Source: Crocinitomicaceae bacterium
Lineage (GTDB): Bacteria; Bacteroidota; Bacteroidia; Flavobacteriales_D; Crocinitomicaceae
Assembly (NCBI GenBank): GCA_021740745.1
Contig: JAIOZF010000007.1
Span: 1-59,061 of the forward strand
DNA length: 59,061 nt
Reading direction: 5' to 3'
The first letter of the stretch is position 1. Every line of letters begins with the position of its first letter. The position numbers were made by a program, and so were the translations under genes. Positions 1 to 59,061 of this stretch are shown piece by piece. A model generated the notes under the pieces. That model saw only the letters and a list, made by a program, of their open reading frames with translations, searched no databases and was not told the DNA's origin.

Positions 1-350
1 TTTTTTGCTATGTTGATGATTTAGTAGAAGGAATAGTTCGATTGCTTCATAGCGATTATCCGTATCCAGTAAATATTGGAAATCCATCAGAAATTTCTAT
101 CAAGGATTTTGCTGAGGAAATTATCAAGTTAACTGGAACCAACCAAAAGGTAATCTACAAAGATTTGCCTGTTGATGATCCAAAACAACGTCAACCAGAC
201 ATTACAAAGGCAAGACAATTATTAAATTGGGAGCCGAAAATTGATCGCGCTGAAGGATTGAAAATAACGTATGCATATTTCAAAAGCTTATCGCAAGAGG
301 AATTAATGCAAACAGATCATAATGACTTTGATAAATACATCATTCGCTAA
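1..350 (+). CDS. UDP-glucuronate decarboxylase-like SDR, C-terminal part (cut by window start)
   Basis: Only the last ~115 residues are present; the frame is open from base 3 and the gene starts outside the window. The visible part begins [14 protein letters not shown], followed by [17 protein letters not shown] and a C-terminal LNWEPKI block. In extended short-chain dehydrogenases of the UDP-xylose synthase (UXS) group these form the substrate-binding lobe. That family oxidises and decarboxylates UDP-glucuronate to UDP-xylose in the cytoplasm, using bound NAD. The stop overlaps the next start (TAATG), so the two are translated together in a sugar-nucleotide operon. The Rossmann and YxxxK regions are not visible, so another sugar-nucleotide epimerase/dehydratase remains possible. 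Confidence 0.75.
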
Positions 351-919
351 TGGAATATTTCGCACATGAATCAGCTATAATTGACGAAGGGTGTCAAATT
401 GGTGAAGGAACCAAAATTTGGCACTTCTCCCATGTAATGCCAAATTGTGTTATTGGGGAGCGTTGTAATATCGGACAAAACGTAGTTGTTTCACCTGGCG
501 TTATACTTGGCAACAATGTAAAAATTCAAAACAATGTTTCATTGTACACTGGAGTTGAATGTGAGGATGACGTATTCCTTGGTCCTTCAATGGTTTTTAC
601 GAATGTAACGAATCCACGAAGCGGTGTGAACCGACGTGATCAATATGCAAAAACAATCGTTCGTAAAGGGGCAAGCATTGGTGCAAATGCAACAATTGTG
701 TGTGGACACGATATTGGCGAGTATGCATTTATTGGTGCAGGAGCGGTTGTCACAAAAACAGTTCTTCCTTTTGCGTTAGTAGTGGGAAATCCTGCTCGAC
801 AAATTGGATGGATGAGTGAATTTGGTCATCGATTAGAGTTTAATGCTGAGGGAAAGGCCATTTGTCCAGAAAGTCAGCAAGAATATAAATTGGAAAATGG
901 TTTTGTTGTACGTATGTAA
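350..919 (+). CDS. WbpD/WlbB-type UDP-amino-sugar N-acetyltransferase
   Basis: This 189-residue protein is a left-handed beta-helix acetyltransferase built of isoleucine/valine hexapeptides across residues 5-155 (for example [40 protein letters not shown]). Family members closest to this layout (WbpD, WlbB) acetylate the 3-amino group of UDP-2-acetamido-3-amino-glucuronate with acetyl-CoA, making precursors of di-N-acetylated uronic acids for O-antigen or capsule. The start at 350 shares its A with the preceding stop. The next gene is a WlbA-type dehydrogenase acting earlier in the same pathway, which supports the assignment. The aminotransferase step (WbpE/WlbC) is not in the window. Confidence 0.85.
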
Positions 920-923
920 GTGG

Positions 924-935
924 AGGTCGCGACCT
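924..935. repeat. 12-bp perfect GC-rich palindrome
   Basis: AGGTCGCGACCT is its own reverse complement. It stands alone in an AT-rich spacer just behind the acetyltransferase stop and before the WlbA-type gene. It has no U-tract, so it is not an obvious terminator. It could be a protein-binding site or part of a dispersed palindromic repeat; one copy in this window cannot decide. Confidence 0.4.
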
Positions 936-978
936 TCAAATACATTAACAACAAAAAACAGAACAAAAAAATAAAAGT

Positions 979-2019
979 ATGATCACAGAAGATCAAAAAG
1001 TAAAATTTGCTGTCGTAGGTGCTGGTCACATCGGTAAGCGCCATGCTGAAATGATTCGCCGCGAAGAAGAGGCAGAATTGGTCGCAATGGTTGACGTTCG
1101 ATCAAAAAGTGATTGTGGCGCTGACGATTTTGATGTGCCATTTTTTGCTTCAATCGAGGAGTTGTTAGCATCAGGTTTAGAATATGATGTAGTTAACATC
1201 TGCACGCCAAACGGTTTCCACGCATCTCAAAGTTTGATGGCTCTGGAGTCAAAAAAGCATGTGGTGTGTGAAAAACCAATGGGTTTGACAAAAGAAGGCT
1301 GCGAAAAAATGATTTTCAAATCATTACAAGTTTCCAAGCAAGTTTTTTGTGTGATGCAAAATAGATATTCTCCTCCCTCAGAATGGATTAAATCTGTTGT
1401 CGAATCAGGAAAAATGGGTAAAATCTTTATGGTTCAATTGAATTGTTATTGGAACCGCGATGATCGTTATTACAAAAAAGGTGGTTGGAAAGGTACACAA
1501 GACTTGGATGGTGGAACATTGTTTACACAGTTTTCTCATTTCATTGATATCATGTATTGGTTGTTCGGTGATATCGATAATATTCAAGGAAAATTTGCTG
1601 ATTTCACGCACAAAGATTCAACCGATTTCGAAGATTCAGGCTTTGTAAGTTTTGATTTTATTGATGGTGGAATGGGAAGTATCAATTACTCGACATCGGT
1701 TGCGAACCAAAATTTAGAAAGTTCTATCACCATCATTGGTGAAAAAGGAAGTGTTAAGATAGGTGGACAATACATGAATGAAGTAGAAGTTTGCAATATC
1801 ACAGATTATGAAATGCCTGTTTTAGCTCCAACAAATCCAGGTAATGATTACGGTGCTTACAAAGGTTCTGCAGCCAATCATAATTATGTTATTCGCAATG
1901 TAATTGATACCTTAAAAGGTAGAACATCTGCGACAACAAATGCATTGGAAGGATTAAAAGTGGTAGAAATTATTGAACGTATTTATAAAGTTAGAAATGA
2001 ACAATTCAATTTACAATAA
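979..2019 (+). CDS. Gfo/Idh/MocA oxidoreductase, WlbA/WbpB-type UDP-GlcNAcA 3-dehydrogenase
   Basis: The 346-residue protein has an N-terminal Rossmann fold (GAGHIG, residues 14-19), the EKP signature with its catalytic lysine (98-100) and a C-terminal alpha/beta domain containing GGTLFTQFSHFID (178-190), where His187 matches the conserved histidine of this family. WlbA/WbpB enzymes oxidise C3 of UDP-N-acetylglucosaminuronate using NAD, giving the 3-keto sugar that is then aminated and acetylated. The neighbouring WbpD-type acetyltransferase and 6-dehydrogenase make this the most likely reaction. The start follows an A-rich stretch without a ribosome-binding site, usual for this phylum. The 3' end overlaps the next gene by 23 bases. 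Confidence 0.82.
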   Translation: MITEDQKVKFAVVGAGHIGKRHAEMIRREEEAELVAMVDVRSKSDCGADDFDVPFFASIEELLASGLEYDVVNICTPNGFHASQSLMALESKKHVVCEKPMGLTKEGCEKMIFKSLQVSKQVFCVMQNRYSPPSEWIKSVVESGKMGKIFMVQLNCYWNRDDRYYKKGGWKGTQDLDGGTLFTQFSHFIDIMYWLFGDIDNIQGKFADFTHKDSTDFEDSGFVSFDFIDGGMGSINYSTSVANQNLESSITIIGEKGSVKIGGQYMNEVEVCNITDYEMPVLAPTNPGNDYGAYKGSAANHNYVIRNVIDTLKGRTSATTNALEGLKVVEIIERIYKVRNEQFNLQ

Positions 2020-3301
2020 GCTCCTAAGTAAAGATGCTAAACTAGCAGTTATTGGATTAGGATATGTGGGATTGCCAATCGCACTTGAATTTGCCCGCAA
2101 AATCAAAGTAGTTGGTTTTGATATCAATCAAGAGCGTGTCGATTTAATGAAAAATAAAATCGACCCTAGTAACGAATTAGTAGCAAGTGATTTTGAAGGG
2201 TGTGATATTGAATTTACAGCTGACATCAATGATTTGAAAGACGTTCAATTTTATATTGTTGCCGTTCCAACACCAATTGATGACTCAAACTTACCAAACC
2301 TTCGTCCGCTTCTTGGAGCGAGTGCAACAGTTGGAAAAGTATTGAAAAAAGGAGATTACGTTGTGTTCGAATCAACCGTTTATCCTGGTTGTACGGAAGA
2401 AGATTGTATTCCTGTGTTGGAAGCAGAATCTGGTTTGAAGTTTAGAGAAGATTTCAAAGTAGGTTATTCGCCAGAAAGAATCAATCCAGGAGATAAGGAA
2501 CATACACTTCAGAATGTAATTAAAGTTGTTTCGGGATGTTGCGAAGAATCATTAGAAGAAATCGCAAAAACATACGAATTAGTTGTGCATGTTGGTGTAC
2601 ATAGAGCAGCATCAATCAAAGTTGCTGAGGCAGCAAAAATTATTGAAAATACGCAGCGTGATGTTAACATTGCTTTAATTAATGAGTTATCAATTATCTT
2701 CAACAAATTGGGGATTAATACCTTCGAAGTACTTGAAGCAGCCGGAACAAAGTGGAATTTCTTGAAGTTTTTCCCAGGTTTGGTAGGTGGACATTGTATC
2801 GGAGTGGATCCTTATTATTTAACGCACAAAGCGCAGCAAGCAGGATATCATTCAAAAGTAATAACAAGTGGACGCTATGTGAACGATTCAATGGGATTCT
2901 ATATCGGTAAACAAACAGTGAAACGAGTGATTGCGCAAGGAAAGCACATTCAAGATGCGAAAGTATTGGTAATGGGAGCAACGTTTAAAGAAGATGTTTC
3001 TGATATCCGTAATTCAAAAGTAATCGATGTTGTGAATGAATTGAAATCATTCCAAGTACATGTTGATTTGGTCGATCCGCACGCTTCTTCAGAAGAAATG
3101 GTGCATGAATATGGTATCGGTTTAGTAGAGAAAGCCGGATCGGATTACGATGCAATTATTGTTGCTGTGAACCACAAAGAATACAAAAACATGAATGAAA
3201 ATGATTTCAAAGCTTTGATGAAAGACGGTAAAGGAGTATTTGTTGATGTGAAAGGAATCTTCAAAGGAAAAATTAAGGAGCTAGAATACTGGTCATTGTA
3301 A
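1997..3301 (+). CDS. Nucleotide-sugar 6-dehydrogenase (WbpA/WecC/TviB-type)
   Basis: A 434-residue UDP-glucose/GDP-mannose dehydrogenase family protein. It has the N-terminal NAD-binding motif GLGYVG (20-25), a central domain and the catalytic cysteine in GGHCIGVDPYYLT (Cys267). The sequence around that cysteine resembles enzymes that oxidise UDP-N-acetyl-hexosamines to uronic acids rather than UDP-glucose. This is the first step for WlbA-type chemistry. I place the start at the ATG at 1997; a longer reading uses a TTG at 1973, deeper inside the preceding gene. UDP-GlcNAc is the likely substrate from context, but UDP-ManNAc or UDP-GalNAc cannot be excluded. Confidence 0.88.
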   Translation: MNNSIYNKLLSKDAKLAVIGLGYVGLPIALEFARKIKVVGFDINQERVDLMKNKIDPSNELVASDFEGCDIEFTADINDLKDVQFYIVAVPTPIDDSNLPNLRPLLGASATVGKVLKKGDYVVFESTVYPGCTEEDCIPVLEAESGLKFREDFKVGYSPERINPGDKEHTLQNVIKVVSGCCEESLEEIAKTYELVVHVGVHRAASIKVAEAAKIIENTQRDVNIALINELSIIFNKLGINTFEVLEAAGTKWNFLKFFPGLVGGHCIGVDPYYLTHKAQQAGYHSKVITSGRYVNDSMGFYIGKQTVKRVIAQGKHIQDAKVLVMGATFKEDVSDIRNSKVIDVVNELKSFQVHVDLVDPHASSEEMVHEYGIGLVEKAGSDYDAIIVAVNHKEYKNMNENDFKALMKDGKGVFVDVKGIFKGKIKELEYWSL

Positions 3302-3304
3302 ATT

Positions 3305-3375
3305 TTTTCGCTGACCGAGTGTCCGCCTTAGCGGATGTATCGAGGACAGCGAAAAGCAGCGAGTGTATGCCTTAG
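3305..3375. repeat. Nested palindromic repeat element with internal direct repeat
   Basis: An outer 9-bp inverted pair, TTTTCGCTG (3305-3313) and CAGCGAAAA (3347-3355), encloses an inner hairpin TCCGC/GCGGA (3322-3326 and 3331-3335) with a four-base loop. A 16-base segment starting CGAGTGT and ending GCCTTAG occurs at 3316-3331 and again at 3360-3375 with two mismatches. It is richer in G+C than the surrounding spacer. The shape resembles small dispersed palindromic (REP/MITE-like) elements. It sits between the 6-dehydrogenase and rmlB and lacks a clean U-tract. Confidence 0.6.
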
Positions 3376-3441
3376 TTGGTGGATTGTGAGCAACGGCAAC
3401 GAATTGATTTAAGAAACTGCATTGTTCAAATATTAATTTTT

Positions 3442-4497
3442 ATGGACTACAAAAAAAGAGTGTTAGTTACAGGTGGAGCTGGTTTTATTGGCTCTCATTT
3501 GGTTCGTTTGTTAATTAACTCGTATCCCAATTATTTGATTGTCAATTTTGACAAGTTGACTTATGCAGGCAATTTGGAAAACTTGAAAGACATCGAATCA
3601 GCACCAAACTATGTTTTTCAAAAAGGAGATATTGTTTCTGCAGATGATGTTAAATCGGTATTTGACAGTTATCAAATTACAGATGTAATTCACTTAGCGG
3701 CAGAATCACATGTTGATCGTTCAATAGAAGGTCCGATGGATTTCGTGATGACCAATGTTGTAGGAACAGTTAATCTTTTGCAAATAGCAAAGGATGCATG
3801 GAAAGAAGGTGAACATGTTTTTCACCATGTTTCTACTGATGAGGTGTATGGTAGTTTAGGCGAAGAAGGTCTTTTTACAGAGAAAACACCTTACGATCCA
3901 AGAAGTCCATATTCTGCATCAAAAGCATCATCTGATCATTTCGTCTCTGCATTTTACCATACCTATGGCTTGCCTATAAAAATGTCGAATTGCTCGAATA
4001 ATTATGGAAGTCATCATTTTCCAGAGAAATTGATTCCTTTAATGATTCACAATATTCAAAACAATAAACCTTTGCCTGTTTACGGAAAAGGGGAGAATAT
4101 ACGCGACTGGTTATGGGTAGAGGATCATGTGAAAGCGATTGATACGATTTTTCACAAGGGAAGAATTGGTGAGTCATACAACATTGGTGGATTAAACGAA
4201 TGGACAAATATAGAATTGGTGCATTTTCTTTGTCGATTGATGGACAAAAAATTAAACCGTACTGCTGGTGAATCTGAAAAATTAATCACATTTGTGACCG
4301 ACCGTAAGGGACATGATTTGCGTTATGCAATTGATGCAAGTAAATTAGAGAAAGAATTGAATTGGAAACCATCAATTACATTTGAAGAGGGACTTGAACT
4401 AACGGTTGATTGGTATTTGAAGAATACCGAATGGGTGGAGAAAATCACTTCCGGATCTTACCAACAATACTATACCCAAATGTATGATAACCGTTGA
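3442..4497 (+). CDS. rmlB: dTDP-glucose 4,6-dehydratase
   Basis: This extended SDR of 351 residues converts dTDP-glucose to dTDP-4-keto-6-deoxyglucose, the second step to dTDP-rhamnose and related deoxysugars, in the cytoplasm with tightly bound NAD. It shows the glycine motif TGGAGFIG (10-17), the family-specific catalytic triplet TDE (132-134) and YSASK (Tyr157, Lys161). I use the ATG at 3442; an upstream in-frame extension from a TTG at 3376 would be translated from the palindromic repeat and has no family similarity. An RmlD-type reductase lies far away at 54005; rmlA and rmlC are not in the window. The stop overlaps the next start (TGATG). Confidence 0.95.
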   Translation: MDYKKRVLVTGGAGFIGSHLVRLLINSYPNYLIVNFDKLTYAGNLENLKDIESAPNYVFQKGDIVSADDVKSVFDSYQITDVIHLAAESHVDRSIEGPMDFVMTNVVGTVNLLQIAKDAWKEGEHVFHHVSTDEVYGSLGEEGLFTEKTPYDPRSPYSASKASSDHFVSAFYHTYGLPIKMSNCSNNYGSHHFPEKLIPLMIHNIQNNKPLPVYGKGENIRDWLWVEDHVKAIDTIFHKGRIGESYNIGGLNEWTNIELVHFLCRLMDKKLNRTAGESEKLITFVTDRKGHDLRYAIDASKLEKELNWKPSITFEEGLELTVDWYLKNTEWVEKITSGSYQQYYTQMYDNR

Positions 4498-5273
4498 TGG
4501 GTTTATTCACCAACATATTTTCTAAGAGATCACCACAAGTTCTATTTGATTTGGGGCTGATTAGTGTTGACATGCACAGCCATTTAATTCCAGGTATCGA
4601 TGATGGTTCGCGCAGTATGGATGAAACAATTGCCATGTTAGCGAAATTTGAAAGTCTTGGATATAAAAAAGTCATCACGACTCCTCATATCATGAATGAG
4701 GTTTATCCGAATAGGCCAGAAAACATTTTAGCTGGACTTACCCAAGTAAAAGAAGCAGCTACTAAGATTGGTTTGTCGATTGAAATTGAGGCTGCGGCAG
4801 AATATTATTTTGATGACCAATTAATGGAAACTATCAAGAATAGAACTGCCTTAACTATTGCTGGTGAATATGTTTTAGTTGAATTTTCCTTTCATTCAGC
4901 TCCGCAATTTGAAAATCAACTGTTTTTCGAAATGCAGATTGCGAATTACAAACCAATTCTTGCTCATTTTGAAAGGTATCCTTATTATCACAATTCTTTA
5001 GATAAAGCTATTGAGTTTAGAAATCTAGGTGTAAATATTCAAGTAAATCTAAACTCCTTAACAGGGAATTATGGTCCGCATGTAAGAAAACAAGCTGAGC
5101 GACTAATCGATGCTGGGTTGGTCGATTTTGTGGGATCAGACTGTCATCGAATGCAACACTTAATGATGCTGGAAGAGCATTTGAGTTTACCATACATGCA
5201 TAAGTTGAAGGAGCTTGAGTTGAAGAATATATCCTTACTTCCAATGATACAAAATGGAACCATGATTCCATAG
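4497..5273 (+). CDS. PHP-family tyrosine phosphatase (CpsB/YwqE-like)
   Basis: A 258-residue PHP-fold metal-dependent phosphatase. Metal-binding motifs are visible in order: HSH (27-29) within DMHSHLIPGIDDGS, a TTPH block, an LAHFERYPYY block and GSDCHR near the C-terminus. CpsB/YwqE proteins dephosphorylate tyrosine residues of the kinase that controls chain length and export of capsular polysaccharide. Its place at the end of a sugar-nucleotide cluster and its 1-base overlap with rmlB fit that role. The start is the ATG at 4497 rather than the TTG three bases earlier. The kinase partner is not in the window. Its gene converges with the T9SS protein ending at 5283. Confidence 0.85.
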   Translation: MGLFTNIFSKRSPQVLFDLGLISVDMHSHLIPGIDDGSRSMDETIAMLAKFESLGYKKVITTPHIMNEVYPNRPENILAGLTQVKEAATKIGLSIEIEAAAEYYFDDQLMETIKNRTALTIAGEYVLVEFSFHSAPQFENQLFFEMQIANYKPILAHFERYPYYHNSLDKAIEFRNLGVNIQVNLNSLTGNYGPHVRKQAERLIDAGLVDFVGSDCHRMQHLMMLEEHLSLPYMHKLKELELKNISLLPMIQNGTMIP

Positions 5274-5282
5274 GATGTTATT

Positions 5283-7238
5283 TTAATGAGAAGACCGCAC
5301 CTCAACAAACCCTTCCTTGCTTATTGGAAATGTACCTGTTTCAAAAGGTAGAGAACTTCCTTCCGGCGCTGTGAAGGTTATTTTGTAAAAGTAAGTACCA
5401 TCAAAAACGGGGATTTGTGTAAAAATGTCTTTTCCATCCCAAAGATTTGTTGTTCCAGCATTTATATTTCCAGTAAAACTGAAAACCTCATTTCCCCAGC
5501 GATTTACAATGCTCACATCTGCTTGAAGTTCAAAATTAGAATTCAGCGAGAAATGGTCATTAATTCCATCGTTATTTGGTGTAAAAACATTTGGAATTTG
5601 AATAATTACAGAATCATAAACTGATATGGTGAGAGAAAAAGTATCAGCGCAAGTCGGGTCAAATTGCCAAGCAACTAATTCGATGGTATAATTCCCTGAA
5701 GTATTAAACGTGTATGCGTTCAGACTTGTTCCTTGCGGTATGTCGTTAACAAACCAATTAAAATTATTTGCATTTTGAGAGCTATTTGCAATAGCTACTG
5801 TTAAAGGAGCTGCTCCTGTTGATGGAGAAACTGTGAAATTAGCAATGGTAGAATTAACAGTGCCTACTTCCACGAGAGAGTCCTCGCTTTGGCAGCCAAA
5901 ACCATCAATTAAAGCAATCGTATAGTTTGAAGCTGAAAGATTAGAAAAGACAGAATTACTTTGAGGTAAATTACCATCAATTGTATACGAAATGGGCAAT
6001 TGAGTACCATTCATGGAATTAACAGTAATACTACCATTGGTTGTGCCACATTCACTTGGTACAATTAAAATTGATCCTATTTGTGGCTTGGGTCTAACAA
6101 TTATTTTCACTGGTCGTACAACAGAGCAGGAATCGTTGTTGCGAATGCGAACAGTATAAAGCATACTGCTATCTGCGGTGAATATTGGGTTGGGACAAGT
6201 ATTGCAGCTCAAACCTGTTGCAGGGATCCATTCGTAAGCGGGCAATGCGCCTGTAGAATTACCACCTGTAGCAAAAAGTTGCAATGTCTCGCCTTGACAT
6301 ACAGTGGTGTCATTTGGAACAGAAACAGAGAAGGTATCGCAGGTTGTTGTGTAGGCAAAATGAAAAGTTGAATAAATATTAAATGGACTTGTAATTTGCT
6401 TTTCAAACCTTATATGAATGGGATTTAAATAATTCATCAAATAAGTAGATATATCTGCTAAACCGTCAGCCCCGCTTAGAATATTATCTGGTGAATCGTT
6501 ATGAAGGCCGTACAATTGAGAATTCTGATAATAAAAATCACCATCAACACCAGACCCTGTATATCCATTTTCATCACCACCTATAATACCTATGTAATTA
6601 TTGTTTACGTATACCAAGGATCCGTCCATTATTGTATCCCAAATAATATCAGTGTTTATTGACAACCCAAATGGAAAATTTAAATCAAATGAATTAAAGT
6701 CAGTAAAATTATATTCAACGGAATTGGTCATCATTTTATCATTTATTCCAATATTGATACCCAATGTATTTAATAGGTTATTTTCGTATATGACGCATAA
6801 ATAGAAATCGCCAAACTTGTTTATCGTTGTGTTTGTTGGTTGAATAGGTATATTGATAGGGTAAGTCAATTGCACTGGATTTATAAAACTTGAAACATCT
6901 AAAGCGTGCACTGAACATATTGCTGAAAAATTGGGAGGGGCATATGGTGCATTGTAATCTAATCCAATTTTAGAACTTTCATTAAAAGCTAAAATATTCC
7001 CATTAAAATCAAGTGATAATTGATCAATACTATCATATTTGGTGCAGAATAAAAATGCTTTTTTAATAGAACTTCCAATCTCAATATCAATGACGAAATT
7101 ACCATTCCCACCATTTACCCCTCCTGTAGAGAATCCTGATCCAGTAAATCCACCTTTTAAAATATCTTGATAAAATGCTGTTTGACATAATATCGAAAAG
7201 TTGAAAAATAAAAAAACAATTGTGTTAATAACTTTCAT
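5283..7238 (-). CDS. Secreted protein with PKD-like domain and T9SS type B sorting domain
   Basis: A 651-residue exported protein. It begins with a signal peptide (hydrophobic stretch ending ILCQTAF) and a large unassigned N-terminal region (about 25-295). A cysteine-containing Ig-like segment (~300-385), a second small domain, and a PKD-like domain (~470-540, NFTVSPSTGAAPLTVAI) follow. The C-terminus (~550-640) matches the gliding-motility-associated type B sorting domain: IPNVFTPNNDGINDHF, VSIVNRWGNEVF and a DGTYFYKI block. Such proteins cross the outer membrane by the type IX system, and many type B cargoes depend on a PorP/SprF partner. No such partner is adjacent here. The function of the N-terminal region is unknown to me. 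Confidence 0.85.
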   Translation of the reverse strand: MKVINTIVFLFFNFSILCQTAFYQDILKGGFTGSGFSTGGVNGGNGNFVIDIEIGSSIKKAFLFCTKYDSIDQLSLDFNGNILAFNESSKIGLDYNAPYAPPNFSAICSVHALDVSSFINPVQLTYPINIPIQPTNTTINKFGDFYLCVIYENNLLNTLGINIGINDKMMTNSVEYNFTDFNSFDLNFPFGLSINTDIIWDTIMDGSLVYVNNNYIGIIGGDENGYTGSGVDGDFYYQNSQLYGLHNDSPDNILSGADGLADISTYLMNYLNPIHIRFEKQITSPFNIYSTFHFAYTTTCDTFSVSVPNDTTVCQGETLQLFATGGNSTGALPAYEWIPATGLSCNTCPNPIFTADSSMLYTVRIRNNDSCSVVRPVKIIVRPKPQIGSILIVPSECGTTNGSITVNSMNGTQLPISYTIDGNLPQSNSVFSNLSASNYTIALIDGFGCQSEDSLVEVGTVNSTIANFTVSPSTGAAPLTVAIANSSQNANNFNWFVNDIPQGTSLNAYTFNTSGNYTIELVAWQFDPTCADTFSLTISVYDSVIIQIPNVFTPNNDGINDHFSLNSNFELQADVSIVNRWGNEVFSFTGNINAGTTNLWDGKDIFTQIPVFDGTYFYKITFTAPEGSSLPFETGTFPISKEGFVEVRSSH

Positions 7239-7301
7239 TGCAATAAGTTGCGTTATGTTTTTTTTTTTTTAGGACTTTCACCAAAACTAATTCTTTTCAC
7301 T

Positions 7302-10300
7302 ATGAAAAACAACTTTTTTATATTTCTTGCGACTTTTATAATCACGGGTTATTCATTTGCTCAAAATCCAAATTGGATATTAAGTCCAATAAATCATAAA
7401 TTGGGTTTTGGAAACTCAACACTGCCAACATATGGCCCCAATAACAACAATGTTTATGATGGATATGATGGTCAAACACCTACGAATGCATCGAATATGA
7501 TTGTAGATGCTCAAGGTGAGGTTAAATTCTTCATAATTGACGATATTATTTTTGATAAAAATGGCTATATTATTTCAAGTCTTGAATCGTATGAAAATAC
7601 ACCTGTAAAAGGTGCTTCAGAAATAGTTATTGTTCCAAATCCAAATAATTGTTCGCAGTATTACATCATAACAACAGAGGTTGATAATTCTATTTATCAA
7701 AAAACACCCTATATCTACTTGTTAGATATGAGTTTATTAAATGAGAACCCTCCTTCAAATGCGAGCTGTCAGTTTTATGGCGCTTTGGTTCAGCTTGGTG
7801 TGTCAACTAAAGGAATAGCAGTCAAAAGTATTATTCCTGGTTTTGAATTCGATGATGCTTCACCTGGCAAGCAAAGCAATATTTTTATTGCAGCTTCTGA
7901 CTTAACTAGTTCTAATGATCGATTTGTTTTTATATCAAATGGTCTTGGAATTTACCGTTTAAAAATTGGTACGAATGGCGTAACCTATGATGGTCCAGTT
8001 CTTCCTTTTTCGTCTCCAACATTTAATCCATATTTATCAAGATCAGAAATGGAATTAGTAAAATTATCTAATGGTAATTATAGAATTGCATGTCCCTATG
8101 AAACACAGCAAGTTTTAACTGGAAACTCAATAAACGGAACTGAAATTTGGCAGAAATTATTAACCGCTGAACTTGATCCAACAGGAAATTTAATTGGTAG
8201 TTCTATAAAGGAATTTTCATTCATTGTGAACAATATATCTAGTATACCATACTATTCATCGTTAAAAGGAATTGAATTTTCAGATAATGGTAATTATTTA
8301 TATGTTACTCATTCTACTAACAGTTCTCAGCCAAACCAGTTCGAGTTCTATGATTTTAGTAATCCAACTTTAAATTTGAGACCCATTAATGTAAGTGGTG
8401 GTATTGATATTCAACATTCTATGCTTGAACTAGGTTTTAATGGAGATTTGTATTTTTCTAATGCTAATGGTTTGTACAAATTATTAAATACATCTAATCC
8501 ATCTTTTCCTCCTTTTCCTACAACACCTAACGTAACTTTGCAAATTGTTTCTAATATCAGTAATACAGCAACTTTTGAAGATACAAATCCTTTGTTTTCA
8601 CAGGATTTAAAATTGTATAATCTTCCGGATCAAATCGATGGTATGAATTATACAGATTTTCTTCTAGAAGGTGTGCAATGTTGTTTGAGCAATAAGGCTT
8701 ATAATATTGATTATTTCAATGCAAATGGCACACAAATTTGGACTAGTGGTGGTAATCCAATAAATGGAAGTTCAGGAGTAAATGTTTATATTAAAAATGA
8801 GCTTAGAATTCCTGCCGGAGCAACAATTACCATTCAAGGGATGAATCTATATTTCGCTCCAGGTGCTCGCTTGGTCGTTGAGAACAGTACCTCACCTTTG
8901 GGGCAAGGTGGACGATTGATTTTAGATGGAACAACACTTTCTGTTGATTCAGGATGTGATCCAAACGCTTTGTGGCTTGGTGTTGAAGTATGGGGTAATC
9001 AAACTCTAACTCAAGGTGTTTGGACCAACTCTTCTCAAGGTAGACTTGAAATGAAAAACCAATCACGTATTGAGCATGCATGGGTTGGGGTTTTACTTTC
9101 GAAAAGAAATGTGACATATTCACCTTCAGATTTATGTCAATCATTTCCAATTGTACAGCCTTTCAGTTTCGTAAATGCAAGAAATGGAGGCATAGTGCGA
9201 GCGTCTGGGAATTCAACTTTTTACAATAATCAACGTGGTGTCCAATTCAAACCTTATTTCGGACCAGGAGGCGTTGCAGGACCGAATAACTTATCTTATT
9301 TCTATGATGTGAATTTTCAATGGCAAGGACCTCTTAAACAATCATCATATCAGGACCATGCGAGATTAGAAGAGGTGAAAGGAATCGCTTTCAAAGGATG
9401 TGATTTCGAAAATAATACAACTCCTTCATATACTTCTTTACCCGACGGAAGAGGAATTAATGCAACAGAATCGCAATTTTACGTAACTCCTTTGTGTAAT
9501 ACTATTGTGCCAATTGGTCAACCTTGTCCGGGTGAAATATCAAATACTTTCAAAAACTTAAAGTTCGGAATTTTAACTTCTAATGCTAATCTTTTAAGTT
9601 TTACATGTGATAAAAGTAGATTTATAGATAATCAATATGGTATTCATGTAACAGGTACAAAAGCAGAGAAAATAACTTCAAACGATTTCGCCGTCAGAGA
9701 ATCAGATTTATTTCAAACTGCTGGTCTGGCTATGTATAGTTCATCAGAGTACAAAGTTGAAAATAATATGTTCTACGAGTATGACAATACTACCGTTGCA
9801 ACTGGAAGTGCTTTGAGTTATGGTATTGTTGTTAATAATTCGGGACCAGTACAAAATGAAATTTATAGAAATTATTTTCATGATATAAAAATCGGTGGAC
9901 AAACTGAAAGAATCAATGGAGTACAAATTGATGTTAACAATAATCCCGTTGGAGCTTTATCAATAAAGGGTTTGACTTGGAAATGTAATGATTTCCAAAG
10001 AGACGTTTATCAACATGATTTGACTTTAATGTCTGCAAGAATTCACTATTTACAGGGTGAACCTGGTGGAGGATCAACTTTATTAGAAACAAAACAGCGA
10101 GTTGCTGGAAATAAATTTTCCTTAACAAATGAACCTTTTGTGTTGACTCATGATATTTTTGTTTCTGATAATTCACAGCGTTTTAAATATTCGTATATCG
10201 ATGCCCCTAGATTTATGCCAGATTCTTACACTTCGCAAAATTTAGTTGGTGGTAATCTGGTAAATGGAACGGTTCAACTAGAACAAGCGTTATGGGGCAC

Positions 10301-11450
10301 TCCACCTATGATTATTACTGATCCAAGTGGTACATGTCCTTCAAAGTTAATTTCAAAAATACCAGCTTTAACTGTTGCTTTGAAATCGGAATTGAATAGC
10401 GAAATAGATGCGTTAAAATCATTAATTGATAACGGAAATACACAAGGATTAATCAGCTTAATTAGCACGGCTTCCCCAGGTAATTCTAAAAATGCGCTTT
10501 TGGCTGCCTCACCTTATCTGTCCGACGAAGTTATACTTGCGTATATTGCTAAAAACCCACCTATTGGTAATTTAAGACAAGTTTTATTAGCGAATTCTCA
10601 TTTGTCTTTTGATGTTAAAAATGCATTGTTAAATGTGAATATGCCGAACGGAACAAGAAACCAAATAGCAGCAGCTCAAAATGGTTTTTCAGAAAGAACT
10701 CGTTTGATGTTTGAAATAAGTTATTTGCAAAGTGTGTACGATGAATTGTTTAATGAGCAATTCAGAGATTTGTTATTGGATGATTCAGAGCAAGCAAACT
10801 TTAATGCTCTTATTCAATTGTTGAAGGAAGAAGGAGATGAGGAACGATTGAAATTACTTCTTTCTTCTTATATTATTGTCGAAGATGAAGTAAAAGCAAA
10901 TGAAACCCGAAATCAATTATTGACAGTTTCTTCTTGTCCTGAATTGAATGCTATAACAGCGATTGAATTGAATAGAATCAATTCACTTTCTACGTGTATG
11001 CTGTTAAATGCTGATTCAACTTTAGTGCAGGAATTACAATATCTTAAAATGAATGCCACAGATGAAATCATCTCAAAGAAAGCAGCGTGTATGCTCAGAA
11101 CTATTGATGAGGAGTTTGAACCAGAAATGTTCCTTGTGGCTTCGTCGGCTTTACAGTTGAATAATCAATCCAATGCGGGCTCTGATCTACAGGTAAATAA
11201 CAAATTCCTAATGAATGTTTATCCAAACCCTAGTTCAGGTATTCTAACTGTTGATTTTCCAGAATTAGAGTCAGGACTTTTTGAAATAAATGTACTAGAT
11301 ATCAATGGTCGACAAATTGAGCGATATGTTTCCGAAGGTTTATCCAATGCAGAGGTTATCAATTTGGAATCTTTAGACAAAGGAATTTATTTCCTTGAAA
11401 TTCACCTAAACGGTCAGTTTGTTGAGAGTCACAAAGTGATTTTGAAGTAG
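7302..11450 (+). CDS. Large secreted beta-helix protein with T9SS type A sorting domain
   Basis: A 1382-residue surface or secreted protein. The ATG at 7302 is chosen because it begins a textbook signal peptide (MKNNFFIFLATFIITGYSFA, then QN). Residues ~20-460 look like repeated beta-rich blades and may be a propeller-like domain. A region of about 500-1000 has the short repetitive beta-strand pattern of a right-handed parallel beta-helix. An alpha-helical region rich in Leu/Glu/Asn follows (~1040-1290). The last ~80 residues are a type A sorting domain (VYPNPSSGILTVDF, LDINGRQIERY, LDKGIYFLEI, HKVILK). It is divergent from the type B protein at 7238. The substrate or ligand is unknown. Confidence 0.87.
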   Translation: MKNNFFIFLATFIITGYSFAQNPNWILSPINHKLGFGNSTLPTYGPNNNNVYDGYDGQTPTNASNMIVDAQGEVKFFIIDDIIFDKNGYIISSLESYENTPVKGASEIVIVPNPNNCSQYYIITTEVDNSIYQKTPYIYLLDMSLLNENPPSNASCQFYGALVQLGVSTKGIAVKSIIPGFEFDDASPGKQSNIFIAASDLTSSNDRFVFISNGLGIYRLKIGTNGVTYDGPVLPFSSPTFNPYLSRSEMELVKLSNGNYRIACPYETQQVLTGNSINGTEIWQKLLTAELDPTGNLIGSSIKEFSFIVNNISSIPYYSSLKGIEFSDNGNYLYVTHSTNSSQPNQFEFYDFSNPTLNLRPINVSGGIDIQHSMLELGFNGDLYFSNANGLYKLLNTSNPSFPPFPTTPNVTLQIVSNISNTATFEDTNPLFSQDLKLYNLPDQIDGMNYTDFLLEGVQCCLSNKAYNIDYFNANGTQIWTSGGNPINGSSGVNVYIKNELRIPAGATITIQGMNLYFAPGARLVVENSTSPLGQGGRLILDGTTLSVDSGCDPNALWLGVEVWGNQTLTQGVWTNSSQGRLEMKNQSRIEHAWVGVLLSKRNVTYSPSDLCQSFPIVQPFSFVNARNGGIVRASGNSTFYNNQRGVQFKPYFGPGGVAGPNNLSYFYDVNFQWQGPLKQSSYQDHARLEEVKGIAFKGCDFENNTTPSYTSLPDGRGINATESQFYVTPLCNTIVPIGQPCPGEISNTFKNLKFGILTSNANLLSFTCDKSRFIDNQYGIHVTGTKAEKITSNDFAVRESDLFQTAGLAMYSSSEYKVENNMFYEYDNTTVATGSALSYGIVVNNSGPVQNEIYRNYFHDIKIGGQTERINGVQIDVNNNPVGALSIKGLTWKCNDFQRDVYQHDLTLMSARIHYLQGEPGGGSTLLETKQRVAGNKFSLTNEPFVLTHDIFVSDNSQRFKYSYIDAPRFMPDSYTSQNLVGGNLVNGTVQLEQALWGTPPMIITDPSGTCPSKLISKIPALTVALKSELNSEIDALKSLIDNGNTQGLISLISTASPGNSKNALLAASPYLSDEVILAYIAKNPPIGNLRQVLLANSHLSFDVKNALLNVNMPNGTRNQIAAAQNGFSERTRLMFEISYLQSVYDELFNEQFRDLLLDDSEQANFNALIQLLKEEGDEERLKLLLSSYIIVEDEVKANETRNQLLTVSSCPELNAITAIELNRINSLSTCMLLNADSTLVQELQYLKMNATDEIISKKAACMLRTIDEEFEPEMFLVASSALQLNNQSNAGSDLQVNNKFLMNVYPNPSSGILTVDFPELESGLFEINVLDINGRQIERYVSEGLSNAEVINLESLDKGIYFLEIHLNGQFVESHKVILK

Positions 11451-11473
11451 ATTATTAACTAAGACACACAATA

Positions 11474-11510
11474 AAAGGCTACATCATGCGAGGTAGCCTT
11501 TGTTGTTTTT
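11474..11510 (+). terminator. Rho-independent terminator after the T9SS type A gene
   Basis: AAAGGCTAC (11474-11482) pairs with GTAGCCTTT (11493-11501) around a 10-base loop and is followed by a T-rich stretch. It lies 24 bases behind the stop at 11450 and separates this gene from the convergent pdxJ. Confidence 0.8.
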
Positions 11511-11558
11511 GAATTAATCCCAAAAATTATTGAATTTAAGCTGTCATTTAAATTAATT

Positions 11559-12275
11559 CTAATCCCTCAACAAAAACTTATACCGTTGAATGGTATTTTC
11601 AATTCCTAAATACAAAGCATCAGAGATGAGCGCATGACCGATTGAAACTTCATCTAGTCGTTTTAAATTTTGCTTGAAGAAGCGCAGATTTTCCAAACTT
11701 AAATCATGACCAGCATTTATTCCCAAGCCTAAACCGAGGGCATGTTCGACCGCTTTAGCATATGCTTCAATGGCCTTTTCTGGATTGGTAGAAAAGTCTT
11801 CAGCGAAAGGTCCTGTGTATAATTCAATCCGATCAACACCTGTTTTTGCAGCGTAATCGATTAAGTTTAAATCTGGTTCAATAAAAATGGAGCTTCGAAC
11901 ACCAATGGATTTAAATTGTTGGTTTAAGTCGCTTAATAAATCAAAATGTTTTACAGTGTCCCAACCAGCATTTGACGTTAATACATGTGGTGGATCAGGA
12001 ACCAAAGTTGTTTGTTCTGGAAGAACCTCATAAATCATTTTCAAAAAACGCTCATCAGGATAGCCTTCAATATTGAATTCTGTTGTTACCACTTGCTTCA
12101 AATCGTAAATGTCTTGAAGGGTAATGTGTCGCTCATCTGGGCGTGGATGAACGGTTATACCATCAGCGCCAAATCGTTCACAGTCAATCGCAAATTGTGC
12201 AACATTAGGTGTTTTTCCACCTCGCGCATTGCGAATCGTTGCTATTTTATTGATGTTTACACTGAGCTTTGTCAT
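11559..12275 (-). CDS. pdxJ: Pyridoxine 5'-phosphate synthase
   Basis: A 238-residue TIM-barrel enzyme that condenses 1-deoxyxylulose 5-phosphate with 3-amino-2-oxopropyl phosphate to form pyridoxine 5'-phosphate (DXP-dependent vitamin B6 route), in the cytoplasm. Family hallmarks are the N-terminal [33 protein letters not shown], and the C-terminal [17 protein letters not shown] phosphate-binding block. The start is the ATG at 12275; an upstream TTG adds nine residues without similarity. An exact -7 element lies about 25 bases before this start. The divergent neighbour is a CBS-domain gene followed by nadK. Confidence 0.95.
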
Positions 12276-12299
12276 AATACGGTACAATTTTTGGCAGCT

Positions 12300-12307
12300 C
12301 AAAAGTA
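12300..12307 (-). promoter_or_regulatory. -7 promoter element for pdxJ
   Basis: On the minus strand this reads TACTTTTG, an exact match to the Bacteroidota -7 consensus TAnnTTTG. The spacing leaves an untranslated leader of roughly 18 bases before the pdxJ ATG. No clear -33 element is visible. Confidence 0.5.
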
Positions 12308-12328
12308 CGAACTTAGAGAGTAATTTAC

Positions 12329-12336
12329 TACTTTGG
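12329..12336 (+). promoter_or_regulatory. Probable -7 promoter element for the CBS-nadK operon
   Basis: TACTTTGG matches TAnnTTTG at seven of eight positions and is nine bases before the ATG at 12345, so the leader would be only a few bases long. The nonamer TTTGGCAGC occurs here (12332-12340) and again at 12290-12298, 42 bases upstream, inside the divergent promoter region. Confidence 0.4.
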
Positions 12337-12344
12337 CAGCAACA

Positions 12345-13007
12345 ATGAGAGCAATAGAATTAATTACAGAAGAAATACCTCCCTTAACGCATACAGATAC
12401 GGGAGAAAACGCATTGCGTTGGATGGATGAATTGAAAGTTTCTCATTTGCCAGTCCTTAAAAACGGAAATTTTGTCGGTGTCTTGTCAGAAGCTGACGTA
12501 TTGGATAAAATGCATTTGGATGAAAAATTGGATAAGTTATTCGATCATTTGCCGCGACCTTATGTTTTTGCAAATGCACATATTTACGAAGTGCTTGCTA
12601 AAATATCGGAACATCGCGTAAGTGTGCTGCCTGTTTTAGATGAAAATGAAAAATATTTAGGGTGCACAAGTGTTTACCATTTATTAACGGTGATTGCCAA
12701 TACGGGAAGTATTCGTGAATCAGGTGGTATTTTGGTGGTTGAAATGAACGCGGTGGACTATTCGATGGCGCAAATCGGTCAAATTGTTGAAAGTAACAAT
12801 GCGAAAATTTTAAGTTCTTATATCATGTCTTCGGTTGATTCAACGAAGGTGGAGGTGACATTGAAAATAAATCAAATTGAATTGTCCTCAATTATCCGAA
12901 CGTTTGAACGATACGATTATGTGGTGAAAGCTGCATTCCAGAAGAGTGAAGTAGATGACGATATGCAACAACGATTTGATGCATTAATGAATTTTATGAA
13001 GTTTTAA
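12345..13007 (+). CDS. CBS-pair domain protein with C-terminal ACT-like region
   Basis: A 220-residue cytoplasmic protein. Residues ~5-130 form two CBS motifs ([20 protein letters not shown] and [20 protein letters not shown]), which in other proteins bind adenosine nucleotides and act as energy sensors. Residues ~135-205 resemble an ACT-like fold ([20 protein letters not shown]). It lies two bases upstream of nadK, an arrangement common in Flavobacteriia, so a nucleotide-sensing role linked to NADP supply is a reasonable guess without direct evidence. I chose the ATG at 12345 because it sits just behind the -7-like element; the longer reading would start at a TTG. Confidence 0.8.
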
Positions 13008-13009
13008 TC

Positions 13010-13888
13010 ATGAATGTTGCACTATTTGGTCGTAAGGTAAATAAGCAGAACCTCGTTTATTTTGAGGAGCTAATTCAGATTTTGCTCAGCTTCGGTTGGA
13101 CACCAATTTTGGAAAAGAGTTTAAAGGAAAATCTGACTGAGAAGAATCCACAAATGGCAAAATTTGGGGTATTTGAATCGCATAGTGACTTCAAAAGTGG
13201 TATTGATTTAACTATCAGTATGGGAGGAGATGGTACCTTTATTGAAACAGTTGGTTATATCCGAGATTCGCAAGTACCAATTATTGGAATTAACACTGGA
13301 AGATTAGGGTTTTTGGCAAATATTTCGAGAGATCAGATCGAAAGTTCGCTTGATATGATCCGAAACAAGAAATATGAATACCAATTGCGTTCTTTGCTTC
13401 GTATCAAAACCGAAGAAAATTTATTCGGTGATGATAATTTTGCTTTAAACGAGGTTACTTTCCACAAGAAGGATACGAGTTCAATGATAACTGTACATGC
13501 TTCACTAGATGATAAATACTTGAATTCGTATTGGGCAGATGGATTAATTGTTTCCACTCCAACAGGTTCAACAGCGTATAGCCTAAGTTGTGGTGGTCCG
13601 ATTGTAACACCAGGTTGTAAAGTACATATACTTACACCGATAGCTCCTCATAACTTGAATGTGCGACCAATGGTTGTTCCAGATCATTTACCAATCAAGT
13701 TGAGTTTGGAAGGTAGAGAGCGAAAATATTTAATCAGTTTAGATGGAAAATCAATGAATATCCGAAGAGGAGAAGAAGTATTGATTGAAAAAGCTGAATT
13801 TATGATAAACGTCATTAAATTTGAAGAGAATAATTTCCTTGATACGATTCGTAACAAGATGTTGTGGGGTAAAGACAAGCGAAATTAA
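13010..13888 (+). CDS. nadK: NAD kinase
   Basis: A 292-residue ATP-dependent NAD kinase that makes NADP from NAD in the cytoplasm. The family motif GGDGTF is at 72-77, followed by the NTGRLGFLANI block and the substrate-binding TPTGSTAYSLSCGGPI region. Length and order match PpnK proteins. It is in an operon two bases downstream of the CBS-domain gene. The 34-base gap to the next gene suggests that the peptidylprolyl isomerase could share the transcript. Confidence 0.96.
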   Translation: MNVALFGRKVNKQNLVYFEELIQILLSFGWTPILEKSLKENLTEKNPQMAKFGVFESHSDFKSGIDLTISMGGDGTFIETVGYIRDSQVPIIGINTGRLGFLANISRDQIESSLDMIRNKKYEYQLRSLLRIKTEENLFGDDNFALNEVTFHKKDTSSMITVHASLDDKYLNSYWADGLIVSTPTGSTAYSLSCGGPIVTPGCKVHILTPIAPHNLNVRPMVVPDHLPIKLSLEGRERKYLISLDGKSMNIRRGEEVLIEKAEFMINVIKFEENNFLDTIRNKMLWGKDKRN

Positions 13889-13922
13889 TACGTGTAATGT
13901 TTAACAAAGTAAAAATAGAAGA

Positions 13923-15029
13923 ATGAAGAAGATAGGTTTAATAATGTTATTGATGGGAGTAACGGCTGTTAGCTTTGGTGCTAAACCGAAAATGGAACCA
14001 GGTATTTATGCGGAGATTACAACTAACAAAGGTGTGATCATGGTTCTTTTAGAACACCTTAAAACTCCAATGACTGTTGCTAACTTTGTTGGATTGGCAG
14101 AAGGTAATTTTGTGAATGGAGATTTTAAAGCGACAAAACCATTTTATAATGGATTGAAATTTCACCGTGTCATCAAAGATTTCATGATACAAGGTGGAGA
14201 CCCAGCTGGAAACGGTAGTGGTGGTCCAGGTTACAAATTTGCAGATGAAATTCACCCAGACTTGAAACATACAGGTCCAGGTATTCTATCTATGGCAAAT
14301 TCAGGTCCGGCAACAAACGGAAGTCAATTTTTCATTACACACAAAGAAACTCCTTGGTTAGATGGAAAACACACCGTTTTCGGTCATGTAATTTCAGGAA
14401 TGGATGTGGTTAACTCGATCGCACAAGGTGATTCAATGCAAGTTGTAAAGATTATTCGTGTCGGTAAAGAAGCGAAGAAATGGGACGCAAACGCAGTTTT
14501 CAAAAAAGTAAACGACGATAAGATTGCTCTAGAAGCTAAGAATGCAGTTGAGTTAGAAAAAATTGCTGCGATGTCTGAAGATGATTACAAAAAATACATG
14601 TTTGACGAAATCAAAAAGACATTCCCAAATGCAGTGCAGTCAGCATCAGGTTTAGTATATATGATTGAAAGACCAGGTGAAGGGGCAAAACCAGTAAAAG
14701 GGAATCAACTGTCTGTTCACTACCGTGGAACGTTCAGAAGAGACGGAAAGCAATTCGATGCTTCATATGACCGCGGTCAACCAATGGATTTTGTGTACAT
14801 CGATAACAAAATGATTCCTGGATTTGAGGAAGGATTAGCAATGATTGGAAAAGGTGGGAAAATAAAATTATTCATTCCTTATTTTCAAGCATACGGTAAA
14901 GCAGGAAGACCAGGCGCAATTCCTCCATATTCAGATTTAGTTTTTGATATTGAAATCATGAATTTAGGAGAAGCACATAGTGAAGGAGATGGTCACGACC
15001 ATGGAGATCACGAAGGACACGATCACTAA
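13923..15029 (+). CDS. Exported dual immunophilin: cyclophilin-FKBP fusion peptidylprolyl isomerase
   Basis: A 368-residue protein with a signal peptide ([20 protein letters not shown]) and therefore a likely periplasmic folding catalyst. Residues ~28-180 are a cyclophilin-type isomerase ([36 protein letters not shown]). A short helical linker (~185-225) follows, then an FKBP-type isomerase at ~245-345 ([30 protein letters not shown]). The last 17 residues carry six histidines alternating with Asp/Glu/Gly and could bind metal. Joining the two unrelated isomerase folds in one chain is uncommon, although dual-family immunophilins have been described, including in Flavobacterium. Its client proteins are unknown. 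Confidence 0.9.
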
Positions 15030-15048
15030 AATCTAAACGTATAAAATG

Positions 15049-15079
15049 AAAGAGACTCTCAGAAATGGGAGTCTTTTTT
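15049..15079 (+). terminator. Terminator between convergent immunophilin and DUF6089 genes
   Basis: A core stem AGACTC (15053-15058) with GAGTCT (15069-15074) extends on both sides by A-T and wobble pairs and is followed by six T residues. It ends at the stop codon of the convergent DUF6089 gene and could serve both directions. Confidence 0.75.
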
Positions 15080-15893
15080 AATTCATAGGACATTTGTTTG
15101 GTTTCCCAAGTCTGAATGTAATCATGGTACCGAAGAAACTGTACCAATCTGAAGTTGATGTATTGCCTCTTTTTCCGTAACGAGAGCCATCTAAACTTCT
15201 GTTTGATAACTGTGCAGCTAAAGGTCCATTCGCCGCAGCTAATTCAACCCCATCGACATATGAATTACTTCCTACGTCATCTAAATAATCAGTAAAGGTT
15301 TTGCGAATACCATACTCAAAACTTACCGCTGCTTTTTTACCTAAGGCGAATTTAACACCAACACCTAATGGAATACAAATTTGTGTCAAACTATAATTCT
15401 TTTTTGACGATAAATCAGATCCTTGTCCTTCTGTACCAATACTTTGAAGTTCAATCATATCGCCATTAAATTCTGTTTTAGGATTCATTCTGAACACACC
15501 AATTTCAGCAAGAATGTATGCGGTACCTTTGTAACGTTCGCTTCCTAAGAAAAAGGGCAAATAGGTGAATTCTACTCCACCAGCTAATTCAAAAATAGTG
15601 GATTCAAAATTCAAGTTACGGTTTCGCAATAAATCTATTTTTGAATCGGCATCGTCGGCCTTGACTTTACCGTAGGAGAAATTTGCTCTAAAACTTAAAC
15701 GCGAATGATAGTTGTAACGGTAGAGCAGACCGACCGCTGGTTGTGTTTTATTGAAATGACCAAATTGGTTTAAGTCCCCAAGGTAATAGGAACCGCCTAA
15801 TAACACACCTAATTCAGATCTAGATCGATTGTTCGAATTTTGACCAAAAGCGAAAATGGAAACAAGAAATGAAAGTATGAATAAAATGCGCAT
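15078..15893 (-). CDS. DUF6089-family outer-membrane beta-barrel protein
   Basis: A 271-residue protein with a signal peptide (MRILFILSFLVSIFAFGQ) and an N-terminal SELGVLLGGSYYLGDLN block typical of the DUF6089 family, followed by alternating amphipathic strands (LLYRYNYHSRLSFRANFSYG and similar) consistent with a small outer-membrane barrel. DUF6089 genes are commonly found beside nadK and outer-membrane assembly genes in Flavobacteriia; here the family stays close to nadK but is inverted. No enzymatic motif is present and the function of the family is unknown. It has an apparently independent promoter region in the spacer 15894-16003. Confidence 0.78.
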   Translation of the reverse strand: MRILFILSFLVSIFAFGQNSNNRSRSELGVLLGGSYYLGDLNQFGHFNKTQPAVGLLYRYNYHSRLSFRANFSYGKVKADDADSKIDLLRNRNLNFESTIFELAGGVEFTYLPFFLGSERYKGTAYILAEIGVFRMNPKTEFNGDMIELQSIGTEGQGSDLSSKKNYSLTQICIPLGVGVKFALGKKAAVSFEYGIRKTFTDYLDDVGSNSYVDGVELAAANGPLAAQLSNRSLDGSRYGKRGNTSTSDWYSFFGTMITFRLGKPNKCPMN

Positions 15894-15952
15894 TATATTT
15901 ATTTAAGTCTGTTGAGAACGCCAAATTAAGGAGAAAATTACATTTCAAAAAG

Positions 15953-15987
15953 AAAAGGTAGTCGGATTTGTTCCCAACTACCTTTTT
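15953..15987 (-). terminator. Terminator after the DUF4139 gene
   Basis: AAAAGGTAGT (15953-15962) and ACTACCTTTT (15977-15986) form a 10-bp stem. Read on the minus strand it lies 17 bases behind the stop at 16004 and ends in a T-rich tail. Confidence 0.75.
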
Positions 15988-16003
15988 ACTAATTAAAAAT
16001 TAC

Positions 16004-17734
16004 TTAGAATGACGGACAAGATACTGTGCGGAATCGTTGCAAGGTAATAGCAGCGTCTTTTGGATATTTTACCGTATAGCCGATTTCCATCGTTTTTATT
16101 TCATTAGGTTGCGCTACATAACTCCAAAGTACTTCTCCAGATTCAACATTGTTTTTCGCTCCAGATATTTGGTCTGTTGTTACTGTGATGTCACTACTTT
16201 TTGAAATAGGGATTTGATCATAAACATCAATATTTATAGGTGTATTGCGGTTATTACGAATAACAATTTCATACAGATACGATTCTTTTTTGTTTCCACC
16301 GATGACTTTTTTCGTACTCATTTCTGTTTTCAACTTGCGCATAACGACTACCTTGCTATCGCGACCAAATGAAAGTGATAGCGTATCCGAAACGTTACGC
16401 GTGTCAATTTCTGAGAGACCAACATACATTCCGCCAAAATATACGTTTGTCGGACCAGGAATTAATTCTAATTCTTGCCATCCAACAATATGTGCCATTA
16501 AGAATGCGCCATTGTCTAGTTTAGGTACCGTAATATGAGAGAAAGTGGCATCTAAGTTCATTTCCTTTACATCGACCATGTATGGCTTGGCATCTGATGG
16601 ACAAGAGAATTTAGAAGGAATGATAAATTCAGCAGTTAATTCTGAAATTTCTATTTGACGCATTTGAACATTCGCGTTTTGGGTGTTTTGATTTTGAACC
16701 AATCCTAAATCTTGAAATCTTGTTGTACCCCGCTTTTCCTTTTCATCGCTATCGAGCGTATAGTTGTCATAAGCCCATTGATTTGCCATGTTGATATTGG
16801 TTTGTGCTTCCTGTCGGTAGTTTTGTTGCACAACTTGTGGTGCATAATATGATTTTTTACCCGAAAGTCTTGAAACGTCAGAATAGTTCAAGTACCATGG
16901 CGACATTACTGGATGAGAGGCTGATAGTTTTGGATCACCAGTTGAAAGAATTAAATCAACATCGTTCCAGTCACTTCCGGTGTTATTATATACCTGGGCT
17001 TTGTATTTAAGATTGATTTTTTGGTTTAAATCTAATGCAGATAGGTCATAATTTGCAGCCCAACCACAATCAGATACAAGGTATTTCAAGGTAGATTTTA
17101 AGGTTTGAGCTTCGTTTGCATCAATCAGCACTACAACTTGATTACTGCGTTGGTTTTCGTCAAAATTGAGTTCAATTAATTGATAGCGTGTGTTTTCAAT
17201 CAGTTCATCGATTTTCTGCTGATCCTTTTTCAATTTGCTGAGTGCCTTATTAATTTCTAAGGTACGAATTCTATAAAATTCACCCGCCTCCTTAATTTGT
17301 GCAACTGTCAAATTTTGGTTTTGTCCACCTAACTTTTTGTTTGCGTTTAGCACCTCTAATTCAGCCTGGTACGCACCAATGTTGTCAGTGTTAAATTGAT
17401 GTTTGTCTTTTAAAACTTCTAATGTATCTTTTAATAAGCCAATACGTGGATTGAATGATTCGGCTGCGGTAAAGTCCATTTCAGTAGAGACAGAAACCAA
17501 GCGGTAAGAACCATCTGAAATAAATTGAATCGATTGTGGATCAGCAAAAGCGGAAATTCCTGAAAAAATTAATTTGTTTCTTCCTTTTATGACTTTTATT
17601 GCTTGGTCATGAAGCATTTCACCAGAGGTTAGAAACAATTTGACCGATTTAATTTTGGATGAAATATGTTGTTCAACCTGGGTGATACCTGAAAAGCTTA
17701 ACATTAAGGTAAATGCAATAAATAGTTTGTTCAT
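16004..17734 (-). CDS. DUF4139 (mucoidy-inhibitor A-like) exported protein
   Basis: A 576-residue protein with a signal peptide (MNKLFIAFTLMLSFSGITQ), an N-terminal DUF4140-like segment (~22-100), a long charged coiled-coil-like helix (~100-200) and a C-terminal DUF4139 beta-rich domain (~210-575, with LKYLVSDCGWAANYDLSAL and YNNTGSDWNDVDLILSTGDP). Family members are found in many bacteria and are named after a gene affecting mucoidy, but their biochemical role is not settled. The start is at 17734, where the signal peptide begins; ten more residues upstream add nothing recognisable. It follows the carotenoid desaturase gene after a 187-base gap, so co-transcription is uncertain. Confidence 0.82.
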   Translation of the reverse strand: MNKLFIAFTLMLSFSGITQVEQHISSKIKSVKLFLTSGEMLHDQAIKVIKGRNKLIFSGISAFADPQSIQFISDGSYRLVSVSTEMDFTAAESFNPRIGLLKDTLEVLKDKHQFNTDNIGAYQAELEVLNANKKLGGQNQNLTVAQIKEAGEFYRIRTLEINKALSKLKKDQQKIDELIENTRYQLIELNFDENQRSNQVVVLIDANEAQTLKSTLKYLVSDCGWAANYDLSALDLNQKINLKYKAQVYNNTGSDWNDVDLILSTGDPKLSASHPVMSPWYLNYSDVSRLSGKKSYYAPQVVQQNYRQEAQTNINMANQWAYDNYTLDSDEKEKRGTTRFQDLGLVQNQNTQNANVQMRQIEISELTAEFIIPSKFSCPSDAKPYMVDVKEMNLDATFSHITVPKLDNGAFLMAHIVGWQELELIPGPTNVYFGGMYVGLSEIDTRNVSDTLSLSFGRDSKVVVMRKLKTEMSTKKVIGGNKKESYLYEIVIRNNRNTPINIDVYDQIPISKSSDITVTTDQISGAKNNVESGEVLWSYVAQPNEIKTMEIGYTVKYPKDAAITLQRFRTVSCPSF

Positions 17735-17921
17735 AGGAAAGTTTTTAGTGACTACATGAATCAAACAATTTCGTTCATGAATTAGTTACATTCCATTTAA
17801 ATAAACAATTTATAATTTTACTTTTTCGTTCCTCAATACAGATTGAATGAAGGAATATATAAACAAAGTTATCTTTCAAAGGCCACTGAATTTTTGCCTC
17901 AGTTTATGAGTATGATTTGAA

Positions 17922-19394
17922 TCAGTTAAAGTCTTGAATCGCAATTTCACTCGCTATTTTCGCAGAGAGCAGGCAAAGTGGGATGCCACCTCCTGGATGA
18001 ACACTTCCTCCAACAAAATATAGGCCTTTCACCTTGGAGAAATTAGGGTGTCTAAAAAATGCAGCATTGCGGTCATTCGAACTTGCGCCGTACAACGCTC
18101 CTGCATAACTTGATGTTCTTTGTTCAATGCGAATTGGGTCTAAAAAGTCCTCTTCTTCAATGAGATTTTCTAAGTCTATGTTTAAAAGACGATTCAGTTT
18201 TAGAATGATGTTTTTTCGGATGCGTTTGCGTAATTCTTCCCAATCTTGACCGCTATTCGATGGAACATTGACCATAACGAACCAATTTTCGCAGTTTTTT
18301 GGAGCATCATCGGTCACGTATTTAGAACTGATATGCACGTAAACAGTTGGATCATCGCAAACGTCTTGGTTGTCAAAAATGGTCGCAAATTCATTTTTAT
18401 AGTCTTCACTAAAAAAGATATTGTGCAAGTCTAAATTGTCGAATGATTTTTTGATTCCCCAGTAGAAAATCATTGCAGAGCTAGATGGTTCTTGCGCCAG
18501 TGTTTTTTTGTTCGCTTTCGTGTTTTTTAGTAAAAATTTGTAGGCAGGTTTTACATCAGCGTTGCAAAAAACAAGGTCACTTGGAATAAACGAATCATTC
18601 ACTCGAATTCCACTAATCACCTTGCCATCTTCAATGATTTCTTGCACCGGTGAATTGTAGTGAAAATTTACTCCAATTTTTTCAGCTAAGCGCACAAGTG
18701 ATTGTGTGATATCATTCATGCCTTTTTTCGGGAAATATGTTCCAATTCCAAATTCTAGATGAGGAATGATATTTAGAATTCCTGGAGCTTGATAGGGGTT
18801 TGAACCATTATAGGTTGCGTAACGGTCAAAAAGCTGCACCAATTTGGGGTGATTCAAGTTTTTTTCATTCGAAGCATGCATTGTTGTGAACAAACCTAAA
18901 TTTGGAATGGCTGCAATGGTGCTCAAGATATCTTTGGATAGGTAGGCACTGAATTTGTGTAAGGAGCGCTCTAAAAAGACTTTATGTGTTTTGTTGTAAA
19001 TATATGCGCTTTTCGCTAAATGTCGCTCAAGTGGGGCTGTATCAATCTTTAAAACCGATTTTACTGTGTCCAACAACGTTTCTCGATTGCTCGATAGTGG
19101 AAGAAAGGTACCATCCTCAAAAAAATAGTGACACGTGGTGTTGCAGGTGAAGTATTCAAAAAATTCGTTGGGGTCAAGCTGGTTCAATTCATAAAGTTCA
19201 TTTACAAATTGAGGCATGGTGAATAGGGAGGGACCTGCATCGAAGCGATAATGCCCAAGTTTTAGAACACTCAATTTTCCACCTGGATAAGAATTCGCTT
19301 CATAAACGTCGACTGTAAAGCCTGCTTTTGCCAACCTTATTGACGCGCTAATTCCTGCAATACCAGATCCTACAATAATAACTTTTTTGGACAT
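17922..19394 (-). CDS. CrtI/CrtD-family carotenoid desaturase
   Basis: A 490-residue FAD-dependent desaturase/isomerase. It opens with the dinucleotide motif GSGIAG (9-14), continues with YEANSYPGGKLSVLKLGHYR and DAGPSLFTMP, and ends with the FAD-proximal carotenoid-desaturase block GLYFVGGSVHPGGGIPLCLL. Such enzymes insert double bonds into phytoene or into hydroxylated carotenoid intermediates at the membrane. The C-terminal sequence suggests to me the CrtD branch (1-hydroxycarotenoid 3,4-desaturase) as much as CrtI; sequence alone does not settle it. No phytoene synthase, cyclase or hydroxylase gene is beside it, which is unusual for a lone crtI. It is divergent from the VOC gene. Confidence 0.82.
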   Translation of the reverse strand: MSKKVIIVGSGIAGISASIRLAKAGFTVDVYEANSYPGGKLSVLKLGHYRFDAGPSLFTMPQFVNELYELNQLDPNEFFEYFTCNTTCHYFFEDGTFLPLSSNRETLLDTVKSVLKIDTAPLERHLAKSAYIYNKTHKVFLERSLHKFSAYLSKDILSTIAAIPNLGLFTTMHASNEKNLNHPKLVQLFDRYATYNGSNPYQAPGILNIIPHLEFGIGTYFPKKGMNDITQSLVRLAEKIGVNFHYNSPVQEIIEDGKVISGIRVNDSFIPSDLVFCNADVKPAYKFLLKNTKANKKTLAQEPSSSAMIFYWGIKKSFDNLDLHNIFFSEDYKNEFATIFDNQDVCDDPTVYVHISSKYVTDDAPKNCENWFVMVNVPSNSGQDWEELRKRIRKNIILKLNRLLNIDLENLIEEEDFLDPIRIEQRTSSYAGALYGASSNDRNAAFFRHPNFSKVKGLYFVGGSVHPGGGIPLCLLSAKIASEIAIQDFN

Positions 19395-19469
19395 TTCAAT
19401 TCAACCTTTAAACTGTGAAATTATAAAAACTGTTGATCATTTATTTATATTCGGACTAAAAAGCTACTT

Positions 19470-19877
19470 ATGGGAAAAGTGACTGGCATTGGAGGCATAT
19501 TTATCAAGTGTAATAATCCAGAGGAAATGAACAATTGGTACCGTGATGTTTTAGGAATGACAACAAATCCATATGGTGTTTTGTTTTCTTTTAATGACAA
19601 TACATCGCCAAAAGGATTTCTTCAATTGGGACTCTTTCCATCAGATTCTGATTATTTTGGGAGTGAGCGTCAGCAAGCCATGCTTAATTTCAGGGTTGAT
19701 AATATGACTGAAATGCTTGAAGTACTGAAAACACAAAGGGTTCGAATCGTTAAAGATTTAGAAGAATACGAATACGGCAAGTTTGTCCATATTCTAGACT
19801 TGGAAGGGAATCGTATTGAATTGTGGGAACCAATGGATGGAGCATTCGAAAAAGAAGCTCACATGGCTATGTGTTAA
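19470..19877 (+). CDS. VOC-superfamily (glyoxalase/dioxygenase fold) protein
   Basis: A 135-residue vicinal-oxygen-chelate protein with the usual paired beta-alpha-beta-beta-beta modules: GIGGIFIKCNNPEEMNNWYR at the N-terminus and VHILDLEGNRIELWEP near the C-terminus, where Glu is a likely metal ligand. The family includes glyoxalase I, dioxygenases and antibiotic-binding proteins; no specific substrate can be read from the sequence. The stop overlaps the convergent unknown gene by four bases, so there is no room for a terminator between them. Confidence 0.82.
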   Translation: MGKVTGIGGIFIKCNNPEEMNNWYRDVLGMTTNPYGVLFSFNDNTSPKGFLQLGLFPSDSDYFGSERQQAMLNFRVDNMTEMLEVLKTQRVRIVKDLEEYEYGKFVHILDLEGNRIELWEPMDGAFEKEAHMAMC

Positions 19878-20245
19878 TGAAGACTGTTGAATAAACGCTC
19901 TAAATTCGAGTTTTTAACCATTGAATCTGGACCTAAGAATAGAATTTTCTTACAACCATTGCGTTCAATCCATAAATCTAGGTTTGATACTGCAACCATT
20001 ACGGTACCATTGATGTCAATTTTGTGAACTGGTTTTTGACGTCTATCAAAAGAAGCTTTTACTTCAAGAATATCACGATCAACTTCTTGGTTTTCACTAA
20101 AAATAACGAGACCATCGATACCATCATCTGCATCCTCCGATTTATTCGTGTATTCTTGGGAAGTTATATTGCGACTAGTAAACCAAGGGCCAATAAAATT
20201 ACCAAACAATGAATTGGATTTGAAATAAACAGATTCGATTTTCAT
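19874..20245 (-). CDS. Uncharacterised 123-residue protein
   Basis: I do not recognise this protein. It is soluble in appearance: no signal peptide and no membrane segment. It mixes beta-strand-like blocks (DGLVIFSENQ, GTVMVAVSNLDLWI, CKKILFLGPDS) with an acidic segment EDADDGIDG near residues 37-45. The coding frame is supported by an uninterrupted length, a near-consensus -7 element upstream, and placement that just meets the VOC stop. The two genes overlap by four bases tail to tail. An enzyme-associated or small-molecule-binding role would be speculation. Confidence 0.65.
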   Translation of the reverse strand: MKIESVYFKSNSLFGNFIGPWFTSRNITSQEYTNKSEDADDGIDGLVIFSENQEVDRDILEVKASFDRRQKPVHKIDINGTVMVAVSNLDLWIERNGCKKILFLGPDSMVKNSNLERLFNSLH

Positions 20246-20271
20246 GAGGTCTCTACAAAAAATTGAGGTTG

Positions 20272-20279
20272 CGAAATTA
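20272..20279 (-). promoter_or_regulatory. Possible -7 element for the unknown 123-residue gene
   Basis: On the minus strand this reads TAATTTCG, seven of eight positions of TAnnTTTG, 26 bases before the ATG at 20245. Confidence 0.35.
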
Positions 20280-20319
20280 GCTATTTTCTTTCGTAATATT
20301 CGCTTAAATTTAAATTAAT

Positions 20320-21711
20320 TTAATAACCCAAAATTTTCATAAAATCAGCTGCGGTTTGTTCCTCGCTAAAAAGCTCAGTTTGGAGTTTCCCGTTCTCATC
20401 ACGTTTAATTAAAACATGCTTAGGTTCAGGTATTAAGCAGTGTTTTAGTCCGCCAAAACCGCCAATCGTTTCTTGGTAAGCACCCGTATTGAAAAATCCT
20501 ATATACAGTGTTTTGTTTCGATCGAATTTAGGAAGGTAAATGGCATTCGAATGTTGTTCTGAGTTGTAGTAGTCATCACTATCACATGTCAATCCACCTA
20601 AAAGCACTCGTTCATAATCATCGTTCCAGCGATTTATAGGCAACATTATAAAGCGTTGATTAATCGCCCATGTATCAGGGAGATTTGTCATGAAAGATGA
20701 GTCAATCATATTCCATTTTTCTCTATCGTTCTGCTGTTTCTGATGGATAACACTAAAAATTGCTCCTCCACTTTCTCCAACAGTAAACGATCCAAATTCT
20801 GTAAAAATGTTTGGTTCGGGAATATCATTGTCAGTACAAACGCGTTTTACTTGCATAAGTATTTCGCGCACCATGTAAGCGTAATCAAAATCAAAAGCCA
20901 AAGACTTCTTAATTGGGAAACCACCACCAATGTTTAATGAATCCAATTCAGGACAAATCTTTTTAAGGTCAGAATAGACACGCAGACATTTAGTTAATTC
21001 GTTCCAATAGTAAGCAGTATCATTAATCCCTGTATTAATAAAGAAGTGAAGCATTTTTACTTCAACTCTTGGATTATCTTTTACAATGGCTTTATAAAAA
21101 GGAACGATTTCACGGTAGCGAATTCCTAAACGCGAGGTATAGAACTCAAATTTCGGTTCTTCTTCAGAAGCGATTCGAATACCAATCTTAATGGACTCCT
21201 CTGTTTTGGCTAGTATTTCTTGTAATTCTTGCGTATTATCAACGATTGGTATGACTTTTAATTTTTTGTCATTAATCAAGCCACACATGTTGTCAATGTA
21301 CTTTTCAGTTTTGTAACCGTTGCAAATAACATAGCGTCCGTCAACGAGTTTTCCTGAATTGTATAAATTTCTTACAATGTCAATATCGAATGCAGAAGAA
21401 GTTTCGATGTGCACATCATTCTTCATTACCTCGTCTAATACAAAAGAGAAATGGTTACTTTTCGTACAGTATGAATAGTAGTAATTTCCAGCATAACCAA
21501 GGTTATTCATGGCTTCTCTAAACCAACCTTTGGCACGTTGAATGTTATTTGAAATTTGTGGTAAATAATTGAATTTTAGCGGAGTGCCATATTCATCAAT
21601 CAATCGCTTTAAATCGATACCATGGAAAAATAAACGATCATCATGCAAGTTGAATTCGTTTTGCGGAAAATCAAATGTTTGATCAATTAAATCGAAGTAT
21701 TTTGTTCTCAT
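20320..21711 (-). CDS. speA: Arginine decarboxylase (PLP type III fold, Bacteroidota form)
   Basis: A 463-residue alanine-racemase-fold PLP enzyme of the ornithine/arginine/diaminopimelate decarboxylase group. The PLP lysine is Lys84 in YCTKSNHFSF, followed by an ETSSAFDID block, the SLNIGGGFP glycine loop and a C-terminal CDSDDYYNSE segment with the Cys-Asp typical of the active site. The N-terminal part resembles the compact proteins annotated as biosynthetic arginine decarboxylase in Flavobacteriia, giving agmatine for polyamines. It is shorter than the ~650-residue E. coli SpeA, so related basic-amino-acid substrates are possible. It follows arsC by 18 bases and probably shares its promoter. 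Confidence 0.8.
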   Translation of the reverse strand: MRTKYFDLIDQTFDFPQNEFNLHDDRLFFHGIDLKRLIDEYGTPLKFNYLPQISNNIQRAKGWFREAMNNLGYAGNYYYSYCTKSNHFSFVLDEVMKNDVHIETSSAFDIDIVRNLYNSGKLVDGRYVICNGYKTEKYIDNMCGLINDKKLKVIPIVDNTQELQEILAKTEESIKIGIRIASEEEPKFEFYTSRLGIRYREIVPFYKAIVKDNPRVEVKMLHFFINTGINDTAYYWNELTKCLRVYSDLKKICPELDSLNIGGGFPIKKSLAFDFDYAYMVREILMQVKRVCTDNDIPEPNIFTEFGSFTVGESGGAIFSVIHQKQQNDREKWNMIDSSFMTNLPDTWAINQRFIMLPINRWNDDYERVLLGGLTCDSDDYYNSEQHSNAIYLPKFDRNKTLYIGFFNTGAYQETIGGFGGLKHCLIPEPKHVLIKRDENGKLQTELFSEEQTAADFMKILGY

Positions 21712-21729
21712 TTAGCTATATAGATTCAA

Positions 21730-22080
21730 TTATAATAACTCATTTATACGTTCAGTTGGTCGAGCAATTACAGCTTTCCCATCCTTTACTACGATAGGAC
21801 GTTCAATTAGTTTCGGAAATTTCAACAATACATCAATCCATTCATCATTAGAAAGGTTTTTACCTTTGAAATGAGTTTTGAATTCTTCTTCAGATTTACG
21901 GATTAACTCCTGAGGATTTATGCCTAATTGAGCGATAATAGCTTTTAACTGAGATTTTGTGGGAACATCTTTTAAGTACTCAATTACTTCGAAATCCAAG
22001 TTCTTCTCTTGAAGGAACTCAAGTGCACATCTACTTTTCGAACAACGAGAATTGTGATATACCATGATTTTATTTGTCAT
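21730..22080 (-). CDS. arsC: ArsC-family reductase
   Basis: A 116-residue thioredoxin-fold protein of the ArsC/Spx superfamily. The nucleophile is Cys13 in HNSRCSKSRCALEFL, followed by Arg17, and the C-terminal RPIVVKDGKAVIARP block is the family's oxyanion-binding loop. Canonical members reduce arsenate to arsenite with glutaredoxin/glutathione. No ars transporter or regulator is nearby, and the gene heads a small unit with speA, so the physiological role may be different from arsenic resistance. The start has an exact -7 element about 24 bases upstream. Confidence 0.82.
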   Translation of the reverse strand: MTNKIMVYHNSRCSKSRCALEFLQEKNLDFEVIEYLKDVPTKSQLKAIIAQLGINPQELIRKSEEEFKTHFKGKNLSNDEWIDVLLKFPKLIERPIVVKDGKAVIARPTERINELL

Positions 22081-22103
22081 TCCCCAAGTTTTAATTCAGG
22101 TGA

Positions 22104-22111
22104 CAAAAGTA
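22104..22111 (-). promoter_or_regulatory. -7 promoter element for arsC-speA
   Basis: The minus strand reads TACTTTTG, an exact TAnnTTTG match in the 59-base gap between ilvA and arsC. It argues that arsC-speA can be transcribed separately from the ilv operon. Confidence 0.5.
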
Positions 22112-22139
22112 CTTATTTATCAAATGTGAATCTATTTTT

Positions 22140-23384
22140 TTAACCGATGAGTTGATTGAATAAAGCTGGATTATCATTTAGATAGTCAAATTGAAATTGA
22201 AGCATCTTTAAATTCGTTTGAATCGCATGTAAATCTTCCTTGTTTTTTAATTCAAGCCCAACGGCAGCAGGTCCGCTTTCTCGGTTGTTTTTTTTCGAGA
22301 ATTGGAAAAAAGTAATGTCATCCTCAGGTCCAATGATTTTTGTAACGAAATCTTTCAACGCTCCCGGGCGCTGAGGGAATTGAATTAAGAAGTAATGCTT
22401 TAAACCTTCGTAAAACAGCGATCGTTCTTTGATTTCCTCTGTCCTTGTGATATCATTGTTACTTCCGCTTACTATGCAAACTACTGTTTTGTTATTTATT
22501 TGAGCTTTGATGAAATCCAATGCTGCAATGCACAAAGCGCCAGCGGGTTCTACAACCATTGCTTCTTCATTGTACAATTGAAGAATAGTAGAACAAACTT
22601 TTCCTTCAGGAACAAGGACAACTTTATCTAGTGTTTCTTTGCAAATGTCAAAGTTCAGATCGCCCACTCTTTTAACTGCTGCGCCATCAACGAATTTATC
22701 GATACTTTCTAATACAACTATTTGACCAGCATCAAGGGATGTTTTCATGGAAGGGGCGCCTTCTGGTTCCACTCCAATTAGTTTTGTATGTGGACTTAAA
22801 ACCTTGAAGACAGAAGAAACACCAGCGGCTAATCCACCACCACCAATTGGCATTAAAAGAAAATCGATCGGCTCCTGAACTTGTTGAAGTATTTCTAAGC
22901 CAACTGTTCCCTGTCCGGCAATTACCATATTATCATCAAACGGGTGAACAAAAATGAATTCATGTTCTTTACAATACGCAGTTGCTTTGTTGTAAGCATC
23001 ATCAAATGTATCTCCGATGAGCACAATCTCAATTTTATCTTTTCCGAATAATTCTACTTGTTTCACCTTTTGTTTGGGGGTTGTAGCAGGCATGAAAATA
23101 GTTCCATGAATGTTCAAAAGATGACAAGAATAGGCGACTCCTTGTGCATGATTACCTGCACTTGCGCAAACGATTCTTTTTTGCTTCTGTTCTGTATTTA
23201 ACGCACTTATTTTGTTGTAGGCACCCCGAATTTTATAGGATCTTACAACTTGAAGATCTTCTCGCTTTAAATAAATTCGAGCATTAAATCTGTCAGATAG
23301 ATTGAAACTTGGGCTGCAAGGTGTTTCAGTGACAATGCCCTTCAAACGGATTTGCGCTTCTTCTATTTCTTTTAAAACATTCAT
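22140..23384 (-). CDS. ilvA: Threonine ammonia-lyase (threonine dehydratase)
   Basis: A 414-residue PLP enzyme that deaminates threonine to 2-oxobutanoate, the committed step to isoleucine. The PLP lysine is Lys51 in VRSYKIRGAYN; the glycine loop is MPIGGGGLAAG and a serine-containing SGSNNDITR lies before the C-terminal regulatory part. Residues ~330-410 are a single ACT-like domain (LIQFPQRPGALKDFV), shorter than the two-domain form of E. coli IlvA, so feedback by isoleucine may differ. It is the last gene of the ilv operon, six bases behind ilvC. Confidence 0.95.
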   Translation of the reverse strand: MNVLKEIEEAQIRLKGIVTETPCSPSFNLSDRFNARIYLKREDLQVVRSYKIRGAYNKISALNTEQKQKRIVCASAGNHAQGVAYSCHLLNIHGTIFMPATTPKQKVKQVELFGKDKIEIVLIGDTFDDAYNKATAYCKEHEFIFVHPFDDNMVIAGQGTVGLEILQQVQEPIDFLLMPIGGGGLAAGVSSVFKVLSPHTKLIGVEPEGAPSMKTSLDAGQIVVLESIDKFVDGAAVKRVGDLNFDICKETLDKVVLVPEGKVCSTILQLYNEEAMVVEPAGALCIAALDFIKAQINNKTVVCIVSGSNNDITRTEEIKERSLFYEGLKHYFLIQFPQRPGALKDFVTKIIGPEDDITFFQFSKKNNRESGPAAVGLELKNKEDLHAIQTNLKMLQFQFDYLNDNPALFNQLIG

Positions 23385-23390
23385 GCTGAA

Positions 23391-24860
23391 TTAGTTCAAT
23401 TTTTTCATATCGGTCATTGCCTCACGCAACCTAGTACCAACAATTTCTATTTCATGTTCACGGATTGACTTGTTTACCTGAATCAATTCCATATTATCAA
23501 CCTGAAATTCCATTGAGAATGGCCCGCCAATCACATTGATTTCTACATTTTTCATAAAGTCTGCTAACAAAGGTTGGCATGCATGATCAAATAAATAACA
23601 GCCGTATTCAGCTGTGTCAGAAATGATTCGGTTCATTTCGTGTAATTTCTTTCTTGCGATGGTATTGGCAATCAAAGGTGCCTCATGTAAAGATTCATAA
23701 TAAGCTGATTCTGCAATTATTCCAGTCGCGGTCATCCTTTCATAGGCCAATTCAACACCTGCTTTTACAAATGAAACCATTAAGATTCCGTGGTCAAAGA
23801 ATTCCTGTTCACTTATGTTATGAGGGATATTCGTGGTTTTCTCAAATGCCGTTTCTTTTGTTGCAAGGCGCCACGAAAGCAGTTCTTCATCACCATTTTT
23901 CCAATCTTCCATCATGCGTTTTGAGAAAGCACCACTCATGATATCATCCATGTGTTTTTGGAACAATGGTTTCATGATTGTTTTTAATTCTTCCGACAAA
24001 CGGAATGCTTCCAATTTTGCTGGATTATTCAGTCGATCCAACATATTAGTTATGCCACCGTGTTTCAATGCTTCTGTTATTGTTTCCCAACCAAACTGAA
24101 TCAATTTAGAGGCATACCCTGGTTCGATACCTTTTTCCACCATCTTGTTAAAGCAAAGTATCGATCCTGTTTGAAGCACACCGCAAAGTATAGTTTGCTC
24201 TCCCATCAAATCAGATTTTACCTCAGCAACAAAAGATGACAGCAGAACTCCTGCCCGGTGTCCTCCAGTAGCAGCAGCATATGCTTTAGCTTGTTCCAAA
24301 CCTTTTCCTTCAGGATCGTTCTCTGGGTGCACAGCTATTAATGTTGGAACGCCAAAACCACGCTTATATTCCTCCCTAACCTCTGTTCCTGGACATTTTG
24401 GTGCGACCATGATTACGGTGATATCTTCACGGATTTTCATTCCTTCTTCAACGATGTTGAATCCATGAGAATAAGAAAGTGTTGCTCCTTTTTTCATCAA
24501 TGGCATGATGGCATTCACGACCGAAGTGTGTTGTTTGTCAGGTGTAAGATTACACACAACATCAGCTAAAGGGATCATTTCTTCGTATGTCCCGACAATG
24601 AACTCGTTATCGCTGGCATTTTTCCAAGAAACTCTTTTTTCAGCAATGGCATCAGCACGCAATGCATAAGAAATATCCAAACCTGAATCACGCATATTTA
24701 GTCCTTGATTCAAACCTTGAGCTCCACATCCAACAATCACTATTTTTTTTCCTCTTAAGGCTTCGATTCCGTTTTCGAAATGTGATTGATTCAATAAAAT
24801 GCATTGTGCCAATTGTTCTATTTGCTTTCTAAAAGGCAATGTATTGAAGTAATTTTCCAT
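23391..24860 (-). CDS. ilvC: Ketol-acid reductoisomerase, class II (long form)
   Basis: A 489-residue enzyme that isomerises and reduces acetolactate or acetohydroxybutyrate to dihydroxy acids using NADPH and Mg2+. The nucleotide-binding motif is GCGAQG (44-49), continuing to YALRADA; the C-terminal half contains the duplicated all-helical KARI domain with [14 protein letters not shown] and [12 protein letters not shown]. The ~490-residue length marks the long class II type found also in E. coli, against ~330-340 residues for class I. It lies one base after ilvN, implying translational coupling. Confidence 0.96.
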
Positions 24861-24861
24861 T

Positions 24862-25383
24862 TTATTCTGCTTCTAATTCTTTTAAATATGTTTCTAATGT
24901 TTTCATTGGTTTTGATATCGCAACGCGTCCAGAACGGACAAACTCCAATACACCATATTGATCTAACTCATTGAATAAATCCTGCAATTCTTCAGGCTGA
25001 CCTGTTTTTTCGATGATTGTAAATTCTTTGTCCACTGTCAGGATGCGGGCATGATGATTACGCACAATGTGTTCAGTACCTCCATTCACAAATGATTCCG
25101 TTGTGATTTTGTACAAAGCAATCTCCTGATGCACTACCTGCTCATCTGTATGAAAGAATGCTTTCAAGACTTCAACTTGTTTTTCAATCTGTGCAACAAC
25201 TTTTTTTACTTGATCTAGATTCGTTTTTACAACAATTGTATAGCGATATACACCTTTTACTTCTGATTCTGAAGCAGTTATACTTTCGATGTTCAAATGC
25301 CTCCTGGTGAAGATGATTGTGATCCTATTCAAGATTCCAATACTATTTTCCGTGAAGACTGATATATTAAATACTGTTTCCAT
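24862..25383 (-). CDS. ilvN: Acetolactate synthase small (regulatory) subunit
   Basis: A 173-residue regulatory subunit. Residues ~5-75 are an ACT domain ([29 protein letters not shown]) that in the family binds valine for feedback inhibition; residues ~85-165 form the second small domain ([24 protein letters not shown]). It stimulates and regulates the catalytic subunit encoded immediately upstream in the operon, nine bases away. Length is normal for the IlvN/IlvH family (~160-175). Confidence 0.93.
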
Positions 25384-25392
25384 TTTTTCCTT

Positions 25393-27078
25393 TTATTTCA
25401 ATCGCATTTCAGAAACAGATGCTCCTGTTTCTACCATTGGGAACACATTTTCTTCCTGTTCAACCACAACTTCTAGTAAGAATGCACCTTTTGAGTTGAG
25501 CATATTATCCAGTGCCTGATCCAGTTCACCGCGCTCTGTGATTTTGATTGCTTCAATCGAGTAGCCTTTAGCAATTGCTGTAAAGTTTGGATTGACGATT
25601 TCTGTAAAAGAGTAACGCCTATCGAAGAACAGCTGCTGCCATTGACGCACCATTCCTAGGAAATTGTTATTCAAGATCATGATTTTCACATCAACCTGTG
25701 ACTGTAAGATCGTTCCTAGTTCTTGGATTGTCATCTGGAAACCACCATCACCAATGATTGCAACCACCGTTTGTTCTGGATTTCCGAGTTTGGCGCCAAT
25801 TGCTGCCGGCAATCCAAATCCCATTGTACCCAATCCACCAGAAGTGACATTATTTCGTTGACCTTTGTATTTGTAATAGCGCGAGGTTATCATTTGGTGT
25901 TGACCAACATCTGTAACAACGATTGCTTTTCCATTTGTCTTTTCAGAAAGAAGGTTAACCACCTCAGCCATCTTTAACTGATCGCTCAGTGGATGTATGG
26001 CCTCATTTACAACTTCACTTTTTTCTACTGCTTCCAGATCACGAAATTGCTGCAACCAATGCGCATACTGCTTTGGATTAATAAGTTCGGTCAGCATTGT
26101 TAGTGCTTCCTTCGCATCCGCGTGTACTGCTATATCCGCAGGAATAATCTTGTTGAGTTCTGCTTTGTCGATATCGATGTGAATTACTTTCGCTTGCTTC
26201 GCATATTGGGAAACATCGCCTGTTACACGATCATCAAATCGCATTCCAACTGCAAGGAGCACATCACAATCATTCGTCAAAACATTTGGTGCATAGTTTC
26301 CATGCATTCCCAAGTAACCAACATACAAACTATGATCCGCTGGAAAAGCACCCAGACCTAATAAGGTTGAAGCGATTGGGATTCCACTTTTTTCGGCGAA
26401 AAGCATTAATTCCTGCTCAGCGTTTGAAAGAAATATACCTTGACCTATGAGCATCAAAGGTTTTTGAGCTGCGTTTAGTAATTCGACGGACTCATTAATT
26501 CGTGCAAGATCAATGTTTGGTGTTGGCACATAGCTTCTTATCTTGTCGCATGGTTTATATTCAAAGTCCATCATTCCAAACTGAGCGTCTTTTGTTATAT
26601 CAACCAACACAGGACCAGGTCTACCCGAACGAGCAATATAGAACGCTTTTGCCATCGCATCTGGAATATCGGCAGCTTTGGTAACCTGGATATTCCATTT
26701 CGTCACAGGCATGGAAATACCGATAACATCTGTTTCTTGAAAAGCGTCTGTTCCTAATAAATGTGATGCCACTTGACCAGTCACACATACTACAGGTGTC
26801 GAGTCGATCATGGCATCAGCTAATCCAGTGATCAGATTCGTCGCACCAGGACCCGATGTTGCAAAACATACACCTACCTTTCCAGATGTGCGCGCATAGC
26901 CTTGCGCTGCGTGAATTCCCCCTTGTTCATGACGGACTAAAATGTGATTAATTGTGTCCTTAAAATCATATAATGCGTCGTAGATCGGCATTATCGCTCC
27001 TCCGGGATAACCAAATATGGTGTCAACTTTTTCTATTTGCAGACAGTGCATAACTGCCTCTGCTCCTCTTATATTCAT
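25393..27078 (-). CDS. ilvB: Acetolactate synthase catalytic subunit
   Basis: A 561-residue thiamine-diphosphate enzyme that condenses pyruvate with pyruvate or 2-oxobutanoate, the shared first step for valine/leucine and isoleucine. The N-terminal TPP glutamate region is GYPGGAIMPIYDAL and VRHEQGGIHAAQGYAR; the FAD/central domain and the TPP-pyrophosphate motif GDGGFQMTIQELGTI with downstream NN are present near the C-terminus. Operon partners are ilvN downstream and ilvD four bases upstream. Confidence 0.96.
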   Translation of the reverse strand: MNIRGAEAVMHCLQIEKVDTIFGYPGGAIMPIYDALYDFKDTINHILVRHEQGGIHAAQGYARTSGKVGVCFATSGPGATNLITGLADAMIDSTPVVCVTGQVASHLLGTDAFQETDVIGISMPVTKWNIQVTKAADIPDAMAKAFYIARSGRPGPVLVDITKDAQFGMMDFEYKPCDKIRSYVPTPNIDLARINESVELLNAAQKPLMLIGQGIFLSNAEQELMLFAEKSGIPIASTLLGLGAFPADHSLYVGYLGMHGNYAPNVLTNDCDVLLAVGMRFDDRVTGDVSQYAKQAKVIHIDIDKAELNKIIPADIAVHADAKEALTMLTELINPKQYAHWLQQFRDLEAVEKSEVVNEAIHPLSDQLKMAEVVNLLSEKTNGKAIVVTDVGQHQMITSRYYKYKGQRNNVTSGGLGTMGFGLPAAIGAKLGNPEQTVVAIIGDGGFQMTIQELGTILQSQVDVKIMILNNNFLGMVRQWQQLFFDRRYSFTEIVNPNFTAIAKGYSIEAIKITERGELDQALDNMLNSKGAFLLEVVVEQEENVFPMVETGASVSEMRLK

Positions 27079-27082
27079 TTCA

Positions 27083-28756
27083 CTATTTATCAGTTATACA
27101 ACCTTCAGAAGCTGATGCAACGCATTTCGCATAGCGGTATAAAACGCCTTGTTTTACCTTCAATTCAGGTTGTTTCCAGTTCATTCTTCTTTGTGCGATT
27201 TCCTCTTCTGAAATGTGGAGCGTCAATTTATTATTGACAGCATCGATTGAAATTTTATCTCCATCCTTCACAAGGGCAATCGTTCCACCTTCAATTGCTT
27301 CTGGCGTAATATGTCCGACAACAAAGCCATGTGTTCCGCCAGAGAATCTTCCATCTGTGATCAACGCCACAGTTGAACCTAGTCCAGCGCCCATTATTGC
27401 TGAAGTAGGTTTTAGCATTTCCGGCATTCCTGGACCTCCTTTTGGACCGCAATAGCTTATCACAACTACACTTCCTTCCTTTACACGACCATCTCGCACT
27501 CCATCAATTACAGTGAATTCATCTTCGAAAACAACAGCAGTTCCTTCAAAAAACTCACCTTCTTTGCCACTTATCTTTGCTACTGATCCTTCCTCTGCGA
27601 GATTGCCATACAAGACTTGTAAGTGACCTGTTTCTTTTATCGGATCGCTCAAATCACGGAAAACATCTTGTCCTTCCATCAGATTTGGAACGTCCGCCAA
27701 ATTCTCTGCTACGGTCTTTCCTGTAACTGTTAAACAATCACCATGGATCAATCCTTTGCCTAGTAAGTACTTCAATACAGCTGGAACCCCTCCAACGCGG
27801 TGAAGGTCTTCCATAAGATACTTTCCGCTTGGCTTAAGATCTGCTAAAACAGGAGTCTGGTCACTAAAACGTTGGATATCATCAACTGTCAATTTCAATC
27901 CAACAGAATGCGCCATTGCTATTAAATGAAGTACTGCATTCGTTGATCCACCGAGTACCATCACCATTGTGATTGCATTGTCAAATGCCTTCATCGTCAT
28001 GATATCTCGCGGCTTGATATCTTTTTCCAATAGCAAGCGTATTGCCTTTCCGGCATCAAAGCATTCCTGCTGTTTTTCGGGACTCAAAGCTGGGTTCGAT
28101 GAGCTGTAAGGCAAACTCATTCCAAGTGCTTCAATTGCAGAGGACATCGTATTAGCAGTGTACATTCCCCCGCAAGCTCCGGCACCAGGACAAGCATTTT
28201 TTACAATTCCTTTAAAATCTTCAGGCGTAATAGAATTACTGAATTTTTTACCTAATGCCTCAAATGCAGAAACAATATTCAGCGATTCGCCTTTCCATTT
28301 ACCAGAGTGGATTGTCCCTCCATAAACCATAATTGAGGGTCTGTTCAAGCGTCCCATTGCAATCACGGTTCCTGGCATATTTTTATCACATCCTGCAACT
28401 GCAATCATTCCATCGTACCATTGCGCTCCCATGACGGTTTCTATGGAATCGGCGATTATATCGCGTGAAACCAATGAAAAACGCATTCCGTTAGTTCCAT
28501 TTGATATCCCATCACTTACTCCAATTGTATTGAAAATCAATCCAACAAGATCTTCATCCCAAACCGAGGATTTAATGTTTTTTGCCAATTCATTTAAATG
28601 CATATTGCAGGTATTTCCTTCATACCCCATACTAACTATTCCGACTTGGGCTTTTTTCAAGTCTTCTTCTGTTAAACCGATTCCATAAAGCATTGCTTGA
28701 GATGCTGGCTGTGTATCGTCTTGAGTGACGGTTTTACTGTATTTGTTTAGTTCCAT
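27083..28756 (-). CDS. ilvD: Dihydroxy-acid dehydratase
   Basis: A 557-residue iron-sulfur enzyme that dehydrates 2,3-dihydroxy-3-methyl acids to the 2-keto acids of valine and isoleucine. The three cluster cysteines are visible at Cys50 ([11 protein letters not shown]), Cys123 (AGCDKNMPG) and Cys195 ([15 protein letters not shown]). The C-terminal [20 protein letters not shown] block carries active-site residues. It lies five bases after ilvE. Length and motif order are as expected for IlvD. Confidence 0.96.
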
Positions 28757-28761
28757 TTTTT

Positions 28762-29649
28762 TTAGAGATAAACTTCTTTGTATTCATTTGTAGCAACACG
28801 TCGCTTGTACATGCGTTGGATAAGTATACTATTTGTGTCGTCCCATTTCATCGGAAACGTATAATCGTTAAAGAGCTCAATACCGATTACTTCTGCAGCG
28901 GTTCCGCAAAAGAAAGCCGCATCAGCCTTGTAGATTTCCTCTGGTGTAAAGTAGCGTTCTTCAACATCAATATTCAATTCCTTCGCTAATTCAAAAACGG
29001 TTGCTCGTGTTATGCCTGATAGGATATTTCCCAGCGGAGCAGTGACAAGTTTACCGTCTTTTTCGAAGAAGAAATTTGCGCCTGGACCTTCTGCCACGTT
29101 GCCGTTCATATCTGTTAATAGCGCTTCGTCAAATCCTTTTGATTTTGCTTCAGTAGTTGCGAGGATTGAATTGGTATAATGTCCTACTACTTTTGCCTGC
29201 ACATGACATGCTTTTGGATTTGGTCGCTGATAAGATGATAACATAACCTTTAACATTTTATCACCAAGGTATTTGCCCCATTCCCAAGCCATGATTACAA
29301 CATGAACTTCATCGGTTGGAGTTAAAGACATATTTTCCCCTAAATAGACTAAGGGGCGTATGTAGGCATCTTTCAAACCATTCATTTCAAGTAATTGATA
29401 CGTGATTTGTTCCAACTCCTCAGAGGAGTATTTCAAGTTGATATGCATCATCATTGCAGAATAATGCAAGCGATCATAATGTTCTTTTGCTTTGAAAATT
29501 CGAGTTCCATCTGGAGTGTCGTAAGAACGAATTCCTTCGAAAACACCATTCCCATAGTGCATTGTTTGATTAAACAATCCAACTTTAGCATCCTTTGCTT
29601 TTACAAATTCACCGTTTAAAAAAACTACTGTTTCATCTGAATAATACAT
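28762..29649 (-). CDS. ilvE: Branched-chain amino acid aminotransferase
   Basis: A 295-residue fold-type IV PLP aminotransferase that makes isoleucine, valine and leucine from their keto acids with glutamate. Visible marks are the N-terminal [20 protein letters not shown], the PLP lysine region [17 protein letters not shown], and [16 protein letters not shown]. It is the first structural gene of the ilv operon. The first ATG lies 26 bases behind the attenuator hairpin, so its expression should depend on readthrough of that hairpin. Confidence 0.95.
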
Positions 29650-29675
29650 AACATTAAAAATTTACATGGATAACT

Positions 29676-29710
29676 AAAAAGCCTTCCTCAACAAGTGAGA
29701 AAGGCTTTTT
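29676..29710 (-). terminator. Attenuator terminator in front of ilvE
   Basis: On the minus strand a 15-bp stem is formed by AAAAAGCCTTTCTCA (29710-29696) and TGAGGAAGGCTTTTT (29690-29676) around the loop CTTGT; one pair is a G-T wobble and the right arm ends in five T residues. It lies between the isoleucine-rich leader peptide and ilvE. It may also end transcripts from the gene upstream at 29817. Confidence 0.85.
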
Positions 29711-29733
29711 TATAACAACAAGCATATCTCACT
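29694..29733 (-). promoter_or_regulatory. Antiterminator pairing of the ilv attenuator
   Basis: AGTGAGA (29733-29727, two bases behind the leader-peptide stop) is fully complementary to TCTCACT (29700-29694), which is part of the left arm and loop of the terminator. The two pairings cannot coexist. A ribosome that reaches the leader stop would cover AGTGAGA and permit termination; one stalled at the isoleucine codons would leave it free. Confidence 0.75.
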
Positions 29734-29735
29734 CC

Positions 29736-29780
29736 CTACGGAATGTCAATAATGATTGGAATTAAAATTGCTTGTGTCAT
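29736..29780 (-). CDS. ilvL: ilv operon leader peptide
   Basis: A 14-codon reading frame, MTQAILIPIIIDIP followed by TAG, with six isoleucines and one leucine. It ends 25 bases before the left arm of the terminator hairpin and 86 bases before ilvE. High content of the operon's end product in a short peptide upstream of a terminator is the hallmark of ribosome-mediated attenuation. Three isoleucine codons are consecutive (ATC ATT ATT). A possible -7 element, TAGGTTTA (29811-29804), would give a 17-base leader before this ATG; it differs from TAnnTTTG at one position. The gene name is by analogy with enterobacterial ilvL. Confidence 0.82.
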   Translation of the reverse strand: MTQAILIPIIIDIP

Positions 29781-29816
29781 ATACCTAAAATTTGTACCTA
29801 ACTTAAACCTATACTA

Positions 29817-31700
29817 TTATTTATTGACTGTAAACTTATCTGAGTATAAGACAAAATCATTTGTCAGTTTCAGAAAGTAAACCCCCGTCGAATGAGCGTC
29901 ATTTAATTTGATTTCAACTTTTCTATTGTTCGCCAAAGTAAGTACTTCAGTTCGTTGAACAAGTTGTCCCATTGAATTATATATTTCTGCCATCATTGTT
30001 TGATTTTCATCAAATTGATAGTTAATTGTAATGGACTGATTTTCTGCATTAAAAAAGGAATTAATTTCCTGATTACCCTCGATTGAACAAGAATTATCGA
30101 CAGAAATGGTTTTTAGTATTTTTTCGTTGCCATCAAAATCAGTTTGTGCAATTCTGTAGTAATTAATACCTGCCAAAGTTTGATAATCTTCAAACGAATA
30201 ATCAGTTTGCACAGTCGTTGTGTTTTGTCCACTTATTGTGGCAATTACATAAAATTCCAAATTACTTTCTGCCCGTGAAATTGTGAAATAGTTGTTATTG
30301 TATTCTGTTGCTGTAGACCAACTTAAATTAGCGTGCGAGTCCTTGCAGTTGCCTGAGAAGTCAATTAATTCGACTGGCAACGCTGTGCCGTAACATGAGC
30401 CTTGAAGCAAAGGGTAATTGGTAATAGCACTGGTAGTAGGAGCAATTGTATTAATTGTGTTTATAGTCCCTGATCTTGACGGATTTCCCGAGTTTTGCAA
30501 GTTAATTATTGCGGTATTATCATTTCTGATTGCTTGAGCAGTTGCACTAAAAGTGCATTCGTTAATATTGAAAATTGCTTGATTACCGAATCCTACTCTT
30601 GCATATATATGGTTACCACTCGAAGAGGAAGAATTATTAGTAAAGGTGCAAGTTGTTAAATTAACTGTTGCAGTATTACCTGACCCTGCCAAACTAGTAT
30701 TTATAGCAATTGCACCGCCATTGCCGCTATTACTTACAGAGTTATTCGTAAAAGTACAGTTCGTAAAAGAGACAGTTGCACCTCTTCCAACTGTCACTGC
30801 ACCGCCGTATTTTGGTCCAGAACCGGCGAAAGTAGAATTGTTAGAAAAACAAGAACCACTTACACTTAAATTAGCTCCACTAATAAATATTGCTCCACCT
30901 TCTGAAGTATTCCGATTGTCAGCAAAAATTGAATTTGTGACGTTTACATTAGTTGTATTATTCCCTAAAATATATAACCCAGATCCCCCTTGAAAATCTT
31001 TGGAATTATTTGAAAATGAATAATTATTAAAAGTGACATTGTTTCCATTACCTTCTACATTTACGCCGCCACCCGCTACAGAACCTGAAGAGTTGCAGTT
31101 TGATCCACCTCCATTAAAAGTCACCGATGAACCACCATCAATGACGATTGTGGCTGAGCCACCCCCTGGTCGATTTTCATCTGTCAGAACATTATTAAAT
31201 ACGATACCATTCACACTTGACACTTGGATCGCGCTTGCTCCTCCAGTTCCGTTATTGTATCCAATGATGTAAATTCCGGCTATTGTTATATTATTTGCCG
31301 TAATTTCAAACAGACGATTTGCGTCTGAACTTACGCCAGCATTATCGAATATCGTTTTTGCCGGTCCAGCGCCAGTTATAGAAATACCAGCAATACTTAG
31401 GACAAGATTGGCATCATTAAAAGTTCCAGCATCTATTCGAATAATATCTCCGGAAGTTAAGAGGCTAGAATAGGTTGTCAATAAATTAGTAAGTGTGGCC
31501 TTAGGAGTTGAAGGCGACAAACCATTATTTGAGTTGTTTCCGATTGCTGTGCAATAGAAGTCACCTATTGTGCTTCCATCATTCACATAATAAGTAGCGG
31601 ATAAGGATATATGTGAAATGCAGGTTAACAAAATTGTACAGAAATTAAATTTAAGGTTTTTAATATTCTTGGACAAGTTCACCAAATGAAATGATTTCAT
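29817..31700 (-). CDS. Secreted beta-helix protein with T9SS type A sorting domain
   Basis: A 627-residue exported protein. Residues ~35-420 form a right-handed parallel beta-helix of the polymorphic-outer-membrane-protein style: repeated NNSxxxxGG and xFTNNS units such as CTFTNNSVSNSGNGGAIAIN. Residues ~425-540 form an Ig-like domain (PVELIDFSGNCKDSHANLSW) common before T9SS tails. The last ~80 residues are a type A sorting domain (AEIYNSMGQLVQRTEVL, STGVYFLKLTNDF). The N-terminal signal peptide is preceded by a charged stretch of about 18 residues. Its 5' leader shares a motif with the T9SS gene at 7238. Confidence 0.85.
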   Translation of the reverse strand: MKSFHLVNLSKNIKNLKFNFCTILLTCISHISLSATYYVNDGSTIGDFYCTAIGNNSNNGLSPSTPKATLTNLLTTYSSLLTSGDIIRIDAGTFNDANLVLSIAGISITGAGPAKTIFDNAGVSSDANRLFEITANNITIAGIYIIGYNNGTGGASAIQVSSVNGIVFNNVLTDENRPGGGSATIVIDGGSSVTFNGGGSNCNSSGSVAGGGVNVEGNGNNVTFNNYSFSNNSKDFQGGSGLYILGNNTTNVNVTNSIFADNRNTSEGGAIFISGANLSVSGSCFSNNSTFAGSGPKYGGAVTVGRGATVSFTNCTFTNNSVSNSGNGGAIAINTSLAGSGNTATVNLTTCTFTNNSSSSSGNHIYARVGFGNQAIFNINECTFSATAQAIRNDNTAIINLQNSGNPSRSGTINTINTIAPTTSAITNYPLLQGSCYGTALPVELIDFSGNCKDSHANLSWSTATEYNNNYFTISRAESNLEFYVIATISGQNTTTVQTDYSFEDYQTLAGINYYRIAQTDFDGNEKILKTISVDNSCSIEGNQEINSFFNAENQSITINYQFDENQTMMAEIYNSMGQLVQRTEVLTLANNRKVEIKLNDAHSTGVYFLKLTNDFVLYSDKFTVNK

Positions 31701-31943
31701 AGCAATAAGTTTGGTTCGTTAGGTTGGTTTAACAAGACAAACATATTGCGTTAATAATTTAGTCACAAAAATGTTACGTAAGAAGCTAGAATAAAGGGTA
31801 TAAAGTCTTTTAATGGGGTGAATTGTTGTCTTAATAATGTGAGTGGTTAGAAGTAATTTCTAAAAAGTGCTTGATTGCAAAATAGTTTCAGACCGCGAGA
31901 ACGATCCTCTTTTTAAATAAAAATGGGCGATAATAAACTTTTT

Positions 31944-32744
31944 TTAAAAAGAACGTGTTTCTAGTATGCTGATATCATAGCTTCTAGAAACAGGAATCAG
32001 ATTGTCAAAGAGATACATCTGCAATTTGTATGCTTGTGCCTTACCCTTTATTCCTTCAAGATGTTTAGGATTTATTAAATAGGATTTATGAACCCTACAG
32101 AAAATCACGTTTTCTTTTTCTAATAATTCCTCAATCTTTTTTAAAGAAACACGCTCCATTGATTTTTTAAGTAGATCGGTTTTATCGAGATAATAGGTTA
32201 TCACATAATTATCATTGGCTTCGAAGCAGATAATGCGATCAATTGGTACTTCTAAGAGTAATTTACCATTATCATTTTCCAAATGAAATACTTTTTCTTG
32301 CTGCTCTGGATCTGTTTGATGAGAAATTAGAGAAACCTTACCCATAGTTGCAATTTTTTCTTCAGCATCTTTATATAGATAATAAAGCAGCACGAGAATA
32401 CTTGGAACTAAGGCTGCAATAAAAAATGAAATTGTATGGATGAATAGATTGCCCAATTGGGTTGCGAAAAGCAAAAAGATTAAAAGAGGTCCAAGAATTC
32501 CACTGATTAAAAAAGACAGGCAGAAAAATATTTTAACTCTACCAATAGTTGAAATGAATCGGTCAGAAGCAAGTAGTAGAAGAAGTTCACTAATAGAAAT
32601 AGATGTAAAAATCAATATTGCATAAGTGGTTTCTGAAAATTGAGTTGGAAAAAACTTGAATGAACCGAAAAATAAGGATATTAACACCTGTAAGGCACCA
32701 AATCCAGCAGCGATATAAACTTTATTTTTCAAGGACTTAATCAT
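31944..32744 (-). CDS. Membrane-anchored LytTR transcriptional regulator
   Basis: A 266-residue protein with four predicted membrane helices (~10-30, 40-60, 70-95, 100-125) followed by a short charged linker and a C-terminal LytTR DNA-binding domain (~165-262; DRIICFEANDNYVITYYL, FCRVHKSYLINPKHLEGI, IPVSRSYDISILE). It lacks a receiver domain, so it is a one-component membrane regulator or is controlled by a partner. The gene overlaps the upstream TPR gene by eight bases and ends a minus-strand cassette including PorP/SprF and a giant adhesin, which suggests control by that system. Confidence 0.85.
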   Translation of the reverse strand: MIKSLKNKVYIAAGFGALQVLISLFFGSFKFFPTQFSETTYAILIFTSISISELLLLLASDRFISTIGRVKIFFCLSFLISGILGPLLIFLLFATQLGNLFIHTISFFIAALVPSILVLLYYLYKDAEEKIATMGKVSLISHQTDPEQQEKVFHLENDNGKLLLEVPIDRIICFEANDNYVITYYLDKTDLLKKSMERVSLKKIEELLEKENVIFCRVHKSYLINPKHLEGIKGKAQAYKLQMYLFDNLIPVSRSYDISILETRSF

Positions 32745-33885
32745 TTCTTTTTGAAGTCAATTTTTTCACACCATAAAATATTAATCCAAGGCAAAAAATG
32801 AGAAGTAGAATAACAAACCAAGTTATTTTTTGCCCATAAATTCTTAAATCTTTTTCGAATTCTTCATTTTTTTTTGCTAAATCTCGCTCTTCTTGCACAT
32901 ATTCTAACTCCAATTGCTTTTTAATTATTTCATTGCGATAATTCAAATCGTCAAGTTGGTTTTTAATACGTAAGCTATTCATTTCGTCATTTAAAACACT
33001 AAATTCTTTGTATTTCAAAGCTGCTAATTTCCAATCCTCATTTTCTTCATAGATGGAAATTTGTGTTCTAAGTAAATCTATTAAATGAGTGCGGATATTG
33101 TGTTTTTTTGAAAGATTTTCACCTTCTTTAAATTCGATTAATGCAAGCTGATTGTCTCCTTTCTTCAGAAATAATTGTCCTTTCAGCTTATGGAAAATTA
33201 TTTTTTCTTCAAATTGATTATTTGTAATGTTTCGTCCTATGTTCTCAAGTACTATTTCAGCGTCAGAGAATCTTTCAATTTGTATATATACATCTGCAAT
33301 TCCTAATTCAGCGTAGATTATCCCCTCATTGTTTTTTAATTTCTTTTCAATAATCAAGGAATTGTTAAAATACGTCAAAGCCAAATCTAGTTTATCTATG
33401 TCTTTATAGCATTCTCCTAGGTTGTAAAAACGAATTGATTGTTGAAGCGGTTGATTAAGTTTTTTTTCTAATTCTAGACTTTGATTAAAAAAATCAATGG
33501 CTTTCTCATACTCATGTTGAAGTTGGTAAACACTCCCGATGTTATTTAAACATGCCGATTTTCGGGCCATGTCGTTTATTTTTTCGGCCGTATTTAGTGC
33601 TTTTAAACTGTAATCAAGCGCCGTGACATAAAAACCTCTGTTTTTGTTGACAATCGCAAAAATTGTGTAGGCATTTACTGTATAAAATGAAGGCTTTCCT
33701 TTAAGACTGGCGTCTAATAAATTGCCTGCATCCATTAGTACTTTAGATGCATTGTTTTCTAAAGATGAAAAAGCGATTGAATCTAATTTTTTTAACTCTT
33801 CAGACTCATTATTTTGAGCAGCAACGGTTAACGCGTTCCAAAAACACAAGATTGTGAAAATAAAAAATCGTCTCTTAAGGCTCAT
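32737..33885 (-). CDS. TPR protein with signal peptide and C-terminal membrane helix
   Basis: A 382-residue protein with a signal peptide (MSLKRRFFIFTILCFWNALT, then VAAQ), about six TPR-like units (~60-290; for example YALKALNTAEKINDMARKSA, AIDFFNQSLELEKKLNQ, ALTYFNNSLIIEKKLKNNEG), a coiled-coil region (~300-350) and one membrane helix (~355-375) with a short cytoplasmic tail. It resembles the sensor part of TPR histidine kinases but has no kinase domain. The overlap with the LytTR gene implies a functional pair: periplasmic TPR sensor and membrane LytTR regulator. The ATG at 33885 is chosen for its signal peptide; a longer reading overlaps the PorP gene. Confidence 0.8.
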   Translation of the reverse strand: MSLKRRFFIFTILCFWNALTVAAQNNESEELKKLDSIAFSSLENNASKVLMDAGNLLDASLKGKPSFYTVNAYTIFAIVNKNRGFYVTALDYSLKALNTAEKINDMARKSACLNNIGSVYQLQHEYEKAIDFFNQSLELEKKLNQPLQQSIRFYNLGECYKDIDKLDLALTYFNNSLIIEKKLKNNEGIIYAELGIADVYIQIERFSDAEIVLENIGRNITNNQFEEKIIFHKLKGQLFLKKGDNQLALIEFKEGENLSKKHNIRTHLIDLLRTQISIYEENEDWKLAALKYKEFSVLNDEMNSLRIKNQLDDLNYRNEIIKKQLELEYVQEERDLAKKNEEFEKDLRIYGQKITWFVILLLIFCLGLIFYGVKKLTSKRND

Positions 33886-33952
33886 AATTGAAGCCAAAGA
33901 AACGATTTTTTTTTCTAATTCTTTTGTTCGACTTGAATCAAAAAGACGATTA

Positions 33953-34993
33953 TTAAATTCGTGCTCTCGATCCTTGGGCAAAAGGATTAGGAGTTACAAA
34001 ACGTAAACTAAATTCAAACCCACCTCTTGAATTACTTGTTGTTGACAAGGAAGATAGATTGAAATCATAGCTAAAACCAAGTGAATAATTAGCATAATCT
34101 AATTGAATACTAGTAATTAAAGCATCCTTAAGTCTATAGTTTAAACCGAGTGAAATGGCTGTTGTTTTTACGAACCCTGTATATTGCGATCCTTCATTAA
34201 TCAAATAACGAAAGACATTACCAACTAATATTTCTCTTTGTGCACCTTGTTGTAAGAAATATACTTCGGGGATAAAGGTCAAATTCGTATTTGTTTTTCC
34301 GAGCTCCATGTTACCGTATGCAATTATTTTTGTATTCATTTTCTCTGAAGATGCGCCGATAAACGAAGTAGAGGGAAGTCCAAAATGAAAAACAGAAGCG
34401 CCAAAGTTCACTTTTACACCGTTGTTTTGAGTGATGTATCCTTGATCTTTTCCATATGACCAAGCAAAACCAGCCCCAGCGTCGAGATAGGTAAAGCTAT
34501 TTGAATTAAGGTTTTCTCCTGAAACTAAATTGCTGTTGTATGCTCCTGAAGCATATTGATTTTCCCAACGAAGATTCGAGTAATCTATGGAGCGTTGACC
34601 AAAACCAGCCATAATTCCGAAGCTCAACTTGCTTAATTCGTCTAATTTGATAGCACTTGAAATGTTTAAATTTCCTTGTGTCATTCCCATTTTTGCATCT
34701 CCTGCTTTATCGTTTAGGAACTGAAAACCTATTCCAAGTGAAGCTCGTTTTCGTTGATCTTTTATGGTATTCATATCGAACGAGAATGCAGAAGTTGTGA
34801 AAGGAGTAGCAACAGATTTCCATTGTTCTCTATAATTGAGAGATGCTCTCAAGTTGTAATTGAAACCAGCATTGGCTGGATTAACCATTAAAGGTGTCAT
34901 TCTGTATTGCGAGAAATGCACATCTTGTGCTGAAGTTTTAAGTGTTTGCAATCCAACAAACAACAAAACGATAAGTAATTTAAAAGTTTTCAT
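33953..34993 (-). CDS. PorP/SprF-family type IX secretion outer-membrane protein
   Basis: A 346-residue outer-membrane barrel. The signal peptide ends LKTSAQ and the mature start DVHFSQYRMTPLMVNPANAG is diagnostic of the PorP/SprF family. These proteins work with the type IX system to export or attach specific type B cargo proteins; SprF does so for the adhesin SprB in Flavobacterium. The neighbouring gene, nine bases upstream, encodes exactly such a cargo (35003-39004). Start: ATG at 34993; a TTG nine bases earlier adds three residues. Confidence 0.93.
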   Translation of the reverse strand: MKTFKLLIVLLFVGLQTLKTSAQDVHFSQYRMTPLMVNPANAGFNYNLRASLNYREQWKSVATPFTTSAFSFDMNTIKDQRKRASLGIGFQFLNDKAGDAKMGMTQGNLNISSAIKLDELSKLSFGIMAGFGQRSIDYSNLRWENQYASGAYNSNLVSGENLNSNSFTYLDAGAGFAWSYGKDQGYITQNNGVKVNFGASVFHFGLPSTSFIGASSEKMNTKIIAYGNMELGKTNTNLTFIPEVYFLQQGAQREILVGNVFRYLINEGSQYTGFVKTTAISLGLNYRLKDALITSIQLDYANYSLGFSYDFNLSSLSTTSNSRGGFEFSLRFVTPNPFAQGSRARI

Positions 34994-35002
34994 GTCTATC
35001 AA

Positions 35003-38000
35003 TTATTTGATTAGTGTAACATTTCCAGAATACTTCTTAGACGCTGTATCTGAGTTTAGTTTGATGTCTAGCGTGTAAACGAAAACACCACTATCAAGTT
35101 CCTTGTCTTTGTATTTTCCATCCCAAGAACCGGTAGGACTTTCTGTTTGGAAGATAACTTCCCCCCATCGATCATACACCTTTAGAGACATTTCTTCTAC
35201 GCAGCTTGGATTGATTTTTATTCTAAATTGACTGTTCATATTATCTCCGTTTGGAGTAAAGGCAGTTGGAACAAATAAATCACCACATTCAATAGCAATG
35301 TATACAGTCGCAAAATCGGTGTCCGTGCATCCATTTGCATCGATTAAAGTGACTACATATGTTGTGCTTACAGTTGGACTAACCGTTGTACTTGTTATAT
35401 CGCCATTTTCCCATACTAAACTTCCATTGCCAGAGGCTGTTAAAGTGGCTGATTCGCCTAAGTTTATTGTATAATCAACACCAGCATCGACCGTTTCAGG
35501 CACAGGTATATTATTTAGTGTGACATCAAAGGAAGAAGAACTACATCCTGTATTAATGTCTGTAACCGTAAAGGAATAGGTTTGTCCTGGATTCAAAAGT
35601 CCTACACTTGTTGTGGAGAGAGGAATAATTGAGCCTCCATTTGTCATCGTATATTGGAAATTGGCACCAATTGGAGAAACGATTTCAACAGAGCCTGTAG
35701 GAGTTAAGCATGTGGGTTGTTCAGTAATATTCACAATAGGTGCATCTGGAGCATTTGGCACAGCATTAACTGTTAGAAGTGTTTCATTAGAGATACAACT
35801 TGTACTATTATTCTCCACATAAACTGAATAAATCCCGGGAGTTAAGCCAGCAAATATAGGAGATGCTTGAAAGTTAATACCATCCAAACTATAGGTGAAA
35901 TTTGTTCCTAAAGGAAGTGTAATTTCTAATGTTCCAGTTGGCAGTGCACAGGTCGGTTGAATTGTTACAGATGCGGTAGGGGATGCAGGAGCATTCGGAA
36001 TCGGGTCAATTGCAGCGGATAAAGAGTTGAGTGAAATACAGCCATTTAAATCAGTTACAGAGAATGTGTAAGTTGTGTATGCTGATAAATCAATGAAAGT
36101 GCCAGTTGAACCTGAACCTATTAAAACGATACCTCCCGGATTTGCTGTTACAGTCCAGTTTCCTGTAGAAGGCAGACCAGATAATTCTACGGATCCATCA
36201 GGAATTGCACATGTCGGTTGGGTTATTGAACCAATGATTGGAGCATTAGGAGCAGTCGGTACAGCATTAATCGCTGCTATTTCTGAAGCAATTGATGCAC
36301 ATCCTTGATCATTTGTAACGGTATAGGTATAACTGCTGTTCGCGGGTTGTCCTGTAAATGTGTATGTTGATCCCGCCCCAGTTATGTTGCCACCAGGATT
36401 TGCCGAAATTGTCCAATTTCCAACTGGTAATCCTGTAATTTCGATGCTACCTGTAATTTCGATGCAATTGGGTTGAGTTATGGCACCAATGTTAGGTGCA
36501 GAAGGTGTTAATGGTTGAGCATTGATTATTGCAACTAATGAAGCTGCTGAATTACATCCACTATTATCTGTTACTGAAAAAGTATATGTACCTGAAGAAA
36601 GCCCAGAAAATATACCTGTTGTACCAGTAGAATTTAATGTTAATCCACTAGGTGATGCAGTAACTGTCCAAGCACCTGTTGACGGCAGCCCGCTTAGCGA
36701 AACTGATCCTGTTGAAATCAAACACGTAGGCTGAACGATAGCTCCTGTAATCGGAGGGGTTGGTGAAAACAAGTTGATAACTGCATTGGTTGAGTTGACA
36801 GATGTACAAGAAGTTGCTGTGTTAGTAATTGTAAATGAATACGTTGTATTTGAAGACAGTCCGCTGAATGTTGTTGCAGAAGTGTTCCCAGTTTGAGTGA
36901 GGCCTCCAGGTGATGCAGTAATTGTCCAGTTGCCCGCAGGAAGTCCTGATAAATCTACACTACCAGTTGGTGTTATACAGGATGGTTGTGTAATTCCTCC
37001 AACAATTGGTGCGCTTGGTGCAGTTGGTATTGCATTCATGACTGCATTTAATGTTGCTGTTGAGGTACAACCAGAACTATTGGTAACTGTAAAATTATAT
37101 ATTCCAGAGGCAACCAATCCTGTAACTGTAGTTGTATTGCCTGAACCCGAAACACTTCCACTTGGCGAAATATTAACAGTCCAATTGCCACTAGCAGGTA
37201 ATCCAGACAAATCCACGCTTCCAGTATTCGATAAACAACTTGGCTGTTGAATAGCTCCCAAAACAGGCTGTACAGGAGTGTTTGGTTGTGTATTTATAAC
37301 TGCTGCTAAAGAGGCCGCTGAAATACACCCGCTATTATCGGTAACTGTAAATGTATATGATGTCCCGCTAGATAGACCAGAAAAATTAGCCGTTGTACCT
37401 GTTGAATTGATTGTTTGGCCACCCGGTGCAGCAGTGACTGTCCAAGTTCCTGTTGCAGGTAGTCCGCTTAATGCTACTGTTCCTGTAGAAATCAGACAAG
37501 TGGGTTGTGTTATTGCACCTAAAATAGGTGAGGTAGGAGTGTATAAACTGATTGCTGCATTATTGGATAAAACTGAAGTACACCCAGCTGAATTTGTAAC
37601 AGAAAATGTGTAGGTTGTATTTGATGCCAAGCCTGTGAATGTATAACTCGTTCCTGTTCCAGTTTGAGTCAAACCACCCGGTGATGAGGTAATTGTCCAA
37701 GTCCCTGTTGATGGTAATCCACTTAAAATGACAGATCCAGTTGGTGTTAAACAAGAAGGCTGTGTTATCGCTCCGATTGCTGGTGACGTTGGATTTGATG
37801 GAATTGAATTTATTAGTGCATTAGCTGAAGGAACGGATGAACAACCTGCAGTATTTGTCACAATGAAAGAATAATTAGTTGCAGGATTCAATCCTACAAA
37901 ATTGGCACTCGTTCCATTTCCGGATAGAGTTGCTCCTCCAGGAGAGGCAGTTACCGTCCAATCACCAACAGAGGGAAGACCTGATAATAGGACTGAGGCT

Positions 38001-39004
38001 GTTGGTGTGGCACATGTAGGCTGAGTTATAGATCCCAATGTTGGTGCAGAAGGATCTGTGCATGATAGAGTTGTAAAACTTCCTGCCTCAAGATAAACAA
38101 CAGCATCATATGCTCCATCGTTTACATCTGTTATAAGTAATTTAATATGGTAGGTTTGACCCGGAGTTAATCCAGTTTGTTCAGCTGTTAAAATGATTGT
38201 ATTCCCATTTAATTGTGTTCCATCAATTGTTCCTAGGTACTCGGCGGTTGAGTTATTCTGAATCCATGCAGGATTGGCAGATTGACAATTTGATGCTGAA
38301 GGTGCTCCACCACTTGAGCCAACGGTCCCGCCGTTTACTGAGTTAATTGATACTTGTGATCCATTTGCTAATCTAGCGATGTTTCTTGCATTATTCGTAA
38401 ATCCTTGTCCTCCTGCGATACCTGGGCCGCTTATAAGAAATCCAAACTTGTCATTATATGAAGAACATTGATAATTTATCAAACCACTGTTGTCTGTATA
38501 TTCTTCTGAACCGAAAATGTATCGGAATTGAACCACATTTGATACAGGTACAAAATCAAATTCTAAAATAGCTGCATTGTAGTAATTGGCTGCTCCTGCA
38601 AGAATATTGACATCATTAATAACAGTAGCACATGTACCTCCTTCCCTAATTTCGCCAGCTGTACATGAAACAAAATTTGTACTCATTTGAGTCGCTGCCT
38701 GAGGGTTTTGGCCTAACGTTAAAGGTATATTTGAAGTGTTTCCGGTTGATAAAACAACCCCCGAACTAAAGCCCATTTGAGCTAGTGTAGTTGTTGCCGT
38801 TGTAAAGTATCCAACTTGATAGCGGTTTGAATTATTGTAAACCCCAGAAAAAGTAACATTTGAAATTGTGGTACCATTCCCTGCTGGAACCAAAATTCCA
38901 TCCACAAGTTGAGAGGGAGTATAAAGTGTGTTGTTGATGGTTATTTGAGAATGCATATACTGCAGTGCAGCAAGCATTAACAACGTTAAAGACATTCTTT
39001 TCAT
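35003..39004 (-). CDS. Giant repeat adhesin with choice-of-anchor L and T9SS type B sorting domain
   Basis: A 1333-residue surface protein. It has a signal peptide (MSLTLLMLAALQYMHSQ), then a choice-of-anchor L-type domain (~25-310; NNTLYTPSQLVDGILVP, YIFGSEEYTDN). Ten tandem units of ~85 residues follow (~318-1175), each starting near ITQPTCxxPTGSVxLSGLP and carrying two cysteines. An Ig-like domain (~1175-1245) comes next, then a type B (gliding-associated) C-terminal domain (LFVPTAFTPNGDNMNSQF, LKVYDRWGEVIFQ, DSGVFVYTLDIK). It is probably displayed by the T9SS with the PorP/SprF protein encoded nine bases downstream, and may act as an adhesin. Units 2-4 and 5-7 appear to be a duplicated block. 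Confidence 0.9.
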   Translation of the reverse strand: MKRMSLTLLMLAALQYMHSQITINNTLYTPSQLVDGILVPAGNGTTISNVTFSGVYNNSNRYQVGYFTTATTTLAQMGFSSGVVLSTGNTSNIPLTLGQNPQAATQMSTNFVSCTAGEIREGGTCATVINDVNILAGAANYYNAAILEFDFVPVSNVVQFRYIFGSEEYTDNSGLINYQCSSYNDKFGFLISGPGIAGGQGFTNNARNIARLANGSQVSINSVNGGTVGSSGGAPSASNCQSANPAWIQNNSTAEYLGTIDGTQLNGNTIILTAEQTGLTPGQTYHIKLLITDVNDGAYDAVVYLEAGSFTTLSCTDPSAPTLGSITQPTCATPTASVLLSGLPSVGDWTVTASPGGATLSGNGTSANFVGLNPATNYSFIVTNTAGCSSVPSANALINSIPSNPTSPAIGAITQPSCLTPTGSVILSGLPSTGTWTITSSPGGLTQTGTGTSYTFTGLASNTTYTFSVTNSAGCTSVLSNNAAISLYTPTSPILGAITQPTCLISTGTVALSGLPATGTWTVTAAPGGQTINSTGTTANFSGLSSGTSYTFTVTDNSGCISAASLAAVINTQPNTPVQPVLGAIQQPSCLSNTGSVDLSGLPASGNWTVNISPSGSVSGSGNTTTVTGLVASGIYNFTVTNSSGCTSTATLNAVMNAIPTAPSAPIVGGITQPSCITPTGSVDLSGLPAGNWTITASPGGLTQTGNTSATTFSGLSSNTTYSFTITNTATSCTSVNSTNAVINLFSPTPPITGAIVQPTCLISTGSVSLSGLPSTGAWTVTASPSGLTLNSTGTTGIFSGLSSGTYTFSVTDNSGCNSAASLVAIINAQPLTPSAPNIGAITQPNCIEITGSIEITGLPVGNWTISANPGGNITGAGSTYTFTGQPANSSYTYTVTNDQGCASIASEIAAINAVPTAPNAPIIGSITQPTCAIPDGSVELSGLPSTGNWTVTANPGGIVLIGSGSTGTFIDLSAYTTYTFSVTDLNGCISLNSLSAAIDPIPNAPASPTASVTIQPTCALPTGTLEITLPLGTNFTYSLDGINFQASPIFAGLTPGIYSVYVENNSTSCISNETLLTVNAVPNAPDAPIVNITEQPTCLTPTGSVEIVSPIGANFQYTMTNGGSIIPLSTTSVGLLNPGQTYSFTVTDINTGCSSSSFDVTLNNIPVPETVDAGVDYTINLGESATLTASGNGSLVWENGDITSTTVSPTVSTTYVVTLIDANGCTDTDFATVYIAIECGDLFVPTAFTPNGDNMNSQFRIKINPSCVEEMSLKVYDRWGEVIFQTESPTGSWDGKYKDKELDSGVFVYTLDIKLNSDTASKKYSGNVTLIK
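35480..38060 (-). repeat. Ten tandem ~255-bp repeats inside the adhesin gene
   Basis: The DNA encodes ten ~85-residue units. Units 1-8 share GSVxLSGLPxxGxWTVTAxPGG and a YTFxVTNxxGC block; units 9 and 10 are shorter and divergent. Linkers and core residues pair units 2 with 5, 3 with 6 and 4 with 7, so a three-unit block of ~765 bp (~37030-37790 and ~36255-37020) seems duplicated. Such a region is prone to recombination-based length change. Confidence 0.75.
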
Positions 39005-39183
39005 AGTTTGTGTTTAAATTTGAACGATACTTTTGGGTAGGCCAATTGAGTTATCAGTAAATTTAAAACAACTGTTAATGGTGTATTAAAAGAATGTTAG
39101 GTATAGATAAATACAATGGTATATTGCTAGAAAATGAGGTGAATGGTTATTCAGAAAATGGTGAATAGTTTCATTTACACTGA

Positions 39184-40266
39184 TTAACTTCCGTACATCA
39201 TTAAGTATGATTTCAAAAAAGGCATCAATTCACCGTTTAGAACTTTGTCTGGATCATTAACCGAGAAATCTGTTCGGTGATCTTTTACTCGTCTATCATC
39301 GAGCACGTAACTTCGAATTTGAGATCCCCATTCAATTTTTTTCTTTCCTGCTTCAATTTGTTCTCTCGATTCAGCGCGCTTTCTTAATTCGATTTCATAC
39401 AATTGAGAACGCAACAATTGCATTGCTTTTTCACGATTTCCTAATTGAGAGCGGGTTTCTGTATTTTCGATTACAATTCCAGTAGGAGCATGCTTCAAAC
39501 GAACACCTGTTTCAACTTTGTTGACATTTTGTCCACCAGCACCACCAGATCTAAATGTATCCCAACTAATATCAGCTGGATTAATATAAATTTCGATTGT
39601 GTCATCAACAGAAGGATAAACATAAACAGAGACAAATGAAGTCATTCGTTTTCCTTGTGAATTGAAAGGACTTACTCTGACCAATCGATGTATTCCGTTT
39701 TCACCTTTCAGATAACCGAAAGCAAATTCGCCTTCAATTTCGATTGTTACGGTTTTTACACCAGCAACATCACCTTCTTGAAAATTAAGTTCTTTCGTTT
39801 TGTAACCATGTTTTTCAGACCACATGATGTACATACGCATCAACATACCAGCCCAGTCACATGCTTCGGTTCCTCCTGCTCCGGCTGTTATTTGAATAAC
39901 TGCACTCAATGCATCTTCCTCACCAGAAAGCATGTTTTTGAGCTCCAGTTCTTCGATTTTCTTCGTTAATTCATCCGCTAATAAATCAACACTTTCTTCC
40001 TCAGATGGATCTTCTTTGGCAAATTCCATCAAGACTTCTAGATCATCAAGAATTGTTTTTAATTCATCGTAAGTTGCAACCCAGTATTTTAGGTTACGAA
40101 TATGCTTCATTTTAACTTCTGCAGCTTTGGCATCATTCCAAAAATCAGGGTCTTGCGACTTAAGTTCTTCTTCCTGTAATTGGATTCTTTTTTCGCCAAT
40201 TTTCAGATATGCTTCGATAGCCGATATCCGTTGAGACAGTTCTTTAAATTGATCAAGATTTATCAT
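39184..40266 (-). CDS. prfB: Peptide chain release factor 2
   Basis: A 360-residue class I release factor that ends translation at UGA and UAA codons. Present are the SPF anticodon-like tripeptide ([11 protein letters not shown]) specific to RF2 and the GGQ motif (244-246 in [14 protein letters not shown]) that triggers peptide release. The N-terminal reading frame is continuous. In many bacteria prfB has an in-frame UGA near codon 25 decoded by a +1 frameshift; here the equivalent site reads EAYLKIG with no stop and no slippery CTTTGAC. RF2 autoregulation by frameshifting is therefore absent. Start is the ATG at 40266. Confidence 0.96.
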
Positions 40267-40425
40267 AAGGTTGCAAATTTAATAAAAAGCATTCATGTCT
40301 TTTAAATTATAGGAGAACATACTCTAAAATACGAATTGCACTAAAAATCGGTAAGTGATTTTTAAAAGTTAATAAAAAAGCAAAAACAATTTCTAAAAAT
40401 CCAATGTATGGGTTTGAAAAAATAA

Positions 40426-40433
40426 TACATTTG
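40426..40433 (+). promoter_or_regulatory. -7 promoter element for gcvH
   Basis: TACATTTG is an exact match to TAnnTTTG, 17 bases before the gcvH ATG at 40451. The -33 region is not clear; a TTTG at 40413-40416 is too close to be it. Confidence 0.5.
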
Positions 40434-40450
40434 CGACAAAATTTATTAAA

Positions 40451-40828
40451 ATGAATGTACCTCAAAACTTAAAGTATACAAAAGACCACGAGTGGGTGCT
40501 TGTAGAAGGAGATGTTGCAACAGTTGGAATTACTGATTTTGCGCAAGGCGAATTAGGTGATATTGTATACGTAGAAATTGAAACAGTTGGTGAATCAATT
40601 GATCATGAAGAAGTCTTTGGTTCAGTTGAAGCTGTAAAAACAGTTTCCGATTTGTTTATGCCTGTTTCTGGTGAAATTATCGAGTTCAACGAAAAGTTAG
40701 AGGCTGATCCTGAATTGGTAAATTCTGATCCTTATGGTGACGGATGGATGATTAAAGTAAAAATTTCAGATGCATCTCAAGTGAACGATTTGTTAGACGC
40801 AGCTGCGTATTCAGCTTTAATTGGTTGA
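40451..40828 (+). CDS. gcvH: Glycine cleavage system H protein
   Basis: A 125-residue lipoyl carrier that shuttles the methylamine group between the P, T and L proteins of the glycine cleavage complex in the cytoplasm. The lipoyl-accepting lysine is Lys63 in [14 protein letters not shown]; the family's GDIVYVEI and [12 protein letters not shown] blocks are present. Genes for the P, T and L proteins are not in the window; in this group they are often scattered. It precedes tonB by 151 bases. Confidence 0.96.
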
Positions 40829-40979
40829 TTTTTTAGAATAGAAATTGAACGTTTGGTAAATTAGATTGTAAAGTTGTTTAATCTGTAGCTTTTATATAGT
40901 GTATCAAAAGGTCTATTGATTTTTGGAACACTATTTGCAAAAGAAAATTTTATATATTTACCAATTAAATTTATGAGTC

Positions 40980-41648
40980 ATGGAAGTTAAAAAAAATGTT
41001 GAAGCGGATATCGAAAGATTGAAAACACCAATTATTTTTATTGGATTGTTATTTGTCGGTAGTTTGGTGCTAGCATCTTTCTCATATACTGAAGCTGTAG
41101 ATAATGGTGAGTTGTCAAAAGTTGATGCTACCACAGCGGCCGTTAATTATCAACAGGATGTAAAAAAGGATGAGGATACACCACCACCCCCACCACCGCC
41201 ATCTGTTGATGCACCGCAACCTGTTCAAGAAGAAATTATTGAAGAAGAAAATAAGGAAACGATACCAACTACTGTTGTTGAAGTGATGCCAGAAATTGTT
41301 GTTGCAGAAGAAACAGTGATTGAAGTTCAAGAAGAAATTATTGAATTCCCAGATGTAGAGGCAGGTTTTCCAGGTGGAACAGCTGAATTACAGCGTTGGA
41401 TTGTTCAAAACATTCAATATCCTCAAACGTCAATTGAGATGAATGAGCAAGGAAGAGTTTATTTATCATTCGTTGTTGAAGCAGACGGATCAATTTCAAA
41501 TATTGCAGTTGAAAGAGGTGTAAGTGCTGATTTGGACAAGGAAGCAAAACGAGTTGTTCGTACCATGCCTAAATGGACACCTGGTGAAGCGAAAGGTAAA
41601 AAAGCACGTGTGCGTTGTCGATTACCAATCAACTTCACATTGAATTAA
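40980..41648 (+). CDS. tonB: TonB-like energy transducer
   Basis: A 222-residue protein with one N-terminal membrane helix (~17-35, IIFIGLLFVGSLVLASF), a proline- and glutamate-rich periplasmic spacer (DEDTPPPPPPPSVDAP and EEEN-type stretches, ~60-125) and a C-terminal TonB domain (~135-222; NIQYPQTSIEMNEQGRVYLS, PKWTPGEAKGKKARVRC). TonB couples the proton-motive force, through ExbB/ExbD, to outer-membrane receptors. The order gcvH-tonB is common in Flavobacteriia, often with vanZ between; vanZ is absent here. A -7-like TATATTTA (40953-40960) is upstream. Confidence 0.9.
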   Translation: MEVKKNVEADIERLKTPIIFIGLLFVGSLVLASFSYTEAVDNGELSKVDATTAAVNYQQDVKKDEDTPPPPPPPSVDAPQPVQEEIIEEENKETIPTTVVEVMPEIVVAEETVIEVQEEIIEFPDVEAGFPGGTAELQRWIVQNIQYPQTSIEMNEQGRVYLSFVVEADGSISNIAVERGVSADLDKEAKRVVRTMPKWTPGEAKGKKARVRCRLPINFTLN

Positions 41649-41666
41649 GAAATAAAATTTATATCG

Positions 41667-41695
41667 AAAATCCTCACTTAGGTGGGGATTTTTTA
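41667..41695 (+). terminator. Terminator after tonB
   Basis: AAAATCCTCAC (41667-41677) pairs with GTGGGGATTTT (41682-41692) with one wobble pair and a four-base loop, followed by T residues. It lies 18 bases behind the tonB stop. Confidence 0.85.
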
Positions 41696-41704
41696 TTTTC
41701 GCTT

Positions 41705-41728
41705 AATTATATACCATGGTATATAATT
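41705..41728. promoter_or_regulatory. 24-bp perfect palindrome, probable operator
   Basis: The sequence is an uninterrupted 24-bp palindrome centred between 41716 and 41717, with core TATATACCATGGTATATA. It lies just upstream of an exact -7 element (41731-41738) and would cover the -33 region, the expected place for a repressor dimer (for example a MarR-type regulator, by analogy with other YceI genes). No regulator gene is adjacent. Confidence 0.7.
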
Positions 41729-41730
41729 TG

Positions 41731-41738
41731 TATTTTTG
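41731..41738 (+). promoter_or_regulatory. -7 promoter element for the membrane-YceI gene
   Basis: TATTTTTG exactly matches TAnnTTTG and lies 16 bases before the ATG at 41755, with the 24-bp palindrome directly upstream. Confidence 0.55.
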
Positions 41739-41754
41739 TTCAAAATAAAATCGT

Positions 41755-43299
41755 ATGGCTTATTTATTCATGTTTATTGCAATGGTAATGTTCCTTTCTA
41801 TTTTCTACGTTTGGAATAAACTCACAACAATACTATTAATTGTTTTTACAACACTAATTGGATTTACACAGCTAAATTCTCTCGAAAATCCATCTTACGG
41901 TTTTATGATTGTGCCAATCATATACCTATTCTTGAATTTTGCCTTTGCTAACATTAAAAAAATTGAAGCTTTGAAATGGAAGTTTATTTTTCCATTAGTC
42001 CTAACCGCAATTTTTCTAATTCCTACTGGTATTCAGATTAATTTCAATGAGTACGTGCTTGAATTGTCAAGTCTATCAAGTTTGTTTTTAATTGGCTTTG
42101 GGACTTTGATAATTCCTATTGCTGGCTTGAAAGTGAAAATTGTTGCCAAACCATTTCAAATCGTAAATAAAGATCAACTTGAACATGCTGTTGTAATTCT
42201 CCTTGTTGGCATCGGAATGTTTATTTCAAGTTTTTTTGCATCTTATTTTGGAGTTTATCTTTTTGCTTTTGGATTTTTAGTTTCAACATTCTATCAGAAT
42301 AACACTTATCAAAACACTGTAGGGTTCATTCTGTTATTTTCATCCTTAAATTTATTTTTGAGTCTTGCCGGAATTGATGTTCTCGATCTTTCGCTGGGTA
42401 AGTCAGCCGAAGGATTATTATTTGGAGCGGCTTTGTATTTATTGATGAAAAGTATGTTGTCAGCAAGAAAATATAAGCCCATCGCTATTGGTGCAGCCCT
42501 TCTGCTTGTTGTTTTGGTGATGAGTGGTTTAATGCTAATTGGGACACAAAAAGCAGACTTCGGTGGCGTGGACAGTTTCTTAATTGCGTTATTAGCACTA
42601 TCATTCGGTTTTGTCTTGGAAGTGAAGGGTCAAATGGGTGTAGCTTTGGTAAGTTTATTGATGGGTTTAGGTTTAGTATTAGTGCCTTTAACGATTAATT
42701 CAGAAGAGACTGAGGCAGACAAAACTACTCTGAGTCCAATAGCTGCAACGAAAGAAAGTAAAATCGAAGAGAAGAAAAGTCATTTTGAATCGAAAGGTAT
42801 TTCATTAGATAGTATTGTTGGAAATTACTCCATTAATCCAAAAACAGCGCAACTCAATTTTGAATTGGGACCAAAAGGGGGGCGCACAAAAGGTGCGTTT
42901 AACACTGTGACGGGTGATATTCAAATTAAAACCAATCTGTCAAATTCAACTTTTAGTGTTGATTTACCTGTAAATGAGCTAACCACTTTCAATAAGTATC
43001 GCGATGAATCTTTGATGGATGTTGGGTATTTCAATGTGAAGAAATTTGATAAAATGACCTTCAAAACATCAACATTAATAGCGAAGGGTGATGGATATGA
43101 AATGCAAGGTGCTTTTACGATGCTTGGAGTAGTTAAGAATATTACGGTGCAAGTAAAGTATATAGGTAAATCAATAAATGGCAAACCTATTCTGGTTGGT
43201 AAATCTTCACTAGATAGAACGGAGTTTGGTATGAAACCAGATCCGAAGGAAGGAAATGTGGTTGATTTTGAATTTAGCGTGGAATTGCTTCAAAAGTAA
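41755..43299 (+). CDS. Polytopic membrane protein fused to a YceI domain
   Basis: A 514-residue protein. Residues ~1-320 contain about ten to twelve hydrophobic helices with short loops and no motif I recognise. After a charged linker (~320-350) residues ~355-512 form a YceI-like lipocalin fold (DSIVGNYSINPKTAQLNFEL, LMDVGYFNVKKFDKMTF, YEMQGAFTMLGVVKNITV, RTEFGMKPDPKEGNVVDF). YceI proteins bind polyisoprenoid lipids or quinones in the periplasm. Joining this domain to a membrane bundle suggests handling of a lipid at the membrane; this is inference. It has its own promoter with a palindromic operator and ends tail to tail with the DUF2279 gene (10-base overlap). Confidence 0.8.
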   Translation: MAYLFMFIAMVMFLSIFYVWNKLTTILLIVFTTLIGFTQLNSLENPSYGFMIVPIIYLFLNFAFANIKKIEALKWKFIFPLVLTAIFLIPTGIQINFNEYVLELSSLSSLFLIGFGTLIIPIAGLKVKIVAKPFQIVNKDQLEHAVVILLVGIGMFISSFFASYFGVYLFAFGFLVSTFYQNNTYQNTVGFILLFSSLNLFLSLAGIDVLDLSLGKSAEGLLFGAALYLLMKSMLSARKYKPIAIGAALLLVVLVMSGLMLIGTQKADFGGVDSFLIALLALSFGFVLEVKGQMGVALVSLLMGLGLVLVPLTINSEETEADKTTLSPIAATKESKIEEKKSHFESKGISLDSIVGNYSINPKTAQLNFELGPKGGRTKGAFNTVTGDIQIKTNLSNSTFSVDLPVNELTTFNKYRDESLMDVGYFNVKKFDKMTFKTSTLIAKGDGYEMQGAFTMLGVVKNITVQVKYIGKSINGKPILVGKSSLDRTEFGMKPDPKEGNVVDFEFSVELLQK

Positions 43300-44192
43300 A
43301 AAGGTCGACCATGTAGTTTTCCATCGCTTAAGATGAGTGCTGGAAAAGGTATTTTTAATGCATTGAACTGTTTTAATACCATTTTAACCCATGGTCTTTT
43401 AGCTGGTATTCGACTAAAATCGATATCAAGTGAAAGAAGCCATTCACGTTGTGCAAAATAGCTTGTCCCATCAGGAGTAACAAACGAATCGGCATCTCCT
43501 TTTATTTTTGCATTCGCGCTATATCCAACAGAAAAGCACGCCCATTTTGGAAGTTTGGAATGCTTGAAAAAAGTAGATGGATTAATGGATAACCAATAGG
43601 TTTGACCATTGTAATCTTTTAATAATTGTTCCGTGAAATTTGAACCTAGTACTTCAGGCCTTAACTCAGCAAAGGGACTTGGAGAATAGGAAAATTTAGG
43701 AAGAATACGCTGTTCTTTCCAAGCTATTTCTTGTATCGCATAAGCACCTGTTCCCAGAGTGTTACCGAGCATATCATACCAAGAGAATCCCCATTCGGCG
43801 CTAAATCCATCGAAAAGTTCAAGTGTTGTTTGAAAACCAAATCCAATACTAGATCCTAGAGCAATAGATTTGTTTCGTGATAAACCAGTCCATTGATACA
43901 ATTCACTCGCATTCATTGCCAGATGGTAGTTGGTGTAAAAATGTCCCATCTTATCCATCTGAAGCCAATTAGAACCATCATTAAATGTCTGAAAGGACGA
44001 TTTTTCAATATTCTTGTACCAAATTTCATGGAGCCCAATCATACCTCCAGCCCAGGTTGAACCTAATCCAATCGAAACAATGGTGAAACGTTTTTTATTC
44101 AATGAGTCGGCAGATGTAAAAAATCGATCTTGACTCCAAATTATTGGGGTGATGTTTAGAATAAGAAAGATGCTGAGTAAAAGCTTTTTCAC
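43290..44192 (-). CDS. DUF2279-family exported protein
   Basis: A 300-residue protein with a signal peptide (MKKLLLSIFLILNITPIIWS, then QD) and the DUF2279 core: DKMGHFYTNYHLAMNASELY, GSSIGFGFQTTLELFDGFS and WGFSWYDMLGNTLGTGAYA. DUF2279 proteins are poorly understood envelope proteins with short hydrophobic helices; no enzyme activity is established to my knowledge. The protein is divergent from the LOG gene at 44329 and converges with the membrane-YceI gene. Confidence 0.8.
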   Translation of the reverse strand: MKKLLLSIFLILNITPIIWSQDRFFTSADSLNKKRFTIVSIGLGSTWAGGMIGLHEIWYKNIEKSSFQTFNDGSNWLQMDKMGHFYTNYHLAMNASELYQWTGLSRNKSIALGSSIGFGFQTTLELFDGFSAEWGFSWYDMLGNTLGTGAYAIQEIAWKEQRILPKFSYSPSPFAELRPEVLGSNFTEQLLKDYNGQTYWLSINPSTFFKHSKLPKWACFSVGYSANAKIKGDADSFVTPDGTSYFAQREWLLSLDIDFSRIPAKRPWVKMVLKQFNALKIPFPALILSDGKLHGRPFYF

Positions 44193-44328
44193 GTTTCGAA
44201 ATTAAACTAAACAAGCTAATTGTGTGAACAAAAGTGTTGAAAAAATAAAAAAAGTCAAAATACGTTCCATCAATATAATCGTACTTTTAGGATTCTGATT
44301 AAGTCAGAAAAAAAATAAAAATTAAAGA

Positions 44329-45012
44329 ATGAGTAAGATAAGAAAGGATTGGAACGAAATTCGAATTAACGATAGTTGGGCAATTTTCAAAATAATGTCT
44401 GAGTTTGTTGAGGGCTACGAACGCATGGCTAAAATAGGTCCTTGTATTTCAGTTTTTGGTTCAGCACGCACTAAACCTGATAATAAGTACTATCAAATGG
44501 GTGTGGAAATTTCTGAGATGCTTTCTCGCGCTGGCTATGGTGTTATCACAGGTGGTGGACCAGGAATTATGGAGGCTGGAAATAAAGGTGCTCAGCAAGG
44601 AGGTGGAAAGTCGGTTGGATTAAACATTGATTTGCCATTTGAACAGAACCATAATCCGTATATTGATCCAGAGCATAATTTAGAATTTGATTATTTCTTT
44701 GTGCGTAAAGTGATTTTTGTGAAATATGCACAAGGTTTTGTCGTCTTGCCAGGTGGTTTTGGCACAATGGATGAGCTTTTTGAGGCCTTGACATTGATTC
44801 AAACAAAGAAAATTAATGAGCGACCTGTTGTACTAATTGGCAAACAATATTGGCAAGGTCTTTTCGATTGGATTAAAGAAAGCATGTTAAATATGGAGCA
44901 AACTATATCGTCTAAGGATTTAAGTATGTTTTCAATTGTTGACACTCCGGAAGAAGCATTCAAGTGCATTGAAGATTTTTACAAGTCACATGCCTTGTCT
45001 CCAAACTTCTAA
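44329..45012 (+). CDS. LOG-family (TIGR00730) nucleotide phosphoribohydrolase-like protein
   Basis: A 227-residue Rossmann-like protein with both family motifs: GGGPGIMEA (75-83) and PGGFGTMDE (141-149). Characterised LOG proteins hydrolyse nucleoside 5'-monophosphates, including cytokinin riboside monophosphates, releasing the base and ribose 5-phosphate. In a non-plant-associated bacterium its natural substrate is likely a purine or pyrimidine nucleotide; this is inference. The Arg and Glu of the second motif are in place. It lies 56 bases before the PASTA gene, which has its own promoter. Confidence 0.88.
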   Translation: MSKIRKDWNEIRINDSWAIFKIMSEFVEGYERMAKIGPCISVFGSARTKPDNKYYQMGVEISEMLSRAGYGVITGGGPGIMEAGNKGAQQGGGKSVGLNIDLPFEQNHNPYIDPEHNLEFDYFFVRKVIFVKYAQGFVVLPGGFGTMDELFEALTLIQTKKINERPVVLIGKQYWQGLFDWIKESMLNMEQTISSKDLSMFSIVDTPEEAFKCIEDFYKSHALSPNF

Positions 45013-45041
45013 TTTCTGTTAATAATAACATAGTTAATGCA

Positions 45042-45049
45042 TATATTTG
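45042..45049 (+). promoter_or_regulatory. -7 promoter element for the PASTA-rluD unit
   Basis: TATATTTG is an exact TAnnTTTG match, 19 bases before the ATG at 45069. It would drive the three tightly overlapping genes that follow. Confidence 0.5.
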
Positions 45050-45068
45050 TCGGGTTGTAATTAAATCT

Positions 45069-45863
45069 ATGGATACGTTAAAAAAGCTGAGAGCATTTAT
45101 TTGGACCAGAGAGTTTCTTAAGAAATTTGGTTTGGTTGTATTGTTTTACCTTTTGGTGATTACAATAACCATTTTTTATCTTTCATCTTATACAAATCAT
45201 GGCCAACAGATTTCCGTTCCTAATTTAGTAGGTAAAACAGTTGCGAAATCAACCACAATATTGGAAGAGCTAGATTTAACCTATGAAGTATTAGATTCAA
45301 TTTATGACCCTTCAAAACCAGAAGGAACAATTATAGATCAAGACCCTGATCCAACATCTTTTTCAAAAGTTTTTGTAAAAGAAGGTAGAATTATTCGTTT
45401 GCGCGTTTCCAAGAAATCGAGAATGATTGAAATGCCTAGTTTAGTGGATAAATCGGAACGATTTGCTGAAAGTATTTTAAAGAATAGAGGATTAAAATAC
45501 AGAATTCAATACCAACCAACAAACGAAGCGAATGGTGCAGTTTTGAAACAAATGTATCAAGGTAAACAAATAGAAGAAGGGGTTCGAATTCCAATTGGAT
45601 CTACCATAACATTAGTAGTTGGTAGAAATGAAGCTGGTGCTCCTGTTGATATTCCAAATCTTTTTGGTTTGACAATAATGGAGGCTAAAATGCGTTTAGA
45701 ATCTTTAGGCAAATTTGAATTGTTTACTGTTTGCCCTGATTGCGCCACTGCAGAGGATTCTTTGGGAGCATTTATTCAGTCACAATCACCAGAATTCCTG
45801 GAAGGAATGCAAATTCCAAATGGTTCTACGATCACTGTTTATGCTTCTAAGGATGTTCAATAA
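45069..45863 (+). CDS. Membrane-anchored protein with three PASTA domains
   Basis: A 264-residue protein with one N-terminal membrane helix (~20-40, FGLVVLFYLLVITITIFYL) and three PASTA repeats outside it (~47-112 ISVPNLVGKTVAKSTTILEE; ~115-185 EMPSLVDKSERFAESILK; ~190-262 DIPNLFGLTIMEAKMRLESL). In kinases and penicillin-binding proteins PASTA repeats bind peptidoglycan fragments; here there is no kinase domain. In Flavobacteriia a PASTA gene often precedes rluD, as here, with one gene inserted. The stop shares one base with the next start (TAATG). Confidence 0.88.
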   Translation: MDTLKKLRAFIWTREFLKKFGLVVLFYLLVITITIFYLSSYTNHGQQISVPNLVGKTVAKSTTILEELDLTYEVLDSIYDPSKPEGTIIDQDPDPTSFSKVFVKEGRIIRLRVSKKSRMIEMPSLVDKSERFAESILKNRGLKYRIQYQPTNEANGAVLKQMYQGKQIEEGVRIPIGSTITLVVGRNEAGAPVDIPNLFGLTIMEAKMRLESLGKFELFTVCPDCATAEDSLGAFIQSQSPEFLEGMQIPNGSTITVYASKDVQ

Positions 45864-48106
45864 TGTGGTTAATTAATGACCAGCTTATGAAATTTTTACT
45901 ATCAACAATTACTTTTATTTCAGTTTTCACTTCCGTTTTTTCACAGGGTGAAGAGATAGGTCCGCTAACTTTTAATTCAAGTCTAAATGCTGCTAACAGT
46001 TTGAATATACTGAAGTCAGGAAGTACTTTCGATAGCACGTTTATTTATATATCGGATACACTTTCGCTTCCATTTTTTGATGAATTTAGCAAAAATCATT
46101 TTCAGCAATACAATGCTGATTACTCAGATTTTGGAGTTACAAGTGATAAGAAATACCAATTGTTAAATAATATAACTTCATCACCAATATCAAATGACTT
46201 TTTAGCTACTGGACAACAGACGTTTCGACGTGTATATGATTTGAACACTGCTACTTTCATTGATCAGAATTTTGATGATAGCATCGTTAAAGTTGGTGAT
46301 TTAAGCACTTATCCGGTGGTGTATACTCCAACAAGTATGTATCCTCCTTTTTACATTTATGATACAATTGGAGCTCCTGATATCCCCGATACAGTTTGGA
46401 TTGTTGGACCAGAATACTATCAGGATTCAGCAACACAATTTTTTGCACCATTGAATGATGCAAACTCTTTTTGGCTAGATGCACAAGCCTATCATAATTA
46501 CCGTTACGGCTTTGAGCCAAGATCTTTAGGTGTTGTCACATTTGATGGATTGGATGAAAATGGGTTTCCTTATGCGATTGGATCAACAATAACCAATTAT
46601 GCAGATTTCTTGACATCTAAGCCACTAGATATGGCACCTTTAAATGCAGGAGATTCAGTTTACTTTAGTTTTTTATATCAAAAACAAGGATTTGGAGATA
46701 TTCCGGAGGATGGCGACTCTTTAGTGCTTGAGTTTTATGCGAAAGACTTAGATCAGTGGTTTAGAGTATGGAGCGTCAATGGTGGAGCAACAGAGCCATT
46801 TAAATCTGCCACAATTTTAGTGGAGGATGCGAAATATTTCAAAAAAGGGTTTCAATTTCGCTTCAAGAACTATGGCGCTCTCTCAGGTTCTCTAGATCAT
46901 TTCCATATTGACTATGTCCATTTGCGCCCTCTTTCTGGCTATCAAGATACCTTATTTAAAGATTTCGCTTTTTCTTATACAATAGGAAGTCTATTAAAAA
47001 CATATACTTCTGTACCGTGGGATCATTTCAAAAATAATTCAACAGGAAAAATGAACGATGCTGCGCAAATTGTAGTGCACAATGGAAGTAATTTGACAGA
47101 GAACAATCAAAATGGAGCAATAGAGATTAATTATGGCGGAAGCGCAGAAGGTAACTATACATTAATCGCCCAAGATTTGTCAGGAGGCGCTATTAATTAT
47201 GGTCCGCGAACTACTTATTATTCAGAACATGATCTCTCAGGTGGATATGTTTATGATATTACAAAATTAGGAACACAAGTAGAATTTGATTTGTTAGCAA
47301 CAGCTTCGGCGCAATTCCCTAACTTCCCTGGTAACGATTCAACGGTGGCGACTCAAAAATTCAGTAATTATTATAGCTATGACGATGGCTCTGCTGAGGC
47401 CGCTTATGGTCCAACAGGTGCGCAAGCGCGTTTGGCAATTAAGTACACTGCCTATGAAGTAGACTCGTTAATTGGGATGAATATGCATTTTGTACCTTCC
47501 GTAAATGATGTGTCCAATAATTTGTTTCTTTTAACTGTATGGGATGATAATGATGGAATTCCTGGAACAGTTTTATATCAGGATGAATCATTTTTCCCAA
47601 GACAGCCAATCTATTCAAATGATCAGAATGGATTTATTACCTATTATTTTAAAGATACAATGAAGGTGGCTGTTGGTCAAACCTTTTTTGTTGGATGGAA
47701 ACAATTTGATGCTGAAAGATTAAATATTGGTTTAGATCGAAATTTAGATAATAAAACGGAAACTTACTACAGCATCAATAATGGTGTAAATTGGTCAACT
47801 TCGAATTTTGATGGTTCAGTGATGATACGTCCAATTTTCTCGACAGCCGTTGATGCAGAATTGGGAGTGCCATCAATTGTGAATGAAGAAATTTCTGTTT
47901 CAATTTATCCAAATCCAACTAGTAACAGTGTAACTATTGATGTAAATGGTGCAAATTATGAAGGTGCAGATTTATATTCAACAGATGGTCGCCTAATTAA
48001 TTCTGCTGAAGAAACAAAAATAGATATGTCGTCATTGCCAAATGGTATTTATTTCATTCGTTTGAAAGGTCTAAACACAAAGGCTTATAAAGTAATTAAG
48101 AATTAA
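45863..48106 (+). CDS. Secreted protein with T9SS type A sorting domain
   Basis: A 747-residue exported protein. The signal peptide proper is MKFLLSTITFISVFTSVFSQ, beginning at the internal ATG 45887; I keep the ATG at 45863 because it overlaps the PASTA stop by one base, but 45887 is a serious alternative. Residues ~30-380 look like jelly-roll/lectin-type beta domains (SVYFSFLYQKQGFGDIPEDG, SLDHFHIDYVHLRPL); ~480-660 another beta domain with FFVGWKQFDAERLNIGLDRN. The C-terminus is a type A sorting domain (SIYPNPTSNSVTIDVNG, LPNGIYFIRLKG, KAYKVIKN). Its stop overlaps the RluD start by one base. No catalytic motif is recognised. Confidence 0.85.
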   Translation: MWLINDQLMKFLLSTITFISVFTSVFSQGEEIGPLTFNSSLNAANSLNILKSGSTFDSTFIYISDTLSLPFFDEFSKNHFQQYNADYSDFGVTSDKKYQLLNNITSSPISNDFLATGQQTFRRVYDLNTATFIDQNFDDSIVKVGDLSTYPVVYTPTSMYPPFYIYDTIGAPDIPDTVWIVGPEYYQDSATQFFAPLNDANSFWLDAQAYHNYRYGFEPRSLGVVTFDGLDENGFPYAIGSTITNYADFLTSKPLDMAPLNAGDSVYFSFLYQKQGFGDIPEDGDSLVLEFYAKDLDQWFRVWSVNGGATEPFKSATILVEDAKYFKKGFQFRFKNYGALSGSLDHFHIDYVHLRPLSGYQDTLFKDFAFSYTIGSLLKTYTSVPWDHFKNNSTGKMNDAAQIVVHNGSNLTENNQNGAIEINYGGSAEGNYTLIAQDLSGGAINYGPRTTYYSEHDLSGGYVYDITKLGTQVEFDLLATASAQFPNFPGNDSTVATQKFSNYYSYDDGSAEAAYGPTGAQARLAIKYTAYEVDSLIGMNMHFVPSVNDVSNNLFLLTVWDDNDGIPGTVLYQDESFFPRQPIYSNDQNGFITYYFKDTMKVAVGQTFFVGWKQFDAERLNIGLDRNLDNKTETYYSINNGVNWSTSNFDGSVMIRPIFSTAVDAELGVPSIVNEEISVSIYPNPTSNSVTIDVNGANYEGADLYSTDGRLINSAEETKIDMSSLPNGIYFIRLKGLNTKAYKVIKN

Positions 48107-49149
48107 TGAGTGAAGAGATTGAAGAAGTAGAAGGGGACGAAGAAGAGTTATTTGAACATTATCGCCTAAAAGCAGATCCAGGTCAAGAAGTAATTCGAAT
48201 TGACAAGTTCTTAATGGATCGATTACCAAATACTTCTAGAAATAAAATTCAAGATGCTGCTAAAAATGGCAATGTCTTGGTGAATGAAAAAGCTGTAAAG
48301 CAGAATTACAGAATAAAACCAGGAGACGAGGTTTCTATCGTGATGCCCTATCCGGTAAGAGAAATCGAACTTATTCCTCAAGATATTCCGATTGATATTG
48401 TTTATGAAGATGAGGACTTAGTAGTTGTTTCTAAACCATCTAATATGGTTGTTCATCCAGGTTATGGAAATTATACAGGAACACTTGTTAATGCGCTTGT
48501 TTTTCATTTCGACAAGCTTCCTCAGCGTCAACATGATTATTTTGGGAGACCAGGTTTGGTTCATCGACTAGATAAGAACACAACCGGTATAATGGTGATT
48601 GCAAAGACAGAATCCGCACTTACATATTTAGCTAAACAATTTTTTGATAGGACTTCGGAAAGAAGATACCATGCGCTCGTTTGGGGTGATGTAAAAGAAG
48701 ATGGAACTGTTACAGGTCATATTGGAAGATCGTTAAGAAATAGAAAAGTTATGGCTGTTTTTCCAGAGGGAGATCATGGAAAACATGCAGTTACACATTA
48801 CAAAGTACTCGAACGATTTGGATTAGTGACTTTGATTGAGTGTAAATTGGAAACAGGAAGAACGCATCAAATTCGGGCGCATATGAAATCGATTGGGCAT
48901 CCATTGTTTAATGACAATGAGTATGGAGGAGACACAATTGTAAGAGGTACAACAAGTGCCATGTATAAAAAGTTTATTGACAACTGTTTTGCTTTGATTC
49001 CTGGTCAGGCATTGCATGCTAAAACGCTTGGTTTTACCCATCCAGTGACTAAAGAATTTATGCAGTTTGATTCTGATCTTCCAACTGGCTTTAAATTAAT
49101 TTTGGATAAGTGGAAATCTTATACTTCGAATGTAGAAATCGAGGTGTAG
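48106..49149 (+). CDS. rluD: RluD/RluA-family 23S rRNA pseudouridine synthase
   Basis: A 347-residue enzyme that isomerises uridines in large-subunit rRNA to pseudouridine. An N-terminal S4 RNA-binding domain (~28-80, RIDKFLMDRLPNTSRNKIQD) precedes the catalytic domain; the catalytic aspartate is Asp156 in HRLDKNTTG (153-161), with later LETGRTHQIRAHMKSIGHPL typical of the family. The exact target site cannot be told between RluD and near paralogues. The start overlaps the preceding stop. No terminator is seen in 49150-49312. Confidence 0.9.
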   Translation: MSEEIEEVEGDEEELFEHYRLKADPGQEVIRIDKFLMDRLPNTSRNKIQDAAKNGNVLVNEKAVKQNYRIKPGDEVSIVMPYPVREIELIPQDIPIDIVYEDEDLVVVSKPSNMVVHPGYGNYTGTLVNALVFHFDKLPQRQHDYFGRPGLVHRLDKNTTGIMVIAKTESALTYLAKQFFDRTSERRYHALVWGDVKEDGTVTGHIGRSLRNRKVMAVFPEGDHGKHAVTHYKVLERFGLVTLIECKLETGRTHQIRAHMKSIGHPLFNDNEYGGDTIVRGTTSAMYKKFIDNCFALIPGQALHAKTLGFTHPVTKEFMQFDSDLPTGFKLILDKWKSYTSNVEIEV

Positions 49150-49312
49150 TTAATAGTTTGACACAATTAATTTTCATATCATTTGTGAGTCATAAGTTTT
49201 GATTATTTTTACATTTCAACATTTTTTAGAATTATAAATATTATTGATTGTTGGGAATATTAAGAAATTATTAGTTTCTTCGCTTCTGATTTTCAAATTG
49301 AAAAATAGCTCT

Positions 49313-51463
49313 ATGTATAAAAAAATTGCTCTTTCCCTAGCTTTTACAGCGGTTACGCTTGTTTATTTCGCGCAAAGCAAAATAGTTCTTGAAGCTGAAT
49401 CGTACTTTATATCAGAGAAATACTGTGAAGCTGCAGACAAATGCAGTCAAGCGTATTCTAAATTATCTCGAAAAGGAAATATGGCCAAGAAGCAAAAGGC
49501 TGGAATGGCATATAAAACTGCAGAGTGTTATCGTTTCACAGAGCGTTACAGAGAAGCTAACGAATGGTATGATCGTGCTATCTTGTTAGATTATCAAGAT
49601 ATTCAACCAGAAGTATATTTCAACAACGGTGAAATGCTTCGAATGATGGGTGAATTCGATAAGGCAGTAAAGAACTATGAGTTGTTTAACAAGCTTGTAC
49701 CACAAGATACCAGAGGTGAAGTTGCAATTCGTTCATGCAAGGACAGTAAGAATTTTGTTGCCAACAAAACGCGTCACGTAGTAGAGAATCAAACAGCCAT
49801 CAATAAGAAAGAGATAGACATGGCTCCTATGTTTGCAGATAGAAAAGATACTAAGTTCTATTTTGCATCAAGTCGTGAAAACAGCACAGGTTCAGATAAA
49901 GATCCAAGAACTTGTGAAAATTATATGGACTTATGGGTTTCTGAGGTTGATAAAAAAGGAAATTGGGGAGAACCTAAATTAATTGATACGGATGGTTTAA
50001 TTAACACAGAAGATAACGAGGGGACTGTTTGTTTTGATGGTAGAAACAAAAAAATGTTCTTCACACGTTGTCCAAGTATTAAAAAACAAAATCTAGGGTG
50101 TGACATTTGGATGTCTGAAGCAAAAGGGAAAGACGAATGGGGTGCACCAACAAAATTAGTTTTGAAAACAAGTGATACAATTTCAGTTGGACATCCTTGC
50201 GCATCAGAAGATGGAAATTATTTAGTTTTTGCGTCTGACATGCCTGGTGGATTCGGTGGAAGAGATTTATGGTATACAACATATGATCGTAAGTCTGAAA
50301 CTTGGTCAGCTCCTAAAAATATGGGTCCTGAAATCAATACGCCAGGAAATGACTTGTTCCCAACTTTTGGAAAAAACGGTGATTTATTTTATGCTACTGA
50401 TGGTTTACAAGGACTTGGTGGATTAGACTTATTCAAAGCTAAGAAAGTAGGAACTGAAAATAAATGGGAAAATCCAACTAACCTTGGGTTTCCTATCAAT
50501 TCAGAAAATAACGATTACGCTTTGATCGAGTTGGATGAGAAAAAAGGGTACTTTACATCAGAACGAAAAGGACCAAACGGAGAATACGGTGCTGACATCT
50601 ACAGCTACAAACTGCCTCCGAATATTTTCGATGTTAAAGTTATCGTTAATGAAACTGGTGACAAAACGAAAAAAATCAAAGATGTTCGTGTTGTAGTGAA
50701 AGGATCTGATAACTCAACGTGGGAAGGAATGACAAATGCACAAGGAACTGTTTTCTGGGATAAGAAACCGAATTCAGATCGTTATGTAAATGAAGAAACG
50801 TCATATTCTATTGCCATCTCTAAAGAAGGTTACCATGAAAATAAAAAGGGAGAACAATTCACTACCGTTGGTTTGAATTACGATCAAAATTTCGTAATTG
50901 AAATGCAATTGCTACCTAAAAAACCAATTCGTTTACCAGAAGTACGTTACCCTTTGAACCAATGGTCTTTGTTAGTTGACTCGACAATCAACTCTCCAGA
51001 TTCATTGTTGTTCGTTTACAATTTATTACAAGAGTATCCAGAAATGGTTCTTGAATTAAGTTCACACACGGATTCACGTGGAAAGGATGCTGCCAATCAA
51101 AAGTTATCTGAAAATCGTGCAAGAGCATGTTACAAATATTTAATTGAGCAAAAAGGAATTGATCCAAGAAGAATTGTTCCTGTTGGTAAAGGTGAATTAG
51201 AGCCTAGAACTATTTACAGAAATGGAGATAGCTATGCCGTAAGTATTCCTAAGGATGAAACTGGAAATGAATTACCAGGTTATACTGAAGTTAAGTTGAC
51301 AGAAGCTCTAATAAACGGCTATAAAACAACCAATAAAAAGTTATACGAAACGCTTCACCAGTACAATCGTCGTACTGAAGGTAAAGTGTTAAGAATGGAC
51401 TTTGATCCTGCAACATCTCCTGCAGCGAATCCAGAATACTTGAAATTTGTTAAATACCCTTAA
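49313..51463 (+). CDS. PorE-like OmpA protein: TPR, beta-propeller, CNA-like and OmpA domains
   Basis: A 716-residue exported protein. The signal peptide (MYKKIALSLAFTAVTLVYFA, then QS) fixes the ATG at 49313. Domains in order: TPR (~25-160; SEKYCEAADKCSQAYSKL, YNFDKAV-type units), PD40/WD40-like propeller (~175-440; repeats such as GGFGGRDLWYTTYD and GLGGLDLFKAKK), a carboxypeptidase-regulatory-like fold (~445-545) and a C-terminal OmpA domain (~570-700; LELSSHTDSRGKDAANQKLS) that binds peptidoglycan. The order matches PorE, which links the T9SS to the cell wall in Porphyromonas; OmpA-type partners of PorP/SprF look similar, so the assignment is by architecture. Confidence 0.82.
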   Translation: MYKKIALSLAFTAVTLVYFAQSKIVLEAESYFISEKYCEAADKCSQAYSKLSRKGNMAKKQKAGMAYKTAECYRFTERYREANEWYDRAILLDYQDIQPEVYFNNGEMLRMMGEFDKAVKNYELFNKLVPQDTRGEVAIRSCKDSKNFVANKTRHVVENQTAINKKEIDMAPMFADRKDTKFYFASSRENSTGSDKDPRTCENYMDLWVSEVDKKGNWGEPKLIDTDGLINTEDNEGTVCFDGRNKKMFFTRCPSIKKQNLGCDIWMSEAKGKDEWGAPTKLVLKTSDTISVGHPCASEDGNYLVFASDMPGGFGGRDLWYTTYDRKSETWSAPKNMGPEINTPGNDLFPTFGKNGDLFYATDGLQGLGGLDLFKAKKVGTENKWENPTNLGFPINSENNDYALIELDEKKGYFTSERKGPNGEYGADIYSYKLPPNIFDVKVIVNETGDKTKKIKDVRVVVKGSDNSTWEGMTNAQGTVFWDKKPNSDRYVNEETSYSIAISKEGYHENKKGEQFTTVGLNYDQNFVIEMQLLPKKPIRLPEVRYPLNQWSLLVDSTINSPDSLLFVYNLLQEYPEMVLELSSHTDSRGKDAANQKLSENRARACYKYLIEQKGIDPRRIVPVGKGELEPRTIYRNGDSYAVSIPKDETGNELPGYTEVKLTEALINGYKTTNKKLYETLHQYNRRTEGKVLRMDFDPATSPAANPEYLKFVKYP

Positions 51464-51486
51464 TTGGTATTTTATCAAAAAAAATG

Positions 51487-51518
51487 AAAAGCGCTGATTT
51501 AATCAGCGCTTTTTTTTG
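51487..51518 (+). terminator. Strong terminator after the PorE-like gene
   Basis: AAAAGCGCTGAT (51487-51498) pairs with ATCAGCGCTTTT (51502-51513) around a three-base loop and is followed by more T residues, 23 bases behind the stop at 51463. Confidence 0.92.
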
Positions 51519-51544
51519 TATCTTAATAGTACAATATTGACGAT

Positions 51545-52768
51545 ATGAAAGAAGAATACCTCCACTATCTTTGGAAAATGAAACGAATTCCGTTTCATCA
51601 AATGCATCTTCAAGATGGAAGATTGTTTCGAGTCATTTCATCAGGAATACACAATGAAAACAACGATGGTCCAGATTTCTATGATGCCAAAATTGAAATC
51701 GATGGATTGATTTGGGTTGGACCTGTTGAGCTTCACGTTAAATCCTCGGATTGGTATCTTCATAAGCATCAATTTGATACTGCATACGATAATGTGATTT
51801 TACATGTAGTGTATGAGGATAACCAACCTGTCTATCAAAACGATAGACTCATTCCTAGTTTGGAATTAAAGTCCATAATTGATCCCAACCATGTTTCGAA
51901 TTACTTCAAGTTGAAAAATGGTTTAAAGAACGTTTTAACTTGTTCCCCGCATCTCCATTCAATCAATGAAATTTATATTTCTTCGACAATTGATAGAGCG
52001 CTTGTGTCACGAATGGAAAGAAAACTGGCTGATATAATTCAAATGGGTATGAATGAACCGTCAGAGGTGCTCTATCGGTTAATTGCAAAAGCGTTTGGAT
52101 CAAAAGTTAATCAATTGCCTTTTGAAGAACTAACAATTCGTTTGCCCTACAGTCTTTTGAGACAATTAAACAAAAGAAAGAGAAAATTAGCTATTGAATA
52201 CGCAAGTGGACTTTTTCATCCAAATCGCATAAGTGAATTTTTGAATGAAGAAAGAAATCTGAGGGACATTGCTTCTTTAAATATTGGAAGCGTCAACAAC
52301 AAATCTTGGAAGTTCGCTGGGGTGCGTCCAACAGGGTTTCCCACAATACGAATTCAGCAATTTGCTGAGTTTATTAATTATTTTAATGTGAATGAAATTT
52401 CACCAGAAATAAGTCCTATCGAATTACTCGTTTTAATTGAAAATGCAATTGCTAAAGTTAACAACCAACTAACAGGTCATTTAAAGATTTCAAAAGCCTT
52501 AGGAGAACTCATTATTATTAATGCTTTTGTTCCATTTTTAATCTGGTTGGCAAAAAGCAAAGATAGGATGGATATTACACAGAGTGGAGTTGAATTGTTA
52601 CGATTATTGTCTCCTGAATCTAATGCGATTATTTCATCATGGAAGCGATATGGAATTATACCAAAGAATGCGCAAGAAAGTCAAGGGTTAATTGAACTTT
52701 ACAATGAACATTGTTTGAAGAAAAAATGTTTATCTTGCGGAGTTGGAAACAAAATCTTAAATCGATGA
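51545..52768 (+). CDS. DUF2851-family protein
   Basis: A 407-residue cytoplasmic protein matching DUF2851, beginning MKEEYLHYLWKMKRIPFHQM. The conserved block NDGPDFYDAKIEIDGLIWVG and VELHVKSSDWYLHKHQFDTA suggests a nuclease-like core (acidic residues followed by E-x-K), and a C-terminal CLKKKCLSCGVGNKIL carries a possible zinc-binding cysteine pair. The function of the family is unknown; a nuclease role is my inference from residue pattern. The stop overlaps the PspC start (ATGA), as commonly seen for this pair in Flavobacteriia. Confidence 0.82.
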   Translation: MKEEYLHYLWKMKRIPFHQMHLQDGRLFRVISSGIHNENNDGPDFYDAKIEIDGLIWVGPVELHVKSSDWYLHKHQFDTAYDNVILHVVYEDNQPVYQNDRLIPSLELKSIIDPNHVSNYFKLKNGLKNVLTCSPHLHSINEIYISSTIDRALVSRMERKLADIIQMGMNEPSEVLYRLIAKAFGSKVNQLPFEELTIRLPYSLLRQLNKRKRKLAIEYASGLFHPNRISEFLNEERNLRDIASLNIGSVNNKSWKFAGVRPTGFPTIRIQQFAEFINYFNVNEISPEISPIELLVLIENAIAKVNNQLTGHLKISKALGELIIINAFVPFLIWLAKSKDRMDITQSGVELLRLLSPESNAIISSWKRYGIIPKNAQESQGLIELYNEHCLKKKCLSCGVGNKILNR

Positions 52769-53001
52769 AGTTAATTCAAAAAGTTATTTTTTTCTTTGAA
52801 ATGCGTTCCTTTGGTGTTTGTAGATGGTGGGCAAGTAAACTGGGAATAAGTTCTTCCAAAGTGAGGTTAGGTTTTATCTATTCTTCTTTCATCACCTTAG
52901 GCTCACCGTTAATTCTTTATTTAGCAATGGCTTGGATCCTTGAGAACAAACATTATTTTAAGTTTCAAGCAAAGAAAAAAACCTCAATCTGGGAATTGTA
53001 A
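52765..53001 (+). CDS. Small PspC-domain membrane protein
   Basis: A 78-residue protein with a PspC-type core: RSFGVCRWWASKLGISSSKV, then one membrane helix (~45-68, FITLGSPLILYLAMAWILE) and a basic tail. PspC proteins take part in envelope-stress signalling in other bacteria. The start at 52765 overlaps the DUF2851 stop and is the first methionine that preserves family similarity; an earlier in-frame codon would overlap more. The stop overlaps the next start (TAATG). Confidence 0.82.
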   Translation: MKLIQKVIFFFEMRSFGVCRWWASKLGISSSKVRLGFIYSSFITLGSPLILYLAMAWILENKHYFKFQAKKKTSIWEL

Positions 53002-54005
53002 TGTTTAAGCGTTTCTTTACTATCTTTTTACTACTTGCTGGTGTAACGGCTTTTGGCACCTTAGGATACTACATAATCGAAGGGTGGAATGCATTTGATT
53101 CATTTTACATGACGGTGATAACCGTTTCTACGGTCGGTTTTGGTGAGGTTCATGAGTTATCTACGGCAGGTCGTTTGTTTACTTCCTTTTTGCTTATAAC
53201 AAGTATTGGCTCATTTGCTTATGCAATTTCAACTTTTACGAATTACCTAATAGGAGGAGAGTATACTTTATCTTTGAAAGAATATAAACTGAATAAAAAA
53301 CTTTACAAAATGAAAGATCATATTATCATTTGTGGATTTGGACGTGTTGGCAGACAAGTGGCGGAAGACCTACTTTTCTGTGAAAAGGATTTTGTAATTA
53401 TTGAGAAAGATGAGATTATTATTTCTGAATACAGCAAGAATCCTAAGTATATTTTTATTAAGGGTGATTCAACAAAGGATAATGTTTTTGAGAGGGCAGA
53501 GATAACAAAAGCGCGCGCTGTTATTTCTTGTTTACCTGAAGATGCAGACAATGTATACGTTGTACTTACTGCTAGAGAAAAATGCTCTAATATTGAAATA
53601 ATTGTCAGAGCAACAAGTTCAGAAGCCGTTTCGAAGTTAAAGATGGCAGGTGCTAATCAAGTGATTCTTCCCGCTGCTATTGGTGGATCTCATATGGCAT
53701 CACTAATTACCAATCCTACCGTAAGCGAATTCATGAACATGGTCAAAACAGAAGGAACAACTGGTGTTAACATAGAATCAATTTCATTTAACGAATTGCC
53801 CGCAGAATTTCAAAACAAAACAATTGGTGAGCTTGAAGTAAAAAGGCAAACAGGCGTAACAATAATTGGATTCAAAACACCAAGCGGAGAATATATAATT
53901 AATCCCGACTGGAGCCTAAAAGTTTTACCGCAATCACAACTTTTTGTATTGGGTTCTACCGAACAAATTGAGAACTTTAATAAGTTATTTGAAATACATC
54001 AATAA
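53001..54005 (+). CDS. Two-helix K+ channel with RCK (TrkA-N/TrkA-C) domains
   Basis: A 334-residue membrane protein with two helices (~3-25 and ~60-82) flanking a pore loop with the selectivity filter TVGFG (44-48), a variant of the usual TVGYG. A cytoplasmic RCK part follows: TrkA-N with GFGRVG (112-117) for nucleotide or ion binding (~105-225) and TrkA-C (~250-334). Such channels conduct potassium under control of ligand binding to the RCK ring. The protein is in a tightly overlapped run: PspC before it, an RmlD-like gene after it, each sharing one base. Confidence 0.9.
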   Translation: MFKRFFTIFLLLAGVTAFGTLGYYIIEGWNAFDSFYMTVITVSTVGFGEVHELSTAGRLFTSFLLITSIGSFAYAISTFTNYLIGGEYTLSLKEYKLNKKLYKMKDHIIICGFGRVGRQVAEDLLFCEKDFVIIEKDEIIISEYSKNPKYIFIKGDSTKDNVFERAEITKARAVISCLPEDADNVYVVLTAREKCSNIEIIVRATSSEAVSKLKMAGANQVILPAAIGGSHMASLITNPTVSEFMNMVKTEGTTGVNIESISFNELPAEFQNKTIGELEVKRQTGVTIIGFKTPSGEYIINPDWSLKVLPQSQLFVLGSTEQIENFNKLFEIHQ

Positions 54006-54886
54006 TGAGAATTCTAATCACAGGGTCAAATGGATTGCTGGGACAAAAATTGGTTCAACAGTGCCTCAAGCGAAAAATCAACTTTTTGGCAAGCTCAAAA
54101 GGAGGAAATAGAAATATTGATTGTCCAGAGGAAAATTATCGTTCACTTGACATCTGTGATGTAAATAATATTGATAACGTTTTTGACTCCTTTAAACCCA
54201 CGCATGTAATTCATACAGCTGCAATTACCAATGTTGATTATTGTGAAGAAAATCCAGAAGAATGTGAACAGGTAAATATTTTGGCTACCCAACTATTATT
54301 TGAAGCGGCTCAAAAGTTTAAAGCACATTTTCAGCTTCTTTCTACAGATTTTGTTTTTGATGGTCAGAAAGGTAATTATGAAGAAACGGACGAGCCTGCA
54401 CCTTTAAGCGTGTATGCGAAATCAAAAGTTGATGGAGAGAATTTGTTATTGAAGTCTACCAGCGATAATTGGTCAATCGTTCGAACCATCATCGTATATG
54501 GTATAGGTAATAATCTTTCGCGTTCGAATATTATTTGCTGGGCAAAAGATGTTTTGACCAAGGGACAAGAAATAACGATTGTTGACGATCAATTTCGAGC
54601 ACCTACATGGGCAGACGATTTAGCATGGGCATGTTTACGAATATGTGAATTAAATGAAAAAGGTATTTTTCATATTTCAGGTCCTGAAACGATGTCGATT
54701 TTTGACTTGGTTATTACAGTTGCGAATCACTTTAATTTACCAACTGATAAAGTAAAATCAATTTCAAGTTCACAATTAAATCAAGCTGCAAAAAGGCCGC
54801 CTAAGACTGGTTTTAATCTAATGAAATCGCATGATAAATTGGGCTATTCCCCAAAAACATTAGAAGAAACACTTGATTTTATTTAA
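54005..54886 (+). CDS. rmlD: dTDP-4-dehydrorhamnose reductase-like SDR
   Basis: A 293-residue extended SDR with GSNGLLG (7-13) and the catalytic YAKSK (Tyr137, Lys141). The central STDFVFDGQKGNYEETDEP segment is typical of RmlD, which reduces dTDP-4-keto-rhamnose to dTDP-rhamnose with NAD(P)H. The context (K+ channel and symporter genes) is not a sugar operon, so a related sugar-nucleotide or other reductase is possible. Start shares one base with the channel stop. Confidence 0.75.
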   Translation: MRILITGSNGLLGQKLVQQCLKRKINFLASSKGGNRNIDCPEENYRSLDICDVNNIDNVFDSFKPTHVIHTAAITNVDYCEENPEECEQVNILATQLLFEAAQKFKAHFQLLSTDFVFDGQKGNYEETDEPAPLSVYAKSKVDGENLLLKSTSDNWSIVRTIIVYGIGNNLSRSNIICWAKDVLTKGQEITIVDDQFRAPTWADDLAWACLRICELNEKGIFHISGPETMSIFDLVITVANHFNLPTDKVKSISSSQLNQAAKRPPKTGFNLMKSHDKLGYSPKTLEETLDFI

Positions 54887-54927
54887 GTACAAAGAAAAAT
54901 ACTATATTCGTCAATCAAAATAAAAAT

Positions 54928-56709
54928 ATGGCAAAAGCACAAGCAGCAGGTTGGGGTTCGAGAGTTGGTTTGATTTTAGCAATGGCAGGTAACGCTGTTG
55001 GATTAGGTAACTTTCTTCGATTTCCTGTGCAGGCAGTAGAAAACGGAGGTGGTGCGTTCATAATTCCTTACCTTGTTTGTTTCCTTTTGATGGGAATTCC
55101 GCTGTTGTTCGTAGAATGGTCGGTTGGTCGTTTTGGTGGTCGTTCGGGTCATCACTCCACGCCATTTATTATGGATGCCATGGACCGAAGAAAACTCTGG
55201 AAGTATATTGGCGTATTCGGAATATTTACAAATATTGCTGTTGCCGCATATTATTGTTATTTAGAATCATGGACACTTTCTTATGTGTACCATACAGTGG
55301 TAGATACATTTAGTGGTCAAACACAAGGCCAGGTTGCTGGACATTTTAATAGTTATGTGTCGCTTTCATCAGCTGAACCCATTATATTTTGGGTGATATG
55401 TTTACTACTTAATACTTGGATTTTATCTCGTGGACTTAGCGGTGGAGTTGAAAAAGTGGCAAAAATAGGAATGCCATTACTTATTATTTTTGGAGCATTT
55501 CTAGCGTACAAAGCAATCACGATTCAAGGTGGACAACAAGGAGCTTTATTTGATGGTGTTAAAGGATTAGATTTTTTATGGACCCCTAAATTTGACACCA
55601 TTTGGGAACCTAAAGTATGGTTGGCTGCAGCCGGACAAATTTTCTTTACCCTTTCAATCGGAATGGGTTCAATTCAATGTTATGCCTCTTACGTTCGATC
55701 TAAAGATGATGTAGCGTTGAATGCTATGTCTGCTGGTTGGATGAATGGTTTCGTTGAAGTGGTATTAGGTTCATCGATAATTATTCCAATTGCAGTAGGG
55801 TATTTTGGTATCGATGGAATGAAGGAATTATTAAGCGAAGGTGGTGGACTTGGTCTTGGGTTTAAAACATTACCTTATTTATTTGAACAGTGGGGAGGAG
55901 TGCTTGGAGTCGTTGCGGGTGTAGCTTGGTTCGGTTTGCTGTTTTTTGCAGGTGTTACTTCCTCTCTAGCAATGGGAACTCCTGTTATGGGCTTTTTGAA
56001 AGATGAATTTGGTTGGAAAGAGAAGAATGCAGCGTGGATGTTCGGAGGAATAGTTTTCCTTTTAGGCTTACCAACAGTGTTGTTCTTTAATAATGGCGTT
56101 TTTGATGAATACGATTATTGGGCTGGAACGGTATCTCTAGTGATTTTTGCGTTCATTGAAATTATATTGTTTGCATGGATTTTTGGAATGGACCGTGGAT
56201 GGAAAGAAATCACGATGGGTGCGGATATTAAAGTGCCAATCATTTTTAAATATATCATAAAGTATGTTACTCCTTTGTTATTAGGATGGGTATTGTATAA
56301 CAGCTTGCCAGGCATATGGGATACAATATCTCACAAAGGCTCAAAAGAGAAAATTGCTTTCTATGAAAATAAGGAGGCAATAGAGAAGAAGATTGGTGAG
56401 CAACAGAAAAAACTTGATTCTTTTGTAGATTTCAATCCAGATTATTTAACCGAGAAATATTCAGATGAAAAAATTGAATCAAATCGTGATTTATCTGTAA
56501 TTACATATTTTACAGTTAAAAAGCAACGTGCACTTTTAAAATTGATGAAAGATGAGTCATTTAGAAAAGAAAGCATTGCTGCCGAAGAGAAAACTAAATT
56601 ATTTAAGAACCTTAGTAGAGCATTATTACTTGGATTATGGTTAATTATTGCCTACTTTGTTTATGTAGCTTATAAAAAAAGAATTAAAGAAGGGAGGTTG
56701 ACAGTATGA
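54928..56709 (+). CDS. Sodium:neurotransmitter symporter family (NSS) transporter
   Basis: A 593-residue transporter of the NSS/SNF family that couples Na+ to amino-acid uptake. The family signature GNAVGLGNFLRFP is at 21-33 and a WVICLLLNTWILSRG helix follows; hydrophobic segments suggest about 12 membrane helices. Before the last helix there is a long charged, coiled-coil-like cytoplasmic stretch (~470-560, KEAIEKKIGEQQKKLDSF). The gene overlaps a small accessory subunit (ATGA). A likely substrate is an aliphatic amino acid, from the resemblance to MetP-type systems; not proven. A -7-like TATATTCG (54903-54910) is upstream. Confidence 0.88.
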   Translation: MAKAQAAGWGSRVGLILAMAGNAVGLGNFLRFPVQAVENGGGAFIIPYLVCFLLMGIPLLFVEWSVGRFGGRSGHHSTPFIMDAMDRRKLWKYIGVFGIFTNIAVAAYYCYLESWTLSYVYHTVVDTFSGQTQGQVAGHFNSYVSLSSAEPIIFWVICLLLNTWILSRGLSGGVEKVAKIGMPLLIIFGAFLAYKAITIQGGQQGALFDGVKGLDFLWTPKFDTIWEPKVWLAAAGQIFFTLSIGMGSIQCYASYVRSKDDVALNAMSAGWMNGFVEVVLGSSIIIPIAVGYFGIDGMKELLSEGGGLGLGFKTLPYLFEQWGGVLGVVAGVAWFGLLFFAGVTSSLAMGTPVMGFLKDEFGWKEKNAAWMFGGIVFLLGLPTVLFFNNGVFDEYDYWAGTVSLVIFAFIEIILFAWIFGMDRGWKEITMGADIKVPIIFKYIIKYVTPLLLGWVLYNSLPGIWDTISHKGSKEKIAFYENKEAIEKKIGEQQKKLDSFVDFNPDYLTEKYSDEKIESNRDLSVITYFTVKKQRALLKLMKDESFRKESIAAEEKTKLFKNLSRALLLGLWLIIAYFVYVAYKKRIKEGRLTV

Positions 56710-56849
56710 GTACAGGCGCATTAATTATGGCTATCGGAACACAGGCTGTGTTTATAGTTGTTACAGGTTTTTTCTTTTACAAAGTTCTAACAATTAAACC
56801 TAATCCTGAACCAGATTCGTTTAATGATAACGATGAGGAGTCTAACTGA
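56706..56849 (+). CDS. MetS-like small subunit of the NSS transporter
   Basis: A 47-residue membrane peptide: MSTGALIMAIGTQAVFIVVT, then GFFFYKVLTIKP and an acidic tail. One helix spans ~5-26. It starts inside the last codons of the transporter gene (ATGA overlap), so translation is coupled. It resembles MetS, the accessory peptide required by the MetP methionine/alanine transporter of Corynebacterium, and other small NSS-associated peptides. Its size is below normal gene-calling thresholds, so it is easily missed. Confidence 0.75.
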   Translation: MSTGALIMAIGTQAVFIVVTGFFFYKVLTIKPNPEPDSFNDNDEESN

Positions 56850-56857
56850 ATCATTTC

Positions 56858-57739
56858 ATGAAAAATGAAAATCTGTTTTTTCTTTCTAAAAGAAGCAGAA
56901 GTGGTGTAATCGGTTTACTGGTTGTTGTTTTAATTATTGCTCTTGTCCCAAGGTTGTTAATGTCTCTTGAGAATAACAAAGAAATTGAGTTAACCATAAG
57001 CAAAGTATCACAAGAGGAAATTACCGAATTAAAGAATCAACGTTTATCGGCAAAAAGGAATTACAAAAGTAAGAGGAACAAATACAAAGTCCCTCCGACT
57101 AAATTTAATCCAAATACTTATTCGAAGAAAGACTGGGTTAATCTTGGGCTATCAGTTAAACAAGCTGATGTAGTGCTTCGTTTTACAGAAAGAGGTGTCT
57201 ACAATGAAACCGATTTTAAAAAGATTTTTGTAATTCCAAGTGAATTGTTCGCACTGATTAAAGATTCCATTGTTTATAGTGAAAAGCCAGCATATGTTGT
57301 GACTACCAACAGTAAAGTTGCAAACGAAAACAAGAAAAAAGTCGTAATTGATTTGAATACGGCTAGTCAAGAACAACTTGTTTCAATTCCTGGAATTGGA
57401 GAGTATGTCGCTGGCAGGATCATTAATTATCGCGAAAAACTTGGAGGATTTTTTAAAAAGGAACAATTGCTTGAAATCAATAAAGTAGATGTTGATTTAT
57501 ATTCACGCGTCGAAGGTTATTTCAAACTGAATGAGGGGGAATCACGAAAAATATCGATCAATACAGCAGATGCAAAGGAATTACAAGCCCATCCTTACAT
57601 TGATTGGAGTGTTGCTAATTCGATTGTGAAAATTCGCAATCAGAAAGAGAATAAGTATAAATCTATTGAGGAGATAAAAGTTTCTGTATTAATTGACGAA
57701 GAACTCTTTCAGAAAATAAAACCATACTTATCTTTGTAG
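56858..57739 (+). CDS. Membrane-anchored helix-hairpin-helix (ComEA-like) protein
   Basis: A 293-residue protein with one N-terminal membrane helix (~17-33, GVIGLLVVVLIIALVPRLLM), a basic linker (~60-85) and three helix-hairpin-helix units: ~88-145, ~165-225 (DLNTASQEQLVSIPGIGEYV, AGRIINYREKLGGF), and ~235-290 (SINTADAKELQAHP). The middle unit has the classic PGIG hairpin. HhH motifs bind DNA without sequence preference; ComEA uses them for DNA uptake. A role at the membrane in binding DNA is likely, competence itself unproven. It follows the small subunit by eight bases and apt starts two bases after its stop. Confidence 0.85.
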   Translation: MKNENLFFLSKRSRSGVIGLLVVVLIIALVPRLLMSLENNKEIELTISKVSQEEITELKNQRLSAKRNYKSKRNKYKVPPTKFNPNTYSKKDWVNLGLSVKQADVVLRFTERGVYNETDFKKIFVIPSELFALIKDSIVYSEKPAYVVTTNSKVANENKKKVVIDLNTASQEQLVSIPGIGEYVAGRIINYREKLGGFFKKEQLLEINKVDVDLYSRVEGYFKLNEGESRKISINTADAKELQAHPYIDWSVANSIVKIRNQKENKYKSIEEIKVSVLIDEELFQKIKPYLSL

Positions 57740-57740
57740 A

Positions 57741-58271
57741 ATGAAATTGTCAAAAAAATTAGAAACTACCATTCGTGATGTAGTCGATTTTCCAAAAGAA
57801 GGAATCGTGTTTAAGGATATATCAACAATTATGTTGGATGCAGAATTAAGTAACGAAATCGTTGAATCTCTTTACCAAAAACATAAAAATAATTCACTTG
57901 ATGCAATTGCTGGAATAGAAAGTAGAGGATTTTTATTCGGATTTCCTTTAGCAATGCGCTTAGGAATTCCATTTGTTTTGATTCGTAAACAAGGGAAATT
58001 ACCCTATAATAAAATCAGCCATTCATACGATTTAGAATATGGCAGTGCGGTAATCGAAATGCACACGGATGCTATTCAGTTGAACCAGCGTGTATTAATT
58101 CATGATGACCTTTTGGCTACTGGAGGATCAGCAGCGGCAGCGGCTGAATTAATCACGAAGTGTGGAGGTGAAATTGCTGGCTTTGATTTTTTAGTAACCC
58201 TAGATTTTCTTGAAGGGAAAGAAAAATTGAAAAACTATTCAGACAATATAACTAATTTAGTAGGCTTTTAA
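57741..58271 (+). CDS. apt: Adenine phosphoribosyltransferase
   Basis: A 176-residue purine-salvage enzyme that converts adenine and PRPP to AMP. The PRPP-binding motif is VLIHDDLLATGGSAAAA, with GIESRGFLFGFPLAMRLG for the base/loop and KLPYNKISHSYDLEYG for the flexible region. Length and motif order are standard. It starts two bases behind the HhH gene and lies 18 bases before the acyl-CoA dehydrogenase. Confidence 0.96.
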   Translation: MKLSKKLETTIRDVVDFPKEGIVFKDISTIMLDAELSNEIVESLYQKHKNNSLDAIAGIESRGFLFGFPLAMRLGIPFVLIRKQGKLPYNKISHSYDLEYGSAVIEMHTDAIQLNQRVLIHDDLLATGGSAAAAAELITKCGGEIAGFDFLVTLDFLEGKEKLKNYSDNITNLVGF

Positions 58272-58289
58272 AAATCAACCAAACTTAAC

Positions 58290-59061
58290 ATGAATTTTGA
58301 ATTAAACGAAAACCAAAAAATGATTGCCCAAATGGTGCGCGATTTCGCTGAAAAAGAAATCCGTCCAAATATGATGAAATGGGACCAAGATGAAATTTTC
58401 CCTATTGAAGCAATGAAAAAAATGGGCGAACTTGGATTACTTGGAATTTATATTCCAGAAGAATACGGTGGGTCAGGATTTGGTTATTTTGAATATGCAA
58501 CTGCACTTATGGAACTTGGTAAGGTTTGCGGTGGAGTTGGTTTGAGTGTTGCTGCTCACAATTCTTTGTGTACTGGACATATTTATTATCATGGTACGGA
58601 AGAACAAAAAAAGAAGTATTTACCGCTTTTAGCATCTGGAGATTGGATTGGAGCATGGGGTTTAACTGAACCTAACACGGGGTCTGATGCCATGCGTATG
58701 AAGACGACAGCAGTTAAAGAAGGAAACGAGTGGGTAATCAACGGTGCTAAAAACTGGATTACACATGGTTTGTCTGGCGATGTTGCGGTAGTGCTTGTTA
58801 GAACAGGTGAATTATTAGATAGCAACGGCATCACTGCATTCATTATAGAAAAAGGAACTCCAGGCTTTTCAGCTGTAAAAATTAAAGATAAATTTGGTGT
58901 TCGTGCAAGTGAAACAGCAGAATTGATTTTTGACAATGTACGAGTGCCTGAAAGCCAAGTTATCGGTCAAGTTGGAATGGGCTTTAAACAAGCAATGCAA
59001 ATCTTGGATCGTGGACGTATTTCTATTGCAGCGCTAAGTTGTGGAGTTGCACGTGGAGCGT
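58290..59061 (+). CDS. Acyl-CoA dehydrogenase, N-terminal part (cut by window end)
   Basis: The first 257 residues are present and the frame is open at the window end. It starts MNFELNEN, followed by the N-terminal helical domain (GLLGIYIPEEYGGSGFGYFE) and the middle beta-domain with the FAD-binding block WGLTEPNTGSDAMRMKT and NGAKNWITHG. The next conserved segment, ILDRGRISIAA, begins the C-terminal domain. Such enzymes oxidise the alpha-beta bond of acyl-CoAs and pass electrons to ETF. Chain-length specificity cannot be read here; short-chain (butyryl-CoA-type) is the closest impression. Confidence 0.92.
   Translation, partial: MNFELNENQKMIAQMVRDFAEKEIRPNMMKWDQDEIFPIEAMKKMGELGLLGIYIPEEYGGSGFGYFEYATALMELGKVCGGVGLSVAAHNSLCTGHIYYHGTEEQKKKYLPLLASGDWIGAWGLTEPNTGSDAMRMKTTAVKEGNEWVINGAKNWITHGLSGDVAVVLVRTGELLDSNGITAFIIEKGTPGFSAVKIKDKFGVRASETAELIFDNVRVPESQVIGQVGMGFKQAMQILDRGRISIAALSCGVARGA

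Follow-up and report, generated by a model that had tools for sequence, protein, structure and literature searches.

The ilvEDBNCA operon of this Crocinitomicaceae bacterium is very probably controlled by ribosome-mediated transcription attenuation that would respond to charged tRNA-Ile, as judged from the leader sequence and its counterparts in related bacteria. The window (the whole analysed stretch of 59,061 nucleotides) contains, upstream of ilvE, an isoleucine-rich leader ORF, an antiterminator, and an intrinsic terminator (Table 1). The mechanism itself is classical, and with high confidence the locus adds a member to a known class of attenuators; the serial arrangement seen in relatives is less usual, and worth following.

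Leader, antiterminator, and terminator upstream of ilvE

As proposed in the initial annotation, a leader ORF of 14 codons ends on TAG and encodes six isoleucines (codons 5, 7, 9, 10, 11, and 13); the peptide MTQAILIPIIIDIP also includes one leucine (TTA) and no valine. Its ATG is located 131 bases 5′ of ilvE, which starts at position 29649, 26 bases past the terminator. The sequence AGTGAGA, two bases 3′ of the stop codon, and its complement TCTCACT were found where the annotation had placed them, and the terminator hairpin does have the 15 pairs attributed to it, one of them G-U, with a short T tract (TTTTTAGTT). No ATG ORF with six isoleucines per ten residues appeared in any of 2000 shuffles, and a window-wide scan for ATG ORFs of 8–45 residues with six isoleucines in nine returned this leader as the sole case. 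The RNA from 29811 to 29670 folds with a z-score of −4.45, a stability that none of 200 shuffles equalled. Within the window, the antiterminator pairing is by itself modestly unusual (p = 0.04), and its energy of −6.5 kcal/mol is far weaker than that of the terminator; a start-codon stem, P1 (ACAAGCA/TGCTTGT), which was absent from the initial annotation, is by itself non-significant (p = 0.16). These two pairings are unconvincing singly, and the weight of the evidence lies with the cross-species comparison.

The first gene behind the leader is presumably ilvE, followed by what we take to be ilvD, ilvB, ilvN, ilvC, and ilvA; these names come from recognition of the translations rather than from a family search. 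Among relatives, 105 loci offered enough sequence to locate ilvD; it lies within 400 bases of ilvE in 104 of them and 428 bases on in L080.

Table 1. Features of the ilv leader region in the window, and related loci with tandem attenuators.
Feature	Position or locus	Strand	Basis or remark
Leader ORF	29736..29780	(-)	MTQAILIPIIIDIP + TAG, six Ile codons; shuffles and window scan
Antiterminator 5′ arm AGTGAGA	29727..29733	(-)	Sequence, swap test, folding
Antiterminator 3′ arm TCTCACT	29694..29700	(-)	Common to the terminator's 5′ arm and loop
Intrinsic terminator hairpin	29676..29710	(-)	15 pairs, five T in stem, then AGTT; −18.8 kcal/mol
P1 5′ arm ACAAGCA	29769..29775	(-)	Leader codons 2–4; compensating changes in genus
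P1 3′ arm TGCTTGT	29718..29724	(-)	Pairs with 29775–29769; no-ribosome fold without antiterminator
Possible −7 box TAGGTTTA	29804..29811	(-)	One mismatch to TAnnTTTG; weak for the window
ilvE, branched-chain aminotransferase	28762..29649	(-)	First gene of the operon; homologues found
ilvD, ilvB, ilvN, ilvC, ilvA (operon remainder)	22140..28756	(-)	Named from translations
Tandem loci, first part	L021, L022, L028–L035, L040–L043, L046, L049–L054, L061, L064		Upstream of ilvE
Tandem loci, second part	L068, L069, L095, L104, L119, L122–L125, L127, L128, L133, L134		Upstream of ilvE

Conservation and co-variation in related bacteria

Related loci came from a named scan (80 kept of 231) and from a family search in which 58 of 200 genomes had an IlvE match at E ≤ 1e-60; with the addition of 27 further upstream regions, the set came to 137 loci, and removal of entries exactly identical over their last 150 bases left 123. 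These 123 upstream regions are not independent, since the window itself and 22 Tenacibaculum records are among them. A strict detector required a terminator, an ATG ORF of 7–45 residues with at least five isoleucines or valines in ten, and an antiterminator helix close to the ORF stop; this stop had to fall no more than 5 bases inside, and no more than 60 bases upstream of, the 5′ arm of the terminator. The strict module was present in 109 of the 123 distinct ilvE upstream regions, in none of 615 dinucleotide shuffles, and in none of the 123 reverse strands; in the genus of the window, all 11 distinct sequences carry it. Other carriers, by their record titles, include Flavobacterium, Tenacibaculum, Kordia, Chitinophaga, and Chryseolinea, and, among metagenome-assembled genomes, Crocinitomicaceae, Cyclobacteriaceae, Chitinophagaceae, and Melioribacteraceae.

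Within 450 bases upstream of ilvE, the strict module is absent from 14 of the 123 regions (L008, L012, L015, L020, L027, L036, L055, L062, L099, L114, L115, L116, L126, and L137); extension to 900 bases adds a module in L062 and leaves 13. Inspected by eye, L027, L036, and L126 resemble shorter or mismatched modules, L137 is cut by a contig end, and L055, L114, L115, and L116 show no module. In a sample of the phylum, IlvE was found in 90 of 158 genomes, and the upstream regions of 40 were read, the window's own genome excluded. Of these 40 genomes, 14 have a close IlvE, and the module was found in 8 of them (two of the 14 were already in the set, L162 = L054 and L166 = L064); the other 26, whose IlvE is distant at about 40% identity, gave no module. 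In the genomes read, the module therefore follows this IlvE type.

The antiterminator core and its terminator partner change together between groups: TGAGA/TCTCA in the group of the window, GGATGG/CCATCC, CGGAGGA/TCCTCCG in Chitinophaga, GGGGCG/CGCCCC in Cyclobacteriaceae and Chryseolinea, and GATACAG/CTGTATC in Tenacibaculum. A MAFFT alignment of the genus misplaced the terminator arms, and arm-swap tests took the place of base-pair counting; up to 34 bases around the leader stop were compared with the terminator arms, with no selection for pairing. In 104 of 115 representatives, pairing with the own arm was better than the average for the arms of other clusters (mean 16.6 vs. 11.8), and when arms were permuted among the 38 clusters, none of 20,000 rounds reached the observed fit; some clusters are shifted copies of each other and a few modules in the loose set are chance ORFs, both of which work against this result. 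The conservation of the peptide and of the alternative stems, which the initial annotation had proposed to look for in relatives, is thus found for both, complete with compensating changes. Nothing in the comparison refutes attenuation, and the detector and permutation counts support it strongly.

The same comparison bears on other readings of the locus. Control by the leader chiefly at the level of ilvE translation, or by its peptide in trans, as a report on peTrpL describes for leader peptides elsewhere (PMC7298713), is very unlikely: the co-varying element is the arm common to antiterminator and terminator, and the last terminator in Tenacibaculum lies ∼190 bases before ilvE, far for hiding a start codon. 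The terminator's presence in 147 modules is not independent evidence on this point, since it belongs to the definition of the detector. It is scarcely credible that the hairpin serves only as the terminator of the neighbouring upstream ORF (29817–31700) and that the isoleucine-rich ORF arose by chance in AT-rich intergenic DNA; the upstream ORF does stop just 36 bases short of the leader start, and an exact promoter box is lacking from the window, yet the recurrence of the module in real loci, as opposed to shuffles and reverse strands, and the co-variation of its arms across Flavobacteriales, Chitinophagaceae, Cyclobacteriaceae, and Melioribacteraceae contradict this reading. A riboswitch or T-box, binding a metabolite or a tRNA and containing the ORF by coincidence, as the elaborate fold without a ribosome might suggest, is hardly credible either, as no Rfam family matched at threshold (five matches at E up to 5 each reached 34–54% of the gathering score), and the conserved elements are the product-rich peptide and the position relative to the stop, whereas the RNA sequence varies between groups.

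Folding states and proposed mechanism

Transcription attenuation implies that the ribosome position decides which hairpin forms, and this was the outcome of equilibrium folding of the free RNA, with a ribosome covering 15 bases counted from the first base of the A-site codon. In the window, a stall at Ile5, 7, 9, 10, or 11 gave a probability of 0.89–1.00 for the antiterminator at RNA 3′ ends of 29694–29682; without a ribosome, this probability was 0.00–0.09 and that of P1 was 0.83–0.96, the antiterminator being low because 29724–29718 is paired in P1 and some of AGTGAGA is tied up in a small hairpin. The claim that a stall at the isoleucine codons frees the antiterminator holds in the folding model for Ile5 to Ile11 and fails for Ile13, which is too near the stop. 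That a ribosome at the stop would cover the antiterminator arm is borne out as well, partly by construction, since the search for the arm was confined to the vicinity of the stop; in the 147 modules, the median start of the arm is 2 bases before the stop codon ends.

Across these modules, the median antiterminator probability was 0.97 in the stalled state vs. 0.57 without a ribosome, with the stalled value higher in 133. The no-ribosome value exceeded 0.5 in 80 of the 147; in the genus, 8 of 11 sequences, the window among them, stayed at 0.05 or less, and L088–L090 gave 0.82–0.93. The high values in these modules indicate that the step by which lack of translation would switch the operon off is not general. 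Compensating changes in P1 occur within the genus (ACAAGCA/TGCTTGT in the window, ACAGGCAG/TTGCCTGT in L091, and GAAGCAGACAAT/ATTGTCTGCTTC in L001), and in a swap test within the genus, a small one, the observed fit was reached by 11 of 720 permutations. P1 attains p < 0.05 in 15 of 148 modules and is no general feature of other groups.

Once the 3′ arm of the terminator is complete, the terminator wins at equilibrium in the window; the decision must therefore be kinetic, and so must the blocking of the terminator, since the antiterminator takes just the top 5 of its 15 pairs. A kinetic decision between hairpins is usual in known attenuators. A pseudoknot between the antiterminator (29733–29727) and the lower 10 terminator pairs, which are left free, is conceivable from an argument on geometry rather than a computation, and with this compatibility the block may be purely kinetic. 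Relatives such as L092, whose antiterminator has 12 pairs, avoid the pseudoknot compatibility seen in the window.

In the proposed mechanism, RNA polymerase would start just 5′ of the leader ORF. In the absence of a ribosome, P1 and the small stop-codon hairpin would hide AGTGAGA, the terminator would form, and the operon would be off; a free-running ribosome would open P1, reach TAG, and cover AGTGAGA, again permitting the terminator and leaving the operon off. A ribosome slowed at isoleucine codons 5–11 would keep P1 open and AGTGAGA free to pair with TCTCACT before the 3′ arm of the terminator is made, so that the polymerase would continue into ilvE. Beyond what was observed, namely the parts, how they are conserved and co-vary, and how each state folds at equilibrium, this scheme adds a predicted promoter position, ribosome stalling, polymerase/ribosome timing, and isoleucine response.

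Transcription and translation start

The −7 promoter consensus of Bacteroidota is TAnnTTTG. Positions 29781–29880 of the window contain no exact match; the candidate box with one mismatch, TAGGTTTA, would put the transcription start close to the position given in the initial annotation (near 29797), and TTTA is found at 29831–29834, 19 bases upstream of this candidate. Among relatives, the 100 bases preceding the first leader contain an exact TAnnTTTG in 43 of 104 loci (4.5 per kb), as against 11 of 110 stretches (1.2 per kb) from the last terminator to ilvE; none of 37 intervals between tandem modules contains it, a weak observation given their total of only 808 bases. In a separate count, the motif preceded the leaders in 31 of 75 loci vs. 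6.4 expected from shuffles. In relatives, this distribution points toward attenuation as well, more weakly than conservation does. The leader start has T rather than A at −3, described in the available text of a study on F. johnsoniae as a poor start context (PMC6847099). Repeats of TTAGGT or TTTAGGTT are located 5′ of the leader start in the window (29783–29811, reverse strand) and in L082, L001, L003, L089, and L091; they could be a promoter or a ribosome-loading sequence.

Amino acids probably read by the leaders

At the window locus, sensing of isoleucine only is plausible from the codons of the leader. The suggestion that valine may not be sensed fits this valine-free leader; it does not carry over to the relatives, where 135 of 147 modules contain valine. 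Taken together, the peptides of the 147 modules contain 939 isoleucines, 357 valines, and 155 leucines; 12 modules are without valine, 6 of which lack leucine too, and an isoleucine-only leader is therefore the exception among relatives. IlvE was found in the window's own genome and in 11 of the 25 other genomes of the genus. LeuA (model TIGR00973) had no match in the 26 genus genomes and matched all 14 control genomes; the pathways of the genus are patchy, with HisG in 7, a TrpE-type protein in 8, and homoserine dehydrogenase in 7 of the 26.

Other amino acid operons of the genus also have leaders of this kind. His-run leaders such as MNFIQLHHHHFHTCSQAS (L140), followed by T-tailed hairpins as judged by eye, precede hisG in 7 of 7 genus loci (L138–L144), and Trp-run leaders such as MKTQYTNWWWHTTFRWCDWQ (L145) precede trpE in 4 of 4 strong matches (L145–L148), two of them on a GTG start and with hairpins again judged by eye; attenuation in this genus is therefore not limited to ilv. 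No threonine leader was seen before homoserine dehydrogenase in 7 genus loci (L160 is cut); the gene lies close behind another gene in 6 of the 7.

Tandem attenuators

The window has the single form, with one attenuator. In 36 of the 123 ilvE loci, two complete Ile/Val attenuators occur in series, and in one of these loci, L134, three, each module with its own antiterminator and terminator ahead of one ilv operon. Tenacibaculum contributes 19 of its 22 loci and Kordia 2 of its 7; 13 belong to the window's family, and the remaining two are L061 and L064, the latter from Melioribacteraceae. A loose tandem count of 40 loci was dropped on account of chance hits in L072 and L073, in favour of the strict count of 36.

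Comparison with known systems

The locus shows several of the features by which attenuators are recognized: a short leader rich in product codons (six isoleucines in 14 residues) that is kept in relatives; an intrinsic terminator between the leader and the first gene, with a short T tract; an antiterminator that excludes it and shows compensating change, the overlap in the window extending to the terminator's top five pairs only; and, by equilibrium folding only, a ribosome position that decides between the hairpins. E. coli ilvGMEDA and the enterobacterial trp, his, and ilv attenuators are alike in the ORF of product codons, the stop beside the antiterminator arm, the mutually exclusive antiterminator and terminator, and the protector stem at the leader start, for which P1 is a candidate here. 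The E. coli ilv leader senses isoleucine, valine, and leucine, whereas the leader in the window would read isoleucine only; further differences from enterobacterial attenuators are the short antiterminator here and the often tandem arrangement in relatives of the window. Unlike enterobacteria, Bacteroidota initiate without Shine-Dalgarno sequences, according to the available text of one study (PMC6847099).

The initial annotation regarded attenuation as far less documented in this phylum than in enterobacteria, which needs qualifying. For F. psychrophilum, a transcriptome study reports strong clues for leader-peptide attenuation before amino acid operons, and lists pheA and hisG among family-conserved 5′ elements without an Rfam match; the phylum and the proposed mechanism are the same, whereas the main text contains neither "ilv" nor "isoleucine," and its available text mentions no tandem leaders (PMC9723704). 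Long 5′ leaders of Bacteroides thetaiotaomicron, in the same phylum, harbour short ORFs reminiscent of leader peptides, the example being a hypothetical gene and "ilv" absent from the main text (PMC7366714). Branched-chain leader control outside Proteobacteria is represented by Corynebacterium ilvBNC, which belongs to another phylum (PMC11857589, PMC10272879). The nearest case to the tandem loci is Salmonella mgtCBR, in which a single transcript carries two consecutive leader ORFs (PMC3641672); as far as the accessible text goes, these leaders respond to different signals, ATP and proline, in an additive manner, whereas the Bacteroidota tandems repeat an Ile/Val sensor with two intrinsic terminators. 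According to the available text of a 2010 survey, leader-peptide systems had been known only in Proteobacteria and Actinobacteria before its Firmicutes case (PMC2965389). A literature search by title and abstract, with few subscription journals, returned no Bacteroidota ilv attenuator and no same-signal tandem leader peptides. The abstract of a 2004 comparative study in FEMS Microbiology Letters by Vitreschak and colleagues reportedly mentions attenuators in Bacteroidetes/Chlorobi.

Implications

On balance, we favour the view that leader-peptide attenuation is a principal ilv control in much of Bacteroidota, and that several lineages evolved two or three same-signal attenuators in series. If this is true, read-through of a tandem locus would need a stall at each attenuator, leak probabilities would multiply, and the response would be steeper; ribosome and RNA polymerase would also be tightly coordinated at the leaders of a phylum that initiates without Shine-Dalgarno sequences. 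Since attenuation needs a ribosome at the leader before the polymerase passes the terminator, the locus offers a test case for the coordination of translation and transcription in Bacteroidota. The 147 modules with their co-varying arms show attenuator duplication and rewiring, and the comparative set allows the annotation of leader peptides where Rfam has no match, as is shown at this locus.
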